NCBI GenBank assembly: GCA_038503075.1
Contig: JBCAML010000003.1
Coordinates: 1,922,001 to 1,986,000, forward strand
DNA: 64,000 nucleotides
Reading direction: 5' to 3'
From: Gyromitra esculenta
Taxonomy: Eukaryota > Ascomycota > Pezizomycetes > Pezizales > Discinaceae
How positions within the stretch are numbered: the first letter of the stretch is position 1; each line of letters opens with the position of its first letter. The notes beneath the pieces were generated by a model that saw only the letters and a program-made list of their open reading frames with translations, did no database searches and was not told the origin of the DNA. A program made the position numbers and the translations under genes. Shown piece after piece: positions 1 through 64,000 of this stretch.

Positions 1-1
1 G

Positions 2-3000
2 ACTGCCGTCGTCGAGGACTCGGGCCCGGTGACGAAGGTACATAAGGCTGGTGTTTGTGCGCTGCGTGGTCAGGTATGATTGCTTTCTGCTAGGTTAATG
101 GCCGAGGTTAGGCTTACTAAAGCCCTTGCTAACAACTATATACAGTGCGGTAAAAAATCATTCTTTGGTGGACAATTGCCATGCCCAGACAACGAACCAG
201 CCCGGGATCCGACTGATGCTGTGAGGGAGCAGCTCATCAATATATGCGGAGATGCTTGGAAGGAAGGCCCCGTGTGTTGTGAGAAAGACCAGGTATGTAG
301 ACGTTGCCCAATGGTCTCGATATCCAAGTTTTACTTATATTTGAACCTAGCTCGATAATCTGGCCGGCAACCTCAAGAAAGCTGAAAACATGATCTCATC
401 CTGCCCTGCTTGCAAAGCCAACTTTTTTAACCTCTTCTGCACATTTACTTGCTCGCCCGACCAATCGTTATTTGTAAACGTCACTTCAACTCAAACACTT
501 GGCAACAAAAAGGAAATCGTCACGGAGCTGGATTATTTTGTTTCTGAAAAGTTTGGAAGTGGTTTCTACGACTCGTGCAAGGACGTCAAATTTTCTGCTA
601 CCAATGGCTTCGTTATGGATCTCATCGGTGGTGGTGCGAAGGATTATCCGGCTTTCTTAAAATTTCTGGGAGATGAGAAACCCTTCGGGTCGCCGTTCCA
701 GTTAAACTTCCCTGCGGATGACAAAGTTAATGCACCGATGGAACAAATGGACGAATCACCAAAAAGGTGCAACGATAAGGACGTAGCATACAGATGTGCT
801 TGCGTTGACTGTCCCTCGGTTTGTCCAGCGTTACCAGAAGTTCACACAGGAAAGGATTGCAAAGTTGGGGTGGTTCCATGCTTTAGTTTTACAGTCATCG
901 TCATTTATTCCGTTTCTCTATTTATAATTGTCGCCGGATATTGGGCACGCGTGGCCAGTAAGAAGATACATGAGAGATCTGAAAGGCGGCGGTTGTTGCG
1001 GGACACTGCGCCGAGCGATGACGAAGATGAAGGGGATGTCGTGAATTCTGGAATGATGGACAAGCCTTCTAGAGATTACCCCCTTAACACCCATCTGGAC
1101 AACTTTTTCTCCTGGCTCGGGGAGTCTTGTGCACATCTCCCTGCCCTGACGATAATGATCAGTGTGGTATGTGTGGGTCTTCTGAGTTTAGGTTGGTTAA
1201 ACTTCGCTGTGGAAAACGACCCCGTAAGGTTATGGGTTAGCCCTACCTCTGAAGCTGCCATGGAGAAACAGTTCTTTGATGAGAATTTTGGTCCATTCTA
1301 CCGCGTCCAACAGGCATTCCTCGTCAACGATACCACCAACGCTGGTCCTTCGCCAACTCTAGATTACGATGTTCTAGGTTGGTGGTTTGACGTGGAAAAC
1401 CGTATCCGTCGAATGAAGAGTTTGATGTACGGTGTTACCTTAGACGATGTCTGCCTTAAACCCACTGATTCTGGCTGTGTTGTCCAATCTGTAACTGGTT
1501 ATTTTGGGAATGACTTCTGGAATGTCAAGGAACCGACTTGGAAGAGAGATCTGAGATCATGTACAGCGCAGCCAGTGCAAAGTCAGTGTTTGCCAGATTT
1601 TGGACAGCCCTTAAATAAAGAGTTGCTGCTGGGAGGTTGGGAAGAAACAGGAGACGTGGTTGACGCGAAAGCTATGATCGTGACGTGGGTTTTAGAGAAT
1701 CATCCCGAAGGTTCTGAGGCACTTGAAAAGAGTATGGATTGGGAAACAAGCCTGAAGAGTACTTTAATTTTGGTACAGGGTGAAGCAAAAGAGAGGGGAT
1801 TAAGGTTGAGTTTTTCGACGGAAATTAGTTTGGAGGAGGAACTCAACAAGAGCACCAACACCGATGCGAAGATTGTGGTGATTAGTTACATCGCCATGTT
1901 TATCTATGCTAGCTTCGCTCTAGGAAGTACTAGCCTAGCAATCTCACATTTCTTCCATCAACCCAGCAAAATCCTTGTCGAGAGCAGGTTTACCCTTGGG
2001 ATTTTCGGAATAATTATCGTTCTGATGAGTGTCTCGGCGAGCGTGGGATTATTCTCGGCTATGGGAATTAAAGTAACACTTATCATCGCAGAGGTTATCC
2101 CGTTCCTTGTTCTGGCGGTCGGTGTGGACAACATTTTCTTGATTGTGCACGAATTCGAAAGAGTCAATTATTTGCACCCAGGTGAAGCTGTGGAGGTTCG
2201 AGTTGGAAAGGCAATGGGGAGGATAGGACCCAGTATCCTATTGTCAGCGACAAGTGAGACGATTGCTTTTGCACTTGGAGCTATCGTGACGATGCCTGCG
2301 GTTAGAAATTTTGCGATTTATGCAGCAGGTGCGGTATTTGTGAATGCTGTACTGCAGGTCACGATGTTTGTTGCAGTTTTGGCTCTAAATCAAAAGAGGG
2401 TGGATAGTTCAAGAATGGACTGCTTTCCTTGCTTTAAGGCCCCTGGCGGCTATGAGGCGAACGGACAGTCTAACGGTTCTCTGTCGGGAACGAGAGGTGA
2501 AGCTAGGTCATCTCCCGACTATACTACAGAAGAGGGTGTGTTACAGAAATTTATTCGCAAACAATACGCACCAAAACTTTTAGAAAGGCGGACGAAATGG
2601 AGCGTGATGATTATTTTTTTGGGCCTGTTTACGACAGGGCTGGCTCTCCTGCCAAAAGTGGAACTTGGTCTTGGTAAGCTCTGAATCTTTAATACCTGGC
2701 GTTTTTTGGGCATGGATTTGCTGATACTCTTGATACATGTAGACCAAAGAATCGCCATACCAAGTGATTCATATTTAATTAGCTATTTCAACGACCTTTA
2801 TGATTACCTTGGTATTGGTCCGCCAGTCTACTTTGTCACTCAGGGACAAAACGCCACCGAAGTAGACGGTCAACAAACCCTCTGTGGGCGCTTTTCCACA
2901 TGCGATACCTATTCGCTCGCGAATGTCCTTGAACAAGAAAGAAAACGCCCTGAAACCTCCTTTATTGCTGAGCCCGCTGCGAGTTGGATTGATGATTACT

Positions 3001-4118
3001 TCCTCTGGCTTAACCCGTCCCTCGATCAATGTTGTAAGGTTAAGAAAAAAAATCCCTCGGAACTCTGCGGAGAATTCGATAACAGCTACAAATGTAAAGT
3101 TTGTTTCGAGGACCGAAAACCAGCCTGGAACATTACCCTTAGTGGGATGCCGCAAGGACAAGAGTTTTTGGACTACCTCAAAATTTGGATTAATGCACCT
3201 ACTGGGGAAGATTGCCCACTAGCCGGAAAAGCAGCCTTTTCTCATGCCATTGTTCCCGATTACGAAAAGGCTACCATCAAAACATCTCATTTCAGAACAT
3301 CACATACACCTTTACGAAGTCAACAGAATTTTATTGACGCTTATGCATCTGCACGTAGAATCGCTAGTACTATTTCCAGGAACACTGGAATCAAAGTGTT
3401 CCCTTACTCCAAGTTTTATATATTTTTTGATCAATACTCCACTATAGTGAGATTGACTAGGGGATTGCTGCTCGCAGCATTGGGATGCATTTTCTTCGTC
3501 TCAGCGATCTTATTAGGAAGCATCAAGACCGGATTGGTTATTAGCGGAACTGTTCTCATGATTGTCGTTGATATAATGGGGGTCATGGCTATCTGGGGCG
3601 TAAGTCTGAACGCGGTCAGCTTGGTTAACTTGGTCATTTGCGTCGGGATTGGCGTCGAGTTCTGTTCCCACGTTGCCAAAGCATTCATGTTCCCGAGCAG
3701 AAGCGTAGTAGGTAGAGTCCGAGTAAGGCTCAGAGGCAAAGACGCGAGAGCAATGGGTGCATTGGTCAGTGTTGGTGGCTCGGTGGGTTATTTCCCTCCT
3801 TTAACCCTCTTAGTAAAATTTGTGGCTAACTAATGTATATAGGTTTTCTCTGGCATCACTATAACAAAACTCATTGGCGTCTGCGTGCTTGCGTTCACCC
3901 GTTCGAAGATTTTTGAAATCTACTATTTCCGAATGTGGCTCGCGCTCGTTATCGTTGCAGCTACACACTCTTTGATCTTTTTACCCGTTGCGCTAAGCTT
4001 TTTTGGCGGTGAAGGCTATCTCTCGGATGATGGCGATAGCCTTGAGGAAGATTTAAGGAGTAGGGTTTACAGAAATCTTGTCCCAGATTCCGACGACAGT
4101 TCTGAAGACGAAGAATAG
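2..4118 (+). CDS. NCR1: NPC1-type sterol transporter (Niemann-Pick C1), 5' end cut by the window
   Basis: Moves sterol across the vacuolar/lysosomal membrane and takes part in sphingolipid and sterol homeostasis (family knowledge). Exons read as 2-73, 146-292, 351-2673, 2743-3782 and 3843-4118; every junction keeps phase and gives 1285 residues in the window. The N-terminal Cys-rich sterol-binding domain starts near CGKKSFFGG and LPCPDN. A sterol-sensing domain lies around 1980-2400, with GVDN in a membrane helix (proton-relay region of this RND-like family). The second transmembrane block carries the matching GIGVEFCSH. The tail is very acidic ([11 protein letters not shown]). Introns are 58-72 nt with GCTAAC or CTGATAC branch sites; the 2674-2742 intron contains a TACATGTA palindrome. 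The start codon and signal peptide are upstream of the window. Confidence 0.95.
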
Positions 4119-5373
4119 GTTGTTGATTAACATTATGGTGAAGTTTTTTAAGTTTTCTTTTGGAATTGCTAGCGGGATTACTACTTTGTATTACTTATTT
4201 TTCTTTTCTTGTCTTGACATGCATATTTTTATGGCAGGGACGGGAGGTTGTTGCTGTGGCGTTCGCTCGTTTTTTGTTGGTTTTTATGAAATGGGATGTA
4301 TTCTGGGTCCAGCTCAGTTCGTTGGATCATTGAGAGATGAGATTGATATGCAGAAGACGATGCAAAAATACAGGGAATGGTAAAGCGCGGATCATGGGTC
4401 TAGAAAAGGGGCCCTTTGTTGTATACAAGTGTTGTTTTTGTGTTTGACGTACTTTCAAACGTACAGCACAGAAACAAATACTACCCATTGTAATATGTAC
4501 ATCTTAGTATCTTTTTCTTTTAGCACTCCTAGACAGGATTATGAAAACACAGGAAGTGCATATGTTGAACCAAAAACATCGTATCTGAACCATACACGTA
4601 ACATTGGTCGAGTACATAAAATCATATTACTAAGTTTGCGGCGTTGGATGGCACAAACAACTAGAATATCTAAAGCTAAAGTAAATTGTTAAGATATCCT
4701 GGGCCATATACTTTCTAAGCACCGAGTGTTCCTTTAGGGCTGGATCACCACCGGGTGTGAGGTGAAGCGTTGTTTTTGACGAATCTCATAAGCCTAAGCG
4801 ATTAAAAATAAAATGGATATGTTGATTGGTGAATAAGTCTTTGGAAAGTCTACTCTAAGTTAAACCTGGAATACTACCTATTTAGGATTTTCTAGACCTC
4901 GAGAATTCTAGTTTGGGGAGGTGATGTCCCCCCACAGCCAAATATATATCCCAAATACCAGTTGAGGTCGCGATGTCACAAATCGCAACCTTTTTCAAAT
5001 GCGGTCCAACCGGAAAGTATCGAACCAAGTGATCAAATTTAAGGACCAGTTTTTATCCATCTATATCGTCGATTCTAGCGCAGACTTTCCCATGCCATCT
5101 CTCACCCTAATTACACAGAAGAAACCTCAAAGCTAAAAAACTGAAACAAAAACTGGACAAAACTGGCTCAGTATACAGACAAATCGAACTGATGGCAAAA
5201 CGAAACGAAATACCCATTAACCCCAAAGCAAACCAATTACCACCTAAGAAAATTTGAAAATAAAAGATTATGCATTATAAAAAAAATTCGTAGAAAAAAA
5301 TTACTAAAAGAAACAGCAACCGCCGCCAAACTTAAAAATGAAATAAGAGTTAGTCTGCCAAGAAACGGGAAGC
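4119..5373. other. Intergenic, convergent 3' flanks
   Basis: Between the NPC1 stop and the stop of the minus-strand small protein. It is AT-rich with A-tracts near 5230-5340, probably 3' UTR. I see no gene. A weak inverted repeat (GGTCGCGAT / ATCGCAACC) sits near 4966-4990. Confidence 0.6.
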
Positions 5374-6012
5374 TTATTTCGCAGCCTCAACGGGTGCTGA
5401 CATCTCCTCAAGCCTTTTAGACTCCTCCGCTTTAACCTCTGTCAAAGCGGGGGGAGTTCTCGGGACCCCCGCAGTAGGTGCGGATGTCTCTGCAGTAGGT
5501 GCAGTAAGAACAGGGGGCTCTTTTTGGGTCAAGGAAGCTTCGGGTGCTTTAACTACTACTGCGGGCTCTTCTTGCTTGTGAACTGTTTAATGTCAGTCAT
5601 ATGCACCCCTTCCCACCCTCTAATATCCTCTTCTGCACTCTTTCTCAACGAAACGAGACAATAAAAGGGGAACTCTTAGACCGAACCCAACGGGATAGCG
5701 ATTTTTTCTTACCATCGACACTGGGCGCGGGTGCAGGAGCAGGTGCAGACGCAGCAAGCTCTGTCTCGACAGCCGGAGCAGCAGCAACGGGAGCAGCTTC
5801 GGGGGCTGGAGGCGCGGCTTCGGTCGATGATTCGCCAGCTACGGCGGGAGGTTCCTCAGTGGCCTTCTTATTCTTTTTGCGGCCAAAAAATGAACGGCCG
5901 AACTTCTTCAAAGATTCGAGAGCGTTGGGAGGCTGTTGGAAATACTGGAGTTAATTTTGCGGGCTGAGTAAGCGGTAGAAGCTGAACGGAGAGGACTTAC
6001 GACACCAGGCAT
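5374..6012 (-). CDS. Small Ala/Pro/Glu/Lys-rich protein, unidentified
   Basis: I do not recognise this protein. Exons on the minus strand are 6012-6001 (12 nt, MPGV), 5944-5713 and 5582-5374, giving 150 residues and ending at a TAA. The donors GTAAGTCC and GTAAGAAA are strong, and the 130-nt second intron ends AAACAG. After MPGVYFQQPPNALESLKKFG there is a basic patch (FFGRKKNKK), then a long Ala/Pro run with PAPAPAP, then a Lys/Glu-rich tail ending VEAAK. No signal peptide or membrane helix is visible, so an intrinsically disordered soluble protein is likely. Acceptor choice at 5933 or 5945 (both AG, 12 nt apart, same phase) would give two isoforms differing by YFQQ. The phase-consistent splicing makes it a credible gene, but its function is unknown. 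Confidence 0.65.
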
Positions 6013-7076
6013 GTTGGATGTATATTTCTCTTGCGAATGTGATGAAGTTGAGAGAGAAGAAAGAATACTCGACCGAATTGAAGGGAGGGAAGACTTTCGG
6101 AAGAGGAAGTGAAGAATGAATATAAATAAAAGTATGGAACGCGAAACGAAAATCACAGAAGTTTCTTGGTGGAGAAGGACTGAGGGTGAGGTGGAGGAAT
6201 TCTTTGGGGGAGGGGAGAGGATAAATACGCGGACAGCCATAGACCAAAGAGAGGGTCGCTTCAACGCATTGACCGGTCGGCAGGGATCTCTGGCTCGAGC
6301 AGGAACTCTAGGCCTTATGAAATTACGATACCAAGACTTTTTTCCATCGTCAATCCCAAACATGTCCAATAAAATTCTTCGGGATGTCCTGAGATTGGCC
6401 AAGTCTTTCCCAATCGGTAATCTCCTGTTGGCCGTGTGCGCTTCGATTGGATACGCCCAGCTTCGGTTTGGATATATCTGCCGGGCTTCGCTGCTTCAGG
6501 GATGAGGTGTTTTAAGCAGCTTTCAGACGCTACGCTGGAGAACCATTTGCAAATTCAAAGTTTACATATTCGAGGGGCACCTGCTGCTATGAAATGCGTT
6601 TGCTCTAAGCTGAACACGATGAGGGGAGACTATGAAATACATGTAGATACGCATCGCATTGGACTGTCATCGACCCATTATATGAGCAAACGTGGACAAG
6701 CTGCTTATGTTTCATATTCATTATTGGCCATCTGGGCAAGGTGACAACTGCCAGCACGGAAGGCTTGTTCATGTATTCTGGAAATCTGGGCCGAATTATG
6801 ACAGAACACCTCTTTGACCTTCTACCATATCATTCATCTACATTGAGGGCCCAATTAAGACGGCTAGGAAGACGCGGAGAGAAACGTCAAAGTCTCAGAT
6901 TGTCCTAATTTTGAAATATCTGATTCTCGGAAGAAAAAAAAAGGGCCCGGCAACCAGATCCGATATTGGAAAGACATTCGAGCGAATGTTCTTCGTGAAT
7001 GCGAATCTCCAAGGAAAAAAAACTATTCTTAGATTATTAATGTATGTCTTTGATACCATTGATCGAAATATGCCGC
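6013..7076. other. Intergenic
   Basis: Upstream of the small protein and downstream of RRP42. It contains one TACATGTA palindrome at 6638. Short open frames here overlap on both strands and show no family signature; I see no gene. Confidence 0.55.
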
Positions 7077-8063
7077 CTAATTCGCATCCACTACGCCTTG
7101 CAGACTTCCAAAGACCTCCTTCCCAACTCCCAGGCTCTCCTTAATAATTTTTTTAATAACCCCCCTCTTCACCCCTCCCGCAGCGTCTACCGCTATGCCA
7201 CCACCATCACCACCAACGCCCTTAGTCCCAGCTGTTATTCCGCCAGCCCCAGACTCCAATGTCCGCACCCCAATAACTTTGGGGGTATCCTCAATTGAGT
7301 TGGAAGCTAGAGAAACGGCAAGAACACAGTCTCCAACCGAAAGCTCTTCTCGAGTCGGGTCAAAGAATATATTTTCTCCAACACTCATGACCAGCAGTGT
7401 GATTGGTGGGAGTTGGCTAGTGGCCGGGTACAGAGGAACGGAAGCATCCCAGTCATCGTCGAAGACAGGATCCTCATCCGATTCGGAGATCAACCGGGGA
7501 ATTCTTGTCGAACGAAGAGCGAGATTGGTGGAAAGGGAGAGAAGTGTAGCAGGATGTGAAAGTGGTGGGGTTATTAACAAAATCTAGATCATTGCTGTTA
7601 GCATAAATCCAATTAAAGCGAGGATTACAAGACTAGGGGCACAAACGTCAATATACAATTTCCAATGAAATTTATTCGTGATAACCAGCCTTTCCGTAAG
7701 CGTAGAAGTCGGTGTGAGTAAGCTCTCCCCAACCGTCATACCCAAAAACACTCCTAGCGGATCATCGTCCCTCTGTCCCTGCACTTCCACTCCGACCTCG
7801 ACCCAATTCTTCCTCTTCCCGTCTGCTGTTGGCTCTGTAGGCTCAACTTCAACTTTAATGCCAACTACGCACTCTCCACCATCACCCCAGACCATTCGCG
7901 CAGAGCCATTTGTGGATGGAAGAATGTCGATTTCTGCCACAAGCGGCCGAAATTGTGTTGGGGTGCGTGCATCAGGGCGAATTGGTGAAGCAAGAGCAAG
8001 AGAAGACTGGAGGTATGAGAGCTCTGCTGGAGAGATTAGGTTTGCTGGAACTGGGGGTGCCAT
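7077..8063 (-). CDS. RRP42: Exosome core subunit Rrp42 (RNase PH-like)
   Basis: A structural subunit of the six-membered RNase PH ring of the RNA exosome, which processes and degrades rRNA, snRNA and mRNA in nucleus and cytoplasm. Eukaryotic ring subunits are catalytically dead (family knowledge). Exons are 8063-7647 and 7583-7077, 307 residues. The N-terminus SPAELSYLQSSLALASPIRP followed by R-T-P-x-Q-F-R-P is the characteristic Rrp42 start; the splice joins HWKLYID to ILLITPPLS in the conserved RNase PH core, followed by LALRSTRIPRL. The 63-nt intron has an unusual GTTTGT donor and a perfect ATGCTAACAG branch and acceptor region. The Gly-rich C-terminal tail (near 7200) is less conserved. 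The gene diverges from GPN3 with only 185 bp between start codons. Confidence 0.93.
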
Positions 8064-8248
8064 GGTCGTGGAAGTGATTGAGGTCGCAAGTGGAATTTGT
8101 AGCTATGGTGGGTTGCGCCGTCATAATTTGAATTTGGACCAGGAAATTTGAGCCGCAACGCTTAAAACCGCATACGAGTAACTTTACTATATCCACATTC
8201 ATCCCCACGATTTCACCACAGTTCTTAAAATATAGTTACGCTTGAGCT
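8064..8248. promoter_or_regulatory. Short bidirectional promoter between RRP42 and GPN3
   Basis: The start codons of RRP42 (8063, minus) and GPN3 (8249, plus) are 185 bp apart, so both 5' UTRs and promoters must share this segment. I see no clear TATA box. Co-regulation of two housekeeping RNA-machinery genes is an inference. Confidence 0.6.
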
Positions 8249-9347
8249 ATGAGTCGATTCGGAGTTCTGGTAATTGGGCCTGCAGGCTGTGGCAAGGTAA
8301 CCTAATGTTCCCGGAAAACTCTTGGGAAATCGTTTCGTTGACGCTGCTGGCAGTCTACGTTTTGTGCTGCGCTTATCGCTCACATCAAGAACATTAAACG
8401 TTCATGTATGTGTACCAGCCTAAGCTTCCTCAATTATTGCTCAAAACACGCTATTAATACTTGACCTTCCCAGGTGTTTATGTCAACCTAGATCCAGCTG
8501 CTGAAGAATTCGAGTACGAACCTGACGTCGACATTAAAGACCTAATATGCCTAGAGGATGTAATGGACGAGATGGGGCTTGGTCCCAACGGTGGTTTAAT
8601 GGCCTGTTTTGAGTATACATTCTCTTCGTTTTGTAAACCACTTTCACAAGTCCTGACCCGCATTACAGATTCCTTATGGACAACCTTGACTGGTTAGAAT
8701 CGGAACTCGGTGAAACCGGGGAAGACTCGTTAACAATCTTCGACTGTCCTGGGCAAATCGAACTCTACACACACGTACCCATCCTCCCAAATCTCGCAAA
8801 GCACTTGACTGGACATATGTCTTTCAACCTCTGTGCAGCATATCTCCTCGAGCCCACATTCGTCATTGATAAATCCAAATTCTTCGCGGGAACCTTGAGC
8901 GCTATGAGCGCTATGATCATGTTAGAGATCCCGCACATCAACATTCTATCAAAGATGGATCTAGTGAGAAATCAAGTTAGTAAAAGAGAACTAAAGAGAT
9001 TTTTGGATCCCGACCCAAGCATTCTTGCCAGCGATATACATGCAGAGACGAACCCAAAATTTCATAAGTTGAATGAATGTACGCTCTCCATTACTCACCC
9101 CCCCCACACCCCACACAATGCACGTGATTAATGAATATTGATTGACCTGACCGTTTCTGAGATAGGTGTGGTGAGCCTAATCGATGACTTCTCGATGGTC
9201 CAGTTTTTGCAGCTGGAAAGTCAAAATGAGGATAGCGTTCAAGCTACGTTGAGCTATATTGACGACTGTCTGGGATGGTCGGATGTCCAAGAGCCTCAGA
9301 TAAAAGATGAACCTGATCAGGATTGGGAAGAACCAACCCAGGATTAA
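8249..9347 (+). CDS. GPN3: GPN-loop GTPase 3
   Basis: A small GTPase needed for assembly and nuclear import of RNA polymerase II (family knowledge). Exons are 8249-8296, 8354-8405, 8474-8612, 8669-9078 and 9166-9347, all in phase, for 276 residues. Visible motifs in order: [18 protein letters not shown] (P-loop, split by the first intron after GCGK), VNLDPAAE, the family-defining GPN in [19 protein letters not shown] (G3), SKMDL (G4), and [10 protein letters not shown] near the C-terminus. The short acidic end ([13 protein letters not shown]) fits GPN3 better than GPN1 or GPN2, which have longer tails. The first 100 nt of coding sequence are divided among three small exons. Start chosen as the ATG directly preceding the P-loop. 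Confidence 0.93.
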
Positions 9348-10479
9348 TAGATGCTAATATTGCTACATTTTTTCTGAAGAAAAAAACAAAAAACCGTCCC
9401 TGCTTAAAGGTTATACTCAGCCGAACGAGACGATGAATTAGTGAGAAGCGAAAGGCTATACTCATAGTCCATCACTCGAGAGCTTGGAATTAAGTAGTGG
9501 TAGTGTCGAGTTTGGGTTCGAAAGGCATTTCAGTACATACATAATATAATTGATACTTATATAATTAGGTATTGTTACATGTAGTCCTTGGTACTAAATA
9601 GTATTGACTTCAAATTAAACTATATTACCGGAATTCACAAAGATTCTAGAATACAGTTTTTTTATAGAGATTTTGAACACGTGGCGCATAATTAGGAAAC
9701 AGAAAGAACTAATACAAAACTAGAGTTATGCTGTTTAGTTGTATTTATGGTTTGGCGAAGGGTAACCAGACTATTTTCTAGGAACTCGATCTCAGCAAGA
9801 GGATGGCAGTGGATAAGGTTACCACAAACCATGTGCCCAGTAAGCATTACCATAATATTTAGGCTGTCCTGTCCTATCGTCACTCGAAAATTCATCAATC
9901 GACACTAGATTTGAGACAGGCTAGTAAACAACGCATATCACTAGGGAAAGAAACAACCCACCATTTGGATAGACTGCCAAGGACATAGATTGACACCGTG
10001 CTTTGGCCAGTTCTTCTCATCATCTTGTTATATCCTCTTAGAGCTTAGCAAACGTTCAAAACGGTCCATAAAAGGGGGGAAGGGGAAAGTATGGTTTATC
10101 TAATTAATCTCTCTTGCAAAAAAATTATTCATTCTTCTCATGAACCCCCATTATTCCAATATGAAACATAATACTGATAGATCCCAAAACCCCATCTTAG
10201 CAACACTTCAGCCAGATCGAAAAAATATCAACGCGTGGAAAAAAAAAAGGCACAGACAAGGATACAAAGGACAAAAAAATTTTGTTCTAAAGAACTATAC
10301 AAACTAGTTCCCGTTGAAGCTGCAAGTCCGTAGGCAAGAAGGTGGCTGCTATGCATAGGAAGGTAATTTGTGGCCGAACATGACGGACGTGTCAGCTCGA
10401 ATTGGAAATGGAATTACGGGTGTGCGAGGAAGGAGAGGAAGCTGCAGCTGATGGTATACTCCCTGGGCTCTTCATCCAT
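9348..10479. other. Intergenic, convergent
   Basis: An AT-rich stretch between the stops of GPN3 and the Tudor protein, with one TACATGTA at 9576. I see no gene or RNA. Confidence 0.55.
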
Positions 10480-11499
10480 CTATTCTTCTTCCTCCCCTTG
10501 TTGATAAATATGCTTTCCTCTCGTAGCATCTTTCCGCATAGGCTGGCCAGAGCCCGTAAATCCAACTACCCCAGCTGTTAACCACTAAACCTCCCGGGAA
10601 CATATTGTTGGGTAGGTCAATCAGAAATTGTATATATGTACCTCGTCCATGTACTCCATCTGGCGTCCTAAACATACTGCTCTCACCAATTTTCTTCGCT
10701 TTCCCTACCTTCCCTTTTACCCCCTTCTGTGCAAAGTTCTGCCACTTCTTTTTGCCGTCTTCCAGGACCTTATTCTGCGCGATTTTCCGTCCTGCCTTTG
10801 CAGGTTTCTGTGGACCGTCAAGCGTGTCTGTCGACTTTCGTTTATTTGCCTCGGCCAATTCCGCGTTTATAGTTGCCGGTTGCGAGATGACGGCGCCGTT
10901 CGATGTCGAAGTAGGGGTTGTTGACGCGTTGTTGGCGGGTTCATTCTCAAGTTTACGTTTCTTGTTTGCATTATTCGCTGGCTTGATATGCTGTGGGTGA
11001 AGCGTCTCCGTAGCATTGTATTGCGTGAACTTGACGATGTAGACGGGATTTTTTTGAGATCCCATCACGGATGTAATCCTGGCTGGATACAGCTGGTTAT
11101 CACCACTTGTCCATCGCGCCAGAACGTTATCGCCAACTGCATAGATACTACTTCCCGAGCCAGCACCTCCTTCAATAGGAGTCGCAGGCGTGTCCCGCCT
11201 GCTTATGCCGTTGCTACTGTAAGGTGAAGATGAATAATTAGTAGTAGATGCGGGGGGTTGACTCTCAGAGGGGGTTTCGTTCAAACCCCCTAGTTCCGCG
11301 ACGAGGGTAGAGAGTTCCGCGACGAGGGCCGAGAGCTCGACATTTTCGGGATCGGCTTTGAGGGCAGCTTCGACGGATTCGAGCTGGAGATTAGGGAGGA
11401 GGTTAGCGATATTGTGTTTGTATACTGTTCTGAGAAAGATAGTGTGTATATTAACTAACTAACCTGGAGTTTATATTCTTTAAGCTCAGCGTCTGACAT
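10480..11499 (-). CDS. Tudor-domain splicing factor, SPF30/SMNDC1-like
   Basis: Likely a spliceosome assembly factor that binds dimethyl-arginine on Sm proteins through its Tudor domain (family knowledge of SPF30). Exons are 11499-11464 (MSDAELKEYKLQ), 11383-10642 and 10565-10480, 287 residues. The N-terminus is a short coiled coil (LESVEAALKADPENVELSAL). The Tudor domain runs from IYAVGDNVLARW to TEALHP-like TETLHPQHIKP, followed by a nuclear-localisation-like NKKRKLE, a basic linker, and the SPF30-specific KKKWQNF and SMFRTPDGVHGR blocks. The last exon gives VGFTGSGQPMRKDATRG and an acidic GEEEE end, as in this family. A duplicated ALVAELS heptad (SALVAELSTLVAELGG) occurs in the N-terminal helix. 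The first intron (80 nt) ends in two CTAAC/CTAAT-like branch motifs before CTCCAG. Confidence 0.9.
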
Positions 11500-13933
11500 T
11501 GTTCGTAGCGTTTGCGGGGGATGGGCGACAGTGAGTTGGCGGTTGTCTGCACCGAGCACGAGAGAAGTAAGCTTTCAAGATGAGTGAGGAATTTGCAACA
11601 GATGAGATGATCCCGGGATCGAATAATGGGGGGGTGGTATAGATAGAGTGGCGGAATGGTGGTTGGTGGAGCTGATGACGGCTGTGTTGTTGATGGTGAT
11701 GATACCCAAACTGCAAGTTGAGAAAGATTCGCCTTCATCGTGCGTGAGATATCGAAGTCTTGGCAGTCGGAGGGTAACCTGCCCACATGTAAAGAGCAAA
11801 TACATACATATTGACAACTCGCCACATTTCACACTCTGCGCTATGTGACTGGAATTACTTAACATGCAACTCACCCTTGTCTATCAGGACGATCAGTAAC
11901 TACATGTACATGTAGGGTCGGGCCTGGGGGAATGCCGAACAGGGTTTATTTGTATGGAAGTTTAGTCTGACTCTCCAAAACCCCATTCCAGGAGCCTTAG
12001 CCGACACCTGAGTGTTCACGTTATACAAGTACATGATTTATCTCCGCTGATCACCTCCAATTAGATCCACTTCGAAAAGTTGAAACGGAAATTGCAAACT
12101 ACCACAGAGTACATGGGCTAGAAACCAATTACAGAAACAATCAGTAGGTCAGAAATCTTGGGTTTAGGGGTATTGGAACGGAGAATAGGCTGGTATGGAG
12201 GTAGTTGGGTCAACAAGCGCATATAACTGAATTGTTTTTTGCTTATCGCTGATATCTCTAGCAATCCTGTCTGACTATTGTTCCTTATCGAAACTTTATG
12301 CATCGCGACAAGTACATTTAAGGTTGAAATGTGTGCTACTGATGCTCACGTTTCGAGGATATCCTAAGTAAAGTACATATGGCGTTTAATTGTGAATATA
12401 TCTATAAACGACATATAGCTTTAGTGGAAAATCTGGGCCGGATTAACGTGGAAGTCAAAACTGGTACATACATGTAGTTAGATGCTAGGGTGCGTAGAGG
12501 TCTGTATCTGTCCTTGTTGGATGTGCATCGTTTCCCGACACGATGTACGCCCACCCAGTTTCAGGCTGCGGATTTGGGACCATGGACATCAGGGAGACGT
12601 GTTTTCCCGAGAAAGGCGATTCCAGAGTATATATATGTAAGTAACTTGATAGACCGGAGACTCACTCAACAGAGGTTTTTAGACCTGTACAAGGGAGCTC
12701 TCGAAAGTAACTAGGGCAATGATCCACCAATGAGACAGCGTCGGGCATCCCATCCCTGCAAATACGTACCCCACCACATCCCTGATCTGATGTTGTAGGG
12801 GTAATTTGTAAGCCTTCGGGGAGATGCAAGTGTAGACGAAGAAGTAAACAGAAAGGCAAAGAGATATAGTGACCAGTATTTGCTGTGCGATTCTTGCTCT
12901 CTTCCAGAGAGGATCGCTGACATCTCGAGCGAGTCCGCTTTTGGTGTTTCTGTGCAGAATTGTGAGGCACCCGTTCCTGGCTATTCTGGTGGCCGTTTTC
13001 TCTTTTCTCCAACAGGCACAACTGATACTTACATACATGTATCCCCCACCAACGCCGCTTTCTCCAGAACATTCATATTGACCATCCACAGCCATCTCTG
13101 CAGTAGCCCATCAAAGTATTGGTGGCAGCAACCCACATCTGCATAAGGCTCCCTCCATCGAGTTCCGTTCACATCCGCCGCGCCGTCACCAACTTCCACC
13201 AAGTGGACTTTCCAGACCTCTTCCAGACCTCTTCCACTGTTGCATCTCATTGAAGGTGACCACTCCTGGCCCAGATCGCTCCATCTCCCGTCTTTAGAAA
13301 CACACTTCCCCTCTCCCATCCAAACCCAAACCTTTCTCCAAGACTTTCCTCTTCCTCTCTTTCCCTCTCTCCCTCCCCTCGTTCTAACCGCCACCACATC
13401 CTCCTTCCGTCATCAACCCACTCTTCCCCTCCCCCCAGCCCTCTTCGTCTTAAACACGAAGGTTTAGGCGTACTTCCTTGCTGCTCCGTTTCCAACTCTT
13501 GTCCTTTCACATCTAAGTCTCAAGCGCCCGCAAATTATCTACCATTACATCACCCAAGGTTATTCACTGCCTTACATTCAACCTGAATTTTTCCTACGAT
13601 CGAAGTCTCGATATACCATTTTGCGACCAAGCAAAACTGGTCAACGCCTACACCCCTCGGAAATCACATCAAACTCGATTGTTTCTGTGTCTTCGGCGCA
13701 GTAGCTGATCGGGTGCTAAAGCATATCTGCGCTTCCCTCGTCACAGGGCTTGCCCTGCTTAACCGACTTTGACTCCTGCTTTAGCTCTATATTCATTTCC
13801 TTTCAACCTTGTTTTTACTGAGATTGCTCAGTCAATCACACTAAAAAGAATCACCCACATAATTTTATACACCTTCGCCGCGGTTAGCGCTGTACCATTG
13901 TTTATTAACTACACTGCTTGACGGTGAAAGGAC
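11500..13933. promoter_or_regulatory. Divergent intergenic region between the Tudor gene and the bZIP gene
   Basis: 2.4 kb without a convincing gene. TACATGTA occurs at 11901, 11907 (overlapping the first), 12469 and 13034. A strongly pyrimidine-rich plus-strand tract runs about 13260-13440, a common core-promoter feature of filamentous fungi; the remaining 500 bp to the bZIP start are probably a long 5' leader. Open frames here overlap each other on both strands and look like composition artefacts. Confidence 0.5.
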
Positions 13934-16315
13934 ATGACCACAACATCATCAGACGGCCTCTACCTTGATCCAGACCAACAGGATCTTTTACTTCGTGCTC
14001 TTCAATCCAACTCTGACTCCCGCTTGTTTACAAGCCCTTCTATCAATCAAGTCTCCAAGTCTATGACTCAGCAAATTCCGCAACAAGGTACTCCAGAATC
14101 GATGAACTCACAATATGGAAACGGTACTCCACCACCAACGACAGCTTTGAACGGCAGTTTTTCCGATGACACCCCGTTGATGGGTGGGGATCTGGATTAC
14201 GCTGATTGGGATAAGGATTTTGAAGCCGATGGGGCTTGGGATTACGATTTTGATTCTAATCTCAATGGTGGCGATAATAGTATGAGCGGGACCGTTTATG
14301 CGGACACTCCAGGCTCTATGTCGAATGGTGGCCAGGATGGCGAGAAAAGAAAAAGCCCACCGGCTAATGATGATGGAAGCCTAAGTTCTGATCCCCATGA
14401 TACAGAGCCAAAGCGGAGAGGTGCGCCCCTCCCTTTCTGCTCCTTCACCTATCTTTTTATCTCTTATATTATACAAATTTCACTTCTTATAAAAATAAAT
14501 AAATATATACCTATTTTACCCAGAGGCTCTTTGTTCTATTCAAACCTTTATCACCGTTCACAATTATATCAAAATCCGTACTTTGCTTTTTCTTGCATAG
14601 TGATACTTTATCTTCTTTTTTTTTTTACCACTGGATTATCCGTCATGTAGAGGTCTTGATCTCGAGGGTGTGCCATGGAGTTAAGCGGAATTAAGCGGAG
14701 CTTTGCGCATCAAACAAGCTTTAAGATTTAGACTGACCGTTGAATCTATCCTCAGAATCAGACGGATCAACCGCCAAAAAGCCCGGACGCAAGCCTCTTA
14801 CGTCAGAACCAACATCGAAACGTAAAGCGCAGAATCGAGCCGCTCAACGAGCTTTCCGCGAACGCAAGGAGAAGCACCTTAAGGATCTCGAGCAGAAAGT
14901 TTCAGATCTGGAGAAAGCGTCGGAATCTGCAAACCATGAAAACAGCCTCCTTCGAGCCCAGGTGGACCGACTACAAGTGGAGCTTAAGGATTATAGGCGG
15001 CGGTTACATCAAGCCCAGAAAACCCCAGCTCTTACCGGCACCTCCAGTTTGTTTGGTGCCAAAAACCCTAGCACGGGTGGTTTCCAGTTCGAGTTTCCAA
15101 TGTTCGGTGGTGGTATTTTTGGTAGGCAGAGCAGCACGGACGGTGTAAAGGTTGGCCCTGGAACTCTGCTAGAAAGATTAAATGCTGTGCCTGGCGGCAT
15201 ACCTGCTCTCACGGGTGAAAATAAGAAAAAATCCTCGGTTTCGAGTAATGGCAGTAATGATGACAATTTCCCAAGTAAGTTGTCAATGAACAGCACTACG
15301 TCACCAATATCTCCAAGCATGTTGGAACTATTTGGCGAATCTATTATCGACTCGGTTAATAAAAGTGCTTCGCCAGACTATGGCGTGAACAACAATACTA
15401 ACGACAACTCGTCATCGAGTGCACAAAATACCCCCCGTCTCAACGGTGGGCGAGATTTCGCTTCATCACCCTCTGCATCATCAGTATCACAGCATGGCCC
15501 TGGTTCATCATGTGGGACAAGCCCGGAGCCGATGAATTTAAGCAATTCCAACGACCAAAGTATAAAACCCGAGGAGGGCATGATAGCTATAGCGTCGGAC
15601 GGAGATCGGTATATTTGCAAGAGTGGGCCTTTAGACGGCGAAACCGAAACTACATTCTGCGAAAAGCTGGGAATGGCGTGTGGAAATCCCCATAACCCGA
15701 TCCCCAAAGCAGCGCAACTCAAAAACCCTAATTCCAACGCTGCCACTCCTAATTCCCTGGATTGGCTAACACAACAGAATGGCGGTAATTTCGACCCAGT
15801 ACTGTTCGCCGATTATCGAGACCCAGTTAATGAAATTAACGCGGGGATCAACATGAGTTTTTTTGACGACGCTTTCCCCATGACTACCAGCTTTGCAGAC
15901 ATCGAGTCACCATTCGGATCAAATCTACACATCGCAGCGAAAAAAGATCTGATAGAGGAAGCCGAGCGAGCGGAAAACAATGACGATGATGAAGATGAAG
16001 TCGTACCTGCGGACGATCCGAAGAAGATGTTGAGTTGCAATAAAATATGGTAAGTTTTCATTTTTCATCCTCTATCCTAAACCACTGCCTTCAAAAAAAC
16101 GTCGTTGGTAGCTAAGACTTACTCAAAGGGACGGTAATGGTAGGGACCGCATTAGTTCTCATCCAAAATTCGTCAGCGGTGAACTGGATATGGATGGTTT
16201 GTGTTCAGAGCTCAGGAATAAAGCGAAATGTTCAGAGACTGGTGTCGTCGTTGCGGAAAGTGACGTCCGGGATGTCTTGACGAAGGTCGGAGTCCGGTCG
16301 ATAGACTTCCATTGA
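13934..16315 (+). CDS. YAP1: Yap1/Pap1-type bZIP redox transcription factor
   Basis: An oxidative-stress regulator: oxidation of cysteines in two Cys-rich domains masks the nuclear export signal, and the factor then activates thioredoxin, catalase and transporter genes (family knowledge). Exons are 13934-14420, 14756-16049 and 16144-16315, 650 residues. The basic region SKRKAQNRAAQRAFRERKEK and a leucine zipper (LEQKVSDLE... to ...LQVELKDYRRRL) lie at residues about 180-250. The n-CRD near residue 460 reads FCEKLGMACGNPHNP. The c-CRD near residues 590-640 has three cysteines (LSCNKIW, GLCSELRNKAKC), spans the second intron and carries the export-signal-like region. The 335-nt first intron is long for this window and falls just before the bZIP; read-through would give a 238-residue product without DNA binding. 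The N-terminal 160 residues are Asp/Gly/Ser-rich. Confidence 0.95.
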
Positions 16316-17223
16316 TTCAAGGTTTGAACTACTTTATTTATCTGGGTGGAAAGTGTATTTTTCACTCTTTCTCTTTCTGGGCTTCTTTGAAGAGATGGTG
16401 GAAAACGCGCAAGTGATGAAGTGCATGATGGAATGGAGGTTTAATAGAGGAAATCAGTGTTGTTGAACGACAGTGACGGATCTCCTCCCTTCTTTGCCTT
16501 CCATGCCTCTTTTCTCTTTTGTTTGGAGTTTTTTCTTTTTTTTGCTTAATGCGTGACCGAGTGAGGGTTTGGATATGTATGAGAACATGATTGGTATGAG
16601 CCAGTTTCAGATCTCCTTTGAGCTTGGATGGAGGTTAGGACGGAGGAAAGGGTGACGCTCATGTATCGTACATGGCGTTTGATGCGTATAGGTTCCTTTT
16701 TTTCTTTTCCCTTTGTTTTTGGATATTTCAACTGTATTTTTTCGCAATCATCACACGCTCCTTCTTCCGGTGTTCGTTTTTTTTCTCGCAGTCCTTATCA
16801 TGGAGCTTGGTTTGAATTTGGGTTCTATGTCTTTACGTGCTCGATTGCCTTTTGCTTTTTATTCGGGGTGTTATTTTTACGGATTGCTTGTGCTCTAAGC
16901 AAGGGGTTTGAATCGGAACTTATTTTTCTTGGGATAGTGAAATGAAAATTCTTTGAATCTCGCCCTCAGAAAAATTAGAGTACAACATCCTTCTGAACCA
17001 CACCAAAGGGTTCCGTGGGACTAGGTTTTGGGCTCCGGCTTGTATAGGCCTTCCGTTAGCTTCTACGATATCACCAAGGTCGGATGTTGTTCGCTTAGTA
17101 CTTTGACCCCCCCGCCTAACTTTAGAGCATGTATCTCAATTGTAAGCTATAGTACTTATACGGAGCGGAATGTCAGTATTATGAACTCACTAATTGTTCC
17201 AGGTCGCTGACAGACTACATGTA
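16316..17223. other. Intergenic, 3' flank of the bZIP gene
   Basis: T-rich on the plus strand through about 16900, consistent with 3' UTR and downstream sequence. A TACATGTA at 17216 overlaps the left edge of the inverted-repeat element that follows. No gene seen. Confidence 0.5.
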
Positions 17224-17305
17224 CAGCCGTGTAAGAAAAGTCTTGAGACCCTCAGTGGCTGTCTTGCTAGTGAGATGGGGTGTCAGGACTTTTCTTACAC
17301 GGTTA
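17224..17305. mobile_element. Miniature inverted-repeat element, family A copy 1
   Basis: An 82-bp foldback element flanked by TA on both sides. The left arm starts CAGCCGTGTAAGAAAAGTC; the right arm is its near-perfect reverse complement, GACTTTTCTTACACGGTTA. The central part CAGTGGCTGTCTTGCTAG recurs exactly in a second copy at 25583. It has no coding capacity. TA target duplications fit a Tc1/mariner/pogo-type transposase acting in trans (inference). Confidence 0.8.
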
Positions 17306-17469
17306 TACATATGAATATTTATACTTGGGATACAGAACTATATATAGTTATTGACTATCTAGCTTTAGTCTGTCGTTTAATTCATTGCATGTATCCTTCG
17401 ACATGTATAGTTGTGCAACTTGGGAAGCTATGACATTTTAATTATTTTTTTTACACACTGGGTAGGCAG

Positions 17470-17679
17470 AGCCGGCACTGCAAACCTTCTCTCGAGGGGC
17501 CTAAGCTTGCCTAAATCTACTGAGTTTACCAATTAACGTAGACTGATGCCTAGTGTGTAGCATTCCCCACTCATTAGAAGGCCTTATCAGTTCTCTCTGA
17601 GAGCTATGGGTTGAGAGGAAAGGTTGTTTTCTCTTACTCGCACCGCCGCCTGGCGACAGACTTACCCCAACTCCCATAG
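17470..17679. mobile_element. Degenerate inverted-repeat element, family B relic
   Basis: About 210 bp that aligns by eye with the intact family B element at 55584-55820. Shared blocks include CCTAAGCTTGCCT, TTTACCAATTAACGTAGA, GAGAGGAAAGGTTGTTTTCT and the right end ACAGACTTA followed by CC..CAACTCCCATAG. The left terminal repeat is lost or unrecognisable upstream of 17470. Non-coding, and probably an old copy. Confidence 0.7.
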
Positions 17680-18758
17680 TATTAGGGGTAGGGGTATAAA
17701 GATGGAACAGGTCTCACATTATTTCTATAGCGACCTCACAGAACGGAAACCCCAGCGTTCCATCTCCATCTCCCCTACCACTAGTAAAATAAACCTCTAA
17801 ACGGCACTAAAAGCAAGAATATAATAAACAAAACCAATAAATTGATACAGTCATCTTTCGTTCGTCTACTTCCAAAGCACAAACACTTATACCTCTACTG
17901 TTTCTTCGGGACACTTGTTCCCTGGATCCCTTTTCTCTGCCGTTAGCAGTAACAACGAGATATTGTCTCCTATTTAATGCAAACTGCTGAATTATTTTCG
18001 TCCCAAGATCATCTCCCGTTTACTAATTATCCTACTGTGTTTTCATAACGAGAAATAGCACACCGTGGATTCTCTTTAGTGTATTTCTTAGTCTATAGTA
18101 GTCGCGGCAGAAGTTAGCTCATTTCTATATTTGCACATGATATGCCCCACTTGTAATAGCGGTTATGGCAGTAACGAAAGGATGAGAAGGTTTAGAGGGT
18201 GGAATTAAGGAATTGTACTGATATAAACTAGTGTGTATGGATGCGGAAGTAAGAAGGTTAGGATATTGATGCTAAAGAGAAGGGAAAGTTGGAATTGGTC
18301 TGAAGATGGGATAGATTGTAGAAGAGTGAGATAGAATCGCTCAAAGTATCGTAGTGGTGAGAGTGGTGAGCAATGAGAAGAGGAGGAGATGTTGGTTTAG
18401 GAAGAGGTGAGTGTGAGAGAAAGGAGGGGGGGGTTTATAGTCGAAATATATTCACTGAGTAGGCGTATACTGAGTTCTCTAGTTAAGAGATACGCTATAG
18501 GCTGGGGGACTCCAGCAGTGTTCGCCATACAGATAGTCATCTGATAGTATTTCATGGTCTTACCACCAACGTGGCTAAACGTTGTTTTGTCACAGAAACT
18601 AAATATGATATCTATGTAAATATCTATGAGTTGGGCGATAAGCCCCTACAGAAACGGCATTTAGCATCATACGGCATACTTGTAAATATAACAAATCACT
18701 AAATTTATTCAAGAGAGGAAAATAACGATTTGTTAACTAGCTGATGTCATTGGTAGTA
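17680..18758. other. Intergenic
   Basis: AT-rich, with a purine-rich (GA/GT) plus-strand tract about 18340-18435. I see no gene, RNA or further repeat copy. Confidence 0.45.
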
Positions 18759-18811
18759 CTCGTGATCCAGGATAAGAACCTGAAAACAAGGTTCTTATCC
18801 TGGACAACAAG
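18759..18811. mobile_element. 53-bp foldback sequence (possible minimal inverted-repeat element)
   Basis: A perfect 15-bp inverted repeat, CCAGGATAAGAACCT / AGGTTCTTATCCTGG, separated by 7 nt. It extends outwards with mismatches to CTCGTGAT and ATC-like ACAACAAG and is flanked by TA on both sides. It could be a solo foldback transposon relic; a hairpin RNA or terminator is less likely because no transcript context is evident. A TACATGTA begins at 18812. Confidence 0.55.
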
Positions 18812-19153
18812 TACATGTAGATAAGCCTGTGGCTCTGCGGATATGGGTTGTTTTGTTTGAGCGAAAAAGCCTGAATGTGGAGAAGGAGCACCAACAAGTA
18901 AAGTATTACCTAAGAACAGCTCCAACCCATAAACGATATCATCCTATTCTGCTTGTTCGATTAAAAACACAAAGGAAATATCTGTCGGTCTTACATCTAC
19001 GAAAGACTGCTTTAAGTCGACATTAAATCACTATGGCAAAGAAAAAAAGGGGGGTATGAATCCATGGGTACATGTAGCTCTTTTGTTCATCCTTAGGTCC
19101 GATTGCCTCCCGATCTCCGCGCTCATCAAGCCACCAAAAAGGGGGGATGGAGC

Positions 19154-19160
19154 AAAAAAA
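19154..19160 (-). terminator. RNA polymerase III terminator of tRNA-Lys
   Basis: A run of seven A on the plus strand (T7 on the gene strand), 8 nt past the tRNA 3' end. Confidence 0.8.
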
Positions 19161-19167
19161 TAGAATG

Positions 19168-19263
19168 AGCCCGATGCGGGGGTCGAACCCGCGACATTGA
19201 GGTATGCTTTTAGAGAATTATATCCTTTAAAAGCCACACGCTCTACCACTGAGCTAACCGGGC
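19168..19263 (-). tRNA. tRNA-Lys(UUU) with a 24-nt intron
   Basis: On the minus strand the acceptor arm GCCCGGT pairs with ATCGGGC. The D-arm is GCTCAGTGGTAGAGC, the anticodon stem TGTGG/CCTCA, the loop CTTTTA-A with anticodon TTT, and the T-arm GCGGGTTCGACCCCCGC (B box). An intron of 24 nt follows position 37 as in other nuclear tRNAs; the mature tRNA is 72 nt before CCA addition. The T-T mismatch in the anticodon stem also occurs in fungal tRNA-Lys(CUU), which supports the identity. The discriminator base reads T. Confidence 0.9.
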
Positions 19264-19770
19264 TGATGAAAGGCATTGGCTTCTTGATAAGTATAACCTA
19301 TCATAACATACGTAACTCTAACCATGCATCTAGTCACTGTTTAGAAAATAACAGTCGCCGAAAAGCCTAAAACATATGACCACCGTAAACTACTATTGTT
19401 TGAGCCCTCACATGAAAAACCGAAGTAATGAAAATCGTAATTACACTAAAAAGTAAAGACTAGAAAAAATACATTGCAAGTCGAAATGAGTATTTCGTGA
19501 TGAAGCAAGAGAAAGAAGAAAAGTGGAAGAGGGGAGTGCAAATTAAAAAGATTCATCAAGGTAAAAGGAAATAAACCCAGATACTCGCTCCCTAGTTATG
19601 ATAACGAGAAATAGAAATAAGAACGGGTCATCCCAGCACAAACATTAAAGAAAAAAAATGAAAGTATCGCTTTACTACTCTTGCCGGAATAAAGTTCCAT
19701 AGAGTCCCTGAAACCTAGTATCCTGTCCTATCGCATCCCTCCCAAAGTATCCAGCTAGGTCAGCTCCAGT
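19264..19770. other. Intergenic
   Basis: A short AT-rich stretch between the tRNA-Lys 5' end and the stop codon of the coiled-coil gene. Nothing recognised. Confidence 0.5.
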
Positions 19771-22700
19771 CTATGCCTCGAGGAGCTCTGGAGCTTGATG
19801 CTTCTTGGTCGGAAAGTTTTCAATCGATTTAAGAACCCTGCAAAAACCACCCCCAACATTTACCATGAGAACTTGATCAGCACAACATGACGCCTTAAGA
19901 AAAACAGCAAACATACCCCGCCCTTTCGCTCTCTGTATTTCTACACACAGAATATGCACAAGGGCAGGGACGACGAATGGTATACACACCTATTCGTTTC
20001 CTTATTCAAATTTTCGCTCTCGTTCTCGAGTTCCGATAGTTGCGCGCGAAGCCCGGTTATCTACGTAAAATTCTACTTAGCTTCATCTATCTTTTTAAAA
20101 TAGGATATTCCCACAAAGACTCACATCAGCGGGAGATTGGGTGGCTGACAATTCCTGTAAGAGATATTTGCTTAACTTCATCGTCCTCTCCATATACTTC
20201 GTCCCCATCGTTCACAGAGGATTCCTCTCCGGTGCTCACCTCTTCCTTCGCTTTCAACGCAAGTTCCTTCTCAGCGAGCTCGGCTTCGAGAACCTTTTGC
20301 CTAGCCGCCGCTTCATTGGTGGCGTTTTTAAGGGCGGCTTCCCTTTCCTGTATGCGTGCTTCGGCGAGTGCTAGCTTCTCCTTCAAGGCCATCTCCAGTT
20401 CCTCAGCTTCTTTGGTCGTCTTTTCGAGCGCTACCTCCTTTTCCTTAGCTAATTTATTGGCCTTTTCGAGGGCAAGATCCCTATCCTCGGATTCTTTTCT
20501 CGCCTTTTCTAGAGCTGCCTCTGCCTCTTTGATAAACTCTTCAGTGCTGGAAAACTTTATCTTGAGTGATTTCAGATCACTCTCAAGTCCATCTTTTTCG
20601 CTAATGGTGGCATCCAACGCAGCTTCCTTCTCCCTAGTAGCAGTTTGCAGATAAGCCAGTTGCTCCGCCATCTCCGCCAGGGCCTTCTCCAAGTCCGCTC
20701 GGGTCGATTTCAATTCCTCGTCGGCAGCCTCGAGAGCGGCATCCTTCTCCTGCTGAAGAATTTCCATGTCTTTTTTAGTAGTGGCAATTGCAGTCACCCT
20801 CTCTTGCCTGAGCGCGTCCAGTTCCTTTTCGGCTTCGGCCAGAGCAACCTCCTTCTCCTTCTTTTCAGCTTCTAGCTCATGAAGAGTTGAATCGTTGTTC
20901 TTAGAACCAGCTTCAGCAGTTGCAAGCTTTTTCTTCAAAGAAGCCACCTGTGCATCGAGTTCTTCGATCTGGAGAGTATAAACTTGTTCCAGACTGGTAG
21001 TTTGACTGTTAGCCGCCTCGCTCATCTCTAGAAGTTGCATCTCGAAAGCCTCGGCGTCGGTCTTGGTCTTCTCATCCATCTCCAGGAGTTGCCTCTGCAA
21101 GTTACTAGTGTTCGATTGCAATATCTCTTTATCAGCCTTAAATGCATCCATGTCCACCTGAATCGAAGTGAGCTGATCCAGGAGTTCCTGTTTGTTCTTC
21201 TTGCCTTCTTCAACTTCAGAATGGAGGGTAGCCTTCTCAGAAATCTGGACCTCGAGATCTTCCTCGAGTTTCTGAAGTTTAGTAGCATTCTCAGTTCTCT
21301 CTTCAGCGAGTTCCGCCTTCAGCTTTTCAACTTCAGCCTTTTCTGGGGTGTTTTCAAAAGCAGCCTCCAGCTCCAACTTGGCAGCTTTCTCAGCATCGAT
21401 TTCGGACCTGAGTTGAGCAACAAACGCAGAGTGGCTTTCCTGAATCTCGGCGAGGGTGTCCTCCTCGGACTTCTTCAGTTCCTCGGTGAGTTTCTCAATC
21501 TCAAGTTTGTTTTCAGCAATCACAGTTTCGAGTTCGGTTTGGTGCCCTTCCGTTGCGGCTTGGAGTTCCTTAACTAGCCCATCGTATTTGGCGCTCAGAG
21601 CGGTATATTTTTCGTTACTGCCAGTAACAAGATTTTTTTCCAAGGCTGCGATTTCGGCTTCATGATTGACCTTAAGAGACTCAAGAACAGTGGCATGTTC
21701 CCCTTCAATCTCGGCGAGTTCCTGCGATAATCATAAACAAGGCAGCTCAAAATACGCAGGGAGATGATCGAAATCCATACCGCAGCCTTTGCAGCGAGGC
21801 TCTCCGCACTCTTTTCGAGCTCGGACTTGAATCTAGCCACTTGCTCTTCTTTTTCCTACAAGCTAGTCAGCATCTAACTCTGCATCCGCAAATTAGGGAG
21901 ACAAACTGTCAAGTCTGAATTTAGGGTATCCAAGGTCTTCTTCAAAATCCCACACTCGATTTCTCCCTTTTCAACAGCCGCCTTCAACTCTTCATCAGCT
22001 TCCTGTTTCGTAACCGCAATGTTTTCCAAAAGCTCCTCAATCTTCGTTTGTGATTCATCGTATTTGGTCGTCAATGCATTAACTTGAGCTTCATGGAGCG
22101 CCTTCAGCTGCTGGATTTTGTCTTCCCACTCCTTATGCTTTTCATCAGCACTCCCGGCAGCCTCCTTCTGGAGAACTTCCAACTTCTCCTCGAACCGTTT
22201 CTTCAAAAGCTCGCTTTCCTTTTTAATAGCCTCAATTGACTCGACTGCCCCCGCTTGGGCTGCTTTGATTGCCTCGGCAGCTTCCGCCTTTCCTGCTCCG
22301 ATCTGCTCCAAAAGTTCTTTCTCTCTAGCTTCAGCAGCATCCTTAGCTTCCTGAAGTTGGGCTGCCAAAGCACCGGAACCTTGCTCCAACTGCGCTTGAT
22401 GCTCCTTGGTAAGTATTTCGATCTTCTCGTTTGCCTCCCGAGCAATCTTGTCAGCTTTTTCTTGGACCTCCTTGATTTCAGCCTCTCGCTGCGAGTTCAA
22501 TTCGACGATCTTGTCCTTCAACTCTTGTTTCTTATCCGAGGCGAGCTTTTCCATCTCCTCTTTGAGATGTTTAACAACATTGCTAAGGCCATCCACTTCA
22601 CGCTCGCGATCTTCAAGAGCCTTGTTGAAATTACTCTGGGAGGTGAGGAAAACCTTATCAGCCTCTTCGAGTGACTCTTTGAGATTTGTAATTTCGTCGA

Positions 22701-24252
22701 TGTACTTTTTGACAGCGTGTTCGGAATCGGCGGAGTTCTTGTTAGTTGCCACAAGAGTTGCTTCTAGAGCTTCGATAGCTTTCTCGTGTTCCGCCTTTTG
22801 AGTTTTGAATGCTTGTTGAAGGTTACCATTCTCAGCCGCGGCTTTCGATTTAACGATTTCAACAGCCTATATTCATTAGTATCAATACCGATTCAGCGCA
22901 GTAATACTTCTTTTTAGTGTTACCTCTTCAACTTGATTCATCAACTTTGTCACCTCCCCAGCATGCTCGCTCTTCAAAGTCTCGATGGTCTTTTCAAAGT
23001 TGCTGATTTTCTCGAGGAGTTCGTTCTGCTTCGCCTCAAACTTTTGATGCAAAGATTGGACCTCCGAAGCGTGTGTGACGGCAATAGCAGCAGAAGCAAT
23101 TTTCACGGTCTCTGCAGCAGAATCGACTTCCGCAGCGAGCTCGATATTCTTCTTCTGCGCAGTCTCACTCTCAGTTCGTAGGGCAACAATCTATTTGAAA
23201 TAACATATTAGAAAGAGCCGCAGCATGCTTATAAGAGAGTAGATCCATACCGTCTGTTCCAAGTTGGTGACTCTCGCCCTCATTTCCTCCAACTCACCAG
23301 TAGTTTCAGCCAACTTAGCAGTAACCGTCTCAAGCTTTGCAGCGGCAGTAACCTCAGAAGAGCTCTTGGGAGCCTGAACAATAGTCTCTTCTTTAGCTTT
23401 GACGAGTTCCTCGACAAGCTCCCTGTTCTTCTCTTCTAAATCTGCGACCTTAGCCTTCAAGCTTTCCAGTTCCTTTTCCTTCCCAGCCAACGAAGAAGCC
23501 GTTGCGCTAACAGCACTGATAGATCCTATCGATGGCCTTGAGCGTAAATGCGAAACGGCATTAGCAAGGGTGGACTTGACGCCACCCGAGGAACTCGGCG
23601 ACTTCTTCACGGCCAGTCTACCAGTTTTAGAAGGTGATCTAGTACCATTGGCAGAAGGTGGCCTGGGCGAAACAGCGTTTTCACGAATACTATTAGCAGA
23701 AGTACGACCATTCGAAGAGGGGCTAGTCAGAGAAGCGCGAGACCGATGGCTAGAAAGTGCACCAGACGCTGAAGGAGTGGAAGTCTTCCTAGCCCCAAAA
23801 CTGCCCAGTGACGAAGTGCGACGGTCAGAACTGGGACTTGTCACGCCGCTGGAAGCCTTTCTATCAGGGGTGCGCGAGTTGGCTGTTGCCGATGTAGCTG
23901 AAGTTTTCCTAGGGGCCGTAGTAGTAATAGTTGAGGAAGCTGTTTTGGCTCCTGCCGCAGCTGGGGGGCCGTTGCCAGAGAGGTTACGAGTTCTCGGGAC
24001 GGTGTTGACACTAGTAGCACTTCCAACAGGTCTAGCAGGAGGCTTCTGCAAACCCGTTGCGGATCTCCTCATGCCGCCTGTGACAGCAGCGGAAACATTG
24101 GCAGTTGTCACACCAGTTGCGGCAGGACGTTTAGCACTCCCGAGGAGAGCAGGTTTCTTTGGAGCGTGCTCTTCACGATGAGTCTCTTTGACCGGGTCTG
24201 AAGATGGGACTGACGAAGATTGGACAGCCTCGGAGGCGGAAGAGTCTGCCAT
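19771..24252 (-). CDS. Large coiled-coil protein (myosin-tail / 'M protein repeat'-like)
   Basis: Exons on the minus strand: 24252-23251, 23190-22924, 22866-21907, 21855-21781, 21721-20240, 20060-19990 and 19837-19771, giving 1307 residues in consistent phase. The first 240 residues are Ser/Thr/Pro/Ala/Arg-rich and disordered, with basic SxxR patches typical of microtubule- or cortex-binding tails. From about residue 260 to the end it is an almost unbroken Lys/Glu/Leu/Ala heptad coiled coil. No motor, CAP-Gly or membrane segment is seen. Fungal proteins of this shape are usually annotated only as 'M protein repeat' or spindle/septum-associated; I do not assign a function. The donor GTGAGC at 20239 was preferred over later GT sites because it joins KAKEE to ITGLRAQLSELEN and keeps the coil. 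The last intron (19838-19989) is the least certain: an extra small exon is possible there. Confidence 0.8.
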
Positions 24253-25582
24253 TTTCAACAACTTTTTGCTCGAGATTTCTGGAGATATAAGTTCAAGATA
24301 AAATGGGTGACCAGGTGTGACTCCAGGGGATAGAGACTAGCGTGATGAGGAAAACCGACGAGGCGGCGAAGAACAGAAAATATCGAGCTAATACCACAGC
24401 AGATGAAAGGTTAGTGATAAAACGCGTCTTAACCTTCCCCGAATCTACAGAACCATCAGGGTGATTTGCTTTTGAGGATATTTTCTAAGGATTTCGGCTG
24501 CGGGGTGGGGAGGATTTTATTTGCCCTGGTAGAGAGTAGGGAAGGGTCAGGGGTAGGATATCAGGCAGGAAGGTGCACATAAAAGTAAACCTACATACCT
24601 GTGACGGTGATACGCACGTGGGTGTATAACAACCGGAACAAATATTATTAGAAAAGGCCGTGTATCGAAAAAACTCTTCCTTCGTCCCCCAAGAACTATT
24701 AAAAACGATGCAAAAACAGAAAACGAATGCCAGGAGAAACTGAAAAGGAATAGGAAGGACGGAAGGAGCAGGAGGAGGAACAGAGAGAGGGAGAGGTTAC
24801 TAGAGAGATAGCCTTGCCGGGAGGGTTGACAGCGATGGACACAGAACGAAAGAAAGCAGGTCCAGCAGGAACAGAGAGAGCAGACCACTGCTGTCCCCAC
24901 CAAAAAGAAATTGGGAACCGCAACGTCAACACAACAGAGTGAGGAGACACGGCACAAGCAAGAGACTGAGACCCTGACACTTGCTCTAACTTGGTTGGGC
25001 TAGCCACAAAGGGGCTCAGTGTCTGTGTTGGGGGCGCGTGCACGAATCATAAAATCACACTCGGTGGCCGGATCCTACTCATCGAGCATTCATCATACAG
25101 CTTTCTCGATCTTCCCCCCTCCTCAGTACTGTTCACTTGGTGATTGGGAAATTCTACTCCCAACCGGTTTTACTTTGTCTTTGCCTAACACCTGCTAAAA
25201 CACTTACCTAGAGTAGTGGGGATCCCCTCTGCTCATCGCCCTTTGATGGCTATTTGATACTTAAACCCCACTGGATACATGTAGTTTTATTAACGGCTAC
25301 ATGTATGCAACCCACACTGCATCCATGCGTCCATCCCTTTTCTCCCTGGAGAAAGAAAGTACGGAACATCTCCCTCTTCACAGAATATATCCTACCCACA
25401 TGCATGTGCCGATTCTAAATCTGCATCCATGCATCGTTTTTTTTCTTTCTCCCTCACCAAGTCATCTCTTGTTGTGTAACGTCCCTACGGATAGCTATAC
25501 GATAAGGATAAGAGGTCTGGGCGAGGATACATGTAGTTGAAGCCGCGCCATCAAAATGCAGACCCCGATAAGAAAATATGTA
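24253..25582. other. Intergenic between the coiled-coil gene and family A copy 2
   Basis: Contains the promoter of the coiled-coil gene, with purine-rich tracts near 24700-24900. TACATGTA is at 25276, 25298 and 25528. No gene seen. Confidence 0.5.
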
Positions 25583-25663
25583 CAACCGTATAAGAAAAAT
25601 CTTGACGCCCCAGTGGCTGTCTTGCTAGTCGGGGAGGGTGTCAATACTTTTCTTACACGGCTG
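25583..25663. mobile_element. Miniature inverted-repeat element, family A copy 2
   Basis: 81 bp flanked by TA. The left arm CAACCGTATAAGAAAAATC pairs with the right arm ACTTTTCTTACACGGCTG. The interior CAGTGGCTGTCTTGCTAG is identical to the copy at 17224. The left arm differs from copy 1 by G-to-A changes at three places. No coding capacity. A TACATGTA lies 40 bp downstream (25705). Confidence 0.8.
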
Positions 25664-25817
25664 TACAATTACAAAATAGTGAATGCCGGGAAAGCAATCA
25701 TTCATACATGTATTTAAACTGGAAAAAAATCATCATTGATAGAAAGTTGAACTCCTAAATGCTATGCTATTCTCATAACGCCGTATCACCGTAGTATCGA
25801 CCCTACTTCTCTATCTA

Positions 25818-27646
25818 TCACCCCACACTTGGCTGTCTTCGCTTCAAATCCCCCGTCTCGGCTACCCTTACCCCTCCAGTTCCCAGGCTCCCTCTTCTCT
25901 TCTCTGCTTCCTCTACATCTAAAGATACGGCCAACCTACTATCCGGCGAACTTGTCCTTCGCGGCCCTAAATTCGCTTCTGTAGCTTGCTGTATGAGAGG
26001 CTGTGGGTCTCTTTCTTCTCTACCCGTAGCCCATGGAGCCTTTGTATCTTCCCCATCTAATTGTCCTGCTGGTAGTGAATGAACTGAATGCGTTCCTGCT
26101 GAGGTTGGGTACGTAGGGAGTTGCGGCGCAGACCAAGGTGCACGGACAGTGATAGGCTGTTCCCCAGGCTTGGATGCCATGATACTTTCGGCTACTGATG
26201 AAACTGGGTTTCTCGGGTCTACATGATGCGAGTTCAGTTGCGATTTTGCCCAGGGTGCTCTTGTTGTAACTCCTGGTGTGCTACTTGATGACTGAGAAGG
26301 GCCGTTAACCCGAGACGCTTTTGTTGTAGTCTCGGCCATGCCAATGGAAGGCTGAGATTTTTTGTTGACCCATGGGGCAACTGTGGCTGGGGAATCTCCC
26401 ACAACCTGACTTCGAGAACTGTTTATTTGAGTATTGCCAGAATGAAGAGGCCTGGTGGTGGCACTGTGTCCAGGAGTGCCCCAGCTGAAAATACTTCCAA
26501 ACGGGAAGTGCTGCACAACAGGGAACTTGCCCAAGACCTCCGCGTTATACATTTTCAGCATTCCCTTAAACGTGAAATGGTTATTAGTATTACTTAAAGT
26601 CACCAAACCCTAAGCCGATGACTAACCTTATTAATTTTACCCCATCCACCTTGTACCCCCGAAATATCATACAAGATCGGGCTGTGTTCCCAAAAAGGAC
26701 CTGACTTGACATCGTAAATGAAACCGACAGCTCCAAAGTATAAATTTCTAAGCCTCTCCTTCTCCGCAACCAAACTTTTCACAACATCCCCCGGCTTCGG
26801 GACGTCCTCTAATCCTTCAACATATTTCTGCACTGGTGGGTTCATCGCAGCCGTAGCATCGGAAGTCGGTGGATACGTTGTCAACTGGGCACTTCCAAAA
26901 ATATATGGGAGAAAGGAGTGATCATCCAGTCCCCAGACGCCGTGAGATCCCGCGGGCTCAAGTGTATAAGTCAGAACTAGCCTCCTTACTAGGTGGAAAT
27001 AAGCGTCAAAGCACTTGAGGGCCAAAGCGACCTCATCTCGGCCCGACCGAAACCCTCCTAACACCCAAATGCCACATAGAAAAGCCGCGAAAGAGAGCTC
27101 ATGGCCGGTACCGTAGTCAAGCCGTTGCGGCGACCCGAACGAACCGAGAAGGTACGGGAGCAGTTCTTCCTTTGCCGAGATCCCGTCACTTGGCTTCTCC
27201 GAGGATGCGATCTCCGAGGGGAGGCATTTGTCGAGCAATCCACCGTCGGGTTTTAGAAGAGCTTCTTTAACGAGAGTATGCCATTTCCGACATGCGACGT
27301 TACCGAAACGGCGAGGGCCTGGGTCGGGGGGGGCTTGTTCGATGAAACTTTCGAGTGTGTGAATAAGATCGATAATATTTTGGACTTCAGGAGACACATA
27401 AATACTAGGAGAGGTCAAGATATAGTTCGCAGGGCTTCGAAGAGTATTTGTCTCGTAGTCGAGGGGAGAAACGGAGGCGTTGAGATGTAGAATGAACCCA
27501 GTAATCAACTCGTAGGCAGGCGACGAAAGGAAGTGGTTGACATCCGGCAAGGTGTTGATCTGTTTGGCAGGAGTAGTGAAGATGTGAGAAGCTAGGTCGA
27601 TATGCCTCAGAGTGGTGTGAGGGCCTGTAGATGAAGAAGCAGCCAT
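25818..27646 (-). CDS. RRD1: Serine/threonine phosphatase 2A activator (PTPA, Rrd1-type)
   Basis: A peptidyl-prolyl isomerase-like activator of PP2A-type phosphatases, linked to TOR signalling and stress response (family knowledge). Exons are 27646-26627 and 26564-25818, 588 residues. Conserved PTPA blocks are GVWGLDDHSFLPYIFGSAQL, SPILYDISGVQGGWGKINKG and LGKFPVVQHFPFG, the last two joined across the intron. The intron (62 nt) contains ACTAATAACC. The conserved fold ends near residue 370; a disordered Ser/Thr/Pro-rich tail of about 215 residues follows, longer than in yeast Rrd1. It carries four spaced APW motifs (VAPWV, RAPWA, RAPWS, KAPWA at about residues 403, 443, 482 and 517). The tail indicates the Rrd1 rather than the Rrd2 paralogue. 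Confidence 0.93.
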
Positions 27647-28272
27647 GTCGTTGGTATTGGTGATGATGGAAGTCCTCGAGCTTCACGCATTCTGAAAATG
27701 TTGCTGGTGACGTCGGTGAACCACCACAAAACTTCCCCGCGCCACGTGATAGCCAAGCCCTTCTGCGTCACACAAAATCACTCAAGCCGAGCAGAGTCGT
27801 TCCTGGGGGTATGGCACGAAACGGATTGCTATAAGGCCCACTCAGCTCTCTCGTAGGAACACACTATTGGATTGCAGGTCCCGGAAAATCCAATTTACCC
27901 GCAATATTTCACGGAGTTCCGATTTTATATAGTTATTACCGAGAAACTAGAAATCAATTGTCTAACCGGCAAACCCGGGAAGGGGCGTACGTATGTGCAT
28001 AACCGTGTCAAAAATTGCTGCAAAGGCTGCATTCACTGTTGCGGGCATTACTTCGGGAGAACCGGGTGAAGTTTAGGAGTGGGTTTCTGTGCGGGCGAGG
28101 AGAGACACTTATGGTTTGCAAGAACAGAAACAACTCTTGATGCAGATAACGTTTACTCCTGACCCGTCTGTGTGACTTTATAAACCCAGCCTAGACACGT
28201 CATCACTCCAAAAGTCGAATGCTAACGGGAAAATATATTTGCTGGCCATAAATTAATAACACGCATCTACTA
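27647..28272. other. Intergenic, RRD1 promoter side
   Basis: No gene seen. The last 100 bp lead into the inverted-repeat element at 28273. Confidence 0.5.
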
Positions 28273-28564
28273 CAGTCACTCACGGGGTGACGGCGAATCC
28301 TGTCTGATGGCGAACAAGGGTCCGGTTACATCTCCAAACCACAGGATTCACAACTTTTTCACAAAACATTGGAAATTTTAGATTCCTAATTAGTTTCTTC
28401 AGTCTATTAATCATAGGTGCTATTTCAGGGCTATTTTATTCTTGAATTCGCTGTTGGGTGCTTTTCGCGTTTTCTTGGGGAATTACCATTACTGGTTTAG
28501 TGCTTGGCCCGAGCAACCCTTGTTCGCCATCAGACAGTATTCGCCGTCACCCCGTGAGTGACTG
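28273..28564. mobile_element. Inverted-repeat element, family C (MITE)
   Basis: 292 bp with 48-bp terminal inverted repeats. The left end starts CAGTCACTCACGGGGTGACG, and the right end is its reverse complement with one visible mismatch. Both ends are bounded by TA (28271-28272 and 28565-28566). The interior is AT-rich and non-coding. The very similar arms suggest a fairly recent insertion; a Tc1/mariner-type transposase is inferred from the TA duplication. Confidence 0.88.
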
Positions 28565-28962
28565 TACTCAAGTTGTGTTCCTAGAACTTCCGGTCTCTCA
28601 AGAAGAACCACACAACTCTAATGTTCGCACGAACTATCACTCGAGGATCCCGGGAATGGTGTTCTATTACTTCCTATGTATCACATCGCACAAGAATCAA
28701 GGGTATACTGGCTGTAGTGAAAAATAATGATAGGGTGATTGATAAGTAATCCCAGATCCAAAGATAGTCGCTTTTATTCTGTACAAACAAAGATGAAATT
28801 TTTTGAGTAGTTTTTGAAAATAGCCGAATCCTTTCCTCGCAAGCGTGGAGGAGGAAAAAAAGGGAGAGGGAAAAAAAAAAAGTATACATGATATCAAAGA
28901 GACCAAAAGACATAGTTAATGTCCCAAACCCCCAATTTTCCAAGAATTACCGAAGTAGTATT
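28565..28962. other. Intergenic, 3' flank of MET10
   Basis: AT-rich sequence between the family C element and the MET10 stop. Nothing recognised. Confidence 0.5.
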
Positions 28963-31900
28963 TTAATAAACTGTGCCAAGTTTGTTAGCATTCCTAGCAT
29001 TTCATGGAATCTCACGATAGTTAAGATTGACGTACCTTCCAAAACGTATCTTCCTCCATCCTTTAGTTCTTCAATCTTCTTCGCACCATCTACCTTCTTG
29101 CCCTCCCTGCGTCCATCTTCCATAATAGCCTCACACAGCACCTCCGTAACATCCGGTACGGGCCAGGTAGGGCCACATAGATAGAAAGCACCATCATCCT
29201 TGGTGTACGCCTGAATAATATCATCCACAGTTTGCCTCATGCGGTCTTGAATATAGATCTTTTCCGGTTGATCACGCGAGAACGCACGGCCGAGAAGTGT
29301 GATGATACCGGCGGCTTGGTACGCTTCCCACTCTTCTCCATATAAGTACTCTTCGCGCTGGTGGCGAGATCCCATGTAGAGCAGGATGGAACCAATCTCC
29401 ATGCCTTGAGCCTTTTGCCAAGCGCGGTACTGAACAAATGCGCGAAAGGGGGCAAGACCTGTCCCGAGACCAGCCATGATGAGGGGCTGTTGAAAAGGGG
29501 GGAAAGTTAGTACGAAAGGCATATAGACAAATAAATGATAGCAGGAACGACGAACCTGGGTAGACAGAGGTGGCAATTTCATAACACTCGGCTTCACGCT
29601 GACAGTAACTTCTGCACCCACAGGAAGTGTACTCAAATATCTCGTTGCCTGTCCAAACCTATCCCTTCCCTTGGGGTCGACCCAGTTGACCACGACAATC
29701 AACAAATGTACCTCATTCGGGTGGACTACCTGAGAGCTTGCAATAGAGTACTCCCTTCTCTTCATAGGGGAGACGATCTTCATAAGATCGTGGAAATCAG
29801 GGTGTGCGGACGAGTATTCTAGTAGGATATCCGCAAATGTACAGGTATCTACCTCAGCTCTCCTTTTGAACTCTGTAGCTCCTTCAGCAGAACTCAAAGT
29901 CAACAGCGCTTTCTTCTCCTCGATATCGTCCGCAAACTCTGCGAGCGCTTCGTAGAAGCGCTTAGGAGGGCGACCAAATATATCCACGTTTTGTGATAGT
30001 GCTTGGAAAACTGTTCGCACCTCGAGGACCTCCGGATCATCTTTCGACGGAACCTCAACAATGTCGTCTGCATTGAGGCCGTAGAACTTGATAAATTCCG
30101 CGACGTCCTCGGGGTCGTTTTGGGCATGGATTCCGAGCGCTTCACCAATCTGATATTCCATGCCAGTGTCGGTAAGGTCGAACTCGATGTGGAAGATGTT
30201 ACGGTCATAGTAGGCGGGTGTAAGACGCTTGTTCTCCTTGACTTTGACAGTGTAGTTACGAATTCCTAGATCAGGGCGGAGCGCAGACTGGACACCGTAC
30301 GCTTCTCTGAAAGAGAAGGCTTGGGCTGCGGATTGATTGGATTTGAGGAAGTAGGATGGCTCAGCGACGTGTTTCTCCTCATTAACAGCGAAGCTGCTAA
30401 TCTGCGGGATAGCTGGGAGACTGGTGGTTTCACTCTCGTCGGTAGCTTCAACCCACTCCTTAGGAGTCTCAACTTTTCTGAGAGCGGCATCAAGATTCTC
30501 GGCAGCTATGTGGACAGCATCAGAGTCGAGGTTGTACACAGACAGTCTCTCTAACGAGACCGAAACGTTTGCTATGCGAAGGAAGGCAAGTTGCACAAGT
30601 GCGTTCTCGGCAGCAGCAGTAGCTTCCTCGCCAACGGTTGAGGGGTCGAGAATGATAAAGTTAATACCCTTATGGACAAGAGCGCGCTTGAAGGGTGCCG
30701 GGAGCCTTTTCTCGAGGTCCTCGTCCTTAATCGTGGACTTCAAGATGAGGCTTCCACCCTGCTTAGTGCGTGCAATCAGATCGAATTCAGAGAGGAGGGC
30801 AATGTCATTGACTACTGCGACATCAGCGCTCTCGACGTGGAAAGAAGCCTCAACGACCTTCTTGCTGGATTTAATCTCGGCCTGGAGGATACCGGCAAGG
30901 GGGACGTTATCGTATGTAGCAGAGAAAGAGATAGTCCTTTCGACGTCCTCCGCTAACAGTTTTGCAACGATTGATGCAGCGGGAACAGACGGAGCATCAT
31001 CTCCATCCCAGAAGATATACTGTTTAGCACCCTCCTCTTCAACCAACAGGTCAAAAGAGTCAAGCGTGGATGCCTCGGAAGTAAAGGCATCCTCGGGAAT
31101 CTCAATCGAAACACTCTGCTTGCGTATTATCTGGTCAAAGATCCAGGCAAATTGTTTCGGCGACCAGACCTGTTCGCGGGGGTACTTCAAATCGAGAGTC
31201 GGCGGCGCAAGATTCCAGATATCAGACAGAGATGTCGCAGCAACAACGTCGACATACAGTGCAGACTGAACAGTTGCATCCTCAACGGCATTTTGATTGG
31301 CAACCTGACCAAGGACTGCAATTCTCTTAACGCTTTTGGGGAGTGCCTCGAGGAAGTATGATTCCGAAGACGGACGATAGACACGCACGGCAATCACACC
31401 AACCTTCTCGCCACCCTTCGCAAGAGCGCTGGCAACCTGGGTCGCCAGAGAGCTCTCGACAGATCCAAAAACAACGAGAACAGCATCAGGCTCTTCATGG
31501 CCTTCGTATTCGAACATCGAGTATGCAGTTCCGAGCTCCGCGTTAAGACTCTTCAGGATGCCGTTCATACGGGTTGCCTGGTCTGCCTTCTTGGAGACAG
31601 CATTCTGCTCTTGTAGGATGGAAGAAAAGACATTCTGAAGACCGCCCTGGTCGAGGATATCTACAACTTTAGTTGATTCCCGGGAAACCTGGACACCATC
31701 GTAGATGTGGACGGCTGGCAAGACAGTAGCCGCAAGAGTCGCAAACAAAGCCATATGTTGTGCTTCGTGGGCAGAAAACGAGGTTATTAGTCCAACGCCT
31801 GTTTCCTGAGCAACAGTAATAGCAGAGACGTAGTCGGTGACCATTCGCGAGGAAGTAACATCGAAGTCAACGGCTGCAACATGCGCAACGAAAGGTGAGG

Positions 31901-32396
31901 AAACGTTGTAGAGCAATGCCAATTGGTCTAAAGCAGAGCGCATAGGAAGCAGAGAAGCGCTGGAAGCAATTATGGATTTTGCAACAGCCTTCTTCTCGGG
32001 ATCACTGTCAGGGGAGAAAACGTAGCCCAAAAGAACATTGGCAGCACCGAGACGGGTCTCCATGGAATTGACCGAAGTGACAATACCGCGGCCATTGGCC
32101 TGTTCACTTGAGGACCATAATTTCGCAGCACAGTCCAAATCGAAGGTTTCTGGGGAGTAAGAGAACAATTTATCTGAAAGAGTGTATGCAACTTGCTGGA
32201 CCAATGTTTGGGTAGTCAAGTAACAGGTACCATTGATCTGGGCAACTTTATTTGGCAAGCCGAATGGGAAAACTGGCGAAATCTTTTCCAAAGGCTGTTT
32301 GACGCCGTTAGGATTTAGGCGTTGCTCCTCGATGGCCTGTTCAGCTAGCTGGAACTTTGACGGCGAACCGCCAGCTTCTGGGGCCTGGAGGCGCAT
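28963..32396 (-). CDS. MET10: Sulfite reductase [NADPH] flavoprotein (alpha) subunit
   Basis: Delivers electrons from NADPH through FAD to the haem subunit that reduces sulfite to sulfide in sulfur assimilation (family knowledge). Exons are 32396-29556, 29486-29036 and 28970-28963, 1099 residues. The N-terminal half is the pyruvate:ferredoxin-oxidoreductase-like region of the fungal subunit. The C-terminal ferredoxin-reductase half shows RREYSIASS (FAD), GLGTGLAPFRAF (NADP-binding) and YLCGPTWP. No flavodoxin domain is visible, as expected for fungal Met10. The last exon is only 8 nt and supplies the end of the VLEVY terminus plus TAA; its intron has a TGCTAAC branch site. The first intron uses a GTTCGT donor. 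Start chosen as the ATG giving MRLQAPEAGG. Confidence 0.94.
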
Positions 32397-33267
32397 TGGG
32401 CTTGGGATAAGGATGTGGGAGGCGGAGAGAGAGGTGGAGAAGAGGTTTGAGAAGGATGTGCGGAAGAAAGAAGAGGAAGGGGAGTGAGAGAGAGAGGCCG
32501 CCAGCTTGAGTATAAACGCCTAAGGATGAGCGAAGGACGGGAGAGAAAGGAATAAACTGCAAGCTGAAAAAAAAAAAGGCGAAAAGGCGTTGTCAAAAGC
32601 TACCTAAAACCAAGACTAAGGATACAAACCGGCTCAATGTACCGACCGAGTTCTGACTAAAAAAGACCGAGAGAGCGGATAAAATTGTAGAGCTGGGTGG
32701 AGAGAGTTAAGATCTTTTCTGCGGGGAGGGCAAGGGTGGTGGGATAATCAACACTGCATGTCATGGGGGTAGATTGGAGTAGACAGCCGGAGAAGCCCAT
32801 TCAAACATGACAAGGGAAAAGAAAAAGCAGTGTAAAATCCTTTCTCCCATTCCGAATTTGACTGTCATGACAAACAGCATTGGGCAAGGGAAAGTATTTG
32901 TTTTTTTTTCTTATTCGAATTACTGGGCGAGATGGTTCTATCCTGTTTGATGACCGATACAGTAAAGAAAAAAAAAGGTGGATGGATGTTGAGCACGCCA
33001 TCACCCTTGATTCTGACGTTTTTTTAAACAACCGAAAGCGGTACGCAGCACTAAGGCCTATTAATCCGTCAATCTAATCTGATTAGATAGTAACTGATTG
33101 TAGATTTTTGCAGCAGATTAGATAATGATAACGATAATGATTGCAGAGCCTCGAGTGGGGTGAAAACTTTATCTAGAGTGAAAACTCCTCCACTACCCCA
33201 CCAAGGGACAACAAGGAAGATCAGACAACACGAAGCACTTCGAATAGAATAAATAAAATACACAAAA
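32397..33267. promoter_or_regulatory. Divergent intergenic region MET10 / adenylosuccinate lyase
   Basis: 870 bp shared by two divergent genes. Near 33073-33090 there is a near-palindrome ATCTAATCTGATTAGAT, followed by several GATA-containing motifs (33118-33140) close to the lyase start. No gene seen. Confidence 0.45.
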
Positions 33268-34876
33268 ATGTCCAACAACGATATCTATCAAACCCCTCTA
33301 GCCTCGCGCTACGCTTCTCCGGAGATGGCCCAGCTCTTCTCGAACAAGACCCGTTTCCGCACGTGGCGCCAGCTGTGGGTATGGCTTGCAAAGGCGGAGA
33401 AGCAGCTTGGTCTGTCTATCTCCAATGAGGCAATTGCTCAAATGGAAGCTCACCTTGATCTTACCGAAGAGGACTTTAAGATCGCTACGGAAGAAGAGAA
33501 GAGGAGGAGACATGATGTAATGGCTCATGTACACGCATTTGGTCAAATCGCACCTGCTGCTGCTGGCATCATTCACTGGGGGGGTATTTTCACTTTATCT
33601 AATAACTTTATTTTCTATAACATATACAAGAAATATCCAATTGACTCTATATTCTTTGTATCTGCGTAGCTACTAGCTGTTACTGCACCGACAACGCAGA
33701 CCTCATATTCCTCAAACAGGGCCTCAATATCGTCCTCCCAAAACTCGCCAATGTAATCCACAAACTCTCCCAATTCGCCATCCAACACAAAGATCTTGCC
33801 GCGCTTGGTTACACCCACTACCAACCTGCTCAGCTCACCACCGTCGGTAAGCGTACCTGCCTCTGGCTCCAAGACCTCCTCTGGGATCTTCGCAACCTCA
33901 CCCGTGCCCGCGACGATCTCGGGTTTCGTGGCGTCAAGGGCACCACAGGAACTCAAGCTTCGTTTCTAGCCATCTTTGCTGGTGACCATGATAAAGTTGA
34001 GGAGCTGGACAGACTCGTAACTGAGTTTGCTGGGTTCGAATATGCGTACCCAGTAACCTCCCAAACATATTCAAGGAAGGTAGACGCGGACGTCATCAGT
34101 GCGATGTCCAGCTTTGGGGCGACATGCCAGAGAATTGGAGGAGATATTAGACACCTTGCCGCGACAAAGGAGATGGAGGAACCATTCGAGAAGGACCAGA
34201 TCGGTTCGTCAGCCATGGCTTACAAACGTAACCCTATGAGGAGCGAACGCATGTGTTCGCTTGGCCGACATCTTGCAAACCTGTGCAAAGATGCACTCGA
34301 TACTTACTCTGCGCAGTGGTTCGAGCGCACTTTAGATGATTCGTAAGAACTCCTCTCTCTCTCTCTCTCTCTCTCTTCACAGAACTATCACTCGATCTTT
34401 GGCAGCTAACATCAACCAGCGCCATCCGCCGCATCGACATCCCTCATGCCTTCCTCACAACTGACGTTCTCCTCCGCATCCTCGACAATGTTGTTTCTGG
34501 CCTCGTTGTCTACCCTGCCGTTATCGCGCGCCGCATCCGTGAAGAGCTACCCTTCATGGCGACTGAGAACTTCATCATGCGCATGGTCGCTCTCGGTGCC
34601 TCCCGTCAAGACGCCCACGAAGCTATCAGAGTCCTGTCGCATGAAGCAAGTGCGGTCGTGAAGCAAGAGGGTAAAGATAATGATCTAATTGAGAGGGTCA
34701 AGAAGAATGAGTTCTTTAAGCCGATCTGGGGCGAGATTGATGTGCTTATGGATCCGAGAACATTTGTCGGGAGGGCGCCGGAACAGACAGTCAAGTTCGT
34801 GGAGAAAGAGGTGAAGCAAGCGTTGGCGCCGTGGGCGGCGCAGTTGTCGGGTGAAGTTAGCGAATTAAATGTGTAA
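33268..34876 (+). CDS. ADE13: Adenylosuccinate lyase
   Basis: Catalyses two fumarate-releasing steps of purine synthesis (SAICAR to AICAR, and adenylosuccinate to AMP) in the cytosol. Exons are 33268-33583, 33670-34342 and 34420-34876, 481 residues, the usual length. Motifs: [13 protein letters not shown], the catalytic-His block [12 protein letters not shown], and the fumarase-family signature [16 protein letters not shown] with its mobile catalytic serine. The first junction rebuilds [15 protein letters not shown]. The second intron carries a (CT)n microsatellite right after the donor and a CAGCTAACA branch site very close to its acceptor. The coding sequence is GC-richer than its flanks. 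Confidence 0.96.
34353..34376. repeat. (CT)n microsatellite inside an intron
   Basis: About 12 CT units begin about 10 nt after the donor of the second adenylosuccinate lyase intron. They could act as a displaced pyrimidine tract and are likely length-variable. Confidence 0.85.
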
Positions 34877-35245
34877 AAATATGGGTTTCTACAGGATGGA
34901 AAGGGAGCCACTAAGCACGAGCAAAAAAGGAAAGGGAAGGGAAAGAAAAGACAATCGAGTTTCGCTATCCAAACCAAATTTTTTTTGTTTTTGTATTGAT
35001 ACAATGGCTAGAAAAATAGATAATACAATCCATAATTTTCGCCCATTTCTCAGCACTCTAGGAGCTCTAGATTAACTGGACGATCCGTTTCCACGTCGTA
35101 TGGGTTAGGCATGAACCTTTATTAAAAAAAAACATACAACACCATAACTCCATACCAGGTGCCAAAAGAAATTCTACTACCACTCCAATATACAGGATCT
35201 TCCCCATATTCCTCTGTAACCATGGGGGGGAAAGCTATATCCCAT
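34877..35245. other. Intergenic, convergent
   Basis: Short 3' flanks of adenylosuccinate lyase and MED7, with A/T tracts. Nothing recognised. Confidence 0.55.
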
Positions 35246-36051
35246 TTAGATCAAGGCCCTCCATACCTCCGCATCCTTCACCTTTGCCTTCTCCGCCTTC
35301 TCCAGACTATTATTATTTCCCCTCTCTAGAATAAACACGCCCCCCTCTCCCACGATATCGTCTGCCTTCCTTCCTACATCTGCAAGCCCTGCTAACACAG
35401 TCTCGATCTGTACCACCGCTTTCTTGTTTTCCTCGGTTTCTTTCCTAATCTTCTCCAGCTGCTCTTCCATCCGTAGGCACAATGTTTCACGAGCTTGGTG
35501 GGGGCGGTATTCATTGATCAAGTGATGCATATTAAAGAGGATGGTCTCGAGAGCAGATGTTTTCTCGTGGAACTATAGCTCTCCATCGTCAGCTACCTCT
35601 CACCCGTAAGCATCAAAAACGGAGAAGTAGTAGAGCATACCTGCTCTGGTGCAACCCCCATTACTCCTACAAGCTCTAGATAATTCAACAACAAACTTTT
35701 CGACAGCCTCCTGAGCTCCAGCGTCCTATCAAGACTACTCTCCTTCTCCTTCCCATTCTGCGAGCCAGACGATGTTCGTGACGGATACAACTGCTGGATC
35801 CCGTGATCTTCAAGAGACGGGTATATCTCCGGAAGTGTCCACGTTTCGCCAAACGCGCGATAGCTTTTCTCCGGTGGCGGCGGAGGCACTAAAACTCGCA
35901 GTTCTTCCGGGAGCTCCTCGGCTGGAGGAAGTGTGCCGTCGGAGTTGCGCAGTCCCTTGAGCGCAGCGAGATTTTCAGAGGTGAAGGAGGTGAAGTACTT
36001 TGGCGGCGGAGGGAACGCAGCAGTGAGCGCACCTGGGGGTTGCTCGGCCAT
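35246..36051 (-). CDS. MED7: Mediator complex subunit Med7
   Basis: A middle-module subunit of Mediator that contacts Med21 and RNA polymerase II (family knowledge). Exons are 36051-35641 and 35572-35246, 245 residues. The N-terminus has the conserved proline-rich start (PPPPKYFTSFTSENL) and PPPPPEKSYRAFGETW. The central LLLNYLELVGVMGVAPEQ block joins FHEKTSALETILFNMHHL across the intron, followed by RPHQARETL, the classical Med7 signature. The C-terminal half is a coiled coil (LEKIRKETEENKKAV) that pairs with Med21 in known structures. It is divergent with the lipid phosphatase gene at 36315. Confidence 0.93.
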
Positions 36052-36314
36052 GGCGATGTACAGAAAGCGGGCTTAGTATCCGGAGGTAATTCGTGTGGAG
36101 GGGGTTGTTGGCTGGGTGCCAGGAACAGATCTGCGGTTGGTTGCGCAGAAGCGAGAACTCGAACTGGTACCTGGCTGGGTATCCATCCCTAACCTCGAAT
36201 CAGCATACGACCACCTACCGTAAGACCATCCTCCGTCAATCATCCGCAAAAGGAAACTCTCAGCTACCTCTTCGACTTTCCTTCTTTCCTTCTTCCAAAT
36301 TTCCCCACAGCACA
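36052..36314. promoter_or_regulatory. Short divergent promoter MED7 / lipid phosphatase
   Basis: 263 bp separate the two start codons, so the promoters and 5' UTRs must overlap here. A CT-rich stretch (36275-36300) precedes the phosphatase ATG. Confidence 0.5.
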
Positions 36315-37451
36315 ATGCCCGGCTCAGCTACGGCGAAGGCCCATTACCGTGGCGAGAGCACTATAGGGACGTTCCGGCGGTTCTGGCAGGTTTGTTTCGC
36401 CCACGCAGCTTTTGTGATGTAGTCAACACCCACGAGAATAATTATTCACAGCGGCAAATTTTAATACAGAAATCATACTTTGCAGATTGGGTCGGGCTGC
36501 TTCTCATAGCCCTTGAAAACCTAGCCATCGCATTCCTAGAGCCGTTTAAGCGCATGTTCAGGTACAATACATGTACTTTCACCCATCCCAACAGCTTGAT
36601 CTTAACATCTGCACCCGCCTAATAGCCTCGATGATTTATCGATTCAATTTCCACATGCCGAAATCGAGCGCGTGCCTGTTCCCATGCTCCTCGCATACGC
36701 CATTGGTCTCCCAGCACTCTTCATAACAATCTATACCCTACTCATCGCTTCGAAGAAGTCCACTGCTTCCCGACTCCACCAACTCCACGTTAGCATCCTT
36801 GGATTAGCAATATCTTTAATGTTGACGGTCTTCGTTACCGACCTAATCAAGAACGGGGTTGGTAGACCTCGCCCTGATCTTATTGCAAGGTGTAAGCCGA
36901 AGGAGGGGACAGCGAAACACGGACTTGTAGGCTGGGAGGTATGCACAGAGACAGACCACCACACGCTACACGATGGTTTCAGGAGTTTCCCAAGCGGTCA
37001 TAGTAGCTTCTCGTGGAGTGGGTTGGGGTATTTAAGTCTGTTCCTTTTCGGGCAGCTAAGGGCATTGCGGCCAGGAAGCGATATGACGAGATTTGTGATC
37101 GCTGCCATGCCGGCTCTTGGTGCGCTATTGATTACGATCTCGAGGACAGAGGATTATCGACATGACGTGTATGATGTGTCTATTGGGAGCTTTATCGGGA
37201 TGGCGGTTACGTACTATTGCTATGTATCTACTCCCCATCATTGTATTCGTTCGTGTTTCTTGTCAGCACGGAAGTTAATATTAACGGGTATGACCCGCTT
37301 CTAGAGGCGATATTTTCCGGCCCTGACATCTCGCTCCTGCGACGAGCCCTTCACAGATAGAGGCGATGACAGCAAAAACAACAATTCACGGGGTGGCTTC
37401 GAGATGGTGCCAACAAGAGGCGAGAACCCTGATTTGGAGATGGGTGAGTGA
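36315..37451 (+). CDS. PAP2-family lipid phosphatase (diacylglycerol pyrophosphate phosphatase type)
   Basis: Probably dephosphorylates diacylglycerol pyrophosphate and phosphatidate at a membrane (Dpp1/Lpp1 family). Exons are 36315-36389, 36470-36561, 36626-37223 and 37305-37451, 303 residues. The three catalytic motifs are present: KNGVGRPRP, SFPSGHSSFSWSG and SRTEDYRHDVYDV. Membrane segments include WVGLLLIALENLAIAFL, LLAYAIGLPALFITIYTLLI, LGLAISLMLTVFVTDLI and later helices, in line with the six-span topology. The C-terminal tail is short and polar. The second intron contains TACATGTA at 36568. The final exon might use another donor at GGTGAGTGACAG, but the stop at 37449 is the simpler end. 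Confidence 0.9.
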
Positions 37452-37981
37452 CAGACCCGATCAAATTGGTACCTGCTCACCCTCTATAGGAAGAAGCGAA
37501 TGCGATGATTGGGAATTGGATTCATGAAGGGAAGGGTATATCATACAGTATCATGACGAAACGATTGATTTTTTGTATTTTTTGTATTTTCCTTATCCCT
37601 CCAAAGTAGGTTTTGATTTAGCAGTACGAGGGGGATTTGACACTCAAGCGTGTATACTAGATTAAGCGATAGAACAGGTGGCTTGCGCGAAATCCCCCCA
37701 TGCTGGGTGCCCGTACTATTACCTCGGATTGAAATAACACAGTTCTCTTCCTCCGCCTTCTAAGAAAAATTAGTAGCACAGTACAGTACATTAAGAGCTA
37801 CTCAAGACAGAAGAAAGACAGCAAAAGCATCCTTCCCAAATAACTTAGACATCTAGATAGTCAATTTTGAGAGAGAAAATCATAACAATAAGTGAAAACA
37901 CTTGCCACCCCGGATACATGTAGTAATACAAAACATAATTATAAGTCTAGTTGGTTAGCAAACAAGATATAATGACCACTT
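37452..37981. other. Intergenic, convergent
   Basis: 3' flanks of the phosphatase and the ketopantoate gene; TACATGTA at 37915. No gene seen. Confidence 0.55.
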
Positions 37982-39334
37982 CTAATCCTCCTTTTCCTCA
38001 AACTCTGCGCGTCGTTTCTCAACAATTGCTTCAAATTCCTTTAACTCTTCCGCGGAGATAGGGTACGTATGCTCCACACCGGGATAACTTCTATTTTTGA
38101 CCTCATCTGTTGGGAACGCCCTAGTTAGCTGTTATCTAAACTCTTCTACCTTTCCATGGGGTAGAAATACCTCTATAGTGCTCCATAGCCTTCTTACTCC
38201 TCTCAAAGATATTTTCGTATCGTTTTACAAACTTTGGCATAAATCTCCCCTCAGGGAAATTCCCTAACATGTCGATCTGCACCAGTACCTGCCCACCACA
38301 GCCATTGCCAGCGCCAATACCGATAGTAGGTATCTTGAGCTTCGAGGAAATAAGAGCTGCTACAGGTGCAGGGACAGCTTCAAGAACCATGCTAAAGCAC
38401 CCAGCCGCCTGCAAGGCGAGAGCGTCTGTCAGGAGCTTTGACGCGGAGGAAGCCGTCTTGCCTTGGACGCGGAATCCACCGAGCGCATGGGAGCGTTGGG
38501 GTGTCAAGCCAATGTGCCCGAGGACCGGGATACCAACAGATGTTATGCGGGCGATTGTGGAGGCCATTTCTGCACCACCTTCGAGTTTCACGGCCTGTAT
38601 TAAGTGTTAGGTGGGTCATTGGCGAGGCTCGCGGTGAGCTAGAGAAATGAGTGAAGGCTTCACCTCTACTCGCCCGTCCTGAATCATCTGTATTGAAGAG
38701 TGTACTGCGTGCTCAGGGGAAATCTCGTAGGATCCCATCGGTAAATCGCCAACCTTCACTTCCAACTGTCAGAGAGAAAAGCCTCAATTGCTTGTAATCA
38801 TAATCCAAAAAGAGAGAAATCACCGTGAAAGCCGATTTAACTGCTCTTGATACCGCTCGACAATGGTGTAGCATATCCTAATAATAAAAGAGTATTTGTC
38901 TGCAAGGTCTTTTCTATTAAGCTCAGAGTTCAACAAGAGTTATTACATCTAATTTTAACTGATTTGTATCCTGAGATCCTCAAGTTAACACGTGATAACC
39001 GGTTGCGAAAGCTATGCGAGTGATGGGCTGTGATACACACCTCCATTCCCAGCCCCACCATGGCTAATGAGTCTCCAACGAGAATCATATCCATGTGTGC
39101 CTGGTCAGCGGCTAGACCCGAAGGAAAGTCGTGGGCCGTCATCATGGCTATTGGAACATTGTTTGCATGCATATTCCGCAATGTGTTAATGGTGACCTTC
39201 TTTCTTGGGGGAGTGGCGTTAGGGGAGACGGGCGAGTGAGAGGAGTAGTTCCTCTGAAATACTACGGGAAGCCGTTGACATGATCCTGTAGCTGTGAGAA
39301 CACTAGTGGCTGAGCGAAAGATCAAACGTGACAT
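37982..39334 (-). CDS. ECM31: 3-methyl-2-oxobutanoate (ketopantoate) hydroxymethyltransferase
   Basis: The first committed enzyme of pantothenate synthesis, forming ketopantoate from ketoisovalerate; PanB in bacteria. Exons are 39334-39041, 38970-38947 (24 nt), 38877-38824, 38765-38664, 38594-38171 and 38106-37982, 340 residues. The Arg/Ser-rich N-terminus (MSRLIFRSATSVLTATGS) looks like a mitochondrial presequence. Conserved blocks: TAHDFPSGLAADQAHMD, ILVGDSLAMVGLGME (metal-binding region), DMLHHCRAVSRAVKSAF, LPMGSYEISPEHAV, VKLEGGAEMA, GHIGLTPQ and PTIGIGAGNGCGGQVLVQ. The 24-nt second exon encodes DTNQLKLD and is needed for the normal spacing between GLGME and DMLHHC. The last junction chosen (AGAG|GT to AG|ATGAGG) rebuilds HYRDEVKNRSYPG; an alternative GTAGAA donor lies 21 nt further. 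Confidence 0.92.
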
Positions 39335-40025
39335 GGCTGAACTTATTACTGCAGGCGTGCTGAGGAGTGTAGAGGTACAAAGTATAAAGTAGAGTATAAG
39401 GATTGAACGAGAGAAAATCTCAGGGAGACAGTCTGCCAGAATACGAGTCAGAAAGGACTCCAGATTTTTTTTGGTGTGACAGGAACGCCGCCATCCCTCG
39501 GCCCGTGGGCCAGACTGAGGCGATCACCCATCGAGAAAAGCTTGGTCCCTTTTTTTTCCTCGGTGTCAGGGCTGGCCATGTGTTCGCTTTGCAATCCCAT
39601 TTGAGGCGCTTGGATGTGGCGCATTGCCCCACCACCACCCAAACCGCGGGGAGAGTTGCTGACTAAACTACCTGTATGTTTCTCCGGAAACTCTCGAGAG
39701 ATTTTGTTTCTGCCTGCACCTGCGCCTGGCGACGGATTGGTTCAGTCTCTCAAATCTAACTAACCGTGTGCCCTTGTTGTGTTGTCGTTGCTGCTCCCCG
39801 GCGTATCGTCATCACCATTGGCTTCTTCTCGATTGTGTTCTCTAGCTTCGCCATCTTAGGTTTAACTTAGCCACCGCCCTTTATCTGATCTGGCTCCCCC
39901 GCTCCCTCGCGTTCCTCATCCCTCCCCCAACCTCGCCAACTCATCACTCCAACGATATTCACTGCACTCTACCAATAGCACCAACAGTATCCTAACCTCT
40001 CGACTCTCGCTCAGCAACACGCGCC
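39335..40025. promoter_or_regulatory. Divergent intergenic region ketopantoate gene / E2 gene
   Basis: GC-rich from about 39430 to 39900 with pyrimidine-rich stretches before the E2 start. Open frames on both strands at 39403-39666 show no family signature. Probably both promoters. Confidence 0.5.
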
Positions 40026-41231
40026 ATGAGTTCCCCAAAAAGGAGAATAGAAACCGATGTAAGTTTGATTCCTCCTAGTTTCACTCTGTATCAGTAAATT
40101 AATGGTTACTCCTACATCTAGGTCATGAGGTATAACCTCCATACTCCACCCCCACGACCCTATGGAACCTACACTCCCTTAGCCAGTTTCTAGATACCTA
40201 GAGTAGAGGAAACATCGCTAACCACTCTTGTTTACAGGCTGTAAGTTTTAGATAGCTTGGTAGCTCTAAACCAGTTAAGCAAATTATTAACAATAACCTG
40301 GGATTGTAGCTTGATGAGCGACTATGAAGTTACTCTCGTCAACGATAATAGTATGTTCCATCCAGACTATCCAATATAGACTTGCTTATAGGAACTAACA
40401 TGACCAAAGTGTAATTTACCACCAGAGCGACTGTCCCATAATTTCTAAATTTCTCACGTGATCTAGGCAAGAATTCTACGTTCGCTTCAAGGGTCCCGAT
40501 GAAAGTATGTACACCACTCTTCATTTTTGTCAGCTGCAACCTATATCTGGAAAAGGAGATTTAGGGTCTGTGGGCAAGAGGAAGGGGGCTATATATCCTT
40601 GGCCTACTATAAACGCCCCTCGATAGAGCAGTAGCTAACCTTTGCTCACCAGCTCCCTTCGCTGGCGGCAACTGGAAGGTACATGTCGAACTTCCGGATC
40701 AGTATCCCTACAAAAGTCCATCTATCGGATTTGTCAACCGTATCTTTCACCCAAATATTGATGAGCTGTGTGCAGTCCTCCCCTTCCCCTGAGTCTCTAT
40801 TCCCATACAGATACAGAGAGCTGACCCAGTGGGGGCAGAAGCGGAAGTGTCTGCCTTGATGTCATCAACCAGACATGGTCTCCCATGTTCGATATGATCA
40901 ACATCTTTGAAGTTTTCCTCCCGCAACTATTGCGCTACCCGAACCCTACAGACCCTTTGAATGGCGAAGCTGCGGCTCTATTGATGAGAGAGCCAAAACA
41001 GTATGATCTCAAAGTCAAAGGTATTTCCTCCACCCTCTAATGACAGATCACGCACACACACCTCGTATCGGATTCAGAAGAACTAAACTAGGAGCAGAGT
41101 ATGTCAATAAATACGCAACTAGAGAAGCTGCCGACGCTGCTACGGACGAAAGCGAGAGCGATGATGACATGTCTTCTGTGGGGTCTTTCGATTCTGGAGA
41201 TGAGGAACCAGCTGGTACCATGGAAGTTTAG
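40026..41231 (+). CDS. UBC8: Ubiquitin-conjugating enzyme E2, UBC8/UBE2H type, with microexons
   Basis: An E2 that in yeast works with the GID/CTLH ligase in degrading gluconeogenic enzymes (family knowledge). Proposed exons: 40026-40058, 40122-40129 (8 nt), 40238-40240 (3 nt), 40310-40350, 40410 (1 nt, less certain), 40467-40504, 40653-40767, 40839-41020 and 41098-41231, giving 184 residues. Visible parts are [68 protein letters not shown] with the catalytic cysteine (SVCLD), [18 protein letters not shown], and the acidic tail [17 protein letters not shown]. Branch sites and GT/AG ends are canonical at most introns. The UBC fold is complete only if the small exons are included. Upstream and on the other strand is the ketopantoate gene. 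Confidence 0.92.
40122..40129 (+). other. UBC8: 8-nt microexon of the E2 gene
   Basis: Flanked by ACATCTAG and GTATAACC; it encodes V-M and two bases of the next codon. Needed to continue RIETD into the conserved VM(K/R)LLMSD. Confidence 0.85.
40238..40240 (+). other. UBC8: 3-nt microexon (GCT) of the E2 gene
   Basis: Upstream is a canonical branch site and acceptor (CGCTAACC then TTTACAG); downstream is a perfect GTAAGT donor. The three bases complete AGG and begin CTC, turning VM-S-LMSDY into VMRLLMSDY, the length found in yeast Ubc8 (VMKLLMSD). Confidence 0.75.
40410..40410 (+). other. UBC8: Possible 1-nt microexon (T) of the E2 gene
   Basis: The preceding exon ends in A before GTATGT, and the following exon begins with G after ATCTAG. 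Only an inserted T makes the conserved Met of NDNMQEF. ACTAACATGACCAAAG is a good branch site with a weak acceptor, and GTAATT a fair donor. The alternative is a single 112-nt intron from a weak GTTCCA donor at 40355, which inserts a serine (NDNSMQEF). Confidence 0.45.
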
Positions 41232-44200
41232 GATTAGAACATATCGTATAATTACTATGGCTGTTTGCTGTTGGCCAAGAGGAGGCGAATCATTCATGGC
41301 GTTTACTTTTTTTTTGTCATCTGTACTTTTTCTTTTTCTTTAGTATATGCATCATGGGAAGGGAATTAGGAGTTTTTTCTGCGCTTTTACAATTATTTTT
41401 ACAAGTAGTTTAGGAACAACGAATGTGCAGTAACATTTCTCCTCTCGTAATCCGCTTACGATTGAACAGGTCGCGGCCTGCGCCCCGACATCGGAGTGTC
41501 TGGAGACGAGATGTGAGATACAAAATCTTAGTTGATATATATCAGTTTGAAATATATTGTAAGTTCGAGACTGAGTAAATTTCTAGAGTGGTAGCTAATA
41601 TTTGAATATCTGCACGTTAAGACCGATCACTCGATCCTTATCGATAGCAGCGCACCTGCATACCATTCTCACCTCTTCTTCGCACAACCACACAGAATTG
41701 TGCCTCGTGCCATGGTAACGAAATATTCACACGTGAATTGAACAAATTTATTCGATCATTTCCGTTATTTTACCTTAAACCCCTCGGTTACCCCCCTTTA
41801 CGACCTTGGCTAATGTTGAAACACTATTCCTCACTAAATTCACATATACAAAATAGCCCTAGCACCCTTGTCAATTCGGTGCTACAACCAGGTAGTCGCA
41901 AGATCAAAACCCGGGGGGAACAGTGACAAGAGTAAATATTGCAGATCCTACAGTACTAAGTAATATACTCCGAATTTCATTGCTAGCTATTGCAGGAGCT
42001 GCGGCCCAAATTCTCCAGTAGTCGAGCTCTAGGGGTGCCAGGACCCTCCTCATGGGACTGTACAGTCGACTCTCGGTATAGGCATATCCATTTTCACTTG
42101 CACGTATAAACTTTAACTCTATCTGAGCATAGCCCAATACAAGCATACAGTTTTTTGGTCCCGATTACACGCTCATATCAAGAGTCTACTGTAGCGATCA
42201 TTCATGAGGTTAACAAGTAATTACATGCAGTTAGCGTTAAGCCTAGGAAAAAATAAGCAAACACCCGAGAATAAGGAGCACCATACATCAAAAAAAAACC
42301 ATCATGAGTGTTTGAGAATTACGCCCATATTATATACCAAAAGCCACCTTTCCTATGACCAAGAAAGGTTTGACTAAAGCGCTAATTCATCAAAAACTCA
42401 CATCTGGTGCCCATGGATGTAAATGTACACACAGTCGTATCTAGATAAATACATGTATACTTGCTAAGTTTGAAATATATTTTATCGGCTAACATCAATA
42501 CATCTTGTAATACACAAACAGTTTCCTAGTTTCCTCTCACCTAATTTTTCCAATGAGCACGTGATTTATATTGAGTTCCTAATCAAGTTCGCACATCCTA
42601 ACGAACAAAATACGCCCCTAAGCTTTTTCTGTATAACAGCTCCATGTAGCATTATAGATACCGCTGCTATAACTCGATGATAAATTCCTTGTAGCCCCCA
42701 ATACCCGTACCACTATAGTGTAATGTGTTTTTGATATCTGTAATATATGTATATTAGGCCAAGAGACTACCTGCTTAATAGGCTTAGTAGCATTCTGGCT
42801 TGAATGCAGTCTAGAACAAGCGACAAAATGCACGATCACATGCACACAACACAAAATTACGTATTTTCCTAGACCTCACTACACTAAGCTCTCTACGCTT
42901 TATAGTTAGACTAAGAATATCAAACAAGGCATCTCCCTTGCATACACTTCATCGTGCCTGAAAAAGGTCTAGATTCGCGTTAATCCTAAATCCCATTGCC
43001 ATGGCGATCTGTGAGATACGTGGTTTTGATTTGCAACAACAGAAAGATAACACCAAAAAGATAGCGGATCGCCAGAGGTAAATGATTCTATTATTAGAAG
43101 CAATAAGGCGCAGGAATATAAAACAGGGGCTGGCGATTGTTTGATGAGCTTACGCTATGATCTGGGGGGATCGCCGTCTACAGTTTATACCCTCCATAGA
43201 ACCACCAAAAGTATAGAACCTAGAGTACGTGTGCTAAGGGGTTCTTGGTATCCGAATAAAGAGAACACACAGAATGAGGATTACTTTACAGATCTTTAGA
43301 GAAAGTACTAGCGTAGTACCTATTTCGTATGGGTTGAAATCTTTCTAGGCAACATACGTACTCTAGCATTGCTCTTCGATTGTACTGACTCGTGCTGTAA
43401 AGGAGGGTGAATCGGGGACGATGTGCACGGGGTTTGCATACCAGGATACATGTATGACATATCCTCCCCCAACCGAGGACATATTTCTTCACCGACTTGT
43501 GTCCGAGTGCTCGGCTTGCCGGTTTTCTCCAGGTCACACACGATAATCTTTATCCTATCAACCCTGCCAACGTAGTATGACACAGAATACAAAAACAGTT
43601 ATTCAATCCCACCAGACCACATGAAATATTCTCCGACGATACACAGCCGTCAAGAGTTTTATTCTGGTGACGTAAAAATTAACATGTTTCTTTTAGGTGG
43701 CTTGAGCCAAGTGAGATATCGTGGTACAGCTTTTATCAGACCCCCTCGGACAGAAGGTGGGGGATAACCGAGTTTAATCTCCGGCCTAGAATCCTGAGAC
43801 TTAGCGTAATCTTATTCAAGTTACTAAATTTATATGAATTCATAGGTCGAACGCCGCTTGCCGAATTGTGGGGTATTATCATGACTGAAAGGGCTAAGCG
43901 GACTTAGCGACATAAAAGCCCCTTGAAAAAAGCTGTCTACGTAGTGGGCAAGAGAATGGAGGACTTTGCGTTAGTAGCAACTTCTTCTTCTCGGGTCGAG
44001 TCCCGACTTGCAAAGACCTCCTACAAAAAGCCACATCCACAAAGACCTAACACAGCAGAAGTTTTACTTGGGCACACAAGACATTGAAAACCAATTGTAG
44101 TTTGTCGGGAACTATCGTTTGTGAACAAACATGTTAAAACGTCCTCTTCGAGGATAGACATTCGGGGTGTGAGTATGGCGGTTGGACCTTAATGTGGCAC

Positions 44201-47200
44201 TGCGTCATAACAGATCGGAATCTCGAGCCACGATTAGACTTGTCAGCAGGGAAATCAATCGGGTAACAAAAGGAAAGAAGTCTCGTTCGGTTTTATGAAG
44301 CAGAGCCACCGATTTTTTCCATGCTATCCGGCAAGTGCTAGCTAGGCACAGGAGCTGCAGGAGTGAATTTCGACGTTACTGGTGTTAAGATTCAGTTGTG
44401 AGCCGACCAAGACAAAAATAGTCAGCGAGCCTGTTACAGGAAGTGCCGTTGCTGCTACCCGAAGGATATTTGGTGCTCATCTAGAGGTCAAAGTCCGCTT
44501 GCAGATGGCTTTTTTTTTCTTGTCTCTATCAGGAGTCTACACGCCGGGTAATCATTCCTGTGGGGGTCACCGGTCCTTGATAAGATGAGAGATCAGCGGC
44601 GGCCTATGCGTTTAGCGAGTTCGACTTCTCCTATGAGCAAGTTAGCCATTTTACTTACGCGATACAGAAACACGCTTTGCTGATCAGCGTTGGATGGCTT
44701 TTTTGCAACGCTTAGAATACGCCACAATCAGACTCTTGTGGGTCTGTGGGATAGATATGGGGCTCGATATCGGGTTCTCCGATATGTACCAGGAAAGTAG
44801 ATGCTGGATACTCGCAGAAACCCGTAATACAATGGGTATGTCATCGCTTGTTGGCCCAACCTGCCAGTGTCATACGGTCATTTGGTTTGTTGGGAATACT
44901 AATTGGAGGTACATATTTCTGTTCACAACCCCATTTGGACCATTGCCGAAAGTGAACATGTAGTGCTAGATAAAGTTTGCATTGCCACAAACAAAACGGT
45001 CTTCAGCCCGGTGGTTTTTCAGCCCTATGGTGGTGGTTTAAATAAGGCGCTGTTGGTGATAGGTCAGTAGCCGAAAGATCTTCGGAAACTTGATGTCTTA
45101 GCAGGAGAGCGCGGATAACGGCAAGCTCTTGAGTCTTGGAGCGGTGAATTTTAGTAGGATTCATCGACAAGTCTCTCTACTTACTCCACTTTCCAGTGCA
45201 TGAGATCAGATTCGTTACCAATGTGATGGATGATGGGAATTTATCCAGCAACTTGGGGCTGCTAATCATATGACGTGGTAGAGCGCATGCTTAAAAGAAG
45301 TCGTGCTGCATAGTGTAATTCTTTCCTTCTTTCCTTCTTTCCGCTGGAGTGACTTCTCTAACTTTGGCTAGCGATCACAGGGAAAATGCATTTAGAAAAT
45401 ACCCTGGTCGAGCGGCACTGTTTTTTTGTTTTGGGTGTTACAAATCGAAACGGGTATGTGCAACACAACATTGGCGTGAGGCGTGTGGCCATGTTGAAGG
45501 TACAATGGATGGGAGCTCGGTGCGTGTGAAATCGAATAAAATTCCGCAAAACCAACTGGATGAAGAACATGAGAGACAGCAGATGTTTCTGAATATTTTT
45601 TTACTTTAATGTGGAAACTGTAGGGGATATCGCGCGGCATGGCGAAGACAAGGCGACATGCTAAGTTTTAGAGGTTTGGGTTTCTCACCATGTGGTTTCT
45701 AAATCTCGGCATGTTTTGTGTCGTGCTTGTGCATCCGGCTTGGCTTTCCCTATCCTTCCCTTTCTAAGCATTCCAAAGCGCTTCCACGGTTCTTCTAGTG
45801 TGTTAAAGACTGAAGAAGTGTGGCCCCCGACTCCCCTGTTCGGGAAAGGTGCCCAGTCAGTCGCCATTTGACTCCATCCCCTCTTTCCACGCGGCTTGAG
45901 CGTGGAAGACACAAGGCGGGAGGAAAAGTAAAGAAAGCACAAAGGAGGCTACTCGGATGTCAATCTATGGAAGGCTGAAAAGACCAACCATATTCGTGCA
46001 CCGCTTGCCAACATAACGTTGCTTGTTGCCTGAATGCCCATGGCCTCGTGTGGTGTCTTGCAGGCAACGGCGACCTCGTGGCATTCCAGGATAATCATGG
46101 AAACCCGGGATCGCGCATGGCAAGGAAAAATAAAAAATAAAAAAACACGAACGAAAGTCCGGCCAGGAGGACGGAGAACGAGTCTTGAAGAGCACAGGAC
46201 TGCCGGGTAGGATAGGCACATACATGTACTGCGGTAGGTGTCGATATTTTAGCTACTGGACCAGAGCATTCTGACTACCGTTTCAAGAGTTGATCGATGG
46301 CAGCAAGACTGAATTGAGGAGGGGAAAGAGGAAGGGAAGGGAAGGGGTGGTTTTAATTCTCTGCAGACCTTCATGACCGGAGGTAGCCAAAGGGTGTCGC
46401 TCTGGCTGGGCTCCCCTGTCCCATTTTCCCCACCCATGAAACCGTCAAGAATCGGGAGCCCTTGCAAGTTACGGGCTTGGAACCACACGAGCTCCTTCTA
46501 CCTAGCCTCAAGTATCTAGACACCTACGTAAATGCGCTTTTCCAGTTATCTGACTTTGAGGAAAGGAGTTTCCACCAGTCTGGGTAGTAGATACAACTGG
46601 AGTCTCTTCTTCTGCTGCTTCTCCTCTCTCTGCATCCCTTTTCGATTCCTGCCCAGCCGCAGCAGTTCTTTTTCTCCTTCAAAAGTAGTCACCACAAGCA
46701 GGCAAGCATACTCGCTACATATAGACGCCCGGTGCTTGCCCTCAACGTTACTTTTGTCCCAAGAAATTCTGTGAACCAAAGGCTGCGAAACCCTTGCTCG
46801 CTCTTGTTGCTTTGCCTAATATTTTCTCGTAACTGCGACGAAAACACCCGAAAGCAGAGATCCGACTAGTACGGTTGTTTCGAATACCCTATCCCCCGCG
46901 GACTCTCCGCGCCTCACAACTCCGACATTCTACATACATTCTTTGGCACCCTCCATTCCTGGCCAACAATCTTCACCAGTGTCACCACCCCACCTGGTTG
47001 TGTGATTTCCCATTCTCCCTGCTTCTTCGATTGGGCTTCCAGAAGACCCCCCCTTCCGGTTTCCTTGGGTCCCTCTTAACTTCGGCCATTCGTCTCTGCC
47101 CTTGCCTTCAACTCTTGTCTCTATTTCCCTTTCTTAGTTCTGTTGGTCACCACTGTGCTTAAAAAATTAAACAAATTACAAGCGATCTAAACAAATACCC

Positions 47201-47263
47201 CCCCTCCCCAATTCTCAAAGTCAGTCTGGCGTTATCATCATCGCCTAGTGTTTGGACGCCGTC
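41232..47263. other. 6-kb gene-poor region
   Basis: No open frame here carries a recognisable domain or splices to a neighbour. It is AT-rich from 41500 to 43900, with TACATGTA at 42450, 43447 and 46221. A short TTTCC/TTCCT repeat is at about 45324-45341. From about 46600 to 47260 the plus strand is pyrimidine-rich and is probably the promoter and 5' leader of the kinase. It may contain decayed transposon sequence, but I could not identify any. Confidence 0.5.
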
Positions 47264-49351
47264 ATGGGAAACTCTAATGGGAAACCCGTTGTTTTTACAG
47301 ATGAGGGTTTGTGTTGCTCCCCAATCTTTTCGTTATACTCCCTGGGCCTTAAGCCATTTGACGGCAACTTCCTCAAGCCCCTCAAGCCCTCTAGCTACGA
47401 CGAATGTCGTTCGGCATAGGATTCGACTCAATTTATGCTTGAATTTGCTCATCGTTGAAGCTTCAGCTGCTGACTTGATTTTCCTTAGTGAACCTAAATC
47501 ATTTCCGGCTGCTACGAGTTGTCGGAAAAGGAGCATTTGGAAAAGTTCGGATTGTCGAGAGAAAGGACACGGGATTGACTTTTGCATTGAAGTACATCAG
47601 GAAGGACGAAAGTTTGTTTAAATGAATAATACTATCCGGCCAGGGACGAAGCCGCTGATTTGTGGGTATTTTTAGTTGTACGATCAGAGAGTGTTCGGAA
47701 TATCATCAGAGAACGACGGATGCTAGAACATTTAAATCACCCATTCCTCTGCAATCTTCGATACAGTTTCCAAGACATTGAGTATCTGTACGTTCGGAAT
47801 ATAAAACAACCCCTTACCTCATATTTTTTCGGTCTCTAAATTTGTTTCTGATTAGGTACATTGTTGTGGACTTAATGAATGGTGGTGATTTGCGATTTCA
47901 TATTTCTCGAAAGACATTCACCGAAGATGCGGTTAGGTTTTGGATGGGGGAATTGTCGTGCGCATTGAGGTATATTCATGGACGAGGCATCGTACATCGT
48001 GATGTTAAACCAGACAACATATTGTTAGATGCGGATGGTCATGTGCACTTGGCAGACTTTGTTAGAATTCTCAATCCCGTTAAATTTTTTTTGTTTATGT
48101 ACTGATCTTGACTTAGAATGTTGCGTCTGATCTTCATCCAGATCGACCGCTGACCAGCAAGTCGGGCACACTTGCTTATCTAGCGCCAGAGGTTTATTCA
48201 GGAGCTGGTTATGGGACGGAATGTGATTGGTGGTCCTTAGGAGTAGTTTTCTATGAGTGCATATACGGCAAAGTAGTTTCTCTATTTGGTTTTTAAATAC
48301 TCTGGGGTTTTTTTTAACAATATATGCAGCGACCATTTATCTCGGACACTCACCAAGAGCTTTCGAGAGAAATCATGAGAGCGAACCCGAAGTATGCAAT
48401 TACAAATCCGCCTGTAACACGAATCTGCATGGACGCGGTTCGGAGTCTATTGCAAGCGGATGTGAGCAAGCGAATAGGGGCACAAACCTTCGAGAGCTTC
48501 ACCAACCACCCTTTCTTTGCTGACATTGATTTTGAGGCTCTGGAGCGGAAGGAAATTGAACCTGTATTCAAACCTTCGAGTGAAAAGACAAACTTCGATG
48601 CGACGTACGATTTGGAGGAATTATTGCTGGAGGAAGCACCACTAGAAGCGAGGGCTAGGAGACAGAGACCCAGGGAAAGATTAAAGGATGATGCTACGGC
48701 TCAGGAAATCAGGGAGGAGGAATTACATAGGATGATAGAGACGCTTTTCGAGCCCTTTGATTATACCTCAGTAGCGTATGATAAGTATGTTTTTTATGTC
48801 ATTAACTTGAGCAGTATTTACTGATTAATAGCTCTAGCTACCCTGGGACAGTTGACCCCATCTCTCACTCGGTTGGGCCTCCACCAGACTGGGTAAAACC
48901 AGTTCCCGTCGTCTCGGAAAACGGCAGCAATCCAGTCTCCATAGTTGCAACGCAGAAGTCTCAAAAGTCTCAAAAATCATTGGTTGGGTCACCAAGTTCT
49001 GGGTCACCACCGATCCCGAAATGCCCCGAAAATGGGCATGTTTCACCACCCCACACATTGTCTAAAACAGTAACTGCACCAGAGCGTTCACCACAACACC
49101 CGAGACCACCAACAAGCGGGAGGGCAAGGCATGGTGTGAGGAATCAGTCGGCAAGCGGAGGTGTATCGGTTACGTTAGATGAGGCCGGGTCATGGTCAGA
49201 TCTGGCGGACAAATCCTCTCCAGGGAACTTACGATCAAAACCATCTGGGATGTTAGGGTTCTTGTCGAAAAGGAAGGGAAGGGCTTCAAGTCCAAAGCCG
49301 CAAGAGCGAGGTGTTCTTGGGCGAGAGGGTGCTAGGGTTGTGATTGCTTGA
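47264..49351 (+). CDS. AGC-type serine/threonine kinase of the STK32/YANK family
   Basis: A protein kinase; the fungal members have no well-known role. Exons are 47264-47306, 47489-47611, 47676-47787, 47856-48060, 48117-48272, 48330-48784 and 48832-49351, 537 residues. It starts [10 protein letters not shown], a possible N-myristoylation site (Gly2). Kinase motifs in order: [13 protein letters not shown] (VAIK lysine), [18 protein letters not shown], and LAPEVY. The magnesium motif reads DFN instead of DFG, which is characteristic of STK32/YANK kinases. The third-exon acceptor at 47675 was chosen because it gives [14 protein letters not shown], the expected length. The C-terminal 190 residues are Ser/Pro-rich and disordered. 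The first intron (182 nt) is the longest of the gene. Confidence 0.92.
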
Positions 49352-50699
49352 CCATGAATATCTTTCGGGCGAATTGTTTTTCGTTACTATCCAGCATTGT
49401 CCTCCCTGTTATGCAACCGCATAGTCTACGTCCAGGATTGATTTGAGTTTGTTGAATATTTTCCTCCTTTCCCTTTGTTTTCCTCCTTGATTTTGCTGTT
49501 TACTACATGGCGTGTGGGGGGTTGCAGACTGTTTGATATTATATTAATCTGGTTTCCCGTCTTTGTTTATTTACATCCCTCTCTTTCAAAATCTTGCTTT
49601 GTATTTGGTGTATCCTTCGAAGCTGGAAACCGAATGTGTATTTTGCGGACGGATGGATTACGGTGTATCGATTTAGAAGGCGCGTCTTCCTTTTTATTTC
49701 CCTTTTTGTTTTCATTTTTATATTTTCGTATTTTCACGGTCTAAATTAGCATTTGTTGGCAGGCGATGGTGCCAGCTCTTATTTTATTTTTCTCATTATC
49801 TTGCTTTGTTTTTTTGTACGCAGAAAACATCGTTTTTGGAAGTGGATGAGTGGGTTTATTGACTCGCGATAGTTTTTTCTTCCTTCTTTTTAAAACCCCT
49901 ACAGTGTGAATAGTACATCGTGTTTGCTTTTATATATTAGCGAGATGAATGAAAACGAGGGTTTAAATGGTCGCAATAAGATTGGAAAGATGATAGGTAG
50001 AAATGTACTATTGAGAGCTCCTTTTGTTCGGATTCAGGAACAGCAGTAACGATACTGTTTTTGGCACCAGCACGTGGCTCTCAGGAACAACTTTAAAGCG
50101 TGGGCCAATCGGGGGGAGCCGAAATGCGGAGATTGGCGAATCGAGTTAGGGTTTGCTTGGGGCTGATGTGGCCGTTCCCGTAGCAACGCGCGATCAAAAC
50201 AATATCGTCAGACTCCCTCCCCGGTACCTCCTTGTTCGCTGGCAGAGGTGGGACTGGCCAAGCCGACTTTCCGGCGTCTTTATCTTCCTCCCCTTCCCCT
50301 GAGGCCCATCTCTTCTCGTTTATCCTCTTCCTGTTTGTTCATTTCCGCTGCTACGAGGTTACGGCTACAAGCTCCTTTGCTGTTGGGTCATTTGTGACCG
50401 CCTTTGTTGAGCCCTCATTTTCGGTTGGTACCTGCCCACCTTTCCTTTGTATTTTTTTGTGTCACGAGCCTTGGCTCCTGCGGTGAATAAGTTAATTGTA
50501 TAGATCGATCGCACTTGCTTTGCGTTGTGGATTGCCAATCATCTGTTCCTGCAGCCGTGTTTCGTATTCGGTATTCACTCAATAACATCTACTCCCATTC
50601 CCTTTCGTCGAAGCAATTAAGACGACGATCTCCCTTCTGGCTGCAAAAGAGAGAGTAGTGGTTCCACTATTCTGATTGCCCCGGCTGGGACGAGAGATT
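49352..50699. promoter_or_regulatory. Intergenic between the kinase and the glucanase
   Basis: T-rich 3' flank up to about 49900, then a GC-richer, CT-rich segment (50200-50420) that is probably the glucanase promoter and leader. No gene seen. Confidence 0.5.
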
Positions 50700-53190
50700 A
50701 TGGCACGATATGCACTCTCGCACGGAAGGGTGCAGTCGGAAGACTCATCGATTGACCCGATAGAAGCTGAGAAATTGGCAGCAGCGGCAGCAAAGAACAA
50801 AAGAAAACAACGGGAGCGAGATCTAGAGAGGGGGGAGAGTGGCCGCAGGGGAGAGAGTGGCCGCAGGGGAGGAAGCGGGCGTAGGGGGGATAGTAGGCGC
50901 AGAGGGGAGAGCGGGCGCAGAGGGGAGATTGGACGCAGAGGGGAGAGTGGACGCAGAGGGGAGAGCGGGCGCAGAGGGGAGAGCGGGCGCAGAGGGGAGA
51001 GTCGGCACAGAGGGGAGAGTCGACATAGAGAGGAGAGTCGGCATAGAGAGGAGAGTCGGCATAGAGGGGAGAGTCGGCGCAGAAGCGAAGATCTTCCAAA
51101 GAGGAAAAGAAGGCAGAGATCAGCTGCTGCTGCGGAAGAGGACTTCGAGGTGGAGGAACGGCAAAAGAGAAAGAGGAGCCGTAGCAGGAGCGCGCCCCCA
51201 GACCAACCACCTCCCAAGAATAAGAGGAAATGTGGGCGTTGCTTTTGTAAGGTCCCCAATTCTGTTTATATTTCTGGATTCCAGCACAGAAAACTAATTC
51301 GAAACAGGGATTCTCCTTATCACGTCAATTATATTACTCATCATTATAATTCCCGTCGGAGTTTTAGTTGTTGGGAAGAAAAAAGGTTCGAGCAGTGCCA
51401 GTAGCAGCGCTGTGGCAGAAGGACTCGGGAATAACGAGAAGGGGGGGAATATTTCGGATATCGATCCGAATTCTGTTCCGGTAGGGTTTTGACACTAGAT
51501 CAAATGCAAGCCTGCGAAACTAATGGAAATCAGAGTGAATATAAAGGAACGTACCTGGACCCGTTCACTTGGCTCGACACGAAAGATTTTAACTTAACCT
51601 TCACCGATCGAAAGGTTGGGGGACTTCCGGTCATGGGGCTCTGGGACGACTATGACGATACAGCACGGGCAAATGACAATGTTCCTCCGCTAAACGTGGC
51701 ATGGTCGTATGGAACCGCTTCCGGAACGTCACCCGTCCGTGGCGTGAATGTTGGAGGATGGCTTATCGTCGAGCCATTCATCACACCATCATTCTTCGAT
51801 TCCTATGATTCTTCTTATGGCATTGTCGATGAGTATACCTTAACCAAACATCTTGGTCCAACCCAAGCTAAAGCACAGATCGAAAAACATTACTCAACCT
51901 TTGTTACTGAGACTACTTTTAGTCAGATACGAGATGCTGGTCTCGACCATGTTCGCATTCCATTTGGTTACTGGGCTGTTTTCCCTGAGGAGGGTGATCC
52001 ATACGTTCCACAAGTTGCTTGGAGATATCTCCTCCGAGCAATTGAGTATGCTAGAAAGTATGGTTTGAGGGTAAATCTCGACTTGCATAGTGTCCCGGGG
52101 GGGGCGAATGGGTGGAACCACAGCGGCAGGATTGGGCCGATTGGATGGTTGAATGGGACTGATGGAGATATCAATGCTCAGAAAACCCTAGACCTCCATG
52201 CAGGAATGGCTGAATTCTTCTCCCAGCCCAGATACAGGAACATTATTACAATGTATGGTCTCGTTAATGAGCCTAAAATGATAGTACTTGACCCTACTAA
52301 GGTGATTGACTGGTCGGCGAAGGCCCATGCTGTTGTTCGTAAGGCTGGGTACACGGGATGGATCGTATTTGGCGATGGGTTCAGGGGTTTGGAAAAGTGG
52401 AAAGGGGCATTCGCTGGGCTTGACAAGATGCTATTAGATGTACATCAATATGTCATCTTTAACACAGGCCAAATCTCACTCAGTCATGCGGCCAAGGTCA
52501 AGTTCGCTTGTCTTGGATGGAGCCAACAGATGCTCACTAGTATTGATACAACGACTGGGTAAGTTCTTCAAAGCTTGAGATTTGTTTAGCTCGTACTCGT
52601 GGGACCTTCACGCTGATTATCTATGTTTTTTGGTAGTTTTGGGCCCACCATCGTTGGTGAATGGGGACAGGCAGACACTGACTGTACACGATACTTAAAT
52701 AACGTAAGCTTCTTGTATCTATCTATGACCGGTCGGATGATTGCTAAAACGGGTTTCTGCATAATATAGGTTGGGGTCGGCTCGCGCTGGGAGGGGACAT
52801 TAAATACTACAGATGGTACAGCGGTGAGTACACCTAGTTGCCCGAATGGGCAAGATTGTTCATGCGACAAGGCAAATGCGGATCCGTCGACGTATTCAGC
52901 CGAGTACAAGAGTTTCTTGAAAATATTTGCGATAGGTACGATATTCATCCATATATCTGTTTAAGCAATCATTAATATCTGGGTTTGGATTTATAGCGCA
53001 AATGGACTCATTCGAGGCAGGTTGGGGATGGCTCTACTGGACTTGGGATACAGAATCAGCACATCAATGGTCTTATAAAAAGGGAATGGCTGCTGGTATA
53101 TTGCCAACAAACGCCCGTGATCGAGGCTGGAGTTGTGGGAAAGATACTGTTCCGGACTTCTTTTCTCTTGGTTTGCAGGAATATTACTGA
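50700..53190 (+). CDS. exgD: Membrane-anchored exo-beta-1,3-glucanase (glucan 1,3-beta-glucosidase D type, GH5)
   Basis: Hydrolyses or remodels beta-1,3-glucan of the cell wall from the plasma membrane. Exons are 50700-51246, 51308-51480, 51534-52558, 52637-52703, 52770-52935 and 52997-53190, 723 residues. The N-terminal cytoplasmic tail (about 180 residues) is Arg/Ser/Gly-rich with about 14 copies of a GRRGES-like hexapeptide. A single hydrophobic segment, WILLITSIILLIIIIPVGVL, is rebuilt across intron 1, giving type II topology. The GH5 domain begins at TYLDPFTWLDTKDF and shows RGVNVGGWL, VNLDLHSVPGGANGW, LVNEPKM (acid/base Glu) and IVGEWGQADTDC (nucleophile Glu). Introns of 53-78 nt have ACTAAT-like branch sites. 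The start ATG precedes MARYALSHGRV. Confidence 0.93.
50829..51080 (+). repeat. Coding minisatellite, 18-bp unit
   Basis: About 14 tandem imperfect copies of an 18-bp unit such as GGGGAGAGCGGGCGCAGA, each encoding a GRRGES-like hexapeptide in the glucanase cytoplasmic tail. Units differ mainly at third positions, and near the 3' end by His/Glu variants. Confidence 0.9.
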
Positions 53191-53948
53191 TCTACGAATT
53201 CCTCCTCTAAACCTATTCGTTTGTTCGCGTTCTTTTCCTTATTTTATATTTTATCAGGAGTTTTGGTGGGTGCATGATTTTATACCATACGTATAGTGGT
53301 GGTGATGACAATGACGATGAAAAACGAGGACACATCCTCAGTGTTGATTAGCGTTGAAGAAATGAAGATGTATATTTATCAATGGACTTGGATACGTGCA
53401 TTATGGCTTAGGAATAATGATAGTATGGTATGTACATACGTTAGCATTAGATTACAGAAATGAAGCTGCGTTTTGTTACGGCGTGTTCGATAGAAAGAGA
53501 GTAATGTGGCTATTGGTTTCGAATGCCTTGATTTGCATCCTGTGATATCCCTAAACCACAAAAGCCATAAAACAAAATTTATTGTGCTTGACTTCAAGAA
53601 GTTGCCGAGAAATCACGAACTCGGAGGCAGAAAGGGGTGTTGTCGAAATGCCATATGGTCTTGAATGCTTGGGAGAGAACCCCATTTTCACGGGTTGCAA
53701 GCGACCGAACATGCTTGGGATCTAATCGACATAGGTTTTGACTATTGGACCTCAGGATCACTGCTCCGCCGAATGTGTTTTTGCTCATAGCAGTCATTTT
53801 ACTTCGAGTCTTTGTTTTGGTGTTAAGTGCTAATCTAGGTTCATGGTACTAGCTGCAGAATCAAAACGAATATCTGCTTCCCTCCCTTTGTGAAGCTGTA
53901 TTTTTTTGATGTTTTCTGGTGGGGAACTGATGATTTACGTCGCTGCTA
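53191..53948. other. Intergenic, 3' flank of the glucanase
   Basis: No gene or RNA recognised. Confidence 0.5.
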
Positions 53949-54220
53949 GCTAAAAAATAAAGTTGGTTACGTAGGCAAACCTGAGTGGCAACCAGAGTCA
54001 CCTCATGATGCGACCTCCATTCACAGCTCACAACCTCATCTCACAACCTCACTGCTTCAGCAGCCCTAAATCAAGATAAAATCGCTAAATTTGTGGTTTC
54101 CAATGCTGTAATTGCTACTGAATTTCTCTGATGCTGCGACAAAATCAAGCTGGATGTGGTGTTCCCTGTCATGTTGGTTGCTACCTAGGCTTACCCACGT
54201 AACTAACTTTATTTTTTAGC
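53949..54220. mobile_element. Inverted-repeat element, family D (MITE)
   Basis: 272 bp with terminal inverted repeats of about 46 bp. The left end starts GCTAAAAAATAAAGTTGGTT; the right end is its reverse complement with about seven differences, all transitions. The interior is short and non-coding. No clear target duplication is seen, so the exact ends are uncertain by a few bases. Confidence 0.75.
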
Positions 54221-55121
54221 AAGTATATATCACTCGGAGGAGACCCTGCACTCCCAGCCCTGAATCTAAGACTAATGCGAACCCGGTGATGACATGATGC
54301 CGAAGGAGACAACGGAGGCAGACAATATATGCGACAATTAGCTATCCTGAAATTCTCGCGACAGCTTTTAGGATGCTTAGGGGTGTTTCTTTTCTCTTCT
54401 TTACTTACTTTTAGCAACCCGAAAATTTACAGCAAGAAGGAAGCTAGGAAGCGGGAAACGACTGAGGTAATATATAGATGCTATGGAGTATTTATACAAT
54501 TGCATCAGGTGGGTTTCCGTGAGCTCTGGCAATATGTCTACCTTTAGATCTAGAGACCAGGCCAAAGATTTTAAATGAAGGCGCCATTAAGAATAGTTGA
54601 CTAGAATTCTCGATAAAGAACTACCTGTACCTAGGGTTGGAATTTGGAATGTGGTGTAGTTTACTTCTCCTCCCCCCTCAAGGATTGCGCCGTATATACA
54701 CATGTACGTGTAGTCCCTCCGAGGCTATATATTCTTTCCTTATAGACTCATCAAGCCGTTTTGCATCAGGTGTTCTGTTATCTTGGTTTTAATTGGCCTT
54801 GCTGTGCCACTACCCTCGAAAATTTTCTCATCTCATTAATGCCAAGCTTAGACAGCCACAGTCTCCACCCAAGTTACATCTAGATCTAGCTTTCTTTACC
54901 CAGGTATATTTGCGTGGTGGTGTTTTAATTACGATATACAGCTCAGTACTGGCTGAAGATTGTGATGGCTTAGCATAAGAGGAATACCTAAGAGGGAAAA
55001 AAAAGTACAATATTAAGCGAACTGATTAGAAAAGCTAGAGAGATATTGTCTGATACTTTTGGGCGTCTAGTTTGTATGATTGGCGTCAAGACAATACTGT
55101 ATAATAAATAGTAAAACTTAA
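54221..55121. other. Intergenic
   Basis: AT-rich; an ACATGTA without the full palindrome is near 54700. RNA polymerase III termination of the tRNA-Pro gene is likely at the T4 run (gene strand) 55113-55116. No gene seen. Confidence 0.5.
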
Positions 55122-55204
55122 GGCCTGAATCCGGGATTGAACCGGAGACCTCCTGCAAGTTTGGGCAACCCAAAGCAGGAATCATACCACTAGACCATTC
55201 AGGC
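55122..55204 (-). tRNA. tRNA-Pro(UGG) with an 11-nt intron
   Basis: On the minus strand the acceptor GCCTGAA pairs with TTCAGGC. The D-arm is GGTCTAGTGGTATGATT, the anticodon stem CCTGC/GCAGG, the loop TTTGGG-T with anticodon TGG, and the T-arm TCCGGTTCAATCCCGGA (B box). The 11-nt intron follows position 37. Without the intron the gene is 72 nt. Confidence 0.92.
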
Positions 55205-55583
55205 GATGTTCCAGCAACTTTTTGCCTCTTTAAGAGGTTTTTCATGCTATAGAAATAGTTAAGCCATCTCCCAATAACGCGACTGCTTCTACCGCATAAA
55301 CTGGTGTGAACGGAAATGGCGCTATGAGGTTGAAATAAGAAGTGGCAAAGCACCTAATTTGTATTGGCAGTTTTTTACCCTTGAATGAGCAAAGAAAGGA
55401 CAAGAAAAATCGTTTTCTTGGTGTGGCGAGTGGCGAAAACGCTGCCGTCAAACCCTTCTAAGTGAGATTTTCCAGCCACACTTTGTTTGAACATTCTAGC
55501 GCGATTTCCGGTAGCTAAGTGTCTACACTGTGACCTTTCACTAGAGAATCTTTGATCTATTTAAGTTTTGAAACCTGTATGTA
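55205..55583. other. Intergenic
   Basis: Upstream of the tRNA-Pro gene; nothing else recognised. Confidence 0.5.
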
Positions 55584-55820
55584 CTACGGGTGCCGGGGTA
55601 AGTCTGTCACTAGGTGGCAGTGCAGCCCTTCTCTTGAGGGACCTAAGCTTGCCTGAATCTCTAGATTTTACCAATTAACGTAGAATGATACCTAGTACAT
55701 ATCATCATTCACTTATCAGAAGCCTTATCAGGGCTCGCTGAGAGTTGTGGACTGAGAGGAAAGGTTGTTTTCTCTTATTCGCACCGCCACCTGGTGACAG
55801 ACTTATCCCGACACCCGTAG
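55584..55820. mobile_element. Inverted-repeat element, family B (MITE), intact copy
   Basis: 237 bp with 35-bp terminal inverted repeats (left CTACGGGTGCCGGGGTAAGT..., right ...ACTTATCCCGACACCCGTAG, three mismatches), flanked by TA (55582-55583 and 55821-55822). The interior matches the relic at 17470-17679. No coding capacity. Confidence 0.88.
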
Positions 55821-56794
55821 TACACGTATTTATCATTGTTTACTCATGCCAAGAACCACGAAAACCCTGGAAGAGAATTTCCATCTAGGTATTTCACCTG
55901 GCCACCTGTTTGACCGCATATGCAGCCCTGTTTCCGGAACAACTTGGCGCCGAGCCGAAAATTTAATTAAAAATGCTTGACCCGAAACAAGGTCAACCCC
56001 GCAGCATATCAATATAGATGGCAGAGATACCCGCATGTATCCTTATCAGGCCTCAGCATTCCAATGGCATAATCTACTTTAGAGTATGCAACACCTCTGA
56101 TTATTATCTTTATTATTTTCTGAGGATGATAAGCTTAAGGGTGAGGGGTGATTGAAACAAAAAAGAACCGAGGGTCTGCTGGAAGCGGCATAAATTTCAG
56201 CTCTAAGCATAAGGAAGAGAGAAAAAATTAAATAACGCAATTTCTAGAATATGCATGCGAATCATGCATTGCAGGTTGCATTGGTTGCATTGGGTTTCGA
56301 CAGATGAGACACTTCAATCTCACCACCTCAGTCAACTGAGACTCAATGATAGTCATTTTGATAGACAATTCTCGTATGGGCTGACTGTGGTCAGATAAGG
56401 CTTAAAACGAGTCGACCCAGTAAATTTAACGAGAGTATGACATATCACTATTCATCAGACTGCTTATTCGAGTAGATAGAAGAAGTATTTCAAGATAATT
56501 CAATTGAATTTTTTGACAAAACCTAATAATCTGAATGCTAATAAACAAACTGCCAAGCGGGAGAGGAAAACAGAAATGAAATTTTGGTGTACAGAATACA
56601 AGCCCCTGTACAGAAAAAGAAGAAAAGAAAACTCAAAAACGCCTCTTTGTATAGCCCGTAACAAAAAAGGAAAATTATCCTCTTATACCAAGAAAGTAAG
56701 AAAAAGTCTCGAAATCCACCCTTCTAATCTCGACATCTACTAATCAATACCGAGAAAACAGCCCACTTGAATATCCCTGTAGTATCAAACCATT
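55821..56794. other. Intergenic, 3' flank of PEPCK
   Basis: AT-rich; a short GGTTGCATT direct repeat is near 56272-56290. A Lys/Arg-rich open frame at 56504-56743 is rejected as composition-driven. Confidence 0.5.
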
Positions 56795-58828
56795 TTAAAT
56801 GGTTGGTGCTGCACTCTTGACCTCCGCAGTGGCCTCCGACTCGTATTTGGAGAAGTTCTGGATGAAAAGTCCACCAAGTTTGGTGACTTCTGCCCTGAAT
56901 TCATCGGCGCTACCAGACCAACTCTTACTTGGGTTGAGAAATTGGTCGGGAACACCAGCGACCGAGGTAGGGACCTGGAGGTTGAATGTGTCGTAGTTCT
57001 CATACTCGGCGTTCGCCAATTCGCCAGAGTGACTAAAATCGTATTAGTATAAGTAGTTTGAGGGTATAGGATAGATAGAAACTTACATTGAGTCAAGAAT
57101 CGCACGAGTGTACTTGAGAGGACAACGTCTTCCACCCTTGTTGGCGCTAGCACCAACCCAACCAGTGTTCAACAACCAAACGTTGGCGTTGTGTTGAGTG
57201 ATTTTCTCTGACAACATACTGGCATATCTCATAGGATGCAGAGCAAGGAATGGCTGACCAAAGCATGCAGAGAAGGTTGCTTGTGGCTCAAAGACACCAT
57301 CCTCGGTACCAGCCATCTTGGAAGTGTAACCAGAAATGAAGTGGTACATTGTCTGAGCGTTATTCAGCTTACTGATGGGAGGAAGGACGGCGCTTGCGTC
57401 ACAAGTGAGAAGGATGATATTTTGTGGGTGAGAGTCAGCAATGCAGGGAATCTTAGCGTTGCTGATGTATTCGATGGGATAACAGGCTCTCGTATTCTCG
57501 GTCAGTGTGTTATCATCGTAATCGACCTCTCTAGTTTCAGGGTTGAATACAACGTTCTCAAGAACGGATCCGAAACGAATGGAGTTGAAAATATCAGGTT
57601 CCTTCTCTGCCGACAGGCCAACGCACTTGGCATAGCATCCACCCTCAATGTTGAAGACACCCGTGTCGGACCAGCAGTGCTCATCATCACCAATTAGGTA
57701 CCGGTTAGGATCGGCAGAGAGAGTAGTCTTTCCAGTTCCGGAAAGCCCAAAGAATACGGTAACATCTCCGTCCTTACCCTCGTTTGCGGAAGAGTGGAGT
57801 GTGAGAACGTTGTGCTTAACAGGCATTTCATAGAAGAGAATGGTGAAGACACCCTTCTTCATCTCGCCAGCGTATTCGGTACCAAGGATGACCATCTCCT
57901 TCTCGGCGAAGTTGATTGCAACTGAGGTAGAAGAGGTCATGCCTGAGGTATACCTGTTTGCAGGGACTATACAAAACTAATTAGCTATTGCTCTACTCGA
58001 TGTGGGGAGGGGATCTCCTTACAAGTTCCGGCATTGTAGATGACATAGTCGGGTTCAAAGTGAACCAACTCTTCAGGCTTAGGCCTGATGAGCATGTTCC
58101 TCATGAACAAGGCATGATAAGCACGAGCACAAACAACGCGGACCCTGATCCTATAACGTTCGTCCCAGCCGGCGAAACCATCAACGACATAAATCCTGTT
58201 TCGGGTGTTCAAGTAATCGACAGCACGCTCGCGGTTGATTCTCCAGACCTATGACAATATATGTAAGCACGTGATGAACTAAACTAGCGTCCCCCGCAAA
58301 ATCCTAACCAAGATAATCCGGGGAATTACGTACCTCGGGTTCCATCGGCTTATTCACGGGGCCCCACCAAATTTCTTTCTCTGATGAGGGTTCCCTGACA
58401 ATACGCTTGTCGAGAGGAGAACGGCCGGTTTTAGCTCCAGAATAGGCGGTCAAGGCGCCGGAAGATGTAATCGCAGTGCCAGTCTCGTATACCAAGGCAT
58501 CTTCGTAAAGAGCTGCTACTGAAGGGTTGGCGACCTAGAATTATGTAAGTCAATGCTTAAGCTTCGGAAATCGGGGAATTTAGGTTCCATACGATTGCAA
58601 CACGATCGTAGTCAATGTTGGCTTTGTCATGGAGAGATTCTTCGATTTCTGTATGCTCATGAATGGGCCTGTAATTGTGACGTCAGAGAATTTCTTGGAA
58701 AATGAAGGGCAGCCAAAAAGCTCCATGGATATGGAGAAAGCTGGAAAAGGCCACCGAGGACTTGGGGAAGCATACTGTACACCTGCTGGATGAAGGGAAG
58801 TACGGTTGACTGATGTTGAGGAAACCAT
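56795..58828 (-). CDS. PCK1: Phosphoenolpyruvate carboxykinase (ATP)
   Basis: Converts oxaloacetate and ATP to phosphoenolpyruvate, the entry step of gluconeogenesis, in the cytosol. Exons are 58828-58776, 58668-58593, 58534-58334, 58248-58023, 57966-57087 and 57032-56795, 557 residues, the usual length. Motifs: the substrate-binding [20 protein letters not shown], the P-loop [11 protein letters not shown] (kinase-1a), the LIGDDEHCW metal motif, [11 protein letters not shown], and [15 protein letters not shown]. The first junction uses a GTATGC donor in phase 2 and rebuilds [17 protein letters not shown]. Five introns are unusual for such a conserved gene but typical of this window. In fungi it is glucose-repressed; I did not recognise regulator sites upstream. 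Confidence 0.96.
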
Positions 58829-61800
58829 TGTGTTTGGGTTATTGATGCGAGGACTTTTAAATGTCGAGAAGGAGGAAGTATAGATTGGAGACTGGTGGCA
58901 AGCTAGAAGCTGGTGGGGATGAGTAGCTATTGAAGAATGAACTGGTGACCCGAACATAGAGCTGGGGGAAGACGAGGGCTTTATATTCCTCTGGGAAGCT
59001 TGAGCTACAGTGCAAGCAAAACGAGACGACGATGTTGGACAGCGCTGAATCGGAAGCATGCTCAAGGTTCTTCGGGAAGACTCGTGGCTGCAGAGCCTAG
59101 CCACTCCAGGAGCCAGTAGCTCGAGCCGTTGGCGTCCCACTCGAGAGAGACGATCCAGTTGATCGTGCTCTGTCCGGTTGGTTGACCTCGGGATAATCCG
59201 GCGCAGTGGATCCAGTCTGCTGCGCAGTTGACCGAGTCGCTGCCGACACTGCCTTGCGGGAAGAATCGGAGTGAACGCAAAAATGCCCATCCTGGGTCCT
59301 GGTTCTCGTCACAACCGAAACACCGCGGATTCTGGAGAATCAAGACCTGGAGACGAGAAAAGGCCGGAGCGCATCTGTGCATCCAAACAAGCGATGATTT
59401 CACCCCCTTGCGCCTCGCTGCATGGTCTACATTCCTCTCCTTGCGGTTTGGTTTGTACATGGGCTGGGGGAGCTTTCGGAACAATTCCACTCCTGTAGAG
59501 CGTGATAGGCGCTGGCTATTCAATAACCGCAGCCGTAGGAAACCGAAGAATCTCGGCCTTCCCTCACCACACACTCAACTCCAGCCCAGCCACGAACAAA
59601 ACACGAGTTACCTATTTCCTGGGGGTAATAGACATCGTGAAGTCTGGGTTCCTCTTACCAATCCAGGTACGCTTAGGCCTCACCTTCTACTTTTTTTTGG
59701 TCTCGTGCTTGCAATTCCAATAATACACGTAATTCGTAGCTGAGACCGCTTGCAGTACAAAGAACGAGAGGTCACACGCAAGCTCTGGAACCGCAAATTT
59801 GGTGATCCCTTCCCGGTTTCTCAGCTGCCTAAAGAAAGGACTGGAGGAACGGTGATCCTGGGAAATTGAAGTCGAAGGAAAAAAAACGAATTCAATATCA
59901 CGCATACGTATAACTACATGTAGCGATTAATGTTGCAAAACAGTAAACTAAAAAAATTTGACGGAAAAATCCTGCAGGAGGCCCGGAAGAAACATTAGCA
60001 ACGAGCCAGGGTCAGTAATTGGGTACCGCGTAGTTGTCTCTTGCTCCACACGCTAGCACCCCGCATATCGAGTGCGCTCGCCAATCGCGAAGGGATGGGA
60101 AAAAATAATTTAAAGATGACTTCGAGCCAAGGGCACACCATCCCATAGTTCGCCTCCACAATATGCCGCCACGACATGCCACCATATGACAGACGATTCT
60201 GCCGCCAAGCTACTGCCTAAAAAAAATCTTACTGTATGCCAACAAGAGTTGAAAACGACACCCAACATTAGCGATAATACAAAGAACGCGTCTCGGGAAC
60301 TCAAGGTAGAAATCCGAATTTAGAAATTATCCCTTATCCAAGCTTCGAGTTTCGGGCATTCGAAAATAGAGTCCCGGAAGCGTTATTTTTTTTTTTGCTG
60401 TGCTACGAAGGAGACTCAGCTCCTACAAACGCCACCTGTAACAAAAGTCAACCCGTTTGTTTCCGCAGCGATGCATGTCCAAATTCCAGGAACCATATTT
60501 GTATGGTAGGACAGTTATTTGAATATCCCTGGTTCCGAGTTCCCGATGTTCCGTTGGTGATTAGTGCGCAGCTTTGGCTGGATTTGGTGTTGTTGAGTGA
60601 AATATCAGAGGAAAGCGGGTATTGTTCCAAGAACTCTGTAGCACATGATATCGATATGCAGATAGCTATTTCTTTGCTGGTTTTCCGGTTTTCTAAATTT
60701 TCCAACATCTCGTAAATACCTGTTTATTGGAGTTTCAGAATGCGAGGCAGATTATAGGCATGCGCAGAGCTCTCGGAAATTAGCCGTGATGCTGTTTGAG
60801 CGGAGCCTAGAAGCGCTTCGAGTGTCCCAGAATTAATATACGTTGTTTTATACTAGGCCTACTTACTTAATATATGATTTGTCTTATTTAAAACACATTA
60901 GATATTCTGAATGGGGTAAGTCTCGAGACACCAAGGGAATCAAATCACAGCCAAGGCCTTAGCCGTTTAACGGCATCGTCGTCGACCAGCCAACGTCGAT
61001 AGAACAGCTATACCCCTAGCTACGATCAAATGATATATCTAAGTTTTACTTCGAGCAATTAATTATACTCTTAACTGTATATGGTATGATGATCAGAGGA
61101 TGCTCTAGAAAAAAAAGGATTCGCGATGAATAGCTTAGTGGCCTGGCTACCGCAGGACCCTTACTTCGTTAGGCATCCGCTATAAGATTAGAATTAAATT
61201 ACTTGAGCTTTAAGTTATAGACTGTAGCAATCTGGTAGAAAGTTGGTTCTAGGCCTGCCATTTTACAATTAATAACGATCCGTGGCAGCCGTTATAACTC
61301 ATAAAATATCACTCGCCTTGGCGAAGGATTTTCATCCTCTAAAATGTTGGTGAGGTAAATAGTAGAAGGGGGGTTTAACAATTTATGGAAATAGACATCG
61401 ATTGTGAAATATAACGAGTCCTCGTTCTGTAAGCGCCACTTGGGGTGATTTAACCTGGGAGAAATGGAGACTCATTAATGGCTTGGAGAGTATTGGTATT
61501 CCTTATTCTTTTATCATCGTCATTGCCGCAATTCCAACGTATCCATGCTCTACAGCGTTGGCTAATGAATCATTTTACACATTACCCATACAAAGTAAGC
61601 GAAGAAATGCGTAAATAAATGTGCTTCAGGGGGACGAGTGTGGTAAAATGACAACCTGATACATTTGCCTACAACTTTCCCGACGACTTACCCCCCCCCA
61701 CAAAAGGACCAAATACACATTATTTGATGCTTTTACCACTCGTTTGCCTGTGTGTCTTGTAATTGTTGCTCGAGAGAAAAAGTAGAATGTTTACAAAGCG

Positions 61801-63467
61801 ATCGAAAACCGACGTTTTCCTAAGAGTATCATGCTCTGGACGGAGGATGAGGCACAGGACGCCACTCGACATCCGCCATAAACATCACACCATTATACGT
61901 TTGAAGCTATTCGACTCCGACCGTGGTTTTGCAATAAAAATACAATGTTCTTGCCAGCGATGGTAAAAGGCGTAACTTCTGTATAGCGTCCTTCTACCCG
62001 AGGGCCTCGGGATTTCAAACGAGTCCATGGCATACTAACAACTCCCTATTCGAGAGAGAGTCTAATATTTAATTATGTGCATCTAAACGAATGTTTGTGG
62101 CATGAGGTTTAATTATGTGGGTGGAAAACTTGTAACTACATATATTCTAAAGCTTGAAATGCCGGCTGTATACTACCACTCCTTCATATTCCGCGGATGA
62201 GACGGCAATATATCCCTCAAACCCCAGGTTAAAAAAAAATATCAAAGTGCGGTGCTGGTATTTTGATTAACTTCTGTGGCATTTAAGCTATTTGGGTTGA
62301 TTGGGCGGACTGGCTTGATCATCCTATCTTGAAAAAGCTCATCTCAATGTCTAATTGATACTCTGGCTGCAATATGCTGCATGCATATATGTATCTGGCA
62401 GGAATTGACTGCCGAGATACATGTAGCATAGAATATACATGTATGCCTGAGCTCGTGTGTCACCATCCAGATTGAATACATGGCCATGTAGCAAGCGAAA
62501 ATTAAAATGGCATGTAGGTGAAAGTCTCGATTAGTATCGCCACCTTAGCTTCGTTTTCAGCAAAAAGCTGTCTGGAGCACAATCAGAGATGTCTTGTGTT
62601 TTTCCGAACGAGGTTAGTAGATATAGGGCTGTGAGCCTGTGACTTCGGTGGCCCGCGTCAGTCACGTAGGATCGGGTGTTTACGGAACCGAGGGATAGAA
62701 AAACGTTGCTCGCGGTACCTTTTTTTCATGCGATGGAAGCTTCTGTTCGTGTCAGTATCCGGGATCTAAAGTTTGAGATGGAAGGATATGGAACGCTGGA
62801 TAGCCGACGCAACATGCTTACCGAAACCTGATGGTCTCGGGAACTGCGAAGAGTAGCCCATTTTCAGATTCGTTCGATAGTCGGGAAGAATGATGGGGTG
62901 TCAAATAAAATCAATGCAATAATGAACCATCCACATGTCTCGGTTTTTTTATTTTTTTATTTTTAGCTAGTTATATGCCGCTTCAGAAATATGACCCTAC
63001 CACAGTCCATCACTCATTTTTTACTTATCAGTCATTGGACATCACTCACGTGTTGCTTACGCCGTCGTGATTGGATGCGACAGTGACAGATAGATAAGTA
63101 GTCCTCAGAAGAAAAAAAAGTCAGAGAAACTCCGTGTTACAGATGATCGTTTAGTATGACTGTTCCCGTATCTATATGCACGTTTCAATGGGTTGTTGCC
63201 ATATGAATTTTAGGTGAGATACCAAGTTCGTGGAGAATGTTATCTGTGGCTTTGTTTTGATCTAACAATTGCTTTTCAGTGCGTTGTGTTAGAAAATAAT
63301 TTTTGAACGATGGAACATTCAAATTAAAAGTGTTGTCAACCGCCCATAGGCATGTACCTTAGATATCAAGATACCATGATATAACAAATGACGCCATTAC
63401 CCTCACAATTCTATACGAATTATTTTCCCTAGCCCACCACTACCCAAACGCCGCCGTCCTACAATAG
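58829..63467. other. Gene-poor region upstream of PEPCK
   Basis: 58829-59700 is GC-rich with long overlapping open frames on both strands, probably the PEPCK promoter and leader. From 59900 it is AT-rich. TACATGTA occurs at 59915, 62418 and 62436, the last two beside a small inverted repeat (TATCTGGCAG / CTGCCGAGATA, about 62391-62418). Open frames at 60395-60715 (both strands) have no recognised family. No gene called. Confidence 0.45.
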
Positions 63468-64000
63468 GAAACAATGAGCTGATCGTCAACCTTGAAAGAC
63501 TGCATACTCTCAATAAAAATCAATCAGTATCAACTTCCACTACTGTGGCGACGTCATTTACTGGGATGGGGGGGGGGGAATAGGACAGCATATGCCTCTC
63601 ACGTTGTACAAATTTCCAACGTTCTCGTCAAGTGCTGGCGCGAATGTGGAGTTGACATATGTAAAGATGGATTCACTAGTGGCAATCCCCAGGTTATCGC
63701 GGAGAAACTTGACAACGTTCTCGAATCGTTGGTTCGTTTTGATCTTGTAGACGTCCTTATTGAGGATCGGGGCAGAACCTATGGCTTTGAAACGTATGGA
63801 GACTGTCTCCTAGTTAGTTCTTTTGTTGTAGGTAGCTAAAAATGCTCTCGATAGAACCTAAACAAGCGTACCTTTTGTTGGTTTAGGATTTGATGCTCTA
63901 TCGAGCGCCAGTAGCCCGTCACGTGGGAGTGAGGTCAAGACCACGGAGGCGGATAACGCGACTGGGAGATCTCCGGCATCTTCTTCGGGGATCTTTGGTG
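63468..64000 (+). pseudogene. Partial unidentified gene, apparent frameshift at an 11-G run, cut by the window end
   Basis: I do not recognise the family. An acceptor-like ACAATAG at 63461-63467 opens a frame starting with codons for NNELIVNLERLHTLNKNQ and running through STSTTVATSFTGM. It then meets a run of 11 G (63568-63578) and stops at once. Another frame continues beyond the run without a stop, including ISNVLVKCWRECGVDICKDG, up to 63831. That second frame lacks any ATG, so the two pieces look like one exon broken by one extra G. A donor GTAGCT at 63832 and an acceptor GGTTTAG at 63886 then join in phase to a Ser-rich segment (GFDALSSASSPSRG) that reads to the window end. The 5' start was not found. 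It may be a sequencing error and not a real pseudogene. Confidence 0.4.

Follow-up and report, generated by a model that had tools for sequence, protein, structure and literature searches.

The 64,000-nucleotide stretch of Gyromitra esculenta DNA analysed here (the window; the source genome comprises 47.1 Mb in 23 contigs) carries a Ubc8-type gene on the + strand, which runs from an ATG at position 40026 to a TAG at 41229–41231. Its neighbours at 35593–39334 are ordinary, with Med7 (–), a PAP2-family protein (+) and a ketopantoate hydroxymethyltransferase (–, in at least two pieces). Comparison of the predicted protein with its relatives supports the locus product as an E2 ubiquitin-conjugating enzyme of the Ubc8/UBE2H type; the E2 activity of Ubc8 works together with the GID/CTLH ligase. 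Among the matches listed, the window protein lies nearest to Pezizales, and the four closest transcript-like contigs (a working label defined below) encode P0002, P0006, P0008 and P0009. P0002 is 98% identical to the protein query used in the first search for relatives, a query that had R in place of M at residue 29. In a domain search P0002 matched PF00179 at 1.4e-38, and an NCBIfam search gave no match; its best PDB matches were 8pmq_E (E2-24 kDa, 7.6e-68), which we take to be yeast Ubc8, and then 8pjn_2 and 2z5d_A (E2 H). P0002 aligned without gaps to residues 1–176 of 8pmq chain E and is colinear with the window protein, bearing out the assignment to the UBC8-type E2 enzymes made in the earlier note. 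The AlphaFold2 model of P0002 (mean pLDDT 49.7) served solely to place a helix at residues 4–16, and the core of P0002 is identical to that of Morchella snyderi P0012.

Enumeration of every possible cut of the DNA into exons left a single parse that yields all 184 residues with GT-AG introns. Introns other than GT-AG were rejected, as the count was still one after GC-AG, AT-AC and introns down to 20 nt had been allowed, and loosening residues 14–16 to K/R plus hydrophobic residues gave no extra parse either. In this gene model the 5′ half of the gene is a chain of tiny exons (33, 8, 3, 41, 1 and 38 nt), followed by coding exons of 115, 182 and 131 nt and the stop codon. Both tiny internal exons, GCT (3 nt) and T (1 nt), are needed for the N-terminal helix and first strands of the protein to align with Ubc8 (via P0002) without a gap. 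Human UBE2H, by comparison, shows a one-residue gap near residue 27 against P0002, so that the length at this position is not fixed outside fungi.

Table. Exons and introns of the predicted Ubc8-type gene (positions in the window).
Feature	Position	Strand	Description
Coding exon 1	40026..40058	+	33 nt, 11 residues
Intron 1	40059..40121	+	63 nt, GTAAGT..TAG; 25th percentile of 107 introns
Exon 2	40122..40129	+	8 nt, GTCATGAG
Intron 2	40130..40237	+	108 nt; donor GTATAA, branch GCTAACC at about 40217–40223, acceptor TTTACAG
Exon 3	40238..40240	+	3 nt, GCT; ends the R14 codon and begins the L15 codon
Intron 3	40241..40309	+	69 nt; donor GTAAGT, branch ATTAACA at about 40286–40292, acceptor TTGTAG
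Exon 4	40310..40350	+	41 nt, 3′ end AATA (phase 1)
Intron 4	40351..40409	+	59 nt; donor GTATGT, branch ACTAACA at about 40394–40400, acceptor CCAAAG
Exon 5	40410..40410	+	1 nt, T, middle base of the Met29 codon A-T-G
Intron 5	40411..40466	+	56 nt; donor GTAATT, weak branch site, acceptor ATCTAG
Exon 6	40467..40504	+	38 nt, 5′ end G CAA GAA TTC (phase 2)
Exon 7	40653..40767	+	115 nt
Intron 7	40768-40838	+	starts GTGTGC, ends GGGCAG
Exon 8	40839..41020	+	182 nt, encodes C85 (presumably the catalytic cysteine)
Exon 9	41098..41231	+	131 coding nt plus TAG

The GCT exon is very probably real. The one gene model found for the protein depends on it, and the coordinates and lengths that the earlier note had given for it and for its two flanking introns were all right on recheck, as was the peptide VMRLLMSDY that translation gives when GCT is included. 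The same note held that skipping GCT deletes one residue; the protein indeed becomes one residue shorter, but the resulting VMSLMSDY shows that R-L is replaced by S rather than merely deleted. The splice sites of GCT are present and of normal strength, from which its inclusion in the mRNA may be inferred, with a predicted junction of ATGAG-GCT-CTTGATG in the cDNA, as opposed to ATGAG-CTTGATG after skipping. When both strands of the window were scanned for the pattern CTRAY-N5..22-YAG-NNN-GTAWGY, the GCT site was the only occurrence, and the same pattern with a spacing of 4 nt or 9 nt also occurred once each. A 7-nt exon reading GCTGTAA was rejected, given that the score of the second intron then drops to 12.5.

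The single-nucleotide exon T at 40410, missed in the earlier note, is the more extreme feature of the two. The phase-1 end of exon 4 (AAT A) can be joined to the phase-2 start of the following exon (G CAA) only through an additional base, and the T located between ACTAACATGACCAAAG and GTAATT was the only solution of the parse enumeration that gives the family peptide NDNMQEF. One nucleotide thus stands between AG and GT and joins the phase-1 end to the phase-2 start, with a predicted cDNA junction of GATAATA-T-GCAAGAATTC (or AATAGTAT-GCAAG without T). Leaving T out shifts the frame and brings a stop after residue 79. No parse of exons 4–6 gives NDNQEF, NDNRQEF or NDNSKQEF, and the NDNRQEF reading of these exons was rejected for that reason. 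The earlier statement that 3-nt exons are among the smallest known is true, though 1-nt exons have been published and one apparently lies in the very same gene.

The splice signals were scored against introns of the same genome. For this purpose, 15 proteins were aligned to 37 of 40 own-genome loci, 24 loci passed the score threshold, and the 23 with introns yielded 107 reference introns, among which the summed donor, branch and acceptor score of each intron was expressed as a percentile. Introns 2 and 3 ranked at the 58th and 67th percentile, in line with the earlier description of both as normal, and introns 4 and 5 at the 62nd and 7th. Both introns beside GCT are thus ordinary, as is intron 4 on one side of T, while intron 5 on its other side is weak. 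Single elements ranked lower in places, as with the donor of intron 2 (15th percentile), the acceptor of intron 4 (4th) and, further downstream, the acceptor of intron 7 (3rd), an intron with a good branch site (GCTGACC). The introns of 56, 59 and 69 nt are shorter than the genome median of 72 nt, and the 108-nt intron is below the 95th percentile (148.7 nt, with a maximum of 295 nt; n = 107). The smallest of the 84 internal exons in the reference genes measured 13 nt, although the intron penalty of the aligner means that exons much shorter than this are not found by it.

Chance occurrence of such exons was gauged in 4000 dinucleotide-preserving shuffles of 40130–40309 (180 nt), with the first 6 and last 30 bases kept, counting microexons of up to 12 nt, those in which both introns reached at least the 5th-percentile score, and those about as good as observed. 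At this first place, VM[KR]xLMS was restored in 123, 30 and 0 of the 4000 shuffles, respectively, and any in-frame microexon of up to 12 nt arose in 2717, 798 and 1. At the second place (40351–40466), DNMQEF was restored in 47, 6 and 2 of 4000 shuffles, with 420, 90 and 36 for any in-frame microexon. Exons that restore the family peptide equally well therefore rarely arise by chance (0 and 2 of 4000).

Relatives were collected with three protein searches, keeping the best 120 of more than 5700 matches each, which gave 284 distinct proteins. Sorted by source, with taxa grouped from general knowledge according to the names printed in the records, these comprised 56 transcript-like proteins, 205 annotated Pezizomycotina proteins, 21 annotated proteins of fungi outside Pezizomycotina and two plant proteins, which were dropped. 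Transcript-like is our working label for proteins whose ORF is unbroken by introns on unnamed contigs (jgi, lgn, ena or merc), those of stated length measuring 0.9–7.3 kb; an RNA origin of these contigs is plausible rather than proven. For 54 of the 56, the nearest annotated core was found among the 205, at 83% identity or more. Scans for the gene in genome contigs recovered no fungal DNA of it (three archaeal or bacterial matches at 28–35% identity), and a scan of viral contigs gave no match.

All but three of the 56 transcript-like proteins listed carry the residues rebuilt by GCT (M[KR] and two further residues before MSD); the exceptions (P0006, P0008 and P0009) start at M17, downstream of GCT. 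None of the 53 that cover this place has the one-residue-short form, and the single Met that needs T is found in all 56. P0002 itself reads VMRLLMSDY, while the annotated M. sextelata protein (P0007) reads VMSLMSDY, the product of skipping GCT at the locus studied here.

The annotated Pezizomycotina proteins presented a different picture. Relative to the consensus, indels occur at residues 11–17 in 145 and at residues 26–31 in 173 of the 205 listed annotations, compared with at most 20 of 205 in each of the eight remaining bins, which extend to residue 147. Because the second and third queries carry such scars themselves, their lists are enriched for scarred proteins. The list obtained from the unscarred query alone had indels at residues 11–17 in 21 of 46, at residues 26–31 in 30 of 46 and in any other bin in at most one of 46, and 36 of its 46 proteins had an indel in at least one of the two places. 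No scar was found at the first place among 53 transcript-like proteins, at the second among 56, or at either in the 21 proteins of fungi outside Pezizomycotina. Of the 205 annotations, 45 have the normal form at the first of these places, and 11 do at the other.

The forms of the indels at the first place fit errors around a tiny exon. The 62 annotations (of 205) that are one residue short fit a skipped 3-nt exon, with the AA or AG of exon 2 immediately followed by a donor. Another 14 read VMK[YC], that is, AA/GTATG or AA/GTGTG (slashes mark splice boundaries), and 12 read D-DV[CR], that is, with an acceptor just before GAT; 17 with VMKM plus read-through were left out of this support. The Aspergillus fumigatus protein P0235, which reads LTEWQ-D-VC, fits CTGAC..CAG/GAT/GTATGT.

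At the second place, S[KEMTLN]Q occurs in 24 of 205 annotations, in keeping with the +4 shift by which a donor in phase 1 would be made to match an acceptor in phase 2, and S..RQ, with both ends visible, occurs in 18. Together these 42 fit a donor in phase 1 and an acceptor in phase 2, the situation left by a missed 1-nt exon. Left out of this support were 48 unparsed annotations and those reading S..other (19), K (20), M[YFCH] (17), other..RQ (24) or other forms (7). RQEF was found in 67 and VQEF in at least 24 of the 205, and neither in the transcript-like or other fungal proteins listed. VQEF fits one phase-1 intron and no 1-nt exon. Since such VQ endings point to a single intron, the notion that every scar at the second place marks a 1-nt exon was dropped. 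M. snyderi is among the VQEF proteins and seems to be without the 1-nt exon, so that the presence of this exon appears mosaic.

Two Aspergillus niger proteins, P0224 and P0260, can be explained by a single DNA read in two frames, which held for none of 2000 shuffles of one of them, and this DNA would read T/GTATGC after a Gln codon, or CAG/T/GTATGC if that codon is CAG. From PFAGG on, the transcript-like P0018 agrees with three A. niger models at 143 of 143 residues; it reads VMKML and NDNMQ, normal at both places. The misread A. niger and A. fumigatus proteins thus fit the same 3-nt and 1-nt exons. In P0238 and P0247 (Penicillium) and P0275 (Monascus), GHEDV[CR] suggests that the 8-nt and 3-nt exons form one exon of 11 nt, which in turn suggests an intron that was lost or never gained. 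The earlier expectation that related fungi keep the 3-nt exon fits many annotated proteins and does not extend to these three, in which it looks fused. Conservation being read here from proteins, these patterns suggest that distant moulds also carry both tiny exons and that gene predictors often err there.

The observations made directly, namely the sequence features, the uniqueness of the gene model, the splice scores and the patterns in the proteins and annotations of relatives, have to be weighed against readings that do without one of the exons. GCT could usually be skipped within one 180-nt intron (40130–40309) that gives VMSLMSDY, a product that stays in frame, with an intron score at the 21st percentile and a counterpart in exactly the sequence annotated for Morchella P0007 as well as in the 62 one-residue-short annotations. 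However, not one of the 53 transcript-like proteins covering the place is one residue short, 180 nt exceeds the 95th percentile of the 107 own introns, and skipping would open a gap in the N-terminal region, where P0002 is ungapped against the PDB chains of Ubc8 and UBE2H, so that we consider usual skipping extremely unlikely. Slightly less improbable, and still very unlikely, is a gene without the 1-nt exon in which exon 4 is extended by 4 nt to a donor GTTCCA at 40355. The resulting peptide NDNSMQEF is in frame, the parse is the only one found for it, and an S[KEMTLN]Q ending of the same kind occurs in 24 of the 205 annotations of relatives. Yet this donor scores –0.8 (percentile 0 of 107 donors) and the intron sum lies at the 2nd percentile, and an extra residue of the NDNSMQEF type is present in none of the 56 transcript-like proteins. 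A need for exactly one base also looks as an indel error in the assembly would, but T stands between ACTAACA..AAG and GTAATT, and 42 of 205 annotated proteins of other species, together with the two-frame case of A. niger, fit the combination of a donor in phase 1 and an acceptor in phase 2. We rate an assembly error the least probable of these readings.

It is likewise unlikely, if less remotely so, that intron 3 is often retained on purpose, cutting off the N-terminus and lowering Ubc8 output, a reading compatible with the inclusion of both exons in the normal mRNA. Three of the four closest transcript-like contigs (P0006, P0008 and P0009) encode 168 aa from M17, which is the ORF predicted for retention of intron 3 here, and for Trichoderma Xlr2 some transcripts are reported to keep an intron next to a microexon (PMC11121469). 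This regulation rests on three contigs of uncertain origin, however, which a partial contig or unfinished pre-mRNA would explain equally. The 168-aa contigs may therefore reflect retention of intron 3 or another cause, and are a lead rather than a result.

We regard it as highly probable that the locus encodes a Ubc8 E2 in whose normal mRNA both GCT and T are included. Splicing by intron definition, as suggested in the earlier note, would be a reasonable mechanism, here proceeding in steps. GCT would rebuild Arg14-Leu15 of the N-terminal helix, and T would supply the middle base of the Met29 codon and keep the frame. Because the sites flanking the tiny exons are only 3 and 1 nt apart, both introns of a pair can hardly be engaged at once. 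Each intron of 56–108 nt would instead be recognised as a unit, and one intron would be removed first, after which the remaining site would be used at the new junction. Both the inclusion of the exons in the mRNA and this stepwise splicing are inferred. The two pairs of intron positions would date far back in Pezizomycotina, and where one intron of a pair is absent, the tiny exon would be fused to its neighbour.

In Fusarium CYP621A, a single-nucleotide exon that its authors call the first in a fungal gene (PMC12940212, 2026), a phase-1 end that cannot be joined to a phase-2 start is likewise reconciled by one base between AG and GT, and the exon was also missed in annotation (PMC12940212). 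Unlike CYP621A, which was established with RNA reads in Fusarium species, the present case concerns a conserved E2 with an additional 3-nt exon and protein evidence across several groups of Pezizomycotina (PMC12940212). The 1-nt exons of plant APC11 and VPS55, confirmed by RNA-seq and RT-PCR, resemble T in being conserved, missing from annotations and absent in some lineages via intron loss, but belong to plants and to other genes (PMC4674806, PMC8831610). For the Arabidopsis APC11 exon, intron definition and stepwise removal have been proposed (PMC4674806). The 3-bp micro-exon of Drosophila homothorax is of the same size as GCT and alternatively spliced, whereas inclusion of GCT looks constitutive (PMC7392893). 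Trichoderma Xlr2 likewise contains a microexon missed by annotation in a filamentous fungus, but one of 20 nt and regulated by glucose (PMC11121469). Fungal stwintrons, like the pairs described here, consist of two closely apposed introns that need consecutive splicing, but they differ in that a splice element of one intron is interrupted by the other, whereas in the present pairs these elements are whole and the introns stay 3 and 1 exonic bases apart (PMC6616335). Accordingly, the donors GTAAGT (40241) and GTAATT (40411) are intact and exonic bases lie between the introns; nor does AG directly precede GT, as in a zero-nucleotide recursive splice site, the sequences being AG/GCT/GT and AG/T/GT. 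No report of a microexon in fungal UBC8 was found in the open-access literature by titles and abstracts, and PMC5007530, which holds the words UBC8 and exon, concerns no UBC8 microexon in the part available. While 1-nt exons are thus already known from plants and Fusarium, what is unusual here is that a single conserved gene holds two tiny exons and that both appear to be old.

With less confidence, we lean towards a further-reaching account in which the 3-nt and 1-nt exons have been obligatory and spliced stepwise since the Pezizomycotina ancestor, many public gene models of the enzyme in moulds are wrong at two fixed places, and the 1-nt exon represents an intermediate step in the sliding of an intron by one base. 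The neighbouring intron positions A^TG and AT^G would offer a route to one-base intron shifts, as lineages that lost one or the other flanking intron would keep an intron at A^TG or AT^G.

Exons of 3 and 1 nt probe the lower limit of exon recognition, and since both are apparently kept in several moulds, some with good laboratory genetics, the order of splicing and intron definition would be testable there. Many public models of one and the same protein also appear to be wrong at two shared places, with an indel in at least one of them in 36 of the 46 proteins of the least biased list, and the pair of tiny exons suggests a route for the sliding of introns by a single base.
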